44,740 bases of DNA from a virus, in IMG/VR virus record IMGVR_UViG_3300003321_000572, positions 1-44,740 of that record, one strand, 5' to 3'. This document shows positions 1 to 44,740 of this stretch, in pieces (the first letter of the stretch is position 1; each line of letters starts with the position of its first letter). The translations under genes and the position numbers were made by a program. Under the pieces are notes generated by a model. The model was not told the DNA's origin. It made no database searches and was given only the letters and a program-made list of their open reading frames with translations.

Positions 1-3
1 CCA

Positions 4-21
4 CCCGAGACGGGGAGGAGA
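4..21 (+). repeat. 18-nt direct repeat carrying a Shine-Dalgarno (copy 1)
   Basis: The string CCCGAGACGGGGAGGAGA occurs here and again at 624-641. Each copy places GGAGGAG a few bases upstream of a non-ATG start (TTG at 26, GTG at 646). It looks like a reused translation-initiation cassette or the scar of a small duplication. Confidence 0.7.
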
Positions 22-25
22 GACC

Positions 26-649
26 TTGAGCGAGAAGAATATGGGTGTCGGACCGTCACCCAATGCGACGGACCGGCAAGCGGAGGCGCCCGAGTCATCG
101 AAGGGCGACGACTGGGTGGACGACCCGCTGACGCCGCTGATCTACACCTACAAGGGCGAGGAAGGCTGCTTCGAGGAAAAGATCCTCGCCGAGTTGCTGG
201 CCGCCGAGGTCATGCACTGCAACAACGGCAAGTTCGGCGATGACCCGACACTTGTTCTGTTCGTGCTGTGCAACGACTTGTTCGCATGGGCATGCGCCGA
301 CAGCGAGCCGGTGCTCATGCACGAACTGCCGTCGCTCTACCGGCACTGGCTACGCGAGAAGCATGCCGGTGTGGACAAGTGGTGCTGCAAGCGGCGCAAC
401 CAGCGCCCACAGGCTCCGGTCGAGCGCGAATGGCGCCGGAACGGCACATGGGATGCAGAGATGGAAGCTCTGCCGTCGAACACGCAGGACGCTGAAGTCC
501 ATGCGCAGTTCGTCGCCTTTGCGGCAGCCAGCCGAGCCCTAGGCGAGGCCCCGAGGACGGACGCCACGAGTGCGACGCCGAGCAAGCGCAGCGACGCGCA
601 CACACCCCCATCTGATTCCCCATCCCGAGACGGGGAGGAGAAGAAGTGA
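26..649 (+). CDS. hypothetical phage protein, first gene of the early unit
   Basis: 207 residues; function not recognised. The TTG start is chosen because GGAGGAG lies five bases upstream; an in-frame ATG at 41 is the alternative and has no comparable Shine-Dalgarno. The N-terminus is polar. The centre (about 45-145) has an LVLFVLCNDLFAWACAD segment, a WLREKHAG stretch and a CC pair followed by basic residues, resembling small unknown proteins of other phages. The C-terminal 50 residues are Ser/Thr/Pro-rich and probably disordered. The stop overlaps the GTG start of the next gene (GTGA), so the two are probably translationally coupled. Confidence 0.6.
   Translation: MSEKNMGVGPSPNATDRQAEAPESSKGDDWVDDPLTPLIYTYKGEEGCFEEKILAELLAAEVMHCNNGKFGDDPTLVLFVLCNDLFAWACADSEPVLMHELPSLYRHWLREKHAGVDKWCCKRRNQRPQAPVEREWRRNGTWDAEMEALPSNTQDAEVHAQFVAFAAASRALGEAPRTDATSATPSKRSDAHTPPSDSPSRDGEEKK
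624..641 (+). repeat. 18-nt direct repeat carrying a Shine-Dalgarno (copy 2)
   Basis: Exact second copy of the 4-21 repeat. It lies inside the 3' end of the first gene and supplies the ribosome binding site for the GTG start at 646. Confidence 0.7.
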
Positions 650-996
650 CGCCGAGGGAGAGGGCGATCGAGCTGTGCCGCGCCTACACGAAGAAGTGGG
701 GCGGCCTGCCGACGTTCGGTTCCGTTGAACTGACCGCGGCCATCACCTCCGCCATCGAGGCGGCCGTCCAGGAGGAGCGAGAGGCGTGTGCGAAGCTCGT
801 GGATTACGAGGCTTCGGGCAAACTCGGACACATCACTTACGGCGAGCACATTGGCGAAACGCTGACACGAAAGCAGGTGCTGGAGGTCTTTAACGAACTG
901 CATCCGGGCTTGCTGCAGCACGTCGCCGCCGCCATCCGCACCCGAGGCAAGGGCGAGCCCACAGCATCCCAGGAGACCAAGAGCAATGGATTATAA
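646..996 (+). CDS. hypothetical phage protein
   Basis: 116 residues, GTG start just after GGAGGAGAAGAA. The central pattern AAVQEEREACAKLVD and the later HVAAAIRTRG match a widespread type of small phage protein that pairs an EEREACA helix with an AAAIR helix. No function is known to me for that family. The gene overlaps the previous one by four bases and is followed by the 227-base structured intergenic region. Confidence 0.6.
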   Translation: MTPRERAIELCRAYTKKWGGLPTFGSVELTAAITSAIEAAVQEEREACAKLVDYEASGKLGHITYGEHIGETLTRKQVLEVFNELHPGLLQHVAAAIRTRGKGEPTASQETKSNGL

Positions 997-1023
997 AGCT
1001 GTGGGGCGAAGCCATACTCAATC

Positions 1024-1046
1024 CCATCTTTCGCACCGAAAGGTGG
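1024..1046 (+). repeat. perfect hairpin containing a recurring 18-mer (copy 1)
   Basis: A ten-pair stem (1024-1033 with 1037-1046, one G-T pair) closes a CAC triloop. Bases 1024-1041, CCATCTTTCGCACCGAAA, recur exactly on the minus strand at 38047-38030, over the start of TerL. A related hairpin with loop ACG lies at 15494-15520. Confidence 0.75.
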
Positions 1047-1048
1047 CC

Positions 1049-1200
1049 TTGGCGCCCTATGGCGCCAATGTCCCGAAATGGCACCAAAAAATATGGTGCC
1101 ACGACCCAAAAAGTACTTGTAAACGACCCGTAACGGTGCCATATTTCGGGTGTGGGGCGGGCGGATGCCGCGCCCCCATCCACGGGCAATCCCGCCCCAC
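1049..1200 (+). promoter_or_regulatory. multi-hairpin intergenic RNA with mutually exclusive stems
   Basis: No convincing gene lies between 997 and 1223. The DNA holds TTGGCGCC-CTAT-GGCGCCAA (1049-1068); TGGCACCA/TGGTGCCA (1079-1086 with 1094-1101); a competing partner for the same arm, where CCCGAAA-TGGCACC (1072-1085) matches GGTGCCA-TA-TTTCGGG (1135-1150); and GTGGGGCGGG/CCCGCCCCAC (1152-1161 with 1191-1200), which encloses GGATG/CATCC (1163-1167 with 1177-1181). The arm at 1079-1085 can pair early or late, as in attenuators and riboswitch-like leaders. The region ends 24 bases before the ATG at 1224. The structure is read directly; the regulatory role is inference. Confidence 0.6.
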
Positions 1201-1223
1201 GCAACACGGAGAACCACATCCCA

Positions 1224-1739
1224 ATGACTCACCCCGCAATCCAGGAGATCACGATCCAGGGTCTCATCTTCAAGGCGCCGGCTCCCTACGTCGAGGGCCA
1301 CGTCCTGACTGGCAACGAGGCCAACGCGCTGAACCAGACCTTCGGCGAGAACCTCCGCAACAACTTCGCCAAGCGCGTCAGCGAGGCAAAGGAGGCCGCC
1401 GGCGAGGCGGGCCTGTCCGAGGCCACGGTCGCCAAACTCCACTCCGATTTCGCGGCCTACGCCGAGGGCTACGAGTTCGGCACTCGCCGTCAGTCCACTC
1501 CCAAGGACCCGGTGATGGCCGAGGCCATGAAGCTGGCCCGCGCCAAGATCGTGGAGAAGATCCGCGAGAACGGCAAGAAGGTCTCCGACTACGCCGAGGG
1601 CACGGTGGACAAGCTGGCCGAGCAGCTCGTCGCCAGCCGCCCCTGGTTCAAGGAGGAGGCCGAGCGGCGCGTCGCGGCCATCGCAGAGTCGGCCGCGGCG
1701 GACGTGGACCTGGGGGAGCTGCAGCCGGCCGAGGGCTAA
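1224..1739 (+). CDS. conserved hypothetical phage protein
   Basis: 171 residues. The ATG at 1224 follows GGAG at 1208-1211; an upstream in-frame GTG at 1152 would run translation through the last hairpin of the leader and is disfavoured. The protein is mostly helical and charged, opening with an ITIQGLIFKAPAPY strand region and then a GHVLTGNEANALNQTFGENL segment, a pattern I associate with conserved phage proteins of unknown role. It is soluble, with no membrane segment. Strong hairpin-rich DNA flanks it on both sides (1024-1200 and 1760-1842), so it may be expressed separately from its neighbours and to high level. Confidence 0.65.
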   Translation: MTHPAIQEITIQGLIFKAPAPYVEGHVLTGNEANALNQTFGENLRNNFAKRVSEAKEAAGEAGLSEATVAKLHSDFAAYAEGYEFGTRRQSTPKDPVMAEAMKLARAKIVEKIRENGKKVSDYAEGTVDKLAEQLVASRPWFKEEAERRVAAIAESAAADVDLGELQPAEG

Positions 1740-1759
1740 AGCCCAACGCCCACCCCGAC

Positions 1760-1842
1760 GGCGGCCAGCTAAGAATCTCCCCGTTCCGCCCCAAGCTGGC
1801 CGCCTAGTGGCCGGGAGGAGCAATCCCACCCTCCTCCCGGCC
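1760..1842 (+). terminator. two tandem perfect hairpins after the 1224-1739 gene
   Basis: GGCGGCCAGCT (1760-1770) pairs with AGCTGGCCGCC (1794-1804). Immediately after, GGCCGGGAGGAG (1809-1820) pairs with CTCCTCCCGGCC (1831-1842), a 12-pair stem with a ten-base loop. No T-run follows, so a factor-independent terminator is not proven; they could also stabilise or process the mRNA. The second loop arm carries a GGGAGGAG that would be hidden when folded. Confidence 0.45.
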
Positions 1843-1866
1843 GCGCCTTCGGCAGCAGGAGCCTGC

Positions 1867-2100
1867 ATGCCACAAGCCTCCGATGCACTTCGTAATTGGG
1901 CTCGAAATAAATTCGGCAGTCTGGACGACTGGCCAGTCCAGTCGTGGCTACACGCACAGAATATCAAAATCACTCGTCAGTTTGAAATTCTCATTAAGCT
2001 TGACAGAAGATATACCTACGAAGAAAACCAAGCCATAGATTTTCTCGTCCACGAGTGGGACTACACTGTGAAGCAGGAACCCACTGATGCCCAGCGTTGA
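1867..2100 (+). CDS. hypothetical small protein
   Basis: 77 residues. ATG 1867 is preceded by AGCAGGAGCC; the in-frame GTG at 1807 would have to read through the 1809-1842 hairpin. The sequence is Trp-rich (NWARNKFG, DDWPVQSWL, HEWDY) and slightly A/T-richer than its neighbours. No known family recognised. The 3' end overlaps the next gene by 14 bases. Confidence 0.55.
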   Translation: MPQASDALRNWARNKFGSLDDWPVQSWLHAQNIKITRQFEILIKLDRRYTYEENQAIDFLVHEWDYTVKQEPTDAQR

Positions 2101-2350
2101 CTCCGAACTCGAGTTCCTCTACCAAGCGCTGGGCTCCCCGCCCGGCATCGTGGTAGCCAGCGCCAACATCCAGCTCTCCATTCAGCGGCTCTACAAAGCT
2201 CGTCGGGAGTCGGGGGACCCAGAGTTAGACTGCATCCAGATCCGGAGGTCTCCAGACCGCCCCGACGAAATCTGGATCATCCGGGGCCAGCACGTCCCCC
2301 GGAAGCCTAACGCCGTGCCAGCTCTGTTTGGAGGACCCGCAGGTGCGTGA
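2087..2350 (+). CDS. hypothetical small protein overlapping a tRNA gene
   Basis: 87 residues from an ATG inside the previous gene. It has a short hydrophobic stretch (GIVVASANIQLSI) and a basic IQIRRSPDRPDEIWIIRG segment; no family recognised. Its last codons and stop (2348-2350) lie within the first 14 bases of the tRNA at 2337, so the full mRNA would be destroyed when the tRNA is processed. Confidence 0.5.
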   Translation: MPSVDSELEFLYQALGSPPGIVVASANIQLSIQRLYKARRESGDPELDCIQIRRSPDRPDEIWIIRGQHVPRKPNAVPALFGGPAGA

Positions 2351-2424
2351 GTGGCGAAACGACCTGACTGTAAATCAGGTGGCCCTTGTGGCCCTCGAAG
2401 GTTCGAGTCCTTCCCTGCGGACCA
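2337..2424 (+). tRNA. tRNA-Tyr (anticodon GTA)
   Basis: The cloverleaf can be drawn by eye: acceptor CCGCAGG (2337-2343) with CCTGCGG (2414-2420), anticodon stem CCTGA/TCAGG around loop CTGTAAA (anticodon 2370-2372), a long class II variable arm containing GGCC-CTTGT-GGCC, T arm GAAGG-TTCGAGT-CCTTC, discriminator A and encoded CCA at 2422-2424. The long variable arm is expected for bacterial tRNA-Tyr. It is the only tRNA gene seen in the window. Confidence 0.93.
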
Positions 2425-2443
2425 AACTCTGGAGTAGCCTCTG

Positions 2444-2839
2444 ATGCCCCGCAAGCTTGAGATCGAGGGCGAGGCCGGCCTCCGGACCCACATCATCATC
2501 TATCAGTCCGACCACGACTTCATCCACCGCCATTTCGGGAAGAACCCCGGCTACAGCTATTTCATCCGCAACGTCCTGCGAACCTACGTCAACAAGCTCC
2601 GTGCCTCCGCCGAGGCGGGCGCCCCGAGTTCCATCCCCAACTTCGATGGAGAGCTGGCCGAAGCCTACGAGTTAGCCGGCTGGAAACTCTGGAGCGCAAC
2701 GCCCCCAGCCGACGGAGAGCGCATCGAGGTCAGCGCAGATAACTGGCCGGCCCCACAGACGATCGTGGCTGGCGAGACCTCCTTCATGTCCATCGAGGGC
2801 CTCCGCTGGCGGCCCACCAAGGAGAAATCCAATGGCTGA
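2444..2839 (+). CDS. hypothetical protein
   Basis: 131 residues; starts 19 bases after the tRNA behind a CTGGAG. The N-terminal half (THIIIYQSDHDFIHRHFG, then FIRNVLRTYVNKLRA) could be a small ribbon-helix-helix-like DNA-binding fold, but this is only a resemblance. The C-terminal half (WKLWSATPPADGERIEV onward) resembles short conserved tails of phage proteins. It overlaps the next start by eight bases. Confidence 0.55.
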   Translation: MPRKLEIEGEAGLRTHIIIYQSDHDFIHRHFGKNPGYSYFIRNVLRTYVNKLRASAEAGAPSSIPNFDGELAEAYELAGWKLWSATPPADGERIEVSADNWPAPQTIVAGETSFMSIEGLRWRPTKEKSNG

Positions 2840-3095
2840 TGAGAAGCCCGCCGAGCCGGCGAGTCCGGTAAGTCCTCTTACAGAGGCGAAAATAGAATCA
2901 CTGGACGAATTGTTCAGTATGCCCCCCGCTGACCTCACCCAGCCCCAGATAGAGCGCATCGTGGAGGCATACCGAGCGCAGCGTGCCCGCTGGAACGAGG
3001 CCGAGGCCGCCGGCGCCAAGCGGGCACCAAAAGCGCCGGCCGCCAAGGGCGGCCCCAAGGAGCCAACCCCAGACCTCAAGGATCTCGGCCTATGA
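2832..3095 (+). CDS. hypothetical small charged protein
   Basis: 87 residues; N-terminus rich in Glu/Pro, centre with IESLDELFSMPPADLTQPQIERIVEAYR (helical), C-terminus Ala/Lys/Pro-rich and probably disordered. The DLTQPQIERIVEAYR-type helix is often seen in short unknown phage proteins. It is joined by ATG overlaps to the genes on both sides. Confidence 0.55.
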   Translation: MADEKPAEPASPVSPLTEAKIESLDELFSMPPADLTQPQIERIVEAYRAQRARWNEAEAAGAKRAPKAPAAKGGPKEPTPDLKDLGL

Positions 3096-3295
3096 GAGGC
3101 ACAGATACGGAGAACCTACTCAGCGCCATCGTCGGCATTCGGAACGGCCTCGGCCATCTCGCCACCCGACTGTATACACTAGAGCGTACAATGGCCGCGC
3201 CGAAGCCGGCCGGCTGCATATGCCCACCCGGCGCCAACGCCACCTGCACGTCTCCGACCTGCCCCCGGCAGTCCAACGCGAGCACTCGGCCATGA
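3092..3295 (+). CDS. hypothetical small protein
   Basis: 67 residues, starting inside the stop of the previous gene (ATGA). A helical N-terminal part (LLSAIVGIRNGLGHLATRLYTLE) precedes a Cys-containing tail with CICPPG and CTSPTCPR (four cysteines), which could bind metal. No family recognised. Confidence 0.45.
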   Translation: MRGTDTENLLSAIVGIRNGLGHLATRLYTLERTMAAPKPAGCICPPGANATCTSPTCPRQSNASTRP

Positions 3296-3378
3296 CCGAG
3301 ACCGAGCTGTGCGCCATCCTTGTAGCGCTGGCACTCCTCGCCGGTGTGATCTACTGGTACAACCGGGGAGCCCGCTAA
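3292..3378 (+). CDS. 28-residue single-span membrane peptide
   Basis: A very short gene read between 3292 and 3378. The start is nested in the stop of the preceding gene (ATGA) and the last base is shared with the next ATG. It encodes MTETEL, then a hydrophobic span (LCAILVALALLAGVIYWY) and a basic end NRGAR, giving an N-out/C-in single span by the positive-inside rule. The tight coupling on both sides supports translation. Role unknown. Confidence 0.5.
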   Translation: MTETELCAILVALALLAGVIYWYNRGAR

Positions 3379-4325
3379 TGACTTGGGAGCAGAACTCCAG
3401 CTTCTCCAAGAAAAGCCCCAAGCTCCAGCTGGCTCTGGACTCCACCTCCATCGGCGCCTTCAAGGTCTGCCCGCAGTACTACGAGTACTCCATAATCGAG
3501 GGCTGGGTCCCACGCTACGAGTCGGTTCACTTGACCTTCGGCCTGATCTACCATGCGGCCCTGGAGCGCTATGACCACGCCAAGGCCATGGGCGCGGCCC
3601 ATGAGGAGAGCCTCCACATTGCTGTCCACTATGCGATGTGCGCTACCTGGGACGAGGCCCGCGGGCGCCCCTGGTCGGCGGAACACGCCGCCAAGAACCG
3701 CGAGACCCTCATCCGCACCATCATCTGGTACTTGGATGAGTTCAAAGACGATCCACTTCAAACCATTATCCTGGCCAACGGCAAGCCCGCTGTGGAGCTA
3801 AGCTTCCAGATCCCCCTGCCATACGTCAGCAGCGCCGGCGAGCAATATACGCTCTGCGGCCATCTGGACCGCCTCGCGACGTTTGAGGGTCAACCATTTA
3901 TAATGGACCGCAAGACCACCGGGAGCACCATCAATCAGAGCTTCTTCAGCAAGTTCACGCCACACAACCAATTCACCATCTACACTATCGGCGCGAATGT
4001 CGCTTGGCACATGCCCGTCAGAGGTTTGATTGTTGACGCCGCCCAGATCGCAGTCACCTTCTCCCGCTTCATGCGTAGCGCTCCCATCGAGCGCCTGCCG
4101 AGTGTGTTGGAGGAATGGGTAGGGGACCTCGGCATGGTGCTCGCCGAAATGGAGCAATCCGCCCGTGTTGGCCGGTGGCGCAAAAACGATATGGCCTGCG
4201 ACCGCTACGGAGGCTGTCCATTCCGGCTGGTATGCGGGCGGTCGCCGGAGGTCCGGGCTAAGTGGCTTGAGGGCGATTTCACCAGGAGAATGTGGAACCC
4301 GCTGCAGGCCCGGGGTGACATATGA
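3378..4325 (+). CDS. RecB/Cas4-like PD-(D/E)XK exonuclease
   Basis: 315 residues from the ATG overlapping the preceding stop. Motifs of the RecB/Cas4 nuclease family: His in GLIYHAALERY (about 55-65), D164 in GHLDR, D177-x-K179 in MDRKTT, and Q198-x3-Y202. Four cysteines (C31 in KVCPQYY, then C274, C280, C286 in the C-terminal knot) match the iron-sulphur cluster of Cas4/AddB-type nucleases. Its likely role is DNA end resection alongside the Sak4-like ATPase two genes on. Family assignment is firm; strand polarity and exact role are inferred. Confidence 0.85.
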   Translation: MTWEQNSSFSKKSPKLQLALDSTSIGAFKVCPQYYEYSIIEGWVPRYESVHLTFGLIYHAALERYDHAKAMGAAHEESLHIAVHYAMCATWDEARGRPWSAEHAAKNRETLIRTIIWYLDEFKDDPLQTIILANGKPAVELSFQIPLPYVSSAGEQYTLCGHLDRLATFEGQPFIMDRKTTGSTINQSFFSKFTPHNQFTIYTIGANVAWHMPVRGLIVDAAQIAVTFSRFMRSAPIERLPSVLEEWVGDLGMVLAEMEQSARVGRWRKNDMACDRYGGCPFRLVCGRSPEVRAKWLEGDFTRRMWNPLQARGDI

Positions 4326-4732
4326 CCACTTGGCAGCCAATGTCAACCGCTCCCCGCAACGGCACCATCATCGAGATCGAGTGCCGCTACGGAGTAAAGC
4401 CGTGGCGCCGACTTCACAAGTGGTCTAACGTGCGCCGCATGGAGATTGGCGGGGAGATCCGAGAGCTGATTTTCGACGAACCCAGCTGGGTCAGCATTCC
4501 AAACGAAGCCAACAGTATTGCTTTCGAGAACTCTTGCGTTTGGCGTCCATGGAGTGGCCCAATCGAGGAGTTCCATGATCCATTAGCCGGATTCGACGAG
4601 TACGAGTACTATACCGGAGGGCGCCCGCCCGGCTACCATCCAGATATGCCAAGCAGACGGAGGCCGGTGAAGCAGTCGTTCAACTGGCACAAACTTGTGA
4701 CAAAACTGTGGCCACGCAATGACATAATCTAA
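4322..4732 (+). CDS. conserved hypothetical protein with WQPMSTAPRNGT N-terminus
   Basis: 136 residues. The opening MTTWQPMSTAPRNGT is a widespread phage and bacterial signature of unknown function, usually followed by a beta-rich domain with W residues (here VWRPWSG near 80). The C-terminus is polar with several Tyr and Pro. It overlaps the nuclease gene by four bases. The 85 bases that follow are the only sizeable gap between 2424 and 6431. Confidence 0.6.
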   Translation: MTTWQPMSTAPRNGTIIEIECRYGVKPWRRLHKWSNVRRMEIGGEIRELIFDEPSWVSIPNEANSIAFENSCVWRPWSGPIEEFHDPLAGFDEYEYYTGGRPPGYHPDMPSRRRPVKQSFNWHKLVTKLWPRNDII

Positions 4733-4762
4733 CAAACCCCTTCCCCCGTTAACAATCCTTTA

Positions 4763-4771
4763 TGCTAGGAT
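4763..4771 (+). promoter_or_regulatory. possible extended -10 promoter before the Sak4-like gene
   Basis: TG-C-TAGGAT (TG at 4763-4764, TAGGAT at 4766-4771) resembles an extended -10 element, in a locally A/T-rich gap with a GTTAAC palindrome just upstream. No good -35 is present. The predicted start would give a leader of about 40 bases to the ATG at 4818. Weak evidence. Confidence 0.25.
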
Positions 4772-4817
4772 GCTCCTTCCCGTGGGCATCCGAACCCAGC
4801 ACAAGAATGGAGCCAAG

Positions 4818-5678
4818 ATGCCCAAAGCAACTGACGCAGACGCGCCCTCCAACATCAAAACCATCAACGTAGGGGACTCCGGCTCCGGCAAAACCGGATC
4901 GTTGTGCAGCCTCGCCGACGCCGGCTACAAGGTCCGCATCCTGGACCTCGACAACAACGCCAAGATCATTCGGAACATCTTTCAGAGCCCGAAGTGTCCA
5001 TATAAACCCGGCTCTGCCGACAATATCGAGTGGGTCACTGTCCGCGAGCCCATGCGGAACGTCGCCGGCCAGATCATGCCGGCGAAAGCCTCCATGTGGC
5101 TCGATGCCATGAAACAGCTCATGGAGTGGAAGGACGGGGAGAGAAATCTCGGCAACGTCAACACCTGGGGCAGCGACTGCGTGCTGGTAGTGGACACGTT
5201 GACAACGCTGAGCCGCGGCGCCTACAACTTCATCCTGGCCCAGAACGGTAAGCTTGGCCAGATCGTCACCGGGTACGACTACCAACGTATGCTGGGCCAG
5301 ACCCAAGCCCTCTTGGAGAACTTCATTGACCTCATCGCGGACGCCAGCATCAAGTGCAACGTCATCGTCAACTCGCACATCACTTACATCCGCGATCCGG
5401 GTGAGGCGGCTCCGCGGGATGATAAGGAAGCTGATAAAGTCCATGGCTTCCCAACAGCAATTGGACAGGCGCTCAGCAAAAGAGTTGCTAGAGCGTTTGA
5501 CTCACTCCTCCATTACAAGATCGACGGCTTCGGAGCGATGGCTCGACCGAAAATCTACACGGTCAACCAGGGTCTCATCAACACCAAGACCTCCAATCCC
5601 CTAGCCGTAGCCAAAGAATACTCCATCGAGCGTGGCCTCGCGGAGTACTTTGCCGCTGTGCGGGGGACCCAGCCATGA
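4818..5678 (+). CDS. Sak4-like RecA-fold ATPase (recombination)
   Basis: 286 residues. ATG 4818 has GGAG at 4809-4812; an upstream in-frame ATG at 4770 lacks one. Walker A is GDSGSGKT (19-26) and Walker B is CVLVVDT (121-127), in the AAA_24/Sak4 style of phage RecA-like single-domain ATPases. Members of this family bind ssDNA and stimulate annealing or strand exchange together with a phage SSB. A candidate SSB lies two genes downstream (5937-6431) and a RecB-like nuclease two genes upstream, which together make a recombination/replication module. The assignment rests on Walker motifs, length and context. Confidence 0.8.
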   Translation: MPKATDADAPSNIKTINVGDSGSGKTGSLCSLADAGYKVRILDLDNNAKIIRNIFQSPKCPYKPGSADNIEWVTVREPMRNVAGQIMPAKASMWLDAMKQLMEWKDGERNLGNVNTWGSDCVLVVDTLTTLSRGAYNFILAQNGKLGQIVTGYDYQRMLGQTQALLENFIDLIADASIKCNVIVNSHITYIRDPGEAAPRDDKEADKVHGFPTAIGQALSKRVARAFDSLLHYKIDGFGAMARPKIYTVNQGLINTKTSNPLAVAKEYSIERGLAEYFAAVRGTQP

Positions 5679-5944
5679 GCGAGCATCCGACAATCTATGA
5701 CATTTCCACGGACGAGCACCGCCCAATTACCCAGGAAGACGTAGACAGTTTGCTGTCCATTAAGGCCGCCTTCGTGAGCCTCTACGAGTCCCTGCCGAGC
5801 CTACGACAGTACCTCCTGCTCGTCGCCCAGGGCAAAGCCCAACCAATTCCCATCCCGAGTTTGCTGGCCGAGAACGTGCCAGCTATGAGGTCCGGCGGAA
5901 CGCCGGATGGGGAGAGTCCCCGAAAGGAGAGCAAACATGCGTGA
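5675..5944 (+). CDS. hypothetical protein
   Basis: 89 residues, overlapping the ATPase gene by four bases (ATGA). A helical middle (ITQEDVDSLLSIKAAFVSLYESLPSL) is followed by a Pro-rich tail. No family recognised. It may be a small partner of the recombination proteins on either side, by position only. Confidence 0.5.
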   Translation: MSEHPTIYDISTDEHRPITQEDVDSLLSIKAAFVSLYESLPSLRQYLLLVAQGKAQPIPIPSLLAENVPAMRSGGTPDGESPRKESKHA

Positions 5945-6431
5945 CATTCGATCGCTGCTGGCGTGCGTTGCGTTGGCTTCCGACTTCCGGACCCTGATGT
6001 CCAAGCCCGCCGGAAGTTTCGAGCCCCCGAAGCACCTCCCTGCTGGCACCTACATCGGCCAGCAGCGGACCCACAAGTACGACAAGGCTCGCTACGATCC
6101 GCAGCCGGACGTGGTTCGCATCACGTTCAGTAACCTACGTCCCACGGAGGACGTGGACCAGGCGGCCCTGGCCGACATCAAGGACCTCCAGAGCCGCATG
6201 GTGTCGCGTGACTTCGAGGTCACCGACGACCAGATCTGGAAGCTCCAGGCCTATCTCGAGTCCATCGGCGCCATGGAGCCCGGCAATCCGCGGGGCCTCA
6301 GCATGGCCGAGGTGCTGGAGTCCAACTCCAACGGCAAGTTCGTCCTGCTCGAAGTGACCGTGAAGCCAAACAAGCAGGAGCCCGGCAAGTTTTTCAACAA
6401 TGTTGGCAAAGTGGTCGGCTACAAGGAGTAG
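5937..6431 (+). CDS. putative ssDNA-binding protein (DUF669-like)
   Basis: 164 residues. The ATG at 5937 follows GAAAGGAGAGC and lies inside the end of the previous gene. Near residue 35 it has LPAGTYIGQ, later a helix WKLQAYLESIGAM, then KFVLLEVTVKPNKQEPGKFFNNVGKVVGY. That order (LPAGTY entry, central helix, GK.F/L strand and a closing N.V..Y strand) is what I recall of the DUF669/SSB-like proteins found beside Sak4 ATPases in phages. I infer a single-strand binding role; similarity is suggestive only. Confidence 0.5.
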   Translation: MRDIRSLLACVALASDFRTLMSKPAGSFEPPKHLPAGTYIGQQRTHKYDKARYDPQPDVVRITFSNLRPTEDVDQAALADIKDLQSRMVSRDFEVTDDQIWKLQAYLESIGAMEPGNPRGLSMAEVLESNSNGKFVLLEVTVKPNKQEPGKFFNNVGKVVGYKE

Positions 6432-6501
6432 CATCGCGTAGCGATGCTGGGGTCCGGGGCGTAAGACGGCCTAGCCGCAGCCCCGGCTTCCCAAGCTGGG
6501 G
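6430..6501 (+). promoter_or_regulatory. overlapping hairpins, possible attenuator
   Basis: Gap between two genes. AGCATCGC-GTA-GCGATGCT (6430-6448) sits directly on the stop codon. CCGGGGC (6454-6460) can pair with GCCCCGG (6480-6486), enclosing CGGC-CTA-GCCG. Alternatively CCCCGGCTT (6481-6489) pairs with AAGCTGGGG (6493-6501). The last two use the same bases and exclude each other. The final stem ends 11 bases before the ATG at 6513 and contains its G-rich ribosome site region. Confidence 0.5.
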
Positions 6502-6512
6502 TGGGGACTTTC

Positions 6513-6752
6513 ATGGCAGTTGAGTTCGAGCTTCTTCCACGTGAGAAAGCGCACAGCCTGCTGCGCATCGCGCTCGCTCAACTCGGTATGACCAACTGCG
6601 TCGCAATTTTCTGGAACAAAGCCAACGGGCACAGCTGGGCCGTCTCCATCGGCCCCGCCGAGGACCGCCCTGCGGTCCTCGCTGCCCTCGAAGCCACCCT
6701 AGACGCTGAACACCAAAATCCGCACTGCCTCCAAGGCGGGCACCTACAATGA
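6513..6752 (+). CDS. hypothetical small protein
   Basis: 79 residues from ATG 6513 (GGTGGGG upstream); a GTG at 6501 is the alternative. FELLPREKAHSLLRIALAQLG, then NKANGHSWAVSIGPAEDRPAVLAALEATLD suggests a small alpha/beta fold. No family recognised. Confidence 0.5.
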   Translation: MAVEFELLPREKAHSLLRIALAQLGMTNCVAIFWNKANGHSWAVSIGPAEDRPAVLAALEATLDAEHQNPHCLQGGHLQ

Positions 6753-6768
6753 GTCGGGGATCAACAAG

Positions 6769-8160
6769 ATGGCAATCAGCGACAACTACGAACGGGTGGA
6801 CTGCGGCCGCATAGTAGTAGTTGAGGGCCGCCAGCGGAGGAAAGTCGAGCCAGACAGCGGCTTGATCGGGAGCATCAAGCGCCTCGGCGTTATGAACCCG
6901 ATCATCGTCCAGCGCGAGACCATGGTCCTCGTCGCCGGCGAGCGGAGGCTAAAGGCCAGCAGGCAGCTTGGGCTGCCGACCATCCCGGTGCGCTTTGCAG
7001 ATGAGCTTTCCCCCATTGAGGCCCAGATCGTCGAGCTGGAGGAGAACCTCAAGCGGGAGGACCTCCCCTGGCAGGACCAGGTTGCGGCTTTCGCCAGACT
7101 GCATACGTTGTATCTGGCCGACGACGCGGACTGGACCCAGGCTAAGACCGCCGAGCAGCTCAACGTCAGCGGCACGACCATCAGCAAGTCGCTGAAGGTT
7201 GCCCCCATGCTGGGCAATGAGCAAATCTCCAAGAGCACCACGCTGGAGGCGGCCTACAACATTCTGGCTCGCAAGGATGATCGGCAGCTGGCCGATGTGC
7301 TGTCCAGCATCGTGGAGGCCACAGCGACTCTAGGGGTGCCCTCGGCACCGCCAGTCCAGCCGGCCCCGGTGTCGGCGTTGCTCCAGCCCGGCTCCGGCGA
7401 GATTGTGCTTCCGCCAACGCTGAGCAGCAAACCCACCCCCACGGTGTCAGCTGCCGACCCTGAGTCTATCCTCAACGTGGACTTCCTGGAGTGGGCCGCG
7501 ACCTACTCCGGCCCCAAGTTCAATTTCATCCACTGTGACTTTCCCTACGGGAAGAACGTCTTTGCTGGACCACAGTCCGGCCGGGACTCCCACCGAACCT
7601 ACGATGACAGCCCCGAGACCTATTGGGGCCTCATCGAGGGCTTCATAGCCAACATGGACCGCTTTGTGGCGTATTCCGCTCATATGATGTTCTGGCTGGC
7701 CGCCGACATCGAGATCCAATGGAAAACGATCTCCCACTTCGCCCAGCATGCGCCCAGCTGGGACTTCCAATACTATCCGCTCTACTGGCTCAAATCCGAC
7801 AACGCGGGGATACTCCCGGACCCCAAGCGCGGCCCCCGCCGGATTGTCGAAACCGCGCTCATAGCCTCCCGGGGCGACCGGACCATCGCCAAGGCAGTCT
7901 CCAACGCCTACGCGGCACCCACTGACAAAGCCCACCACACCAGCACCAAGCCGCAGCCCATGCTCCAGCACTTCTTCCAGATGTTTGTGGATGAGAACTC
8001 CATTATGCTGGACCCCACCTGTGGCGGCGGGAGTGCGCTGCGTGCTGCCGAGGCCCTAGGGGCTAAGTCCGTCCTGGGGCTCGAACGCGACCCGGAGCAC
8101 TTCAACGCCGCGCGGAGCGCCCTACGCCAGTTCCGCGTCCTACGGAGGGCCTCCAAATGA
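6769..8160 (+). CDS. ParB-like/DNA methyltransferase fusion protein
   Basis: 463 residues. The N-terminal part (1-150) is ParB/Spo0J-like: VMNPIIVQ, the nucleotide-binding GERR box (57-60) followed by LKASRQLGLPTIPVR, then EENLKREDLPWQDQVAAF and a helix-turn-helix region (TAEQLNVSGTTISKSLKV). A Pro-rich linker (about 185-230) leads to a methyltransferase domain with catalytic DFPYG (257-261, a DPPY-type motif) and SAM-binding DPTCGGGSALRAAEALG (415-431). Motif IV preceding motif I fits beta-class N6-adenine or N4-cytosine enzymes. It probably modifies phage or host DNA for protection or regulation; the target site cannot be read from sequence. Such fusions are known in phages. Confidence 0.85.
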   Translation: MAISDNYERVDCGRIVVVEGRQRRKVEPDSGLIGSIKRLGVMNPIIVQRETMVLVAGERRLKASRQLGLPTIPVRFADELSPIEAQIVELEENLKREDLPWQDQVAAFARLHTLYLADDADWTQAKTAEQLNVSGTTISKSLKVAPMLGNEQISKSTTLEAAYNILARKDDRQLADVLSSIVEATATLGVPSAPPVQPAPVSALLQPGSGEIVLPPTLSSKPTPTVSAADPESILNVDFLEWAATYSGPKFNFIHCDFPYGKNVFAGPQSGRDSHRTYDDSPETYWGLIEGFIANMDRFVAYSAHMMFWLAADIEIQWKTISHFAQHAPSWDFQYYPLYWLKSDNAGILPDPKRGPRRIVETALIASRGDRTIAKAVSNAYAAPTDKAHHTSTKPQPMLQHFFQMFVDENSIMLDPTCGGGSALRAAEALGAKSVLGLERDPEHFNAARSALRQFRVLRRASK

Positions 8161-8516
8161 AAGCCGAGTTCGCTCTGCACCGCCGCGGCCGCTGGACCTT
8201 CATGTATCGCTATGAGATCAATACCGATACCATGGAACTCTATATCGTCGAGCGTGGGGCAAACGGGCTCACTGAGAGCTATGCCAAGCTTGACTGGATA
8301 AAGGGCAGTCCGCCAAAGCCGCTCATGGACGCGGAGCGCTTCGACCAGATCGACGGGGTATCACTAGCGGCGCCATCTCTGCTACGCAGTATGTTCGAGT
8401 TGGCATGGGAGTTTGGCTACCGTCCGAAGGACGCCCAGGATCGCTCCGACGAACTCAAGGCCGTCCGGTATCATCTTGAGGACATGCGGACTCTAGCGTT
8501 GAAGGCCTCCAAATGA
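8157..8516 (+). CDS. hypothetical protein
   Basis: 119 residues, overlapping the fusion gene by four bases. The N-terminus (FALHRRGRWTFMYRYEINTDTMELYIVERG) is beta-rich and the C-terminal third helical. No family recognised. Its last codons (KASK) closely echo the C-terminal RASK of the upstream gene because both end in the same CCTCCAAATGA sequence, which carries the next start. Confidence 0.5.
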   Translation: MKAEFALHRRGRWTFMYRYEINTDTMELYIVERGANGLTESYAKLDWIKGSPPKPLMDAERFDQIDGVSLAAPSLLRSMFELAWEFGYRPKDAQDRSDELKAVRYHLEDMRTLALKASK

Positions 8517-8950
8517 CCAAGCGCCTTCCGACGTTCCATGAGATCGTACCAATCTCCACCTGGACCTACACCTGCACGGTCGCCAAATGCGGCGCTGGCA
8601 TCAACACACTAACCGGCAGTTCCCAATGCGACATAGAGGACTGCCCCAAGCGGCTACACCCGGAGCCGTCCAGAGTCGCTGGCCTCCTGGCCGACTTCGA
8701 CGCCGCCATTGCCAGCATTACCCAGGTCCGAGGCAAGTCCTACGGACATCCCGCGGAGGACTTCCGGCGGATAGCACAGCTAAGTGCGGCCCTGCCGCAA
8801 TTCTCGGATCCTCGCTTCCGCCACATCGCTTACATGATTTGCGTCAAGCTCGCGAGGCTCTCCGAGACTCCAGATCACCTGGACAGCCTCGTAGACATTG
8901 CCGGCTATGCTCGCACCTGGGCTATGATACTCGACAAGGAGTCAAAGTAG
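8513..8950 (+). CDS. DUF6378-like phage protein with N-terminal Cys motif
   Basis: 145 residues. Residues about 70-140 show the pattern RGKSYGHPAEDFRRIA, then MICVKLARLSETPDHLDSLVDIAGYA, typical of the DUF6378 family found in many phages; its biochemical role is not established, though the helical arrangement recalls MazG-like nucleotide pyrophosphatases. The N-terminal 50 residues hold cysteines (CTVAKCG, CDIEDC) that look like a small zinc ribbon. Four-base overlap with the gene before. Confidence 0.7.
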   Translation: MTKRLPTFHEIVPISTWTYTCTVAKCGAGINTLTGSSQCDIEDCPKRLHPEPSRVAGLLADFDAAIASITQVRGKSYGHPAEDFRRIAQLSAALPQFSDPRFRHIAYMICVKLARLSETPDHLDSLVDIAGYARTWAMILDKESK

Positions 8951-8980
8951 TCGCTCCGCTGCTGCTGAGGGAGACTGCCA

Positions 8981-9301
8981 ATGTTTGCCCTGGCCGAACC
9001 AGATCTACCAGTCGCTGAGCCGGACGAGGAACTGCCGACCGTTGAGGCCCCCTGGCCCATCAGCGAGCCCCCGGCGACGACCCTATTCCGGCTCTGCCAG
9101 TACATGGGTGGCGGCATCGAGGAGCGACTTCCCATGTGCGGCCGGCCTACGGCCGGCAAAGTCTACTGTGCCGAGCACCACGCGCTCTGCTGGCAGGTCG
9201 GCACGGCCACGCAGCAGCTTCCACGCGGCGTTCGTCGTCGGCGAGTAGCGTCGGACGAGCACGGCATCGCAGACCTCCTCAAGCAGTTCGAGAAGCGCTG
9301 A
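8981..9301 (+). CDS. GcrA-like zinc-motif protein
   Basis: 106 residues with CQYMGGG (about 40), MCGRPTAGKVYCAEHHALCWQ (about 51-71): a C..C..C..H cluster matching the C-terminal end of the alphaproteobacterial cell-cycle regulator GcrA and short phage homologues. The N-terminal DNA-binding helix-turn-helix of true GcrA is missing; the first 35 residues are acidic and Pro-rich. It may modulate sigma70-dependent host transcription, by analogy. The stop overlaps the ancestral start of the polymerase gene (TGATG). Confidence 0.6.
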   Translation: MFALAEPDLPVAEPDEELPTVEAPWPISEPPATTLFRLCQYMGGGIEERLPMCGRPTAGKVYCAEHHALCWQVGTATQQLPRGVRRRRVASDEHGIADLLKQFEKR

Positions 9302-9870
9302 TGCCCGGGGCTCCGTTTGAGTTTTCCTCCGGCCCCCGGGACGCCCGCATCGCGTTCGTGGCCGAGGCTCTGTGTTGCCCAACTGTACCATTCGTAGCAG
9401 TACCGTTATCACGAGGATATAAGGCTTTTGTTAGTCCAGAAGATGCAGAAAGGGTACTACGTTTCAAATGGTACGTCGATATAGGAAAGTGGACGATATA
9501 CGCCAAATCCGATCAGGTTCCTGGCAGACAAAGACTTCATAGCTTCATAATGAAGCCAATCGGGAACCTAATCGTAAATCACATCGACAGAGTAGGATTG
9601 AACTGCACGAGATCAAATCTCGAAATATGCACACAAAGTATCAATAGTCGGAAATCCAAAAAGAGAATTATTGATGAAGAGTCTAATTATTCCTCTCAGC
9701 ACAGAGGAGTATATTTCTTTCCAGAACGTGGTAAGTATGTAGCTCGAATAACAATTAACTATAAAACGAAACATCTCGGTATTTTCAGCACCGAAAAGGA
9801 AGCCGCAGAAGCTTATAATATAGCTGTTAAAACTCTAATTGGGGAGGATTATCCGCTAAATGACATATAG
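9301..9870 (+). CDS. HNH-AP2 homing endonuclease fused to the polymerase 5' end
   Basis: 189 residues. The first 23 codons are GC-rich and are the original N-terminus of the downstream UDG/polymerase gene (PFEFSSGPRDARIAFVAEA). From about 9370 the DNA turns A/T-rich and encodes a homing endonuclease: LSRGYKAFVSPEDAERV, HNH core around RLHSFIM, VNHIDR and TRSNLEICTQ, then an AP2-like DNA-binding domain (HRGVYFFPERGKYVARI, KHLGIFSTEKEAAEAYN). It therefore uses the host gene's start signals. It probably cuts and copies itself into intact polymerase genes. The next gene begins within its last codons. Not an intron: a complete stop and a duplicated exon follow. Confidence 0.88.
   Translation: MPGAPFEFSSGPRDARIAFVAEALCCPTVPFVAVPLSRGYKAFVSPEDAERVLRFKWYVDIGKWTIYAKSDQVPGRQRLHSFIMKPIGNLIVNHIDRVGLNCTRSNLEICTQSINSRKSKKRIIDEESNYSSQHRGVYFFPERGKYVARITINYKTKHLGIFSTEKEAAEAYNIAVKTLIGEDYPLNDI
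9313..9369 (+). repeat. ancestral copy of the interrupted polymerase exon
   Basis: Nineteen codons, PFEFSSGPRDARIAFVAEA, left upstream of the HNH insertion. They encode the same peptide (16 of 19 residues identical) as 9881-9937, but 16 of 19 codons differ. Confidence 0.85.
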
Positions 9871-10921
9871 ATGTGGAAGCCCCTTTGAATATACGTCTGG
9901 CCCAAGGGATGCTAAAATAGCGTTTGTCGCTGAAGCATTTGGCGCCGACGAAGAAAAGATCGGCCGCCCCCTCGTCGGCCTCAGTGGCCAGGAACTCCGC
10001 CGAATGTGCGGCGAGGCCGGCATAGACCTTGACTCCTGCCTGCGCACCAACGTCCTCGCCCTCCGTCCACCCGGCAACAAACTGGAGGCCCTCTGTGGCA
10101 AGAAAGCAGAAGTCGGCGCAGGTTATTCCCTTCCCCCTATCTCTCAAGGAAAGTATCTACGGCCAGAGTTTCTCGGAGAGCTTAGTCGCCTGGGAGCAGA
10201 ACTCGAAGCGTGCCGTCCAAACGTTGTTGTCGCGCTGGGCAACCTGGCGTGCTGGGCGTTGCTCCGTCGGACCGGCATCGGCTCCATCCGGGGCTACGTT
10301 GCCGCCTCCGTCGCCCCCGCCGGCTTGAAGGTCCTCCCGACATACCACCCGGCAGCGGTCCTGCGGAATTGGGCTTGGCGCCCTATAGTTCTTCAGGACC
10401 TCCAGAAGGTCCTACGGGAGTCTAAGACGCCGGACATCGTTCGGCCGAGCCGCAAGCTGCTCATTCAGCCAACTCTTGCCGAGCTTGCCTCCTGGGTGAG
10501 GGCTTGCAAGGCAAGCCCTCCTGACTGGCTTTCCGTCGACATCGAGACCAAGCGCCGCCAGATCACCATGATCGGGTTCGCCAGGAGCGCTTCGGATGCA
10601 CTAGTTGTTCCGTTCGTCGATGAAAGCCGTCCGGGAAATTCTTACTGGCCGACTGCCGCCATGGAAGTTGAAGCCCGCCAGTGGTGCAATGAGCTATTAG
10701 GCAGCAGTATTCCAAAGCTCGCACAGAACGGTCTGTATGACACTCAGTTTTTATGGAGGGAAGGGTTCAAATTACGCTCATTCAAACATGATAGCATGCT
10801 TCTCCATCACAGTCTTTATCCCGAGCTTTTGAAAGGATTAGGCTTTTTGGGTTCAATTTACACTGACAACCCAGAATGGAAGTCCCTTAGACGAGAGGAG
10901 ACTACGAAACGTGACGAATAA
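9860..10921 (+). CDS. UDG domain plus 3'-5' exonuclease motifs I-II (N-terminal half of a split family A polymerase)
   Basis: 353 residues. Residues 8-190 form a family 4-type uracil-DNA glycosylase-like domain (GPRDAKIAFVAEAFGADE, TNVLALRPPGN, VVVALGN, TYHPAAVLR at 161-169). Residues 220-345 form a DnaQ/PolA-type 3'-5' exonuclease with motif I D227-x-E229 (VDIETK) and motif II N290..D294 (NGLYDTQF), ending after SIYTDNPEWK. Motif III (Y-x3-D) is absent here and lies at the start of the gene at 12056. UDG-fused family A polymerases are known in phages. The first 80 bases and the last 330 or so are A/T-rich and recoded, next to each HNH gene. ATG 9860 has GGGGAGG upstream. Confidence 0.85.
   Translation: MTYRCGSPFEYTSGPRDAKIAFVAEAFGADEEKIGRPLVGLSGQELRRMCGEAGIDLDSCLRTNVLALRPPGNKLEALCGKKAEVGAGYSLPPISQGKYLRPEFLGELSRLGAELEACRPNVVVALGNLACWALLRRTGIGSIRGYVAASVAPAGLKVLPTYHPAAVLRNWAWRPIVLQDLQKVLRESKTPDIVRPSRKLLIQPTLAELASWVRACKASPPDWLSVDIETKRRQITMIGFARSASDALVVPFVDESRPGNSYWPTAAMEVEARQWCNELLGSSIPKLAQNGLYDTQFLWREGFKLRSFKHDSMLLHHSLYPELLKGLGFLGSIYTDNPEWKSLRREETTKRDE
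9881..9937 (+). repeat. recoded duplicate of the interrupted polymerase exon
   Basis: Second copy of the 19-codon exon, reading PFEYTSGPRDAKIAFVAEA, A/T-rich and almost fully synonymous to 9313-9369. It restores the N-terminus of the UDG/polymerase gene downstream of the endonuclease. Confidence 0.85.
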
Positions 10922-11462
10922 CTGTATAGTCTGCCAAACAGCTAAATCCATTGTCCGTAAGATGTGCAGGAAATGCTACAATCATTGGTATACTAAAAAC
11001 CGAAATAAAGGAAACTTCGTGGATACGAGACACAAAAACCTAAAGAGATGTCGAATTGAGCATTGTACCGGATGGACTACAGCAGACGGCTTATGTGCGA
11101 AACATTATGCTCGTAGATGGCGGCACGGCAGTACTGACTCGCTCATACCAAATTATGGCCTTGGAATAACTCAACATTCACAAGGTTATATCAGAATAAA
11201 AAAGGGGGATAAGTGGTTTATGGAGCATATATTATTGGCTGAAAAAGCTTTAGGCAGATCACTACCGCCAAAAGCTGTTGTTCACCATACCGGCGCACCA
11301 GATGATAATCATGGCTTTATGAAGCTTATCGTCTGTCCTGATCAAGCATACCATTTCCTGCTGCATAAACGAGCTGAGGAAATGAAATTGTACGGCAGAT
11401 GCTTTACGACTTCATATGGAAAGACATCTGAAGTACGTCGGGCATTGGAGACTAAAAAATGA
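10911..11462 (+). CDS. HNH homing endonuclease with zinc fingers
   Basis: 183 residues; GTG start 11 bases after AGGAG, overlapping the end of the UDG-exonuclease gene. Two Cys-rich modules precede the nuclease: CIVCQTAK..MCRKCYNHWY (4-27) and CRIEHCTGW..LCAKHYARRW (about 47-71). The HNH core follows: HILLAEKALGRSLPPKAVVHH, then a CPDQAYHFLLHKRAEE close. The DNA is A/T-rich and unlike the surrounding genes, as in recently acquired endonuclease genes. It sits exactly where the polymerase gene is broken. The next gene starts in its stop (ATGA). Confidence 0.88.
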   Translation: MTNNCIVCQTAKSIVRKMCRKCYNHWYTKNRNKGNFVDTRHKNLKRCRIEHCTGWTTADGLCAKHYARRWRHGSTDSLIPNYGLGITQHSQGYIRIKKGDKWFMEHILLAEKALGRSLPPKAVVHHTGAPDDNHGFMKLIVCPDQAYHFLLHKRAEEMKLYGRCFTTSYGKTSEVRRALETKK

Positions 11463-11866
11463 AACGAGTCATAATAGAATCCCCCTACGCCGGGGACATC
11501 CCAACCAATGTCATGTACGCTCAGCGCTGCGTCCGTGACAGCGTTCTCCGCGGCGAAGCTCCCATCGCTTCGCACTTGCTCTTCACTCAGCCGAACATCC
11601 TCGACGACGAGAACCCCGAAGAACGCACCCTGGGCATTGCCGCCGGCCACGCCTGGATGCGAGTCGCCGACGCCTGCGTGGTGTACTTGGATAGGGGTCT
11701 CTCCCGTGGCATGCGGCTCGGCATCCTCGCAGCCAGCCTCTGCGGGATCGAAATCGAATGCAGGTGGCTGCAGGGCCACAACACGCAGACCATACTGGTA
11801 ATGGAGGCCGAGGTCCGCGAGATCATTCGTCAACGAACTGTGGAGCCGATCCATGCGAGTCAGTGA
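11459..11866 (+). CDS. DUF7768-like (nucleoside deoxyribosyltransferase-fold) protein
   Basis: 135 residues. IIESPYAGD at the N-terminus, YAQRCVRDSVLRGEAPIASHLL, RTLGIAAGHAWMRVADACVVYLDRGLSRGMRLGI and GIEIECRWL form the DUF4406/DUF7768 pattern of phage proteins related to nucleoside 2-deoxyribosyltransferases (substrate-binding P-loop-free Rossmann-like fold). Base composition is normal for this genome, in contrast to the HNH gene before it. A role in nucleotide metabolism is plausible and unproven. It lies between the two halves of the polymerase. Confidence 0.7.
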   Translation: MKRVIIESPYAGDIPTNVMYAQRCVRDSVLRGEAPIASHLLFTQPNILDDENPEERTLGIAAGHAWMRVADACVVYLDRGLSRGMRLGILAASLCGIEIECRWLQGHNTQTILVMEAEVREIIRQRTVEPIHASQ

Positions 11867-12056
11867 TGTACGACATATGTCAAGGCTTGTCGGCGAGCTG
11901 GACCTGATAAGCAAGACAAAAGAGAAATTCCAGCTAAGCAACGAGCACATACTCGAAGTAATGGAGAAGATGCCCTCCGAAAGACTCAAGCAGCTCATCA
12001 CATATTGGGAAGTAGAAGTCCGCAAAGAGCTTAATCTGCTCGGAGTCCGCGACTGA
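11853..12056 (+). CDS. hypothetical small helical protein
   Basis: 67 residues; ATG after GGAGCCGATCC, overlapping the previous gene by 14 bases and the polymerase start by one (TGATG). Entirely helical and charged (LVGELDLISKTKEKF, EHILEVMEKMPSERLKQLITYWEVEVRKEL). It could be a partner that helps the split polymerase assemble, but that is only a position-based guess. Confidence 0.5.
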   Translation: MRVSDVRHMSRLVGELDLISKTKEKFQLSNEHILEVMEKMPSERLKQLITYWEVEVRKELNLLGVRD

Positions 12057-13570
12057 TGCTCCTGGATACCGCCACTCTGGACCCGGCTCTGCTGCGCAAT
12101 CAGCAGATCAAGGACGCGGTCTACAACGGCACCGACGCCGCGGTCACGTCGGAGGTCTACGGGGAACTTCGCAAGTTCCTCAATGAAGATCCAGCGGTGT
12201 ATAATTTCGCCCGTGCAATACAAGCACCGGCCCTCGAAATGATGCTCCGCGGGTGGCTCGTCGACGAGTCGGCCCGGCAGCGCGGCCTCGCGGACCTATC
12301 CGCTCGCATGGAACACCTGCAGAACATACTGAACCGATACTCCCAAGCAATCTGGGACCGGGACCTCAACCCCCGGAGCCGCCAGCAACTCCTGACGCTC
12401 TTCCACAAGCACATGGGCTTGCCGGAAATCTGGACCTCCAAGAAGGGCGTCAAAAAGCTCTCCATGGACCGAGAGGCCCTAGAGAAACTCCAACAGTATT
12501 TCTACGCCATGCCGCTCATCGCGGTGATACTTGAAATCCGGGACCTCGCCAAGCAGCACGAGGTACTTTCCACTGAGGTCGACCCCGATGGAAGAATGCG
12601 AACGAGCTACAATATCGCAGGTACTGAAACTGGTCGCTGGTCATCCAGCGCCAGCGCTTTCGCTACCGGCTCAAATCTCCAAAACATTAACCCGCGACTC
12701 CGCCATATATTCGTGGCTGACCACGGGTGGAAGCTATGTGGAATTGACCTTGAACAAGCCGAGTCCCGGGAAGTCGGACTGCTCTTGGGAGTTCTATTCG
12801 GAGACTGGACCTACCTGGATGCTTGTGAAGGCGGGGACCTCCACACGTTCACTGCGAGACTCATTTGGCCAGATCTTCCGTGGACAGGAGACATCAAGCG
12901 GGACCGAAAGATCGCCGAGCAAATCTTCTACCGGGACTTCACCTATCGAGACATGAGCAAGCGCGGGGGCCACGGCACAACGTACTACGGCACCCCATTC
13001 ACCATGGCCCGGCACCTCAAGGTGCCCATCAAGCTTATGGAGTCCTTTCGGGACAAATTCCTGGGCCGGGCCTTCCCCGGCATCCCCCGCTGGCACAGAT
13101 GGACGGCGGAACAGCTCCAGACCACCCAGCAGCTCACCACCATGTTCGGCCGAACCCGCCACTTCTTCGGGAGACCCAACGATGACACCACGCTTCGGGA
13201 AGCGATCGCATTTTGCCCGCAATCGGCGACTGCTGATCGAACGAATCTCGGGCTATGGCGTCTCTGGAACCGCCTCCGTTCCCGTATTAGACTCCTGCAC
13301 CAAAATCACGATGCAGTTTATTTCCTCTACCGGGAAGAAGAAGAGTCTGACATTATCCCCCAGGCGCTCTCGTGCATGGAAATTGTTACAACTCACAATG
13401 GACGAGCATTCACTGTCCCCGGCGAAGCCCAAGTCGGCTGGAACTGGGGCAAGCACCATGACGAGTCGAAGCCGCTCGGATCGAAAAACAAGTTCAACCC
13501 GAATGGGCTCAAGAAGTGGCGCGGCGGGGACAAACGGCGCCGCCTAGTTGGACTGGAGATGCCAGCATGA
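12056..13570 (+). CDS. family A DNA polymerase, C-terminal half (exo motif III plus polymerase domain)
   Basis: 504 residues. It opens with LLDTATLDPALLRN and exonuclease motif III Y23-x3-D27 (YNGTDAAVT), the sequence expected immediately after the end of the 9860-10921 product. Polymerase motif A is GIDLEQAESR (catalytic D231), motif B is R298DMSK302-RGGHGTTYYG with His at the position usually Phe/Tyr, and motif C is NHDAVYF (H418-D419) with Ala replacing the usual Glu. Replicative synthesis of phage DNA is the likely job. The proofreading site would have to be assembled from two polypeptides. Confidence 0.9.
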   Translation: MLLDTATLDPALLRNQQIKDAVYNGTDAAVTSEVYGELRKFLNEDPAVYNFARAIQAPALEMMLRGWLVDESARQRGLADLSARMEHLQNILNRYSQAIWDRDLNPRSRQQLLTLFHKHMGLPEIWTSKKGVKKLSMDREALEKLQQYFYAMPLIAVILEIRDLAKQHEVLSTEVDPDGRMRTSYNIAGTETGRWSSSASAFATGSNLQNINPRLRHIFVADHGWKLCGIDLEQAESREVGLLLGVLFGDWTYLDACEGGDLHTFTARLIWPDLPWTGDIKRDRKIAEQIFYRDFTYRDMSKRGGHGTTYYGTPFTMARHLKVPIKLMESFRDKFLGRAFPGIPRWHRWTAEQLQTTQQLTTMFGRTRHFFGRPNDDTTLREAIAFCPQSATADRTNLGLWRLWNRLRSRIRLLHQNHDAVYFLYREEEESDIIPQALSCMEIVTTHNGRAFTVPGEAQVGWNWGKHHDESKPLGSKNKFNPNGLKKWRGGDKRRRLVGLEMPA

Positions 13571-13785
13571 AAACCCTGCTTCTGCTCTACGGCATTTGGC
13601 GCAGCGTTATCGTCGTCCAGGCTGTCGAGTTCGACAATCCCGATGCCTGCCAAATGATACTGCCGAAGTTCCGTGCAGCATTCCTGACGGATACACTGCA
13701 CGCCGATTGCGTGCCGAAAGGCGAGACCGAATGCGTGATACTGCTCGACGGGAAATGCGTCAATAGTGTTCCGAAGAACCGTTAG
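13567..13785 (+). CDS. small hypothetical protein, possibly exported
   Basis: 72 residues, starting in the polymerase stop (ATGA). The N-terminus MKTLLLLYGIWRSVIVVQA is hydrophobic and could be a signal peptide or membrane anchor; the rest has four cysteines (C28, C48, C56, C63 approximately) that might form disulphides. No family recognised. Confidence 0.45.
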   Translation: MKTLLLLYGIWRSVIVVQAVEFDNPDACQMILPKFRAAFLTDTLHADCVPKGETECVILLDGKCVNSVPKNR

Positions 13786-13794
13786 TCTGCTCTC

Positions 13795-14997
13795 GTGGAT
13801 TGGATCGAGTCCTTTATGGGGTGGTCTGCGGCGCTGCCCTCGCCGGAGCAGTTCCGGCTCTGGGCGGCCATAAGCGCGGTGGCGGGGGCATTGGAGCGTC
13901 GCGTCTGGACGCAGATCATCCCGGGCCGCGATCTCTTTCCCAACCTATTCACGGTCCTCATTGCCAGCCCCGGCATCGGCAAATCCCAGGCCATAGAGCC
14001 GGTCAAGGAGCTTTGGTCGAGCGTGGAACGGCCCGGCTTCGGCCGCCTCCATGTGAGCCCCGAGGGGCTTACCAAAGCTGGCATGCTGGATGCCATCGAC
14101 GAGACCAAGCGGATGGTCATGGTAGCGAATGGCGTGGGAGTCAAGCCCATCGAGTACAACTGCATGAATGTGCCCGCCAGCGAATTTGGCGTCCTTGTCC
14201 CAGCCTACGACAATGATTTCCTCAACATATTGAACTATATCTACGATAATCCGGAGCAGCTCCGCGACAAGACCCGGACCTCCAAGAGCGTCTCCATCAA
14301 CCGACCCATGCTCAATATCCTCGCGGGTACCCAGCCGGGCTACCTCGCCAACATGCTGCCCGAGGAGGCCTGGACCATGGGCTTTATGTCCCGGGTCACT
14401 ATGATTTACGCCGGGACGAGCCCCAAGGTGCAACTCTTCGAGGGCCTCGGCCTCAATGCCCAGCATAAGGCCCAGCTTATTGCCGGGCTGATCGAAATGA
14501 CCAAGCTCTACGGCCACTTCAACTGGAGCACCACCGCGCAGAAGGAACTCCTCCGATGGTACAACTCTGGCATGGAACCGATGCCGGAGCACAGCAGGCT
14601 CCAGCACTACACTGCACGAAGGCTCATCACATTCACCAAGCTCTGCACCATTTCCGCCGCCTCCCGAGGCCGAGACTACATAATCGAACTGGAGGACCTC
14701 ACCCGCGCGAAGGACTGGCTCTTGCCGGCTGAGGCCCTCATGCCGGACGTTTTCCGGGAGATGCTCAAGCGTTCCGACGCAGAGATCATTCAGGAACTCC
14801 ATCATTTCCTCTGGAGCTATTGGCTCAAGAAGAAAGAGCCCTTCCATGAGAGCAAGCTCATAAGCTTCATTGCAACCCGGGCGCCCAGCGAGAAAGTCCT
14901 ACGAATACTGGATATTGCCGAGCGGACGCAGACCATCGAATGCGTGGCGCCCAAAATGTGGCAGCCCCGGCCCAAGGCCGGGCACGGATTGGAGTAG
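13795..14997 (+). CDS. DUF3987-like P-loop ATPase (helicase/primase-helicase type)
   Basis: 400 residues from GTG 13795, preferred because the WIESF...SPEQFRLWAAISAVAGALERRVW opening is typical of the family; the Shine-Dalgarno is weak. Walker A ASPGIGKSQ at 57-65; LNILAGTQPGYLANMLPEEAWTMGFMSRVTMIYA (about 170-205) matches the conserved ATPase core of DUF3987 primase-helicase proteins. No primase domain is present. It most likely serves as the replicative helicase beside the polymerase. A C-terminal helical domain (about 300-400) may mediate loading. Confidence 0.7.
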   Translation: MDWIESFMGWSAALPSPEQFRLWAAISAVAGALERRVWTQIIPGRDLFPNLFTVLIASPGIGKSQAIEPVKELWSSVERPGFGRLHVSPEGLTKAGMLDAIDETKRMVMVANGVGVKPIEYNCMNVPASEFGVLVPAYDNDFLNILNYIYDNPEQLRDKTRTSKSVSINRPMLNILAGTQPGYLANMLPEEAWTMGFMSRVTMIYAGTSPKVQLFEGLGLNAQHKAQLIAGLIEMTKLYGHFNWSTTAQKELLRWYNSGMEPMPEHSRLQHYTARRLITFTKLCTISAASRGRDYIIELEDLTRAKDWLLPAEALMPDVFREMLKRSDAEIIQELHHFLWSYWLKKKEPFHESKLISFIATRAPSEKVLRILDIAERTQTIECVAPKMWQPRPKAGHGLE

Positions 14998-15008
14998 GAG
15001 AGAAGTAG

Positions 15009-15302
15009 ATGGAGAGCAAGATCAACCGCCCGAGCCACTATGGCTCCGGCCTTCAGCCCTGGGACCTGATGGTAGACCAGGACATTGCCATACCATTCGC
15101 TGTCGGCAACATCATCAAATATGTCTGCCGATTCCGTGCGAAGAACGGCCTGGAGGACCTTCGCAAAGCACAATGGTACATGAATAAACTCGTGGAGCTT
15201 GCTGAAAATGAGGAAGCCGCAGCACTACGTCACGACGCGGGAAATCCGGGAGATGCAAGATCTTCGGCGAGCGGGAGTCCAGCTTCCAGCCATAGCGGCT
15301 GA
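15009..15302 (+). CDS. DUF3310-family protein
   Basis: 97 residues behind GGAGTAGGAGAG. The SKINRPSHYG opening, PWDLMVDQDIAIPFAVGNIIKYVCRF, and KNGLEDLRKAQWYMNKLVE are the DUF3310 signature, a short helical domain common in phages and sometimes linked to nucleotide kinases. The last 30 residues are low-complexity and overlap the next gene out of frame by 95 bases. Confidence 0.85.
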   Translation: MESKINRPSHYGSGLQPWDLMVDQDIAIPFAVGNIIKYVCRFRAKNGLEDLRKAQWYMNKLVELAENEEAAALRHDAGNPGDARSSASGSPASSHSG

Positions 15303-15576
15303 GTTTGACGTAAGCTTCCAGACCGCCAAACGCTACACGAAGGGCTGTGCGCCCGAGTCCCAATCCGCGCGTATCCGGCGGATGGCAGCAAAACTAACGC
15401 CAGCCCAGATAACTGCTCGGACTGGCGTTAAGCTGGAGGAAGTCTGCCGCGTTCTACGGCGTGCCCGGAACGGGCGGAAAAGCAGAGCCCGGAGGCCATC
15501 TTTCGACGCGAAAAGTGGCCCTGAGTCTACTTCGTCGCCGTCACCGCCGGAGGTGCTACCTCGTACTCCGGACTGA
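15208..15576 (+). CDS. helix-turn-helix protein
   Basis: 122 residues from ATG 15208 (GGAG 11 bases upstream; a TTG lies three codons earlier). Residues 8-45 (TTREIREMQDLRRAG, IAAEFDVSFQTAKRYTKG) are a resolvase/Hin-type helix-turn-helix; a second HTH-like segment is LTPAQITARTGVKLEEVCRVLRRA. The C-terminal 35 residues are disordered and are encoded across the 15494-15520 hairpin. It overlaps DUF3310 by 95 bases and the convergent lipoprotein gene by 50. Possibly a late-switch regulator, by position. Confidence 0.65.
   Translation: MRKPQHYVTTREIREMQDLRRAGVQLPAIAAEFDVSFQTAKRYTKGCAPESQSARIRRMAAKLTPAQITARTGVKLEEVCRVLRRARNGRKSRARRPSFDAKSGPESTSSPSPPEVLPRTPD
15494..15520. terminator. hairpin at the convergent end of both transcription units (variant of the 18-mer hairpin)
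   Basis: GGCCATCTTTCG-ACG-CGAAAAGTGGCC forms twelve paired positions with one mismatch and one wobble. It begins seven bases beyond the stop of the minus-strand lipoprotein gene (15527) and lies near the end of the plus-strand HTH gene. No adjoining T-run; a boundary or RNA-processing signal is as likely as a classic terminator. Confidence 0.5.
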
Positions 15577-15850
15577 GACTGCCGCAGGCCGCGACAAACA
15601 CGGCATGGGCCTTGTCATCGGCATCCAGCGCGGCCTCGCCGGCCCCGACCGCCGTGAGCGCTCCACGCACAAGTGCATGCTGGAGTGCGCTATTGGCACA
15701 GTCGGTCGCCGAGACGCTGGCTGCCGTGTTGAGCACCGTCAATGCGGTACCGCCGACTCCGGCGCCACCCGCAGCGGTTGCCAGCGGCCCCAACGAGCTG
15801 CAGGCCGCAAGCGGCCCCAGCAGAATGAATGCCGCAAACATCTTCCTCAT
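15527..15850 (-). CDS. small lipoprotein (possible outer spanin)
   Basis: 107 residues. The start MRKMFAAFILLGPLAAC contains a type II signal peptide with lipobox LAAC (Cys17). The mature part is Ala/Gly-rich, with one cysteine in SATDCANS and a second in AACGS. It is the last gene of the late unit and follows a holin-like and an endolysin-like gene with four-base overlaps, so an outer-membrane spanin or other envelope role in lysis is plausible. No sequence-level family match is claimed. Confidence 0.6.
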   Translation of the reverse strand: MRKMFAAFILLGPLAACSSLGPLATAAGGAGVGGTALTVLNTAASVSATDCANSALQHALVRGALTAVGAGEAALDADDKAHAVFVAACGSLSPEYEVAPPAVTATK

Positions 15851-16143
15851 GGCTTTGCCTCCTCAGCTTTCGCCGCAGCGCGCTGCTCCGGCGTCCAGGG
15901 TTCCCGCTTGGCGAGCTTGCAGGCCCGCGCCTCCTGCATCGCCAGCAGCCATTGGCCTGCGGCCGCAAGGCTCTTGAGCAGCGCATGTCCGAGCATGGTA
16001 ATGGCGCCGACCAGCGCCGCCGTTGTCGGCTCGTCCAGCTGATGGCCCTGAGACTTGAGCCATGCGGCGAGCAACACCGCGAGACATGACGACATGCCAG
16101 TGACACTGACGCCGACTGCAGCCGTTGGCGCTTGCGGGTTCAT
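15847..16143 (-). CDS. putative holin
   Basis: 98 residues. Two hydrophobic stretches (VGVSVTGMSSCLAVLLAAWL about 10-29, and TTAALVGAITMLGHALLKSLAAAGQWLL about 40-67) separated by a short polar loop, then a charged Lys/Glu-rich tail. This topology is typical of small class II holins. Starts in the stop of the endolysin-like gene (ATGA) and ends in the start of the lipoprotein gene. Confidence 0.6.
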   Translation of the reverse strand: MNPQAPTAAVGVSVTGMSSCLAVLLAAWLKSQGHQLDEPTTAALVGAITMLGHALLKSLAAAGQWLLAMQEARACKLAKREPWTPEQRAAAKAEEAKP

Positions 16144-16598
16144 TTCACTTTCTCCAGCTTGATCCCATCCCAGATGTCAGAGTCCTTCCAGACGTCTCTG
16201 CCAGCCTCTAGCCGACTCATCGCCCGCATCAGCCCAAACGCAATGCCGTCATCAGCAAAGTTGAGCTGCTGGTACTTGGGATAGCCTGTGCGGGAGGATA
16301 CAAACTGGATATAGGACTCCGGCTTATTTCCGTCCTTCGCGGGGGCGAAGCCGGGATAGAGGACTTTCCCGGTGGAGTCGGTTTTCCCCGCAATCAGTTC
16401 CACAATGGTCTGTACCCCATGCAGCAGCTGGACGTTCCGAAGCAACCGTCGAAACGCTCGGAATCCGTGCGGAGCGTCGCAGAACGCCAGATAGGGCCAC
16501 TCCAGCGGCGCGTCGATCTGGCCTTCCCAATGGGTCTTACCATCGGATTCCAGATTGCCCGGATTGTTGTTCCGGACGCTGCGCGGCAGCTTACTCAT
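16140..16598 (-). CDS. endolysin/virion peptidoglycan protein with RNNNPGN motif
   Basis: 152 residues from ATG 16598 (four-base overlap with the gene upstream; an earlier in-frame start at 16625 is less likely). VRNNNPGNLE near the N-terminus, W..Q at HWEGQI, AFCDAPHGFRAFRRLL, then DGNKPESYIQFVSSRTGY are hallmarks of a family of phage structural/lytic proteins with a lysozyme-like fold. Next to the holin-like gene it is best read as the cell-wall hydrolase. The catalytic residue is not identified with confidence. Confidence 0.65.
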   Translation of the reverse strand: MSKLPRSVRNNNPGNLESDGKTHWEGQIDAPLEWPYLAFCDAPHGFRAFRRLLRNVQLLHGVQTIVELIAGKTDSTGKVLYPGFAPAKDGNKPESYIQFVSSRTGYPKYQQLNFADDGIAFGLMRAMSRLEAGRDVWKDSDIWDGIKLEKVK

Positions 16599-17041
16599 GC
16601 GATGACCACTGGCGTCGCGGGCCAATCCGCTGGGGTACCCGCCAGCTTCAACTGCAGTGCGGCGTTCACATTATAGACATAGTTCATCACCGCCCTGGCG
16701 AATGCCTTGAAGTGATCCGCGTCGAACTCATGCGGGGTACTGTCCACATCCCCGTAGCCCAACGTGGGCGCATCGTTGGGCGGGAAGCCAAAGCCCAGCG
16801 CCAGGGCAGTTGCGATGCCGGTGATGTTGGCGCGGGCCTCCAGTCCAATATCATAGGTTCCATTGAGCGCAGGCGTCCCTGTGGACTCAACGGCCAGCGT
16901 CAGCAGTCGCGAAGCGGCGTCCTCTCGAATTACCCGAAGGGTCTCTGCTGTCGCAAAGCTTGCCTCCTCCGTGTCTCGTGCAGCCTCTTCCTCCGGCGTG
17001 AATGGCACCGGGCCACGCACAGTCTGATGGAACCTGGTCAT
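16595..17041 (-). CDS. DUF4376-like tail-associated protein
   Basis: 148 residues from ATG 17041, which lies in the stop of the tail-fibre gene. The C-terminal half (DADHFKAFARAVMNYVYNVNAAL) fits the DUF4376 pattern of phage proteins encoded behind tail fibres, often called tail fibre assembly or chaperone proteins. The helical N-terminal part holds EEEAARDTEEASFATAE. Confidence 0.6.
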   Translation of the reverse strand: MTRFHQTVRGPVPFTPEEEAARDTEEASFATAETLRVIREDAASRLLTLAVESTGTPALNGTYDIGLEARANITGIATALALGFGFPPNDAPTLGYGDVDSTPHEFDADHFKAFARAVMNYVYNVNAALQLKLAGTPADWPATPVVIA

Positions 17042-18108
17042 GGGATACCCCATAGTTCAAAGACACCAAAGTTAATCGCGCCAGAAGATGCTGAGAGCCG
17101 AATGCCATCAATAGTGCTGGCAACCGTCCACATACCTGAACCGATTACATCAACTCCGATAGTCGAGCCGTTGATCGTCGAACCGTGGTGGCGCACACAG
17201 ACGTAGGCCGTGGGTGCCTCCTGAACAGCAGAGATGGTCGCCACTCCGTGCGAGCCCTCCCCGGTATTATTGCCCATTGCGGCGCTAATGCCCCAAGAGC
17301 TATCTGCAGCACTAGAGTAGTATGCTTGAACTGGACTAGCCTCCATCGTTACTTCAGTGTTGACGTAGCTGTAACCAGTAGTAGAAAACACACCGGCCAC
17401 ACTAACTTGCATTCGCAGCCGTGCATTATCCGTTGCAATACTACAATCACGCCAGCGAATCTCGTAGCTATTAAAGCCCTCTGGAATGTCATCGAATGTG
17501 ATTGTACTGCCACCATTGGCAGTTATGGATTGCAAGAGCTGTGGACCGAGGCCCAGCGAAGGATTGATTACTTCTACATTCGTTCCATCCGTGAGGCAGA
17601 AGTATGGTCTCCCCGCCAGTATGTCTCCCTCACTCAGATCAAAAACCTGCCCGCCAAGGACTTTGTAGAGTTGGACAACTCCGAGGCCATCTACGTTGAT
17701 AGTTGAAGCGCCAGTATTTGAGTTAGCTGTGGTGAAAGTAAAGCACTGCCGAGCAGCATAGGAGCTTAACGCTGGAACCAGCGTCACGGTGTAGGCATCG
17801 GCGCTGCCGCCGGCTGCGGCCCCCGGCACGGTCTGCTCGATCTCGCCGGTCACCTCGTCCCAGATCTGCACGTCATCGGCATCGGTGACAACTTGCCGAT
17901 AGAGTCCACTGCCCCATGCTACGCAGCGTCCCAGGTCGTCCAGATCAATCGGGTTGGTGTTCTGGACCGCCATGCCCTGGTCTTGCCAGGTAGTCTTATG
18001 GGTGTCCGTGCCCGGGATGAAGTACTCTACATGGCCGAGCGCCAGCGGCTCTCCGTCGTTCCCGAAGAACTGCTGCATGCCATTCGGCAGGAGTCTCGGT
18101 CCAGCCAT
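17038..18108 (-). CDS. tail fibre/tailspike-type protein with P22-like head-binding N-terminus
   Basis: 356 residues. The N-terminal 80 residues (QFFGNDGEPLALGHVEYFIPGT, KTTWQD, NPIDLDDLGRCVAWGSGLYRQVV, DEVTGEIE) match the particle-binding domain of podoviral tail fibres and spikes. The middle (about 105-185) is a beta-rich stalk (FTTANSNTGASTINVDGLG). The C-terminal 160 residues look like a beta-sandwich receptor-binding head, and the DNA there is A/T-richer, as in exchangeable host-range tips. Confidence 0.75.
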   Translation of the reverse strand: MAGPRLLPNGMQQFFGNDGEPLALGHVEYFIPGTDTHKTTWQDQGMAVQNTNPIDLDDLGRCVAWGSGLYRQVVTDADDVQIWDEVTGEIEQTVPGAAAGGSADAYTVTLVPALSSYAARQCFTFTTANSNTGASTINVDGLGVVQLYKVLGGQVFDLSEGDILAGRPYFCLTDGTNVEVINPSLGLGPQLLQSITANGGSTITFDDIPEGFNSYEIRWRDCSIATDNARLRMQVSVAGVFSTTGYSYVNTEVTMEASPVQAYYSSAADSSWGISAAMGNNTGEGSHGVATISAVQEAPTAYVCVRHHGSTINGSTIGVDVIGSGMWTVASTIDGIRLSASSGAINFGVFELWGIP

Positions 18109-20297
18109 CAGAAGCCTACTCCTGCATTAGCGAGGCGTTCTGGAATTGAACTCCTCGACAGTAGTTGGTTGGCAACGCTACGCGCCGCTCGGGCGGCCTG
18201 CTCGCTCGGACCATGTGCGGGGTTGAGTACGCTCCGCGTTAGCGCCAGCCCGGTCAGCGGGCTGTTGAGCATCCTGCTTGCCACGTAGCCAGCTGCCAGC
18301 AGACTCGTAGCCGCCGCCGTGTTCCGCGCCAGGAGATCCGGCGAGACGTACTGCAGGCCGCCGAGTATGCCCAGGCCCAACAGCGGCGCCACCGCGGACT
18401 TAGTGCGAGCCGCGCTGGCGCCCTCAATACTCGGCAGCAACTCGTTTGCCCCGGCGGCCAGCGCTCCATGCTGTCCCGCCTGCGCCGTGCTGCCGTAGCT
18501 CCGCGCAAGCGTACCAGCCAGCAGCTTGGGATCAATGAGCCCATTGCCATCGTTGATGATCCGCCCAACAGCAATGCCACGCCGATATTGATCACGGGCC
18601 GCGTTGTACGCTGCGAGTTCCGCCGGCGGCAGAATCCGGCCAAAGGCTTCCTCGACTGCGTTCCGCAGCTCCTGCGCGTAGGGCGCAATCGGTGAGTCTC
18701 GCCGGATGGCCCGATTGAGGTCGGAGCCATAGCCAACAATGTTCCTATACTGCTCACCGGAAATCCCACCCGTGACCATTTCATCGAACAGGTCATGGAT
18801 ACGGCGGAGCATCGGATTGCGCTCGCTATCCGGAATGATCTCGGACGTGACCCGCTGCTCCAGCGCCCCGAGCCTATTCAGCAGCGCTTGGTCCGTGCCG
18901 GGGATAATTCGGCCGTTGGCAAAGCTTTCGATGTGGCGTCCGACTCGATCCAGATGCGGATCGAGCACCCGCGACGTGATACGGTCCCCGGGAAGGCCCA
19001 ATGTCCGCGCCACATGGGCGGTGAGCTGTTGGATCTGATTGAGTGAGTCCACCCCATAGACCCGTTCCATCAGCTTCGCCATGGGCGAGCCGCCCTTGAA
19101 CTGCGACGGGTACACGTCCACGCCGGCATTCAGCAGCGCATTGGCGCCCTCGGCCTCCACAGGGCTGACTACGCTCCCACCGCCGAAACGTCGCCAGGGC
19201 GCCTGCAGCACTCGGCCCGCCGCCGTGGTGCCAACGCCAGCCGCCGCTCCGATGCCAATATCCTCGCCCAATGGGCGATCCGACAGTCCGCTCTGGATGA
19301 GCCCGATGAGGCCGCCCTGCGAAGCCGCGTTGCCGAGTCGGCTGGTGATGCCGGCCCCCGCGAAGGGCGCCCCGCCGCCAGTCAATGCCAGCGCTCCCAT
19401 GGTCGCGGGAGTCGCGCTCAGCGTTTCCTCCACCCCAGACTGGAGCGGATTGGCCTTGTTAAAGGTCTCCCGCTGGCCGGCATAGTAGCTCACCGCCTGC
19501 GGATAGATGTCGGAGAAATTCTGGCGGAACAGCTGGACTAGGCTCGGAGCATCCTTCTGCCCGCGGGTTGCTTTCCAGTCCTCGTAGGTCTGTCGTAGGG
19601 TCGCCCCGGCGGCTTCCAGCGGAACACCAGCACCGAGCAACGCCGCATTGGCGTTCCGCTCGAACGCAGTCCACTTGGGATCATTCTTCAGACGCTCGCC
19701 GGCCGGATTGGGCCAGCCGAAGTTTTCCATCTCCTGGTAGACCATGCCTGGATAGGCGTTGGTGACTTTGCCCCAATTCTTCGTATCCGTGCCGCCGTGG
19801 TAGGCGCGGAGCGCCTTGTCGAAATCCCCTCCGTACCGCTTGACGTTTTCCGCCATGAGCCGTGCCTGGGCGTCAATGGACGCCACCGGGTCCATAGGAT
19901 CAACGCCCAGCGCCTCGGCGGTCTCTGGCATCAGTTGGGCGATACCCTTGGCGCGGCGGGGCTCGGCCCCCGGTCGTGGCGGCGTTCCCGGCAAATCCCC
20001 CACAATGGCGCCAAGCGCCTCCGGGTTGAATTTGCTCTCAGTGTAGCCCTGTGCAGCCAAGAGCCGGGCAAAGAGCTTCGGGTCCATGCCCTCGGGGGCG
20101 TGCTTGCGGGCGGCCCGGTCATATTCCTCGCCATAGTCCCCCGGCAGTACGGAGAGCCCCAAATGCTTCTGCACATCCGCCTGGGACAAGCCCTTCGAGA
20201 GCACCGACTCCAGATCGCCCCGCTCCAGCAGAGCATTCCAGATCTCAGTATCCGTGAGCCGCTCCTGCAGCCTCGGGATGCGTTCTGCGAGTTCCAT
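18108..20297 (-). CDS. internal virion protein with lytic transglycosylase (SLT) domain
   Basis: 729 residues. Residues about 75-170 form an SLT domain: catalytic E87 in GYTESKFNPEA, GIAQLMP (118-124), ARLMAENVKRYGGDFDKALRAYHGG. The remainder is long, helical and Ala/Gly-rich, with possible membrane-active stretches (ALALTGGGAPFAGAGI; AAVLGLGILGGL-like). Equivalent to ejection proteins such as P22 gp16 or T7 gp16, which enter the periplasm and help DNA cross the cell wall. It overlaps the upstream gene by one base. Confidence 0.8.
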   Translation of the reverse strand: MELAERIPRLQERLTDTEIWNALLERGDLESVLSKGLSQADVQKHLGLSVLPGDYGEEYDRAARKHAPEGMDPKLFARLLAAQGYTESKFNPEALGAIVGDLPGTPPRPGAEPRRAKGIAQLMPETAEALGVDPMDPVASIDAQARLMAENVKRYGGDFDKALRAYHGGTDTKNWGKVTNAYPGMVYQEMENFGWPNPAGERLKNDPKWTAFERNANAALLGAGVPLEAAGATLRQTYEDWKATRGQKDAPSLVQLFRQNFSDIYPQAVSYYAGQRETFNKANPLQSGVEETLSATPATMGALALTGGGAPFAGAGITSRLGNAASQGGLIGLIQSGLSDRPLGEDIGIGAAAGVGTTAAGRVLQAPWRRFGGGSVVSPVEAEGANALLNAGVDVYPSQFKGGSPMAKLMERVYGVDSLNQIQQLTAHVARTLGLPGDRITSRVLDPHLDRVGRHIESFANGRIIPGTDQALLNRLGALEQRVTSEIIPDSERNPMLRRIHDLFDEMVTGGISGEQYRNIVGYGSDLNRAIRRDSPIAPYAQELRNAVEEAFGRILPPAELAAYNAARDQYRRGIAVGRIINDGNGLIDPKLLAGTLARSYGSTAQAGQHGALAAGANELLPSIEGASAARTKSAVAPLLGLGILGGLQYVSPDLLARNTAAATSLLAAGYVASRMLNSPLTGLALTRSVLNPAHGPSEQAARAARSVANQLLSRSSIPERLANAGVGF

Positions 20298-22027
20298 CAG
20301 CGTGCCGGCCCGAGTTCTTCGTCAAGGATCTGGCGAGCAGACTTCGCCACAGGGGCGCTGCTCTTGGCGCCCGCGTTGGGCTTGGCCCCAAATTTCTCCG
20401 GAGTGTAGTCGCTCAGAATCTCCTGACCGATCTCATCCATGGTGGTCCGCGGTGTATTCGCCGCCAGCCGCTGCGCAGTCTTGCTGCCGGTCTGGCTGAT
20501 GCCAGCACGCTCTAGCTGACTCTGATACCAAGCCGCAAACTGCTGCGGGGGCTTGCCGCTTTCCGCCCACATCGAGGCAAGATGCTGTTCAGCCTCCTTG
20601 AGCCCCGCACCCCACTTGATGAAGTTGAAAATCTTGCGGATGCCTTGCTCATCCATGTCTATGTTGGGGTTGGCCTTCGCCGAGAGCTGACCGAACTCCA
20701 AGTTGGTGATCTTGCCGGCGCCGAGAGAGGCTCGGATGTTCTCCACTGCCAATGTCAGCAGCTGTTTCATAGCATACTGCCCGGTAGCATAGTCTCCACC
20801 GGCGATCTTCTGGATCAAATCTTTCCCGGTCTCGGGCTTAATGATGCCTGCCTGTGCCAGTACATCGCTGAGGCCCTGGGCTTGCTGAGCGAGACCTTGC
20901 CGGGTCTCTTGCCAGCCGCCGGTACGCATCTTCGCCAGTTCCGGCTCCAGCGTGGTAATCATCCGCACGATGTCGTTGTTGTGTCCGACCTGCTTGTTGA
21001 GATCCTTCTGGTAGTCCGTAAAGGCGCCGGCCTGCTCTTCAAGCACTTTCGCGCGCTGCGGAGAAATGCCGGCTATGCCGGGCAATGCCGCACCCGGAGT
21101 TCCAGTTGCCGGCGGTGACGCCCCACCCGGTCCACGATCCGGGGGCATTCCCATGATGAGGCCATTTGGCCCCTGACCTGTAAGCACCGGAACCGCAGTC
21201 CCTCGCGGCTGCTGGATCGGCGCGCCCTCCTGCACGCCGTAGCGCGCAGCCTCCTCTGCCGTCGCGTTATGGGTGATGAGTGAGTTGGTGATGTCCGGCC
21301 CGGCGGTCTTGACCATTGCTGGTCCCGCGCTCCGAGTTCCGAATAGTGCCGACTGCAGTAGCGGCTGCACAAAGCCACCTAGGTCCTGGTTCGTAACCCG
21401 ACCCAGCACACTGTCGATATTCTTGCTCGCCACCTCGCTCCGAGCCACGTTCATCTTGAGCGTGGAGAGCATGGAACCGTAGTCCTTCGGCATCGCCGAG
21501 ATCATCTTGAGGGCCGCGTCCCGCCCCAACAGTGGCTCGCCGTCGGGACCCTCCATGCCTACGGCAGAGGTAATCCCTTGCAGCCAGGCCTTGCGGGCCT
21601 TGTCATAGATCTGCGGATCGCTGGGATCGAGTTCCTGCAGCTGCGCCAGCGTCCCGAGCGCGATACTGCCCATGGCATCGAACTGCTTTTTAGCGTTCTC
21701 CAGCCTTTTGCCGGTGGCCTCCAGTTGGGTGTTCTGGTTCTGCAGCAGCTTCGTGGCAATCTCGGGGGCCAAGAACGCCGTCCTCGGGTCCATGCTGAGC
21801 TTGAGGATGGCCCCCGGAATATCCAGCGTCCCATCGGGCCGCACACTGCTCTGCATGATCGGCCCCATGGCGGCATGGGCCTGGTTCTGCTGCTGGAACA
21901 GCTGATTCTGATTCGCCATCAGCTGGAGTTGCCCCAGCCGGGTCATCAGATCAATGGTCTGCGGCATGCCCATCTGGGCCGCCGGTTGCGGGTAGCCAGC
22001 TCCCGCTGGTGCCGGAACGTCAGCCAT
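20297..22027 (-). CDS. internal virion/DNA-ejection protein
   Basis: 576 residues, no close family recognised. Largely helical, Gln-rich near the N-terminus (LQLMANQNQLFQQQNQAHAAMG), with coiled-coil-like LEATGKRLENAKKQFDAM and later LNKQVGHNNDIVRMITTLEPELAKM. Its size, composition and position between the 375-residue and SLT proteins fit the P22 gp20/gp7/gp16 ejection set. Confidence 0.6.
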   Translation of the reverse strand: MADVPAPAGAGYPQPAAQMGMPQTIDLMTRLGQLQLMANQNQLFQQQNQAHAAMGPIMQSSVRPDGTLDIPGAILKLSMDPRTAFLAPEIATKLLQNQNTQLEATGKRLENAKKQFDAMGSIALGTLAQLQELDPSDPQIYDKARKAWLQGITSAVGMEGPDGEPLLGRDAALKMISAMPKDYGSMLSTLKMNVARSEVASKNIDSVLGRVTNQDLGGFVQPLLQSALFGTRSAGPAMVKTAGPDITNSLITHNATAEEAARYGVQEGAPIQQPRGTAVPVLTGQGPNGLIMGMPPDRGPGGASPPATGTPGAALPGIAGISPQRAKVLEEQAGAFTDYQKDLNKQVGHNNDIVRMITTLEPELAKMRTGGWQETRQGLAQQAQGLSDVLAQAGIIKPETGKDLIQKIAGGDYATGQYAMKQLLTLAVENIRASLGAGKITNLEFGQLSAKANPNIDMDEQGIRKIFNFIKWGAGLKEAEQHLASMWAESGKPPQQFAAWYQSQLERAGISQTGSKTAQRLAANTPRTTMDEIGQEILSDYTPEKFGAKPNAGAKSSAPVAKSARQILDEELGPAR

Positions 22028-23154
22028 TACGGAGCCCCTGCGCTGCCCTGTGTGGGCCAGTCGAGTCGATTGGAGTTACCCAGATTGGTATAGTACGCGC
22101 CAAGCGCCTGCTGCAGCTGCTGCTGGGAGTAGTTGTAGCCGTTGAAGTTGAAGATGCCGCCCATGCCGTTGTTAGCGGCATTATTCAGCAGCAAGCTGTT
22201 GGTGATCCCCGTGCCGATGTTGCCGATGGAGTTGGCCACTCCGAGCGTGCCCTGCGCCTGGGCGTTGCCCTCATTGATGAGCGCGTTGGAAATCGGATTC
22301 TGCAGTTGGGCACCGATGTTACCGAACTGTGCGCCGGACAGCGCCCCCAGCTGGCTGCGCTGCAGCTGCTGCGTGAAGTTCTGGCCCTGAGCGCCAGCCA
22401 GGATTGCCGCGATCTGTCGGTTCTGGTCCTGGTAGTTCTGGAACTGCTGCTGGTAGGTCGTCGAGGCCAGGCCTTCGGCGTAGTTGGCAGCCGCCGTGAG
22501 CGCATTGGCCGACGTACCGTAGCCTTTGGCAGTTTGGCTATTCTGCACTCCTCGGAGGCCCTGCTCCAGCGTGAACTGGTAGCCGGGCGTCTGCCGCAGC
22601 TGTTCCATCGTTGGCGCAAAGGGCGCCGTCAGCGCATTCAGCCGCGTCGGATCAATGGGCGGCCCCATGGAGGCCAGATTGCTCAGCCCGCCATAGCCGC
22701 TGACAATGTACGGCAGCAGGTCATTGCGCGAAATGCCGAAGGCGCTCGTCGCGAAGTCGCGGGCCTGCCCGGCAGCATTGGCCTGGGAGTTGCTAGCATT
22801 CGCGGCGCCGATCGCGCCGGTGATACCCTGAAGCGCTTGGCCGCCGACCATGGAGGCCAGCAGCGGATTTTGCTGTATCCAGTTGCCAACGGAGCTAAAC
22901 ATGCTGGGCGAGGGATTGCCGCCGGGGGCGAACGGAATGAGCGAATTTGAAGCCGCAAGACCTTCGTTGAGACTGGCCTGCATCGCCGGTAGCGCATCGA
23001 GTCCTTCCAGCGCGCCACCGGCGGCAGCGTCAAGGCCGGCTCCCGCCGTAAGCCCTAGGCCGCCCGCAAGGGCTCCGCCCGCCGCCGCCTCGCCCGCCAT
23101 GGCGGCCCCGGCCGCCGCCAGGCTCTCGCCCGCAAGTCCCCATCCGAACGGCAT
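22027..23154 (-). CDS. DNA transfer/ejection protein
   Basis: 375 residues. The Ala/Gly-rich N-terminal third (AAAGAAMAGEAAAGGALAGG) may be membrane-active. The TPGYQFTLEQGLRGVQNSQTAKGYGTS and AANYAEGLASTTYQQQFQNY segments are a widespread signature of podoviral internal or DNA-transfer proteins. A Gln/Asn-rich C-terminus follows. It ends one base into the gene at 22027. Confidence 0.7.
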   Translation of the reverse strand: MPFGWGLAGESLAAAGAAMAGEAAAGGALAGGLGLTAGAGLDAAAGGALEGLDALPAMQASLNEGLAASNSLIPFAPGGNPSPSMFSSVGNWIQQNPLLASMVGGQALQGITGAIGAANASNSQANAAGQARDFATSAFGISRNDLLPYIVSGYGGLSNLASMGPPIDPTRLNALTAPFAPTMEQLRQTPGYQFTLEQGLRGVQNSQTAKGYGTSANALTAAANYAEGLASTTYQQQFQNYQDQNRQIAAILAGAQGQNFTQQLQRSQLGALSGAQFGNIGAQLQNPISNALINEGNAQAQGTLGVANSIGNIGTGITNSLLLNNAANNGMGGIFNFNGYNYSQQQLQQALGAYYTNLGNSNRLDWPTQGSAGAP

Positions 23155-23489
23155 CAGGGCTTCTCCACGAGTATTTCGCCGTCATCCCCGACGACGTGCA
23201 TGCAGTCTATGATCGTGCCCGCTTCAAGCACATCAAAGAAGTGCTCTTTGTGGGCCTCGATCTCTAGCACCGCGGGGGCCGAGAGAACTCCCAGGGACTG
23301 CCCCTCAACCCAGACTTCCACCCGGCCCCAGGTCACGCTGCTCAGATGCGTATAGCCGTGGCGCTCCTGCCGAGCCCGGCCGCGCTCATAGAAGAGGTTG
23401 CGCCGTAGCGCAAGCTTCGGACCCTCGCCCTTCTCCGTGAAGTGCCACGTCACCTTGGGCTCGATGAGCCGCAGCCGTTCGATGCTCAT
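23154..23489 (-). CDS. cupin-like small protein
   Basis: 111 residues from ATG 23489, four-base overlap with the dioxygenase-like gene. Mostly beta-strand (VTWHFTEKG, VWVEGQSLGVLSAPAVLEIEAHKEHFFDVLEAGTIIDCMHV), compatible with a single cupin barrel, with H near EAHKEHFF. It may act with the upstream hydroxylase-like protein. Moderately uncertain. Confidence 0.5.
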   Translation of the reverse strand: MSIERLRLIEPKVTWHFTEKGEGPKLALRRNLFYERGRARQERHGYTHLSSVTWGRVEVWVEGQSLGVLSAPAVLEIEAHKEHFFDVLEAGTIIDCMHVVGDDGEILVEKP

Positions 23490-24109
23490 TCTACCCTCAT
23501 GGCGACAATCAGGGAGATCCGTGCGGCATCCCCGTTGTTGACGACCGAATGCTCGACTTGGTTGTTGAACAGCCAGCATTCACCAGTTTTCATTATAACT
23601 TCATCACCACCTTCAGCGTAATTTATACACTGAGCATTCCCTTGCAGGACAACATAGACTTTCGCATTAAAATAAGAAGCATGCCAGCGCCCGCGATCGT
23701 GGTGAGGGTAGACCTGGGCGCCAGGAGGAATGCGGGTGATGAGGACCCCACCCAGCGACACGGCCTTTAGGCCGTGCATGAGCCACAGGCAAATCGGCCG
23801 AATGCTCGGCATCCGCTTAATGGCCGGATACCAGACTCCGATGTGCGGCCCCAGGTACGCAGCTTTGTTTGCCAAATGTTCTGGAGCAAGGAAGCGAACG
23901 AAAATGTCATCGATCTCGCGGTGCGGAGAGGCCTCTCCCTCAGTCCGGTCCTTATGCTGGTTCCAGAGGTCATCGCACTTGGCAAGCTCATCCAACGTCT
24001 CTCCAACCGGGAGCATGGAAAGCAGCCGAAAGTGCTTGAACTCAGCCATCCTGACTACGCTAGGCGGCGGGGCAGCGACATGCAAGGGAGCGTGGAGCAA
24101 AGCTGACAT
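23486..24109 (-). CDS. 2-oxoglutarate/Fe(II) dioxygenase-like (Asp/Asn hydroxylase type)
   Basis: 207 residues. Metal-binding H137-x-D138 region in PHHDRG (135-140), second His in NNQVEHSVVNNGDAARISLIVAM (187), with R197 as probable 2-oxoglutarate ligand. This spacing matches aspartyl/asparaginyl beta-hydroxylase-like proteins, which occur in phages near tail genes. Possible roles are hydroxylation of a virion protein or of host surface proteins; not known. A second in-frame ATG lies at 24049. Confidence 0.7.
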   Translation of the reverse strand: MSALLHAPLHVAAPPPSVVRMAEFKHFRLLSMLPVGETLDELAKCDDLWNQHKDRTEGEASPHREIDDIFVRFLAPEHLANKAAYLGPHIGVWYPAIKRMPSIRPICLWLMHGLKAVSLGGVLITRIPPGAQVYPHHDRGRWHASYFNAKVYVVLQGNAQCINYAEGGDEVIMKTGECWLFNNQVEHSVVNNGDAARISLIVAMRVE

Positions 24110-24121
24110 CCGTGGCCCCAG

Positions 24122-24445
24122 CTAAGTTATAACCATAACACTGACGCCGGCTTTATTCTTCAAACTGCGCAATATCATCCGACCAAATTGTGCAATTTGA
24201 AGTGAGGCCGTCCCATATCCCATCACCATACGGCCAAACTGATCAACATTAATAGCAGTATTGCCTGCAGTTGATCGCAATATCATTCTGCCAAATTGTG
24301 TCAGCTGCATATTGGCATCAGCCGCTCCAAGCACCATTCGCCCGAATTGATCTGCTTGAATATATGTTAGAACAGTTGAAAACCGAATTGGGCCGAAATC
24401 AGGCGGCCCAGCTCCAGGACTTCGCGGTGATTTTCTCCTCGGCAT
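24122..24445 (-). CDS. repeat protein with four QFGRM units
   Basis: 107 residues. QFGRM occurs at residues 33, 50, 69 and 86 (spacings 17, 19, 17), alternating between a QFGRMVLG/VMG form and a QFGRMILRS form, with TYIQAD/MQL/INV/LQI hydrophobic strands before each. This looks like a repeating beta-hairpin or solenoid. The DNA is A/T-rich. It lies among tail-fibre genes and may be a small fibre or adhesin. No family recognised. Confidence 0.5.
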   Translation of the reverse strand: MPRRKSPRSPGAGPPDFGPIRFSTVLTYIQADQFGRMVLGAADANMQLTQFGRMILRSTAGNTAINVDQFGRMVMGYGTASLQIAQFGRMILRSLKNKAGVSVMVIT

Positions 24446-24446
24446 A

Positions 24447-25007
24447 CTAGTTCAGCGACTCAAGCATATACTGATGCACAGTCAAGTTGGTCGGGTTGGT
24501 ATTGACGGAGAAAGTTCCAAATACATCAATCACTGCCGCGGCAGTCAGATCGACGTTGCTGCCAACTGCCGGCGCTGTATTCGGCATCATGAGTGAAGCG
24601 TGAGTGTAGGTATTGTCTGCCACAGCTGTACTGGCAAAAGCTTGGCTAATACCAATAGACTGCCCCATGAAGTTACCAGCAGCGCCAATAGTCCGACTCG
24701 TCAACCACGCTTGCCAGAAGAACGGCACGTTGGTATGCGCCGTGGTGGATAGCTGCTGCGCGCCACCGTTGAAGATGACAGTCCCACCATAACGAATGTC
24801 CAGAGTAAGCGTCCCTGGCGTAGTAACTACGTTGGAGATGCGGCCGAACAGCGTAAACCGCAGCACCATACCGGGGTCGCTGATGAAGTTGGCCGGGAGT
24901 GTCAGCTTCGCCGCGGCGGGAATGATGGATGTAGCTACTGTCGTATTAGACAGCTGATTGCCATCTCCCTGTGCGGAGATAAGCATAGACATCCAGCTCT
25001 GACGCAT
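24447..25007 (-). CDS. virion-associated beta-rich protein
   Basis: 186 residues, Thr/Asn/Ala-rich beta-structure (RFTLFGRISNVVTTPGTLTLDIRYGGTVIFNGG, WLTSRTIGAAGNFMGQ). It ends two bases before the QFGRM gene. Composition and position suggest a phage surface or minor tail/fibre protein, of a type often found in phages as a jelly-roll-like decoration. Exact role unknown. Confidence 0.5.
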   Translation of the reverse strand: MRQSWMSMLISAQGDGNQLSNTTVATSIIPAAAKLTLPANFISDPGMVLRFTLFGRISNVVTTPGTLTLDIRYGGTVIFNGGAQQLSTTAHTNVPFFWQAWLTSRTIGAAGNFMGQSIGISQAFASTAVADNTYTHASLMMPNTAPAVGSNVDLTAAAVIDVFGTFSVNTNPTNLTVHQYMLESLN

Positions 25008-25011
25008 TGCT

Positions 25012-26553
25012 TTAGCTCGCTATCTTGGGACCGCCGGTAGCGTTGTTAACGCCAGAGGAGGTCCAGGCTACACCTGTGTTCGGGTCGGTATCCCAGCCAG
25101 TAATACCGAATACGAAGGAGGTTCCAGGGTTAATTCCAGTAACATCTCCTCCGCTATCACTTCCGCCGGAGTTAATTCTGATATCGTATGTCCTAGTACC
25201 GGAGTCAGTTCTGGCCGCGATGGCGAATTGAGAGACGTCGTGAATAGTGCTTGGATTGCTGCTAAGCGCTGGAAAGTTATAGAGATCTTCGTTATTTACG
25301 GTTGCTGAATAAATATAGCTACGTGTGCCAAGAGCAGGAATTACTCCCACCTGGTTCCAGTTAGTCGTCACTCCTGTTTCTACAGCCCAAATCATCCAGC
25401 TAGCCTGGCCAGACGTCATTACTGGCGTTGTTGGGAAGCCGGAAGCGTAGGTATTCGCTGCCCTATACCCAAGCAAGCTGGAGTCAGACTCCGACAACGC
25501 TACGCTGGTATCGGTGATGTACCCGATCCAGTAAGTTGTTCCCGCGACGATTGCCTGGGATGCCGTGAGCGGTAATGCTAGCACCGTGCCGGAGGTACAT
25601 CCGATAACTTCACTACCTGTTTGTAGCGGCGCTCCATTTGGCGCGCCTCCAGAGTCAGCATAGATACAGGGCTTGAATTTGGCCGTCGTCGATGTGGCAC
25701 CTGGGAGTAAATTTATCTGCGTTACATTTCCAGCCACTGCAGCGGTAAATTTGCGGAGAGCAATTTGATTCGCGCCAGGAGCATTGGTTGCGGTTATGCC
25801 CTGATAGGCTGCACCTTGCCCAAAGACTGCCGCACCTAACGTCCACTGCGTTTGTGCATCAGACGTGCCGTAAACAGTCTCAATCAATGGGTTAGTTAGA
25901 AGCACGTCGTTATTAGGCGCGCTGGCAGTGGTGTTGTTGATGTAAATGTCGTCGATGACAAAGGCAAAGCCAGAGCCAGATACAGATTGGAGTGATAATC
26001 CAGTGAAACTATTGGTACCAGTATTGGCCGTGTTTGCTCCAGTTAAAGCTACACTTGTAGCAACGCCATCCAGATATATCGTCGCACTTCCCGTTGTAGT
26101 GTTGACTGTCCCTTTGATCTCCCAGTAATGCGTGGACCCATTCGTTACTGACTCAACTGTCGTTGCTAAGAGTGTCCCGTTAACGGCACCCCGACGGACC
26201 TCCATATTTCCTGTACTATTAATAACGAATGAGACTTGTGCAGCGCCGCCACTCTGCAACTGCACACCATGTCCGCGAAGAGAGCTTTTTAACCTAAATC
26301 CTAACGCAAACCCAGTTAGCGTCGCGCCAATTAGCGTTGTAAGTGTGCTTCCAGCTGCAGTACCGCCATCAATGTTGATCGCAGCAGAATTGCTATTCGC
26401 ACTCGACAGACCAGCGACGACTGTTATCCCGGTACTGCCACTCGCCTGGAATGCCGTCGTCCAGCGTTGCTGCAGTAGCGTGTTGACCGCACTGGCATTT
26501 GTCATGCCAATGGGAAGCCAATCGAAACCTTCTCTGAAAGTGCGCCCGGTCAT
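25012..26553 (-). CDS. large fibre/adhesin-like protein with LamG-like domain
   Basis: 513 residues, Thr/Ser/Asn-rich. Residues about 30-215 look like a concanavalin/LamG-like sandwich (LGFRLKSSLRGHGVQLQSG, HYWEIKGTVNTTTGSATIYLDGV, FVIDDIYINN), and about 215-350 a second beta-domain. The coding DNA is visibly A/T-richer than the head genes. A receptor-binding or polysaccharide-binding virion protein is likely. No catalytic motif is seen. Confidence 0.55.
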   Translation of the reverse strand: MTGRTFREGFDWLPIGMTNASAVNTLLQQRWTTAFQASGSTGITVVAGLSSANSNSAAINIDGGTAAGSTLTTLIGATLTGFALGFRLKSSLRGHGVQLQSGGAAQVSFVINSTGNMEVRRGAVNGTLLATTVESVTNGSTHYWEIKGTVNTTTGSATIYLDGVATSVALTGANTANTGTNSFTGLSLQSVSGSGFAFVIDDIYINNTTASAPNNDVLLTNPLIETVYGTSDAQTQWTLGAAVFGQGAAYQGITATNAPGANQIALRKFTAAVAGNVTQINLLPGATSTTAKFKPCIYADSGGAPNGAPLQTGSEVIGCTSGTVLALPLTASQAIVAGTTYWIGYITDTSVALSESDSSLLGYRAANTYASGFPTTPVMTSGQASWMIWAVETGVTTNWNQVGVIPALGTRSYIYSATVNNEDLYNFPALSSNPSTIHDVSQFAIAARTDSGTRTYDIRINSGGSDSGGDVTGINPGTSFVFGITGWDTDPNTGVAWTSSGVNNATGGPKIAS

Positions 26554-27485
26554 CTTATTTGGGCCGCTAGAGTAACATATGGATCAGAGTATGTCGCATC
26601 TGGCGATACCGGACCAGTTATCTTAATCACATCTCCTTTTGAGCTATCAACTGCAACATTGCCAACTGTGGCAAAGGTCGGAGTCACACTTCCGGCGCCA
26701 ATTACGATAGTACCAATCGTGGAGAATGTATTTGGAGTCGCGGTTGGGGCTTTAGCGACTGTGAGTGTAGTACTTGCGGTTGCATTTGCACTGCCACCAG
26801 CCTCGGAGTTGAACTCGCCAATAGAACCGAAATCAGCTTGGAACGTGATGTCGGCCCCGAGCCTATGCATACCGACAATCTGGCTCGCCGTCATGGTCCC
26901 ATTCGGGCAGCTAAACGCCAGCACGTATGGCTGCGGAACCCACGCAGGATTAGCGGCGGCCCCCTGCGTCTTCAGCCGATACTTGTCACTCCCCGGTGCC
27001 AGCGCAACCCATTCAGTAGCATTCCGATAGAGTATCGACCCCTGGACATTGCTGAATGCGTTGTCCAGCGCCACAGACGGGGTGACGTTAATCCAGTCTG
27101 TGCCATCGAACTGCAGCAGGTCATGCAGGGTCGGGCTCGTAAGCACCACATCGCCCAGCATGTCGAGGCTGTAGTCGCCATCCTGCGCCACGACCGCGCC
27201 GGTACGCCCGAAGACCGAGGTCACAGTCTCTGTGAACGTGATCTGGGCTACCCCGGACGGAGAGTTGTTGACGACGAACCCGGGGCTCGCAAAATTCAAC
27301 GTATCCGTGATGAGGATGTCCACTCCGGCCTGCTGTACCTGCACGTCGGCCAGGAAAATACCGGGGGCCTCTCCAGTTCGCCGCCAGAGTACAAACAGCA
27401 GGTCCAGCCAATCCCGCGTAATGGTGCCATCCGGCGTGACGAAGCGGATAGCTGCATTGGGAAACTTGTCAACCGGGCCGCTCAA
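26550..27485 (-). CDS. tail fibre-type protein, TTG start
   Basis: 311 residues. The TTG at 27485 is chosen because it overlaps the stop of the gp10-like gene (TTGA) and follows GGGGGAG with an eight-base spacing; an open frame extends upstream to 27596 but would overlap the neighbour by over 110 bases. FRVTPDGTITRDW-like start, TVTSVFGRTGAVVAQDGDYSLDMLGDV (a collagen/fibre-adaptor motif seen in many phage fibres), then beta-strands. Probably a head-fibre or tail-fibre component. Confidence 0.65.
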   Translation of the reverse strand: MSGPVDKFPNAAIRFVTPDGTITRDWLDLLFVLWRRTGEAPGIFLADVQVQQAGVDILITDTLNFASPGFVVNNSPSGVAQITFTETVTSVFGRTGAVVAQDGDYSLDMLGDVVLTSPTLHDLLQFDGTDWINVTPSVALDNAFSNVQGSILYRNATEWVALAPGSDKYRLKTQGAAANPAWVPQPYVLAFSCPNGTMTASQIVGMHRLGADITFQADFGSIGEFNSEAGGSANATASTTLTVAKAPTATPNTFSTIGTIVIGAGSVTPTFATVGNVAVDSSKGDVIKITGPVSPDATYSDPYVTLAAQIR

Positions 27486-28915
27486 GTAAGCATCTCCCCC
27501 GGAGGCCACAGATAGGCGCCCTGCAGTGCAGTCCGGAAGTCTGCGGACCAGAATAACTCGAAAACCCGGTCCCGCGAGTAGCCCAGCTGCGTCCACTGAG
27601 GCTGCACAAGGTATTCACCGCCGGCGCCCAGACTCTGCGGAAGCGGGTCCGAGTAGCTCACCCCACGGTCATCGGAGTACCGTAGGTAGATCGTCGCACC
27701 CTCGCCGCCAGTGCCGCACTGCACATCGGCCTGGAAGTTGGAAAAGGCAACCCGTTTGCCCTCGGCTACGAGGTGCGGGAAGCCCCGCCGGCGTACCACA
27801 GGAGCCCCATTGGAGGTATAGGTATTGAGATCCAGCGCATAAAGGTTCCCGTTGGCGTAGTCCCCAACAAGGACTTTGCCATATACTGCCACGGCACAGT
27901 TGGGGCGGCTCCGTCCACTCAGTCCGTCGTTGTCAATCCAGTCCCGCTCGTGCCACAATTCAGTGTTGATGTCATAGACCCAGGTGGCGCCCCGACCAGA
28001 GTTGGCCGACGGAAAATTGAACACCACAAACGTATGTCCGTCCTGCTGGTAGCAGAACGCAATGCAATCGGAGATCTGCTCATAGCCCTGGATGAAATAC
28101 TCCACTGCGAATGTGGAAATGGCCTGGGCCTGATAGTTGAGGGAACTGGCCATCAGCACTCGGCCCCGGCCCTCTTTGTCTTGCGACAGCCAGAATACCT
28201 TTTCTCCATGAGTGCAGATGGAATAAACCGCACAGGTCCCATGGTCGATGTAGGCGCCCGGATGCAGCTGGAACGGAAATGGATTATTCCCTGCGTTGAA
28301 CCAGACCTCCGTTCTTTGCGCGCCAATGAGCCAGATGTCCCGGTGCGTCACAGCTACGCCGATGAGCAGGTCCGGAAATGCAGTCTTGTCGGCCTGATAG
28401 AGCCCGTTGAACGGGGTGATGGCGTTGGATGTGGTGCTATAGAAGGTTCGAGTCCCTGGAGCGCTCAGAAGCCCAAACGTGTCAACGTAGTCCACACGCG
28501 GAGACCCCAAGAAGTTGGGGTCCACTATCTCCGCGAAGGCATGCGTAGCAAGGTCCACCGTCCAGCCGCCAGTCGGCGTGCCATCCGTGCAGAGCAGCGT
28601 AGCTCCGTTGTCAACAAGCCCAACCGGCGTAAATAGATTGCTGATAGTTCCGAGGGCCGTGAGCGTAGCACTCGGGTCGATAAAATAGAGCGTCTTGCCC
28701 GCGACTCCGAAGCATTCCCCGTTTGTGGCTCTCCAGAGCCCCCGCCAGGGGCCACTCTCAGCCGTCGCTAAGAGTACCTCCCCTGGCGTGGGGTAGCAGG
28801 TTATGGGGCTTTCAGCGTCCTTGGGATTGGTCTCAGCATAAAGGTTAACGCAACGCTGTGCGTTAGCGATTACGCTTCGCGCTGTGTAAGCCCCGCCAAG
28901 AAGCGGGACGCGCAA
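27482..28915 (-). CDS. P22 gp10-like packaged DNA stabilisation / tail hub protein
   Basis: 477 residues. Begins MRVPLLGGAYTARS and NAQRCVNLYAETNP, the signature of the phage stabilisation protein family (P22 gp10). The body is a run of WD/propeller-like repeats (VAVTHRDIWLIGAQRTEVWFN, THGEKVFWLSQDKEGRG, DGHTFVVFNFP, VYGKVLVGDYANGNLYALD). It closes the portal channel after packaging, below the gp4-like adaptor encoded two genes upstream. Confidence 0.85.
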   Translation of the reverse strand: MRVPLLGGAYTARSVIANAQRCVNLYAETNPKDAESPITCYPTPGEVLLATAESGPWRGLWRATNGECFGVAGKTLYFIDPSATLTALGTISNLFTPVGLVDNGATLLCTDGTPTGGWTVDLATHAFAEIVDPNFLGSPRVDYVDTFGLLSAPGTRTFYSTTSNAITPFNGLYQADKTAFPDLLIGVAVTHRDIWLIGAQRTEVWFNAGNNPFPFQLHPGAYIDHGTCAVYSICTHGEKVFWLSQDKEGRGRVLMASSLNYQAQAISTFAVEYFIQGYEQISDCIAFCYQQDGHTFVVFNFPSANSGRGATWVYDINTELWHERDWIDNDGLSGRSRPNCAVAVYGKVLVGDYANGNLYALDLNTYTSNGAPVVRRRGFPHLVAEGKRVAFSNFQADVQCGTGGEGATIYLRYSDDRGVSYSDPLPQSLGAGGEYLVQPQWTQLGYSRDRVFELFWSADFRTALQGAYLWPPGEMLT

Positions 28916-28918
28916 GAG

Positions 28919-29332
28919 CTAGGCGCCCAGCAGACTCGACCAAACGCCCAGTGAGGTCGTGGTGAAGAGCCTGCGTTTTGCGTTGGCAACCGCTACAGCT
29001 GTATTGGCGCCGGCCTTGTCGATCTGGTCTCCGTTGTCCTGCGGATATACGTCCATCGAGCTGGCACCATCGTTGATGACGATGATGGTTTGACCGTCAC
29101 CACCAGCTGCCGGTAGGATAGCAGAGTCCCCACCGCTGGCAACCGTGGTGAACCGCGCCCGGGGCGCCAGGATTGCGGTCGCCCCGTCCTGGCCGCCGCC
29201 GGCCAGTGCCGTGAGGCCATCCTGCACGGAGTGGTTCTTGTCGTCGGCCTGGGAGTCGGCGAACTGCTTCGAGTTGCCGTACTGGAGGCCGTCCGGGTAC
29301 TCGTCCATCAGGCGCTGGAAGGTGGCAGTCAT
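28919..29332 (-). CDS. virion protein, unknown
   Basis: 137 residues encoded between the gp4-like and gp10-like genes. A helical N-terminus (FQRLMDEYPDGLQYGNSKQF) is followed by a Gly/Ala/Asp-rich beta section (GGDGQTIIVINDGASSMDVYPQDNGDQID) reminiscent of short phage beta-sandwich surface proteins. Possibly a decoration protein. Confidence 0.5.
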   Translation of the reverse strand: MTATFQRLMDEYPDGLQYGNSKQFADSQADDKNHSVQDGLTALAGGGQDGATAILAPRARFTTVASGGDSAILPAAGGDGQTIIVINDGASSMDVYPQDNGDQIDKAGANTAVAVANAKRRLFTTTSLGVWSSLLGA

Positions 29333-29344
29333 CTTGGGTCGCTC

Positions 29345-30073
29345 CTATCGCTGCTGGTCTGCATAGATGTTGTAGATGCCACGCTTCTTCACCAGGCCCG
29401 GGGGCATCACCAGCCGGGCCGGAGAGACATTCGAGGTGCGAATGGTATCAAGGGTCATGCGAGCGAGCTGCTCAACCTTCGGCTTCGGCGGCACCGGATA
29501 CGTTGCCAGCAATCTCGACGCCAGATTATAGCGTAGTGCCCCCTCGTATTCCTCCGGGAGCACAATGCTCTGGTTGAGCGAGGTGAACCTCGCCAGCACC
29601 ATTTCGACGACAATGTGGAGTTGGTAGATGCCGCTCTGCGGCACCGGCCAGAAATAGAGCGTTCCGAGAGGCCAGCCCATGTCGTAGAATACGACATAAG
29701 GGTAAGGCCCCATATTCTTCAGTATGATCCGGGAGTAGTCCTCCCGGGACGTGAGAATATCCAGCGGCTGATCGGGCTGCTGCGGAGGATTGGACGGCAA
29801 ATTGGTCTGCCGGACGTAGGCGAACCGCAGGCGGTTGGGCCGCTGGGTGACGTTGAAGTCGCCAGCGGGACCAATGGAGTACGTCTGCGCGCCGGTAGAG
29901 TTCAGCGACAAGTCCACCAGCTGGTAGAGCATCCACCGCTGTCGCGCCCAATCCGAGATCATCTGATTGAGCGTGGTGAAAGCGTCGGAGGTGTCGCTGG
30001 GGTCCGCGGACTGTCCTTTGCCGAGAACCCCAGCGTCCTTGAGCGCTAGGCGTATGAGCCCGCGAGGAGTCAC
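29345..30073 (-). CDS. P22 gp4-like head-tail adaptor (tail accessory factor)
   Basis: 242 residues. TPRGLIRLALKDAGVLGKGQSADPSDTSDAFTTLNQMISDW is the family-typical helical start of P22 gp4-like proteins. Middle has YSIGPAGDFN, RPNRLRFAYVR, and Y..MGWPLGTLYFWPVP; the end is LVKKRGIYNIYAD. It would bind the portal ring. Order coat, adaptor, stabilisation protein is as in P22. Confidence 0.85.
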   Translation of the reverse strand: MTPRGLIRLALKDAGVLGKGQSADPSDTSDAFTTLNQMISDWARQRWMLYQLVDLSLNSTGAQTYSIGPAGDFNVTQRPNRLRFAYVRQTNLPSNPPQQPDQPLDILTSREDYSRIILKNMGPYPYVVFYDMGWPLGTLYFWPVPQSGIYQLHIVVEMVLARFTSLNQSIVLPEEYEGALRYNLASRLLATYPVPPKPKVEQLARMTLDTIRTSNVSPARLVMPPGLVKKRGIYNIYADQQR

Positions 30074-30082
30074 CTTCGGTGA

Positions 30083-30457
30083 CTACTTCTTCTCGGGGGC
30101 GAGCGCCGTCGGGGCCGGCTTGCCCTCGGGGGCCTTGGTCTCGGCCGGCGGAGTCGTCTTGGCTGCCCCCTCGGCCGCGATCTTGGCCCGAAGCTCGGCC
30201 TCGATCTCATCGCGCAGGGCGGCCTTGGCCCGCTCACGCTCATTCGCGTCCGCGCTACCCTGGGCCGTCGCCCGAATAGCCAGCTTCTTCTGGACCTCCG
30301 CGAAGTCCTCGGGGAACTTGTCGAGGTGCTCGTCAGGAGTCCGTACCCGCACGCTGGGCAGTCCATCCCGATGCACCATGCGGGGGTAGGACTTATACTC
30401 GTAGCGCGGGAAGTCCATTCCCGCGTAGTTCGGGTGGACGTGTCTCGGGGCCGGCAT
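30083..30457 (-). CDS. hypothetical virion-region protein
   Basis: 124 residues, with PRYEYKSYPRMVHRDGLP and a Glu/Lys/Arg-rich helix (ANERERAKAALRDEIEAELRAKI), then a Pro/Ala-rich tail. It overlaps the small basic gene upstream by one base. It resembles the short charged proteins often encoded next to coat genes. No family recognised. Confidence 0.5.
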   Translation of the reverse strand: MPAPRHVHPNYAGMDFPRYEYKSYPRMVHRDGLPSVRVRTPDEHLDKFPEDFAEVQKKLAIRATAQGSADANERERAKAALRDEIEAELRAKIAAEGAAKTTPPAETKAPEGKPAPTALAPEKK

Positions 30458-30627
30458 CAGGATTTTCCTTTCTTCACTCGGTTGGGCTTACCTCGAAGAG
30501 CACCCTTCTTCATGCCCTCCGTCATCTTGCGTCCTACAGACTGAGGGACTCCCGCCACTCCTCCTGGCGTGTGTGCCGCAGCCTGCATCAGCCGGTTTTG
30601 GGCTTTGGATTTGATCTTATTCGGCAT
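30457..30627 (-). CDS. small basic protein
   Basis: 56 residues from ATG 30627 (GGAG eight bases upstream). Rich in Lys/Arg (KIKSKAQNRLMQAAAH, KMTEGMKKGALRGKPNRVKKGKS). An upstream in-frame start at 30705 would add a hydrophobic leader but lacks support. The type resembles the small basic proteins of other phages and that encoded at 42418; it may bind DNA. Confidence 0.5.
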   Translation of the reverse strand: MPNKIKSKAQNRLMQAAAHTPGGVAGVPQSVGRKMTEGMKKGALRGKPNRVKKGKS

Positions 30628-30709
30628 GGGGGCTTCTCCGAAGGTCGCCCTCGCGTAGCCCTGGAGTACAACGTACCACCAGAGCCACGCGAAAGCGTAG
30701 TCCACCGCC

Positions 30710-31930
30710 CTAGATCATGTCCGGAACGATGCAGACCCACTCCGGCCGGATGAACAAGAAGCCGAACAGGATGTCCAGCCTCGTGATCATCTGATCTGTC
30801 TTGATATCGTAGGCAGTGACCATGCGCATAGAGATCCCGTCCATGCGCTCCCGGGCGGCCTCATGCACGCCGCGCGGGATCTCCAGGTCGGCAGTCGCCA
30901 TGGTGATGGCTTCAGGCGCATAGGCAAAGTTCTTCCTATACGTCCCGCTGGCGACCTGGCCGGTGGCGAAGCTGATCACCGCATCATCTGCCGGGCTCAC
31001 GTCCACGGTCTGGTACTGCACCTGGCTGCCATCGCTGGCCGCCGGGATGATGGCCGGGTAGATGTCGATCGAGGTCCCACCGTTGGCCACATCGCTCGTC
31101 ACGACGAACTGCCGCAGCTGGCCGGTGGAGACCTTCGTCACCCGGTTGACCGCGTTCACGCCGTCGATCTCGATGATGTCGCCGGCCAGCAGCGTGCCGG
31201 TGATGGCGTTGACCGTGAGCGTGGTGCCGGTCTGGTCCGCGCCATCGACAGTGCCAGCCGAGAAGGTGCCGCAGGTGTGCTTGAGCACCGTCTGGTCCAT
31301 GTACCAGTCGAAGCCCAGGGCCTGCTGCATGCGGGCCTCGGAGTACTGCCGGCCGATCTTGTTGCCGGGGTTGAAGAGGCCGCTGAGCGAGGCGATGGTA
31401 CGGGCCTCCGTCCACGGGTCGTTGATGATCTTCCGGTTGCCCATGGGCGTCGAGTTGACGTTGAGCAGCGCCCCGGCGCCGAGCCAGGTCGTCGAGGTCG
31501 GGCTGATGGGACTCCCGTCGTTCGCCACGTTGGCGTTGATGTTGCAGGCGCCAGTTTCAATCCCCGCCATGATCGTAGCGGCGACGCTGCCGGTCAGGTT
31601 GTTGATGGCCGGGGCCAGGATGCGCCGGGAGTAGTCGTCCAGCGACATGGCGCGATCGACGCTGCTGAAGCTCACATCCACGCCCTGCTGGGTGCTCACC
31701 GTCAGCGTGGTGCTCGTTTCGCTGGTGTCCTGGATCTGCGCGGCGGCGCCGGTGCGGACCGTGTAGTCGTTCGGCAGCCGGATGCGGAGGGTCTGACCGA
31801 TCTTCGCGCCTTCCTGGGCGAACTGGTCGTCATATTCCTTGTTGATGTTCTGGATGAAGTCGTTGGAGTTCATGAACAGGCGCACAGCCTCGCGCGTGAT
31901 CATGTTGATCGTCAGAAGGGTGTTGGCCAT
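30710..31930 (-). CDS. major coat protein (P22 gp5-like)
   Basis: 406 residues from ATG 31930, which has GGAG eight bases upstream; a longer open frame begins 60 bases earlier. The N-arm (ANTLLTINMITREAVRLFMNSNDFIQNINKEYDDQF, then GAKIGQTLRIRLPNDYTVR) and later ADLEIPRGVHEAARERMDG and IRPEWVCI match the P22-type coat proteins with HK97 fold. A scaffold gene lies upstream. A shortened duplicate of this N-arm occurs at 43517-43831. Confidence 0.9.
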   Translation of the reverse strand: MANTLLTINMITREAVRLFMNSNDFIQNINKEYDDQFAQEGAKIGQTLRIRLPNDYTVRTGAAAQIQDTSETSTTLTVSTQQGVDVSFSSVDRAMSLDDYSRRILAPAINNLTGSVAATIMAGIETGACNINANVANDGSPISPTSTTWLGAGALLNVNSTPMGNRKIINDPWTEARTIASLSGLFNPGNKIGRQYSEARMQQALGFDWYMDQTVLKHTCGTFSAGTVDGADQTGTTLTVNAITGTLLAGDIIEIDGVNAVNRVTKVSTGQLRQFVVTSDVANGGTSIDIYPAIIPAASDGSQVQYQTVDVSPADDAVISFATGQVASGTYRKNFAYAPEAITMATADLEIPRGVHEAARERMDGISMRMVTAYDIKTDQMITRLDILFGFLFIRPEWVCIVPDMI

Positions 31931-32050
31931 AGGAGCGGCTCCGGAGTTGGCGTTGGCAGTTGCAGGAGCCGACAGCAAGATCTGTAGCAATGCCGTCGGG
32001 GCTGCCGGTGCCAGGGCCGGCCGGAAGTCGCAGGCAACGCAGGGAGTTTA

Positions 32051-32069
32051 ACGAGGTCCCAGACCTCGT
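32051..32069 (-). terminator. hairpin between scaffold and coat genes
   Basis: ACGAGGTC-TGG-GACCTCGT on the minus strand: eight perfect pairs, three-base loop, 12 bases beyond the scaffold stop and followed by TAAACTC. It may partly terminate or process the late message ahead of the coat gene. No strong T-run. The rest of the 151-base gap (31931-32081) shows no gene or obvious promoter. Confidence 0.4.
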
Positions 32070-32081
32070 AAGCGTCGAATG

Positions 32082-32978
32082 CTAGTGAACCGACATCCCC
32101 AGCTCTTGGCGGCGGATACGGTTGAACTCTTCCATCGAGTCGGCTTCCTCGGCACGCTTCTTCACAGCGCCGTTGCCGTTGACGGGAGTGACAGGAGGCG
32201 GCGCATTGCTCACGGGCGGCACCTTCGGCGCGGCCGGCGGAGCCACTTTGGCGCTGAGCTTTGCCACCCGCATGGCCATCTTGACCGGATCGGAGATGGC
32301 GAGCACCTCTGCAGCCTCATCGAGGTTCTTGCCGAGGTAGTGGATCACGTCGGCCGGATTCTCGGTCTCCAGGGCCGCCAGCACAAGCGGCTCATTGAGC
32401 CCACCGAGCGCATTGAAGCTGGCCATAATTGCAGGCCACTCTTCTTTGAACTTGGTCTTGCCGACCTCGGCGACCTCATTGCAGCGCCGATTGAACTCGT
32501 TGATGCGAGCAAGCTGCGCGGCTTGCAGGGCCGCTCGACGGTTGACCTCTTCCTCCGTCAGCGTGCCGTTGGCAGGGGTGGCGGCAGGCGTGCCGCCAGC
32601 AGGCTCTGCACCTGCACCCCCGTTGGCGGCAGCCCGCACCCGCTGGAGTTCCTGCTCCGCGGCTTCCCGGGCGCGGCGCTCGTCCTCCCGCTGCCGCGTG
32701 AGCGCGTCAATGCGAGTCTGCCACCATGCAGGGCGACTCGGAGCCGCAGGTGGGGCTGCTGCCGAAGGCTCAGCGGCCGGAGGAGTGCCGGGTGCAGGCT
32801 CCCCTCCGGACGCCGGCGCGGGAGGAGCACCTTCGGTGCCGGCGGCTGGAGAGCCGGCCGCCGGAGCGGGCTGCGAGGGAGTCCCGGCAGGAGCCGCAGA
32901 AGCAGCACCTGACCCCGTTCCCTCGCCTTCCCGAAGCACTCGTTCCCACAGCGGGAGTTGCGAAAGCTGTCCTCTCAT
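32082..32978 (-). CDS. scaffolding protein (P22 gp8-type)
   Basis: 298 residues from ATG 32978 (GAGG six bases upstream); the stop of the 91-residue gene overlaps the start. The first third is Pro/Ala/Gly-rich and disordered; the middle is a coiled-coil (QREDERRAREAAEQELQRVRAA; EEVNRRAALQAAQLARINEFNRR); the C-terminus is charged. Position directly upstream of the coat gene, high Glu/Ala content and length fit the phage scaffolding proteins that direct procapsid assembly. Confidence 0.75.
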   Translation of the reverse strand: MRGQLSQLPLWERVLREGEGTGSGAASAAPAGTPSQPAPAAGSPAAGTEGAPPAPASGGEPAPGTPPAAEPSAAAPPAAPSRPAWWQTRIDALTRQREDERRAREAAEQELQRVRAAANGGAGAEPAGGTPAATPANGTLTEEEVNRRAALQAAQLARINEFNRRCNEVAEVGKTKFKEEWPAIMASFNALGGLNEPLVLAALETENPADVIHYLGKNLDEAAEVLAISDPVKMAMRVAKLSAKVAPPAAPKVPPVSNAPPPVTPVNGNGAVKKRAEEADSMEEFNRIRRQELGMSVH

Positions 32979-33250
32979 TGCACCCTCAGCACCCGGTTGC
33001 GTCGTATGCCATGGTCTAGGATTAGAGCCTCGCGGATTTCCGCCTTCAAGCGTTCGTCTATGGGCCGCTTGAGCATCTCCGCAAGGGTGGCCCGAGCCTT
33101 CGGCAACAGCAGTGGCCATCGGGAGTTCACAAACGCGGCCCGATCTTTGTTGGCGGCGTACCACTTATTATTCGTCGCAAGAGCCTCGTAGAGCGCCTGG
33201 GCGAACTCGATGGCGGTCTTGCGGACCAGGGCATGGCAGAGCTGGGGCAT
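32975..33250 (-). CDS. hypothetical small protein between scaffold and peptidase-like genes
   Basis: 91 residues from ATG 33250 (GGAG eight bases upstream). Helical and basic (RKTAIEFAQALYEALATNNKWY, PLLLPKARATLAEMLKRPIDERLKAEIREALI). No family recognised. Translationally coupled to scaffold by a four-base overlap. Confidence 0.55.
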   Translation of the reverse strand: MPQLCHALVRKTAIEFAQALYEALATNNKWYAANKDRAAFVNSRWPLLLPKARATLAEMLKRPIDERLKAEIREALILDHGIRRNRVLRVQ

Positions 33251-33254
33251 GGGA

Positions 33255-34640
33255 CTATCTCCATTGCTCCGGCGGCAGCACAATCTGCTCACCCACCGGG
33301 GGCTGGACGTTCTTCAGCGGGTAGGCCAGCCGGCGCCCCTCAGCGCCAGCCTTCATGCGGTCCTGCGTAAGGCGGGCCTCGACTTCGCCGGCGGTGTCGT
33401 TGTATTTCTTGTATGCTCCGGTAAAGGCATCTTGAAGCTCTTGCGTACGCTTGGCATACGCCAAATATGTACCCACCATAGGAACGCTTTTGAAGTCCTC
33501 TAAGAGTGCTTTCTGCTTCTCAGCCGGCAACTTCGCCAACTTTCCAGTACCCTCTGTTGCAAGCTCCATTAAATCTACTAGATTATCAGTGTATTTATTC
33601 CGATGCGCAAACTCGCCATACTCAGAACTTCCAACGATTCTCCGCCGCAGGAGTTCCTCATTTTGAACCGAATGCTCGAAATCTCTGTGCCAGTTCGGCG
33701 GGAAGAACTGTTTGGGATTAGATCCTGGAGCGAAGCCCTCTTTGTGCTGCACCGCATGCTGAAGTTCATGCAGGAGAGCGCTCTTAGTCATCTCGGGGTC
33801 TTTGAGAGCCCCCTCGTACAGCGTGATTTCGCGAGTTTTCGGATTGAATGCTGCGATGTTATCTTTACTGCTGCCGTACTTGACTTTCATTCCCGCCAGT
33901 TCTGGATATGCCTTCCACAGGTCCGGATGGTCCAGTACATGCTCCGCGGTGGTGGGGAACTTCTTGAGTCTTGCAATCAGCAGGTCTGGTGAGTGCCGCA
34001 GACTCGCAGCGCTGTCGTCGATCTCGAACCGCGGCAGCCTATCAGCGAATTGGTCCGTCCAGCCAGTTTTCTGCCAGATTTCCTCCGGGCTCTTCACGAG
34101 CCCCAGCCGTTTCCTGGCGTTCTCGACGAGAGCCGCTGCGAGGCCCGCCGGGGGCACCCAGCCAGCGCCGGCCATCTTTCTGGCCTGCTCCAGCGCCTTG
34201 AGATCAGCGGTATTGGCCAACTGACCGCCGAAAATGCCGACGGTGTTTGGTAGCTTCGGCACCCCCATTCCAGCAGTGGTAGTACTCAGCAACGCATTGG
34301 GCGTCACCACGTCGGTCGGAGCGACAGTGCCCTCCCGCAGATACGCCCCGGCTCGACTCGGCCCCTCCAGCATATCCAGCAGGCCGGAGGCCATGTCTCG
34401 CACGCTGAGCGGCACTGTCGGTCGGAACGATGTGGGCTCTCCCGGCTTCATCTTGTATGGCAGCACCGCACCATAGTCATAGCCAGGTTCTGGCCTCAGT
34501 GCGGCCCGCGCGGCGCCCAACGGTCCCGCGTCCTGTGCAGCTTGTGCTCCACGCAGCAGTTGATTCCGCTCCAGCGGAACATACTCGCCGGTAGGTCCGA
34601 CGCTATAGGCTTGCCCGGTTTCATCATAGACGATGGGCAT
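33255..34640 (-). CDS. LPD23/zinc-metallopeptidase-like virion protein
   Basis: 461 residues from ATG 34640, overlapping the portal stop (TGATG); a GTG one codon earlier is possible. Residues about 185-210 (SPEEIWQKTGW, PRFEIDDSAA) match the LPD23 phage/polyvalent-protein domain. LLHELQHAVQ (HExxH at 291-295) and GEVEAR (418-423) are the zinc ligands and third glutamate of the HELQH peptidases in the same polyvalent proteins. It may be a prohead protease or an injected peptidase; which is unknown. The last third includes a low-GC stretch (33450-33700). Confidence 0.7.
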   Translation of the reverse strand: MPIVYDETGQAYSVGPTGEYVPLERNQLLRGAQAAQDAGPLGAARAALRPEPGYDYGAVLPYKMKPGEPTSFRPTVPLSVRDMASGLLDMLEGPSRAGAYLREGTVAPTDVVTPNALLSTTTAGMGVPKLPNTVGIFGGQLANTADLKALEQARKMAGAGWVPPAGLAAALVENARKRLGLVKSPEEIWQKTGWTDQFADRLPRFEIDDSAASLRHSPDLLIARLKKFPTTAEHVLDHPDLWKAYPELAGMKVKYGSSKDNIAAFNPKTREITLYEGALKDPEMTKSALLHELQHAVQHKEGFAPGSNPKQFFPPNWHRDFEHSVQNEELLRRRIVGSSEYGEFAHRNKYTDNLVDLMELATEGTGKLAKLPAEKQKALLEDFKSVPMVGTYLAYAKRTQELQDAFTGAYKKYNDTAGEVEARLTQDRMKAGAEGRRLAYPLKNVQPPVGEQIVLPPEQWR

Positions 34641-36703
34641 CACTTATCGTCCTTGGGCTCTTCCTGGCTCTGGATATGCGTCTCAATCGCGTCATTAATG
34701 GCCTGCATCAGCAGGATCTTGAGCTTGTCTCCCTCACCGACTGCCTTGCTGAGCACGTCAATTCTGCCAGTCTCAGCAATATACCTATCAATGACGTGCT
34801 TGTCGTCTTTGCCCTTGAGTTGGATCTTAAGCTGGCCGACCTGGTCCAATAGGTCTCCAATGCTGGCCTTGAGCGTCTGGTTCTCGCCCAGGAGCTGCTG
34901 CTCCGCCGGCGTTGGGCCGACTCCAAGCGCCGCAGGCGGCACCATGCGCTTCATGCGGGCCGCAGCCTCATCGCTCAGTGGGAAGTCGCCCATCTGCATC
35001 ATGAGGTCGCCAATCAGCGGGACAAGCTCTTTGCTCTGCGTCAGCATCAGCACCAACGCATCGAAGGCCCGCTCACGCCGAGTAGCGTATCCAGGTCCCA
35101 CGTCCGCCTCGACCCAGAAACGGCCCACATTCGGATTGAAGAACTGCTTGGCCCCCAGCTGCATCTTCTTGTACTCGACCGCTGCGGCCTGTTGCTGCTG
35201 CGGGTCGATCTCGACCTCCATGGTCGAGCCGTCCACGGCCATAATTTGGAGCACCCGGCCGGGGCGATCGTAGATGTGGGGCGCGAGGTCCAGGATGATC
35301 TTGCCAGTCCCACGGATGCCAATCGCGAGTTGATCAATGTAGTGGTACGTCGCATTGTCCCCCTGCCGTTGCCGGTACTGGATGGCCACCCCGGTCCGCT
35401 CGTTGCCCTTCTCCCCCATATTCGACTCATACTGGCCGCTCACCATCATCATCTCATTCATGGCGACCTGCATGCCGGTGATAAAGGCTTGCGCAGGTGT
35501 GGGCGGCTGGGGCCGTTCCGGCTTCGGCAGTTGGATCTCCGGGTTGTCCTTGTGGAAAGCCCGGTAGGGCAGGAATGCGAAATTGTGCTTGTTGGCGTTG
35601 TTCCAGATGTCCTCGAAGCCGTCGATCGCCTCGACGGGCGCGGTCCACGGAATTTTGTCCTGCAGCGCCGCAAACTCCACGGCCGCACTGCTCATCCAGT
35701 TATACATCCGCTGGGCGTCGAGCAGTGCCCGGGTGTGCCCATGGCAATCATAGATGCCATTTATGGTGGACTCTTCTCCGATGATCTGCATCAGCGGGAT
35801 ATAGCGCCCCGGGTAGTCCAGGCGCTTATCAATAATCGTGCTACCGACGATCAGGTACCATTCCACCTGCCGGCGCTTGGTCGGCCGGCGCCGGATGGTC
35901 TTGTCCGCTTTGAAGAGTGCCTCCAGCTCCGGCCCCATCTTGCTGCCCAGCATGGGGCCTTGGGCAGTGAGATACAGCGTATCTTCCTTCTCCACGACCC
36001 GCCAGTACTCGGCTTTCCTCACATGGTCCCGGGTGATCCAGTCGGTCTCGCCGAGCGCCGTCTGCCCGGCGTGGTCCCGCGCAGCCTCGGGATAGTCCCG
36101 CTCAAAGATGTCCTTCGCAATCTGCGTAAAAACGAATGCGTAGTTCCTGTCCAGCTTATCTGGCTCCTGGGCGTCCGGATCTCCCAGCACGCTCAGCGGG
36201 TCATTTATAGCGCGAATATAAATCTCTTGGTCGAAGGTCTCCTCATCCGCGTAGTCCGTATCCACCCGCCACCAGCCCCAGCCGGCGCGGACCTGGAAGC
36301 CGGTCGCAATATCATACGCGGCTTGGGCATTGGACTGGTACTCGATATGGCGCGCGACTCCCATCCAGATCTGCGCTGCGTCGTAGGTGCCGCCGCCACC
36401 AGTTCCCTTGTACACAATGCTCGGCTTGTTCTGCTTCGCATCGTTGATGATTTTCAGATTATGTTGCCTGGCCTTGTTGATCGTCAGGGTGGGCCGGTCG
36501 TCTTGGTCCCGGCTCGTCAGCTCATCGCCTGGCCACTGGTAGCGGTTGTAGGAGTCCGCCGCGTCGAACTTGAGGTCCTGGATAAATCTGTCTCTCGCCG
36601 TCCCGTAGCGCTCCAAGCAGTACTTGAACCTGTCGATGGCCTCGCGGACAATCGGATCGACCACGCTGCCGGCGTTCCCGCCGTCCCGGCTTGCTTCGCT
36701 CAT
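34640..36703 (-). CDS. portal protein (P22 gp1-like)
   Basis: 687 residues from ATG 36703, inside the TerL stop (ATGA). DRFIQDLKFDAADSYNRYQWPGDELTSRDQDDRPTLTINK is the family opening; the RAINDPLSVLGDPDAQEPD and PYVFT-like FVFTQIAKDIFERDYPEA segments and the long helical barrel C-terminus (from about 580, ending QSQEEPKDDK) fit P22-type dodecameric portals. It forms the DNA gate and binds the gp4-like adaptor. Confidence 0.88.
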   Translation of the reverse strand: MSEASRDGGNAGSVVDPIVREAIDRFKYCLERYGTARDRFIQDLKFDAADSYNRYQWPGDELTSRDQDDRPTLTINKARQHNLKIINDAKQNKPSIVYKGTGGGGTYDAAQIWMGVARHIEYQSNAQAAYDIATGFQVRAGWGWWRVDTDYADEETFDQEIYIRAINDPLSVLGDPDAQEPDKLDRNYAFVFTQIAKDIFERDYPEAARDHAGQTALGETDWITRDHVRKAEYWRVVEKEDTLYLTAQGPMLGSKMGPELEALFKADKTIRRRPTKRRQVEWYLIVGSTIIDKRLDYPGRYIPLMQIIGEESTINGIYDCHGHTRALLDAQRMYNWMSSAAVEFAALQDKIPWTAPVEAIDGFEDIWNNANKHNFAFLPYRAFHKDNPEIQLPKPERPQPPTPAQAFITGMQVAMNEMMMVSGQYESNMGEKGNERTGVAIQYRQRQGDNATYHYIDQLAIGIRGTGKIILDLAPHIYDRPGRVLQIMAVDGSTMEVEIDPQQQQAAAVEYKKMQLGAKQFFNPNVGRFWVEADVGPGYATRRERAFDALVLMLTQSKELVPLIGDLMMQMGDFPLSDEAAARMKRMVPPAALGVGPTPAEQQLLGENQTLKASIGDLLDQVGQLKIQLKGKDDKHVIDRYIAETGRIDVLSKAVGEGDKLKILLMQAINDAIETHIQSQEEPKDDK

Positions 36704-38028
36704 CCGCGCAACCATCCATGTTGGCTAGGCATGCCGGCAGCGGCAGGCCGGATACGTTGGAACGGCTTGACGTTCCGCATTCGGTCCACGAAGCTGGGCG
36801 CAGCGTCCTCACGGGGGCTCGATGCGGCCACACCCCGGTAGCGGAAGCTATCCGCCCCATGACTGCTCCAGTCATGCACCGGCAACTTTGACAGCCTTCC
36901 GTTGATTTCTTCCACCTTGTAGTGGTAGTGCTTCAGGGCTTCAATAAGTTTTGCACATTTCTTCTCATCTATCCACGTAGTTCTCCACAGCGTCCGCGCT
37001 GCGTTGATGCCGTCGAAGAGCGCCAACGAGGGCGTAATGCGGACGGACTTCAGTTTGTCGCGCGCCTGTGCCTCTACGCTACGCTTCGCAACTAATGTTT
37101 TCGCCCTGGCATCGTGAGGTAGGAAATGGGAACCGTATATGTAAGGCCTGGTCTGGATGTAATGCAGGTAATGGTCAAGGTCCTTCTGTCGGTTCTCGTA
37201 GTAGTCGATGATGCGATCCTCAAAGCCAACACGCTGGCCGAAAATTATCGACGTGGCATCCGACCGGCCAAGGTCCCACCAAGTATCGACTGGAACGAGT
37301 GGTTCATATGGGACATGGCAGATTCTACCCTCACCCAGCGCGGCCCGGATTTCCTCCGCATAGACCGCACCCTCCAGCAGCACCCGGCAGTGGCCTTCCC
37401 AGATATTCAAATAGCTATCTGGGTCGCGGGCCTTCATGTCGAGCCGAGCGGCGTTCATCTCCTCGCTGAACCAGGGGTTGTCCCGCCAGCTGGTCTTGAC
37501 GACAATGGCGTCCGCGGGAGGATTCTTGACGAAGAACTCGTAGGTATAGTCCGTCTCCAGGTCCGGGTTGAATGTCACCCAGATCTCGCTCCCCGGGCGC
37601 CGGATGGTCGGAATGAGGATGTCCCAGGAGGTCTTGGTGACGAGGTTGGCCTCCTCCACCCAGGCGATGTCCACGCCCTCATAGGACTTAATCTTCTGCG
37701 TGTTGTGCTTGATGCCCTCGAAGAAGAACTCACTGCCGGTCGCGGGGCACCGAATGGAGGCCTTTTCGATGATGAAATGGTCGGTGAGACCGAGGAGGCC
37801 GATCTGGTCCTCCAGCAGCTTATGGACCGATTCCGCGATGCTGCTTTGGAACTCTCGGGCGCACAGGACTCGGATTTGCTTCTGAGTCGCGAGGATCTCC
37901 AATGCCCTTGCACAGCCCCAGCTACGTCCCGCGCCCCTTCCACCGTACAGCACCTTATACCTCGCCGGCCGGAACAAGCACTCAAGCTTGCTGGGGAACT
38001 CGGCGGCGGTTTGGAGTCCGGTGTCCAT
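36700..38028 (-). CDS. terL: terminase large subunit
   Basis: 442 residues. Walker A-like GGRGAGRS (29-36) has Arg where Lys is usual; Walker B VDIAWVEEA (119-127); coupling motif VTFNP; nuclease carboxylates D252 and D257 in WWDLGRSDATS and D306 in LPHDA, as in Terminase_3/PBSX-type enzymes. It pumps DNA into the procapsid and cuts it, probably headful. The start codon lies within the 38025-38049 hairpin and no close GGAG precedes it. The stop overlaps the portal start. Confidence 0.9.
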   Translation of the reverse strand: MDTGLQTAAEFPSKLECLFRPARYKVLYGGRGAGRSWGCARALEILATQKQIRVLCAREFQSSIAESVHKLLEDQIGLLGLTDHFIIEKASIRCPATGSEFFFEGIKHNTQKIKSYEGVDIAWVEEANLVTKTSWDILIPTIRRPGSEIWVTFNPDLETDYTYEFFVKNPPADAIVVKTSWRDNPWFSEEMNAARLDMKARDPDSYLNIWEGHCRVLLEGAVYAEEIRAALGEGRICHVPYEPLVPVDTWWDLGRSDATSIIFGQRVGFEDRIIDYYENRQKDLDHYLHYIQTRPYIYGSHFLPHDARAKTLVAKRSVEAQARDKLKSVRITPSLALFDGINAARTLWRTTWIDEKKCAKLIEALKHYHYKVEEINGRLSKLPVHDWSSHGADSFRYRGVAASSPREDAAPSFVDRMRNVKPFQRIRPAAAGMPSQHGWLRG

Positions 38029-38049
38029 GTTTCGGTGCGAAAGATGGCC
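38025..38049 (-). promoter_or_regulatory. hairpin covering the TerL start codon (18-mer copy 2)
   Basis: On the minus strand, 38047-38030 reads CCATCTTTCGCACCGAAA, identical to 1024-1041, followed by CATGG containing the TerL ATG (38028-38026). CCAT pairs with ATGG and CTTTCG with CGAAAC around loop CAC (one mismatch), so the start codon would be masked in the folded RNA. Confidence 0.6.
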
Positions 38050-38050
38050 T

Positions 38051-38209
38051 TCAGTTTCGTACTTCAGCGACCAGCAACATCACAAACTCGATGGCGACGA
38101 ACAAGAGCGCCGCTCCGACTCCCCGCTCATTGGCATTCCGGTGCCACTTGTAGCGCTCCCGAAGGCTCCACTTGAGCGTCGGATCACTGCGGTACTCCGG
38201 CTCGCTCAT
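38051..38209 (-). CDS. small single-span membrane protein
   Basis: 52 residues from ATG 38209, four-base overlap with the upstream gene. A polar, basic N-terminus (YRSDPTLKWSLRERYKWHRNANERG) leads to a C-terminal span (VGAALLFVAIEFVMLLVAEV). Encoded just before TerL; role unknown, perhaps a lysis or membrane-linked accessory gene. Confidence 0.55.
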   Translation of the reverse strand: MSEPEYRSDPTLKWSLRERYKWHRNANERGVGAALLFVAIEFVMLLVAEVRN

Positions 38210-38511
38210 ATGGGTGTCCGGAGCGCATCGACTTCCCGACGGAGCGCCTCTATCTCCAGCTTGCTCGTAGCGAGGTCCTGCATACACTGCCCATGGTTGC
38301 CCTCCACGTTGGAGAGTCGAACACGGACCTCCAGAAGCTCCTTCTTAACGATGTCGTAGAGCACCCGCCAATGTCCAGAGATCTCTTCCTGATGCCGCCA
38401 GCGCGCATAGGCGCGGGAGCCAAGATTGACCCCCATCCAGCCCAACAGAATGAGGCCGATGCCCCACTCGGGCCAGCCCCATTGCTGCAAGCGTTCTACG
38501 ACGGCATCCAT
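38206..38511 (-). CDS. membrane-anchored coiled-coil protein (inner-spanin-like)
   Basis: 101 residues: N-terminal span (WPEWGIGLILLGWMGVNLG) followed by a coiled-coil (WRVLYDIVKKELLEVRVRLSNVEGN, LATSKLEIEALRREVDALRTPI). One span plus a periplasmic or cytosolic coiled-coil is the architecture of inner spanins and also of small holin-like accessory proteins. It is 22 kb from the lysis cassette, so spanin is a suggestion only. Confidence 0.55.
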   Translation of the reverse strand: MDAVVERLQQWGWPEWGIGLILLGWMGVNLGSRAYARWRHQEEISGHWRVLYDIVKKELLEVRVRLSNVEGNHGQCMQDLATSKLEIEALRREVDALRTPI

Positions 38512-38553
38512 GGGAGGTTTGCTCTGCTGCTGGCCAGGGGGAGGGTCATGGCG

Positions 38554-39477
38554 CTAGCTCAGGGTGATGCCGTAGTAGGTAGCGATGTTCTGGCGGATGG
38601 CGGTGCGGTCCCCGTCGGACAGCAGCGTGTTGTAAACGATCAGTTCCACGACAGACTGGTTATCTCCAGGCGTCGCGTTGCTCATAAGGATCTGACCTGG
38701 CGCCGAGAACGGCCCTACCGCACCTCCGGTATCGAAACTGCCCTGCTGCGTCAGATCGACGCCGTTTCGCTTGTAGTTGGCTGAGCCGAATTCCCATGCC
38801 GCATCGAACAGAGCAAATACGTCATCAGGGAGCATGTTACTGTAGTCGCCGCCCGCTTCGTTGGTGCCGTCGTACATGTCGATATAGGCGTTCTGCGCTC
38901 CGTCCGAATCCACGTAGGCGGTGCCGTCGGTGGCGAAGAATTCACAGCCGTATTCTGAAACGATGAAGAACGTCACCTGCCCGTTCGGGAAGCTGATGGC
39001 GCTGCCAGTAACCAAGGCGGTGCTTACTGCCGCCGCTACGAGAGCCGGAAAGGTGTTGAGCGCTGCCGCCAACCACTGCGGCTGATCGCTGGCTGTGGCC
39101 TGGGTGGCATGGTTGGAGCTACCGCTTTGGTCGCGCCACGATGTGACAAACCCGTTGCCGCCGCCAATGAATGCGCTGATTGCGGCGGCATCCACCGCCC
39201 CCGTCACAGCATCACTGCTGAAGCTCTGCGTCGCATCGTCGCTATCGCGGCGGATCGTGTAGACCGGCTGCCCCAGCATCGCCGCCGAGAGCGCCCGCTG
39301 TCCGTATGCGACGACAGCTTGGGTTGCGGTCAGGTCCAGCGGTCCGGTGTATCCCGGCGGCGGGGAGGAGCCCCCGCCTTTGCCGCCAGCGCCAACAGTG
39401 GCCAGTTGTCCACTCGCCAGCCCTGGCAGCATCGCCACCGCACCAGCAGCCAAGAGCCTCCGTCTCGGGAGCCACAT
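38554..39477 (-). CDS. exported protein with arabinofuranosidase-like/LamG domain
   Basis: 307 residues. MWLPRRRLLAAGAVAMLPGLASG is an export signal with a twin-arginine flavour (RRRLL). The following AVVAYGQRALSAAMLGQPVYTIRRDSDDATQSF and GFVTSWRDQSGSSNHATQ match the concanavalin-like catalytic-type domain of alpha-L-arabinofuranosidase B found in phage structural proteins; the last 150 residues form a second beta domain. A Gly/Pro linker separates signal and domain. It may act on, or bind, envelope polysaccharide from the periplasm. Confidence 0.6.
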   Translation of the reverse strand: MWLPRRRLLAAGAVAMLPGLASGQLATVGAGGKGGGSSPPPGYTGPLDLTATQAVVAYGQRALSAAMLGQPVYTIRRDSDDATQSFSSDAVTGAVDAAAISAFIGGGNGFVTSWRDQSGSSNHATQATASDQPQWLAAALNTFPALVAAAVSTALVTGSAISFPNGQVTFFIVSEYGCEFFATDGTAYVDSDGAQNAYIDMYDGTNEAGGDYSNMLPDDVFALFDAAWEFGSANYKRNGVDLTQQGSFDTGGAVGPFSAPGQILMSNATPGDNQSVVELIVYNTLLSDGDRTAIRQNIATYYGITLS

Positions 39478-39479
39478 GG

Positions 39480-39962
39480 CTAGAACTGATTGTAGAACAC
39501 CAGGGCCTGCATCGCCACGCCACCACTAGCGTTGATGCAGAGATCCTTCGCGGCCGGCGCCAGTATGCCACGCCACAGGGGCGAGCTATCCACAATGCCA
39601 GTCTGGGCAGTGAACTGATACGCCGGCGTTAGCCCTGCTGTGCCGGTTCCGCAGTTAGTTCCAGTACCATAGACTAACTTCACGTTCACTGTGCCGCCCG
39701 AGAACATATGGAAGCCGCACACATAGATCGACTTCCCGGTTGCCCCGGTTATGAGCTTGGTGCTGCCGCTCGTACTTGCATCGTAGACTACGCTCCGGTT
39801 GCAGCCCGGAAGCGTCTGGTAGCTAGGCTGAACACCTCCACTACCGCCGGCAGTTGTGGGCGTTTGCACTACCACCGGCTGCTGTGCCAGGGCAGCGCTG
39901 AGCGCCATGCTCCCAAGCACAATCCCGATAGCCGCTGACAGTCCCTTCAGGAAATTCTTCAT
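39480..39962 (-). CDS. exported small protein with signal peptide
   Basis: 160 residues from ATG 39962 (GGAGGCTAGC upstream). MKNFLKGLSAAIGIVLGSMALSAALAQQ is a classical signal peptide with a likely cut after ALA. The mature part has cysteine pairs (GCNRS, YVCGFH, NCGTG, DLCINA) and beta-strands, resembling small secreted or virion-surface proteins. It ends three bases before the next exported gene. Confidence 0.6.
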   Translation of the reverse strand: MKNFLKGLSAAIGIVLGSMALSAALAQQPVVVQTPTTAGGSGGVQPSYQTLPGCNRSVVYDASTSGSTKLITGATGKSIYVCGFHMFSGGTVNVKLVYGTGTNCGTGTAGLTPAYQFTAQTGIVDSSPLWRGILAPAAKDLCINASGGVAMQALVFYNQF

Positions 39963-39987
39963 GCTAGCCTCCGTAATGCGCTCAGAT

Positions 39988-40011
39988 GAGAGGGCGGCGA
40001 GCCGCCCTCTC
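39988..40011. terminator. strong hairpin between two exported-protein genes
   Basis: GAGAGGGCGG-CGAG-CCGCCCTCTC: ten perfect pairs with a tetraloop, in the 61-base gap between the stop at 40024 and the ATG at 39962. No T-run on either strand. It may slow or stop the late message ahead of the two downstream exported genes, or protect the transcript end. Confidence 0.45.
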
Positions 40012-40023
40012 CGCAAAGCGTAC

Positions 40024-40551
40024 TCAGTGCAGCGCGAGAACGCTGGTGCCGAGGCAGCTCGACGTGGTGTCGCAGACGAATGTCAGCAGATCCTTGTAGC
40101 CGCTGGTGGTCGTCAGCGTCGGGGCGGTGCCCGAGGCCCACTTGTAGATGCCCTGGTAGTCCATGGTTCGGGTGCTGCCGGTTGCAGTCACGACGATCCG
40201 GAACACCTTGCCGGCCTTCAGGTTCGACGGCGTATCCAGCGTATTCCCGCCGGAGGCGCTCATCGTCAGCGTGTAGAGGTTGCTGAGACTCGCGTCCACC
40301 GCGATGGTGCCACTGGTGCCGAGCGCGACCGGGGCGGCCTGGTTGTTCGCCAGCTGAGCCGGCGTCAGATACACTGTCTGCGGCTGGCGGCCCCCGGAGT
40401 ACAGCGTATCTGCCGGAACCCGGAACGAGTCCATGCCGCTGTAGTCCGTCGTGGCCGGCAGGCCCGGGAAGAAGCCAGCCGCCCAAGCGACGCTGGCCGC
40501 CATCAACAAGCCGACGGTTGCCCCCGCCAGCATGGAACGCATGCTCTTCAT
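40024..40551 (-). CDS. exported beta-rich protein
   Basis: 175 residues. MKSMRSMLAGATVGLLMAASVAWAAG is a signal peptide (cut after AWA). The mature region is a beta-structure similar in style to phage decoration or fibre proteins (VDASLSNLYTLTMSASGGNTLDTP, LKAGKVFRIVVTATGSTRTMDYQG), ending with a DTTSSC cysteine. ATGA overlap with the upstream TPR-like gene. Confidence 0.6.
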   Translation of the reverse strand: MKSMRSMLAGATVGLLMAASVAWAAGFFPGLPATTDYSGMDSFRVPADTLYSGGRQPQTVYLTPAQLANNQAAPVALGTSGTIAVDASLSNLYTLTMSASGGNTLDTPSNLKAGKVFRIVVTATGSTRTMDYQGIYKWASGTAPTLTTTSGYKDLLTFVCDTTSSCLGTSVLALH

Positions 40552-40931
40552 GGTCTTTGCTCCTTTCCGCCTGCTTTAGCCGCCGCCGGCGGCGGGAGAA
40601 ACCGGCGGAGTAGTTGGATGCTACGCACTGCGGCAGCGTCATCGCCGGCAAGTGCCTCGCAATTCGCTTGCAACAGCAGCACTGCGCCATGGCCGGGGTC
40701 AGTCCGACGGACTTCCCGAGCATCAGCAATGCACTCGTTCAGGTGGCCAAACAGATTGTAGGGAAAGCTGTACAGGTCCGCGGGCAGTTGGCGCCAGCGG
40801 GGCTCCAGAGGCCATAGGCCGGCGATCTTCCATGCCAGTTGGCGGTCCCGCTCAAAGTCGTGCGGCGCCTCATGGCGCAGGACCTCCCGCTGGATGGTGC
40901 CGAGCTGTGCGGCTCCGACCTCAGCGGCCAT
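40548..40931 (-). CDS. TPR-like soluble protein, possible detached Wzy_C_2-type domain
   Basis: 127 residues from ATG 40931, overlapping the ligase-like gene by 11 bases; an open frame continues to 41075 but inside the ligase gene. WPLEPRWRQLPADLYSFPYNLFGHLNECIADAREVRRTDPGHGAVLLLQANCEALAGDD is repeat-like and helical. In PglL/O-antigen-ligase-like enzymes a domain of this general kind often follows the Wzy_C region in one chain, so this may be the split-off C-terminal part. Inference from context, not a firm match. Confidence 0.5.
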   Translation of the reverse strand: MAAEVGAAQLGTIQREVLRHEAPHDFERDRQLAWKIAGLWPLEPRWRQLPADLYSFPYNLFGHLNECIADAREVRRTDPGHGAVLLLQANCEALAGDDAAAVRSIQLLRRFLPPPAAAKAGGKEQRP

Positions 40932-42030
40932 AGAAAGCGCCCCGTAGGTCGTTCCGACCGCCAAGAGCGTACCCCAGGCACAGTCCGAAAGCCAGGACCG
41001 TCGCCGGCTGGTGCAGAGCGAGCCCGGAGAGTCCGCAGACCGCGGCGGCCAGGAGCGGGAGAGCCGTGCGCTCATCGCTATTCCGCGCCCTCGCTACGGT
41101 CCAGAGGATTGCCACGAGGCCGGGGAGGCCCAACTCGTAGGTCCATTCCAGCAGGCTGTTGTGAATGTGGAGCGGGCGGGAGCCCACTGCGTCCGTCAGG
41201 GTGTTGTACAGCGGATATTGGGAGTATGTCGCCCCGATTCCGGCCCCGAAGAAGCCCAAATTGGCTGCTGTGTCCCGCCACATCGCCAGCCGCTGGGCCA
41301 CGCTCGGCCCCAGAAGGCCCTGCGTCCACAGCAGAACGCCCACATTCAGGGCTCCCAGCCCCAACGTGGCGGCCATCCATCGACTTCTCGGCCACAGCCA
41401 TAGCACAAGTGATGCAAAGGAGCCGATCATCGCTCCGCGGCACAAAGACAACGCCAACACGGCCGCAGCCGCGAGCGCAAGGAGCCAATGCCGGTACAGG
41501 AGCAGTCCGACCAGCGTCACGGCGGCTATCTCCCCCGCCATGTTCCGGTTGAGGAATAGGCCGCCCGGGGGCGCTGTCTGCAGGAGGCCCTCCCAGCCCA
41601 GGTCTTGCGCCGCCATGGCCGCCGCGTTGGCCACGAGTCCCGCTCCGAATGCAAGCCATACCGGCTGCAAAGAAGGCAGCGCTGAGCCCAAAAGCGCAGA
41701 AAGCCCAATCAATGTCAGCATCCAGGACTGCAGAAGGCCATCTCTCCAGTCCGGCGTCCAGGCCAACGATAGCAACGCCCATGCCAGCAAGGCTGCCAGC
41801 GGCCACAAGCCACGCCAGGGCGGCCGCAGGTACGCCAGCAGCGTCGGAAGCACGACGCTCAGCAGCGCCAGCCGCGGCACCTCCGACGGGCTCATCAGCC
41901 CGGGCACATACAGCACCGTGGTCAGGAACGCGAGGCAGCAGACCGCCCATTGGAGGCTACCGAGGCTTCCGTTCAAGGACCATCCCCATGGCCGGAGCGA
42001 TTCCCTCGGACTCAGTTGTATCCCGGCCAC
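40921..42030 (-). CDS. O-antigen ligase/polymerase-like membrane protein (Wzy_C family)
   Basis: 369 residues with about ten hydrophobic spans. Conserved signature: GGLFLNRNMAGEIAA (156-170), LSLCRGAMIGSFASL (194-208), QRLAMWRDTA and GFFGAGIGATYSQY, then SRPLHIHNSLLEWTYELGLPGL (283-304, equivalent to the catalytic Wzy_C loop with HN and E). Bacterial relatives join O-antigen to lipid A core or polymerise it, or transfer glycans to protein. In a phage it would change the host's surface glycan, blocking re-infection. The DNA is GC-rich like its neighbours. Confidence 0.75.
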   Translation of the reverse strand: MAGIQLSPRESLRPWGWSLNGSLGSLQWAVCCLAFLTTVLYVPGLMSPSEVPRLALLSVVLPTLLAYLRPPWRGLWPLAALLAWALLSLAWTPDWRDGLLQSWMLTLIGLSALLGSALPSLQPVWLAFGAGLVANAAAMAAQDLGWEGLLQTAPPGGLFLNRNMAGEIAAVTLVGLLLYRHWLLALAAAAVLALSLCRGAMIGSFASLVLWLWPRSRWMAATLGLGALNVGVLLWTQGLLGPSVAQRLAMWRDTAANLGFFGAGIGATYSQYPLYNTLTDAVGSRPLHIHNSLLEWTYELGLPGLVAILWTVARARNSDERTALPLLAAAVCGLSGLALHQPATVLAFGLCLGYALGGRNDLRGAFYGR

Positions 42031-42205
42031 TGCCGCCGGGGAGGCCCGGGTGCTTCCGGTGGAACGTGGTCGAGTGGTGGAAGTTCTCTCCGTCGCTGCG
42101 GGACTCGTGGCGCAGGAAGCCGTTGGAGATTGGCTCGATGCGGACGCTATGCGAGCCGCCCATGGGCAGTGCGGCGCGAGACTGTGGGACTTTGGGCTTG
42201 GCCAT
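41957..42205 (-). CDS. hypothetical small polar protein
   Basis: 82 residues. MAKPKVPQSRAALPMGGSHSVRIEPISNGFLRHES is a recognisable style of small phage protein; the tail is Gly/Ser-rich. It overlaps the ligase-like gene by 74 bases out of frame. GGAG lies 11 bases before the ATG. Function unknown. Confidence 0.45.
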   Translation of the reverse strand: MAKPKVPQSRAALPMGGSHSVRIEPISNGFLRHESRSDGENFHHSTTFHRKHPGLPGGSGRDTTESEGIAPAMGMVLERKPR

Positions 42206-42219
42206 GGGAGGAGAGTCTC

Positions 42220-42387
42220 CTATTTCTTCTGCGGTGGCGCCGGCGGCTGCGGGGGCTTCGTCCCGTCGAGCTTACCCCTGATTACTCCCAACGAGTTCGG
42301 CAGGAGCATGCTCTTGAAGGTCTCCCAGGGGGAGCGGGAGTTGGAGTAGTGGTCCCCCGCCTCTTTGAGTGTCCCGTCATCCGGCAT
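42220..42387 (-). CDS. 55-residue hypothetical protein
   Basis: Read directly in the gap between two small genes; ATG at 42387 after ACGGAACGCCC, TAG at 42222-42220. It contains MPDDGTLKEAG, DHYSNSRSPWETFKSMLLP and a Pro-rich KKK-less end PPQPPAPPQKK. The SRSPWETFKSMLLP part resembles short phage proteins encoded near terminases. Strand, spacing and lack of overlap support it. Confidence 0.5.
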   Translation of the reverse strand: MPDDGTLKEAGDHYSNSRSPWETFKSMLLPNSLGVIRGKLDGTKPPQPPAPPQKK

Positions 42388-42417
42388 GGGCGTTCCGTCT
42401 GCCGTGCGGCGAAGCCG

Positions 42418-42639
42418 CTAGCCCGCGATGCCCTTGCGGTGCTGGATGTGCATGTCCTTGTAGTGGCCCATGCCTTCCTTCAGCGTTTTGGTGGTGTTCC
42501 GGCCGGCCTCGGCCAGCCCTGCGCGGTTGCTGCCGGGCTTCTTGAACGCATCGCGGGCGCTGGACTTGGCGAATGGCCCAGCAGCGCGAGCCTCCGGCAA
42601 ATTCTTGGGCGCTTTGGGCAGGTGTCCGGGGCGGGCCAT
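42418..42639 (-). CDS. small basic protein
   Basis: 73 residues, Lys/Arg/His-rich (MARPGHLPKAPKNLPEARAAG, KSSARDAFKKPGSNR, TLKEGMGHYKDMHIQHRKGIAG). No family recognised; could bind DNA or be a minor virion component. GGAG-like site (GAGACCTCC complement) before the ATG. Confidence 0.45.
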   Translation of the reverse strand: MARPGHLPKAPKNLPEARAAGPFAKSSARDAFKKPGSNRAGLAEAGRNTTKTLKEGMGHYKDMHIQHRKGIAG

Positions 42640-42673
42640 GGAGGTCTCCAGTGGATGAGGGAGTTGTACCCTG

Positions 42674-43072
42674 CTAGCCTACGGCGGCCGTCGCCGGGGT
42701 TGCAACGGCCTGCAACGCAGCTTCCGCCTTGGGTGGCCCCAGCCCTTCGGGCAGCCTGAGTCGCCAGCCTGAGCCCCAGATAGTTTCCAGCCGGACTCCC
42801 GGTGGAAGCGCCCTGCGGAGCTTACAGATCTGTACGTCTATGGTTTTGTCGGTTTCCGGCCAGTCGGCCTCATGCAGTGGGGCATAGATCTCGTTGAAGA
42901 GTTTAGCCCGACTAACAACTTGGCCAATGTTAGCGTGGAAAACCGCGAAAATCTCCGTCATCCGGCCGGTAAGCCGGGCCTTCTTGCCAGCGAATGCCAC
43001 AGTCCGGAATGGAGCATTGAAGAATATGCTCGACGTATCCGGCATGGGCTGTTGACAGCAGGGACACAACAT
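42674..43072 (-). CDS. OmpR/PhoB-type winged-helix regulator with zinc ribbon
   Basis: 132 residues from ATG 43072, joined by TAATG to the nuclease gene upstream. N-terminus MLCPCCQQPMP is half of a zinc ribbon. Residues about 30-110 are a winged helix of the response-regulator effector type (MTEIFAVFHANIGQVVSRAKLFNEIY, then KTIDVQICKLRRALPPGVRLETIWGSGWRL, with a recognition helix and wing). No receiver domain is present. Probably binds phage or host promoters; CtrA-like function is a guess. Confidence 0.7.
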   Translation of the reverse strand: MLCPCCQQPMPDTSSIFFNAPFRTVAFAGKKARLTGRMTEIFAVFHANIGQVVSRAKLFNEIYAPLHEADWPETDKTIDVQICKLRRALPPGVRLETIWGSGWRLRLPEGLGPPKAEAALQAVATPATAAVG

Positions 43073-43527
43073 TAGAGTGGTCCTTTGCCAAGCCAATGCA
43101 CGGCGGGAATGCCGCCGTCGTCATAGGCGAGGGCCTCAGCGAGGCTTGTGCATAGCTTGAGTCCGGCCTCCCGAATGTGCGTGGCGTGGCGGACCACAAT
43201 CACGCCTCGGACTGGCATGCGATAGCAGCGCTGGAGGACCGGAATATACAACTCCTGGAGCTGCTCCAAGGCCTCATGGACGTTGGTGAGCTTGGCTTCC
43301 AGCACCACGAGACCCTCGCCGTGGCGGGCCACAAGGTCCGGCTGGCAGAGCCCACGACCGTTGGCATCGCGGAACTCATACCACGGGCCATGGAGGGCGT
43401 TGGGGAGTTGCCGCTCCAGCGCCCGCTGGTAGGCCAGCCCACGAGCACGGATGCCCCGGCCGCGAGGGCGCCCGAATGGTGCGCTGGCCGGAGCAGCGAA
43501 AGTCAGTCCGACGATCCTACGCGACAC
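43072..43527 (-). CDS. PD-(D/E)XK-like protein
   Basis: 151 residues if the GTG at 43527 is used (11-base overlap with the gene upstream); an open frame continues to 43656 inside the coat-paralogue gene. RGLAYQRALERQLP, WYEFRDANGRGLCQPDLVARHGEGLVVLEAKLTN (D then E-x-K) and a LQELYIPVLQRCYRMPVRGVIVV close fit the restriction-endonuclease fold. May cut DNA or be a helper nuclease. Start uncertain; no strong Shine-Dalgarno. Confidence 0.55.
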   Translation of the reverse strand: MSRRIVGLTFAAPASAPFGRPRGRGIRARGLAYQRALERQLPNALHGPWYEFRDANGRGLCQPDLVARHGEGLVVLEAKLTNVHEALEQLQELYIPVLQRCYRMPVRGVIVVRHATHIREAGLKLCTSLAEALAYDDGGIPAVHWLGKGPL

Positions 43528-43831
43528 GGTAGTCGCTCGGTAGGCGGACCCGCAGATGCGGAGTATATTGCTCCGGCCACCAGGAGGCGTCGAGTCCACG
43601 TAGGATTTCGTTGGTCTGGCAGAACAGCTTGATTGCCTCGCGGGTAATGGCGTCAATCGTCAGCAGATGGTTCGGGATGCGCGTGTAGCCGGCGAGGGTG
43701 AACTCCGCCGGGGGCGCTTTTACTGGCATCAAACTCTCAACTCGCACGATGGCGGGGGCACAGAGCAGCGCCGGGATGACCCTCAGAAGGCCTCGCCGAG
43801 AGGGAACGGAGAGCGTGGAACGATTACGCAT
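43517..43831 (-). CDS. truncated coat-protein paralogue with twin-arginine-like leader
   Basis: 104 residues. The N-terminus MRNRSTLSVPSRRGLLRVIPALLCAPAIVRVES has a basic RR motif and hydrophobic run like Tat signals, followed by LMPVKAPP. From residue 53 it parallels the coat N-arm: PNHLLTIDAITREAIKLFCQTN against ANTLLTINMITREAVRLFMNSN, and LRVRLPSDYRVA against LRIRLPNDYTVR, where it stops. The gene therefore carries only about the first 60 residues of the coat fold. Possible assembly modulator, decoy or recombination relic. Confidence 0.75.
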   Translation of the reverse strand: MRNRSTLSVPSRRGLLRVIPALLCAPAIVRVESLMPVKAPPAEFTLAGYTRIPNHLLTIDAITREAIKLFCQTNEILRGLDASWWPEQYTPHLRVRLPSDYRVA

Positions 43832-44428
43832 TTACTGCGACTCCCGTGCCGGAGTCACGTCTATGATCTCGCCCACCGGCTGGGCAGTGACGAATTTCAC
43901 AGTTACCGTAGGTCCCGCCTTGGGCGCATTCGGGCCAGTGTCTTTGACAAGGCCGCTGCGGTCGAGCGCGGATTGCAGGATCTCCCGCACGTCCTTGGTG
44001 CTGACCTTCTCCGGAGCGTCCTCCAGACGTTGCAGTAGCTCGTTGGCCGCCTGGATGCCGAGCATGGCGAGCCGCTGGTGGACGGAGAGATAGACCTCCT
44101 TCTTGTTGGACTGGTAGTGGGCAATCAACTCTTGGAAGGTCGGATCGCCGCGAAGCACGCTGATATACGCGGCGTCGTAGCCAGTGATAGCGCCCGCCTC
44201 GACATTGGAGGTTCCGTCAGCGAGCAACATTGCCAGGGCATGGTGGCGAGTTTTGACCGCTCGCATTACTTGCCCCGCGCCCTCTGCCGGGGGCGCGCCG
44301 AGCTTCTGCATGTCCGGCTCGCCGAGCTTCCGGATGAACGTCAGGCTGGCGCTGTCTGCCGCAGGCCGCCGCTTGCCCCGGCCGGGGGCAATGAGCGCGT
44401 TGGCTAGTGCTGCGTCGAGATCGTCCAT
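43832..44428 (-). CDS. terminase small subunit-like protein
   Basis: 198 residues from ATG 44428; an open frame runs further upstream to 44662 through the promoter region and is not used. RHHALAMLLADGTSNVEAGAITGYDAAYISVLRGDPTFQELIAHYQ is a DNA-binding helix-turn-helix pattern seen in phage proteins encoded before terminases; the rest is helical. First gene of the late unit. Placed 5.8 kb ahead of TerL, an unusual separation. Confidence in the TerS label is moderate. Confidence 0.5.
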   Translation of the reverse strand: MDDLDAALANALIAPGRGKRRPAADSASLTFIRKLGEPDMQKLGAPPAEGAGQVMRAVKTRHHALAMLLADGTSNVEAGAITGYDAAYISVLRGDPTFQELIAHYQSNKKEVYLSVHQRLAMLGIQAANELLQRLEDAPEKVSTKDVREILQSALDRSGLVKDTGPNAPKAGPTVTVKFVTAQPVGEIIDVTPARESQ

Positions 44429-44448
44429 AGCCGACGTTAACACGGCGG

Positions 44449-44463
44449 GGCCGGCATCCGGCC
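44449..44463 (+). terminator. GC-rich hairpin with short T-run
   Basis: Six perfect pairs around CAT, then TTTT at 44467-44470. The orientation would stop plus-strand transcription entering the control region from the late-gene side (antisense). Weak because of the short stem and T-run. Confidence 0.35.
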
Positions 44464-44497
44464 GAGTTTTGTCAAGCCGGAAAGCCCGCTTTGCGGT

Positions 44498-44526
44498 TTG
44501 ATGGGCGTAGCTGATTACGCTATTAC
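44498..44526 (+). promoter_or_regulatory. sigma70-like promoter reading toward the early genes
   Basis: TTGATG (44498-44503), 17-base spacer, TATTAC (44521-44526); each box matches four of six consensus bases. It points to the right end and, if the ends join, to the first early gene about 240 bases on. Confidence 0.45.
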
Positions 44527-44544
44527 TGCTGCTAAATGGCAGCA
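44527..44544. promoter_or_regulatory. inverted repeat just after the promoter candidate
   Basis: TGCTGC-TAAATG-GCAGCA, a perfect 6-pair inverted repeat beginning one base after the -10 box; could be an operator or a leader hairpin. Confidence 0.35.
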
Positions 44545-44740
44545 ATCCTGACCGATCGGGCGTCCCGGATGGGTATATAGGGAGTCGCCTGGGAGGTCGC
44601 CGTTCCGGGCCGGATGCCGGTTCCCTTGCGAGCCGTGGCTGCCTGACACGACCACCCGCCATCCGGTACCTACCCAGCGGAATGCCTAGTCAACGCATTT
44701 ACTTCCCGGTATCTTTTTCTACCAATCCTGCCGCCGCCCG

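Follow-up and report, generated by a model that had tools for sequence, protein, structure and literature searches.

A viral HNH-AP2 nuclease gene that reads from the native start of a UDG-exonuclease gene, followed by a divergent second front end

Two front ends and two starts at one locus

The window, by which we mean the whole stretch of DNA analysed, is a single virus sequence of 44,740 bases with 60% GC, and the parts of the nuclease and UDG-exonuclease locus described here, with the second HNH gene behind it, lie on its plus strand. Sharing the sequence TGATG with the stop of an upstream GC-rich gene, the ATG at 9301 opens a frame that continues to a stop at 9868-9870 and encodes a 189-residue HNH-AP2 nuclease (9301..9870). 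The first 24 codons of this frame (9301..9372, copy A) are the native start and front end of a gene for a uracil-DNA glycosylase (UDG) with a 3'-5' exonuclease, now fused in frame as the N-terminus of the nuclease, and no in-frame ATG, GTG or TTG was found between 9304 and the nuclease core. A second ATG lies at 9860, in an 11-nt overlap with the nuclease stop and behind a Shine-Dalgarno-like GGGGAGG that we read in the sequence (9841..9847). It opens a UDG-exonuclease gene of 353 residues (9860..10921), identified by its Pfam UDG match (E = 4e-16) and by full-length alignment to relatives. The first 27 codons of this rebuilt gene (9860..9940, copy B) repeat the captured N-terminus. The initial annotation, which held that the ancestral start now reads into an HNH-AP2 endonuclease and that the duplicate rebuilds the gene behind its own start, thus described the layout correctly.

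Recounting the 19-codon repeat between 9313-9369 (PFEFSSGPRDARIAFVAEA) and 9881-9937 (PFEYTSGPRDAKIAFVAEA) gave exactly the figures first reported, with 16 of 19 residues identical and 16 of 19 codons different, and 13 of the 16 changed codons are synonymous. Identity over these 57 bp is 67%, the 19 base differences being distributed over codon positions 1, 2 and 3 as 3, 2 and 14, and when the flanks are included 17 of 22 residues agree. The similarity is also recovered by tblastn of the UDG-exonuclease gene against its own genome, which finds copy A with E = 2e-6, and the alignment of the nuclease N-terminus with the start of the downstream gene scores 94, compared with a maximum of 45 among 6000 mismatched pairs of nucleases and downstream genes.

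Whereas the repeat is real, calling it an exon, as had been done, is loose usage, as no intron was found. A self-splicing element, either a group I intron or an intein carrying the nuclease, would suit the habit of HNH nucleases of riding in introns and the position of the insert in a conserved motif, but no Rfam intron matches in 8900-12200 even at E = 5, Pfam detects no intein splicing domain, a stop codon separates insert and gene, and removal would be unneeded because copy B has its own start. We regard this explanation as extremely unlikely.

The nuclease matches the PHROG family of HNH endonucleases phrog_99 with E = 2e-29, and its Pfam matches to HNH_3 (21.9 bits) and AP2 (28.6 bits) both fall just under the curated cut-offs. 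The HNH motif (9556..9651) is followed by the AP2 DNA-binding domain assigned by Pfam (9697..9843), and the nearest relatives of the protein are only 27-39% identical. HNH enzymes bind metal through an Asp of the motif. The corresponding codon here (9577-9579) is AAT, encoding Asn, where the aligned AP2-HNH relatives and I-HmuI (Asp74) have Asp, while the His and two Asn of the motif are retained. Since this metal ligand is replaced, the activity of the nuclease may be weakened or lost.

The target had been labelled a polymerase gene, a name that does not fit because the family-A polymerase has an ORF of its own (12056-13570) and exonuclease and polymerase also occupy separate ORFs in the closest relatives; in two distant loci (L022 and L023) a single fused ORF encodes UDG-exonuclease and polymerase. 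Homologues of the UDG-exonuclease, at 37-60% identity, were recovered at about 100 loci in three viral scans. All of them have a single front end, so that homologues with a doubled N-terminus and no endonuclease did not appear among them. Nor did any of these relatives carry a nuclease directly before the gene or a second instance of the insert within it.

Several further features were observed around these genes. A second, unrelated HNH gene, assigned by PHROG HNH matches and beginning with a GTG at 10911 (10911..11462), overlaps the end of the UDG-exonuclease gene; its relatives are 30-43% identical, and L468 has an HNH relative directly 3' of the same UDG-exonuclease gene. We considered that this second HNH gene might have split the polymerase and discarded the idea, because relatives without it also have separate exonuclease and polymerase genes. 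The relative L021 (7340-10106) has an HNH-AP2-like ORF between UDG-exonuclease and polymerase, and a gap of about 850 bp (8711-9561) breaks its match to the polymerase. In our own record the exonuclease and polymerase genes flank a DUF7768 protein (11459-11866), nucleoside 2-deoxyribosyltransferase-like by PHROG, with a relative at the same place in L018. Elsewhere in the window are a 463-residue protein that joins ParB N-terminal and N6/N4 DNA methylase domains (6769-8160) and a tRNA-Tyr (GTA) at 2337-2424.

Origin of the nuclease gene and of the second copy

Base composition separates the two copies. GC3 is 0.83 in copy A and 0.32 in copy B (Fisher p = 0.0003), compared with 0.34 in the nuclease core and about 0.75 in neighbouring genes, and between copy A and copy B 13 bases change from G/C to A/T and none in reverse, which bears out the strong A/T shift noticed at the outset. 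In a three-position composition model fitted by maximum likelihood, copy A scores as host-like (log-likelihood ratio -17.1) and copy B as insert-like (+12.1). Under the same model the A/T-rich block runs from 9381 (9364-9387) to 9958 (9938-9964), so that change-points and profile together delimit a block of nuclease gene plus copy B (9373..9940). Both edges map to nearly the same codon of the UDG-exonuclease gene (about 24-34), inside or just 3' of a conserved motif that reads VGEAWG in relatives.

Because copy B has the composition of the nuclease and copy A that of the host, we read the nuclease gene and copy B as a single foreign A/T-rich import into a G/C-rich gene, entering it at about codon 24-27. 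The composition tract includes copy B, as co-conversion of a donor flank would entail. By the same measure the remainder of the UDG-exonuclease gene is native except for its A/T-rich 3' end (10688..10921), which adjoins the second HNH gene: a change-point at 10688 (10591-10749) improves the log-likelihood score by 32 over an all-host model, and these last ~230 bp are a probable second co-conversion tract. The three viral scans contained neither an A/T-rich donor nor a close uninterrupted UDG allele above 60% amino acid identity, and a DNA search of cultured phages for either gave no match; the distinction between native and foreign sequence at this locus therefore rests on composition.

A direct comparison with an uninterrupted allele was available for a parallel locus, L148, for whose target gene we collected 80 relatives. 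L148 and the uninterrupted allele L399 share 92.6% identity across 552 bp, a match that runs from upstream into the gene and ends where copy A ends, at the insertion point; L396 matches equally. Over the 42 bases shared by both copies, L399 agrees with copy A at 36 positions and with copy B at 28, and it matches 139 of 162 positions of the gene after the insert. Since L399 resembles copy A closely and copy B less well, copy A of L148 is native and copy B foreign. Composition at the UDG-exonuclease locus and this allele comparison together support the earlier suggestion that flanking sequence was imported from a divergent relative.

The wider L148 family also includes donor-like loci. Copy B starts MHDIK in L148, L395, L400, L423 and L081, with a 13-nt overlap of the nuclease stop in each. 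Two of these loci, L395 and L400, have no copy A, and their nuclease begins at a start of its own upstream of the gene, which is the arrangement that a donor would be expected to have. The combination of HNH gene and MHDIK-type copy B adjoins three different native front ends, in L148, L423 and L081, always after the HE codons, and its presence at this fixed site is patchy among the relatives of the family.

These data bear on whether the phage might simply have duplicated its own front end in place, with later drift of one copy. At the UDG motif (9926-9943) copy B reads VAEAFG and copy A VAEAL, whereas relatives mostly have VGEAWG, and the two copies are closer to each other than to the sampled relatives, as a duplication would predict. 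The shared change from Gly to Ala can also mean that donor and recipient were sister lineages, which is how they look to us. Drift does not readily account for 13 of 13 composition-changing differences running one way or for a copy B whose composition is continuous with that of the nuclease gene, and in L148 the uninterrupted allele is matched by copy A only. We consider a local duplication very unlikely, though a shade less so than a self-splicing element.

The initial annotation had offered, as its other possibility beside import, that the recoding serves to hide the site from the enzyme, a claim that, as stated, is unsupported. With the GC3 of copy B so near that of the nuclease, donor codon usage is enough to explain the recoding without selection, and we take the recoding to be donor usage. 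The stronger alternative, that a synonymous front end was selected and kept since it shields the carrier from cutting by its own nuclease, in the manner of a natural cleave-and-rescue element, gains something from the mostly synonymous character of the changes, which fall where the upstream half-site would lie, and from the comparable divergence of copies in other cases. The shared codon composition of copy B and the adjoining nuclease gene, together with the possible inactivity of the nuclease, weighs against it, and we judge it unlikely, if much less so than duplication. It is nonetheless plausible that copy B is protected from self-cleavage, and loss of a putative cut site may simply follow from donor usage.

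Parallel arrangements at other loci

Viral and bacterial contigs scanned for HNH motifs provided 322 testable loci. Start capture, with a native start and a divergent rebuilt front end, was found at L110, L148, L423, L081, L363, L145 and L086; the weak candidates L308 and L161 were excluded from this count, and we discarded many high-scoring flank repeats as low-complexity artefacts arising in GC-rich DNA. At these loci a gene starts at or within the end of the nuclease ORF, and the ORF itself opens with a copy of that gene's N-terminus. The copies are spaced by the length of the nuclease ORF, with no more than about 30 nt between the second start and the nuclease stop. Nucleotide identity between copies is about 50-80% in these cases. 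The copies read MEAISGTRRAMKE/MNAISGTRRSMRE in L110, PGIHTMTAGDCH/PGIHVITADAYH in L363 and MSESPFRPAAKEAA/MTESPFRPAAKEAV in L145, where the captured gene encodes an AAA_24 ATPase; in L148, L423 and L081 it is holin-like. L086 has a different type of nuclease, zinc-finger HNH-like, before a phosphoesterase-like gene (assigned by eye, with only a weak NinG match in Pfam). In L254, L252/L280 and L238 the native remnant lies outside the nuclease frame.

This recurrence also bears on whether the locus could be a chimera of metagenome assembly. The contig is uncultivated and without close relatives, circumstances in which such an error might arise, yet both reading frames are intact and tightly overlapping, and the same design is found in independent contigs with different genes; an assembly artefact is accordingly most improbable, on a par with a self-splicing origin.

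A uniform test counted 3 fused cases among 271 nuclease ORFs and 8 among 2446 other ORF pairs (p = 0.09). The test is weak partly because at least one of the 8 control cases, L086, is itself a nuclease case, and the claim of generality therefore rests on the individual loci. Among the 14 HNH loci that we read in cultured phages none had start capture. Because the same arrangement appears in several unrelated phage genes, start capture looks like a recurring way for such nuclease genes to move.

Other arrangements were seen at some loci. A possible mirror image was present in L268 and L208/L239, where a divergent copy of the upstream gene's C-terminus closes the HNH ORF, and L268 and L208 are possible instances of stop-codon capture. 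On the reverse complement of L157, the gene before an HNH gene has the C-terminal peptide SGRVSGTEANQIRRKAK, which recurs about 1 kb further on (7884 and 8922), with 16 of 17 residues kept and 11 of 17 codons changed. In Bacillus phage 268TH002 (L048:1664-4682) a DnaB-like helicase gene and an annotated DNA primase/helicase gene flank an HNH gene and are possibly one split gene.

Proposed mechanism and comparison with known systems

Taken together, the sequence data make it highly probable that the arrangement arose by homing of an HNH gene that lay upstream, one flank being repaired by homology and the other joined at the cut or close to it. The donor would have been a related A/T-rich phage whose free-standing HNH-AP2 gene immediately preceded its UDG-exonuclease gene and overlapped the start of it. 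The break in the G/C-rich recipient gene would have fallen in the conserved GEA[WLF]G motif, around codons 24-27. Homologous repair on the 3' side would have supplied copy B, the divergent 5' end of the donor gene, in register, while on the 5' side donor DNA would have been joined at or near the break, so that the recipient's first 24 codons remained, in frame with the nuclease. The nuclease, lacking a start of its own, would be translated from the native one, and the UDG-exonuclease gene would restart at the overlapping ATG. In this account the triggering role of cleavage, the site of the cut, the asymmetric repair, the translational coupling and the resistance of copy B are inferred.

On the usual view, homing nucleases spare the gene they enter only by occupying an intron, an intein or an intergenic site. 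Start capture would be another route, in which a broken gene terminus is replaced by a functional foreign one, and it would explain both the jumps of short coding tracts between distant phages and the odd N-termini of annotated phage HNH proteins, borrowed from the next gene. More tentatively, and with somewhat less than even confidence, we suggest that phage HNH nucleases could be recurrent start-capturing cassettes in which a divergent 5' copy both repairs the gene and abolishes the nuclease site, a natural cleave-and-rescue; if so, insertion inside essential genes would be possible without intron or intein. In either event the locus offers a compact natural system for asking whether a supplied synonymous sequence protects its carrier.

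In the open literature, to which our search extended, we found no description of N-terminal capture in phages. Free-standing phage nucleases, intronless homing and co-conversion are well described for the seg and mob genes of T4 (PMC2988022), and our locus shares with them a nuclease gene adjoining its target, flank co-conversion and overlapping frames. In standard intronless homing, however, the recipient site is exchanged on both sides, whereas here the native front end stays fused to the nuclease. The aligned HNH motif resembles that of I-HmuI (PDB 1u3e), with His75, Asn87 and Asn96 kept, but I-HmuI is intron-encoded and without an AP2 domain, and the protein described here has Asn at the Asp74 position.

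The hidden HNH insertions of ShiLan type likewise occupy a conserved coding site, in phage methylase genes (PMC11855218). The first 11 residues of the ShiLan insert resemble the 11 after the insertion, at 66-68% nucleotide identity, which its authors considered a possible intron signature (PMC11855218). The mechanism proposed here may account for that resemblance, although the ShiLan insertion, unlike ours, is out of frame, in mid-gene and without a second start.

By analogy of arrangement, the closest precedent is provided by the mobile ORFs of fungal mitochondria, known from atp6 of Allomyces and from atp6, atp9, cox2 and nad3 of Glomus (PMC3630166). In these, an inserted endonuclease ORF brings a foreign C-terminus for the gene and the native one remains beyond the nuclease, the termini of Glomus atp6 diverging to 63.5% nucleotide and 91% amino acid identity (PMC3630166). 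Those elements belong to organelles and mostly encode LAGLIDADG or GIY-YIG enzymes, whereas ours is an HNH-AP2 gene in a virus record, and here it is the N-terminus that is replaced, with the nuclease taking the start codon and the gene obtaining a new one. Common to both are a nuclease ORF accompanied by a foreign terminus that replaces the native one, and a similar degree of divergence between the two.
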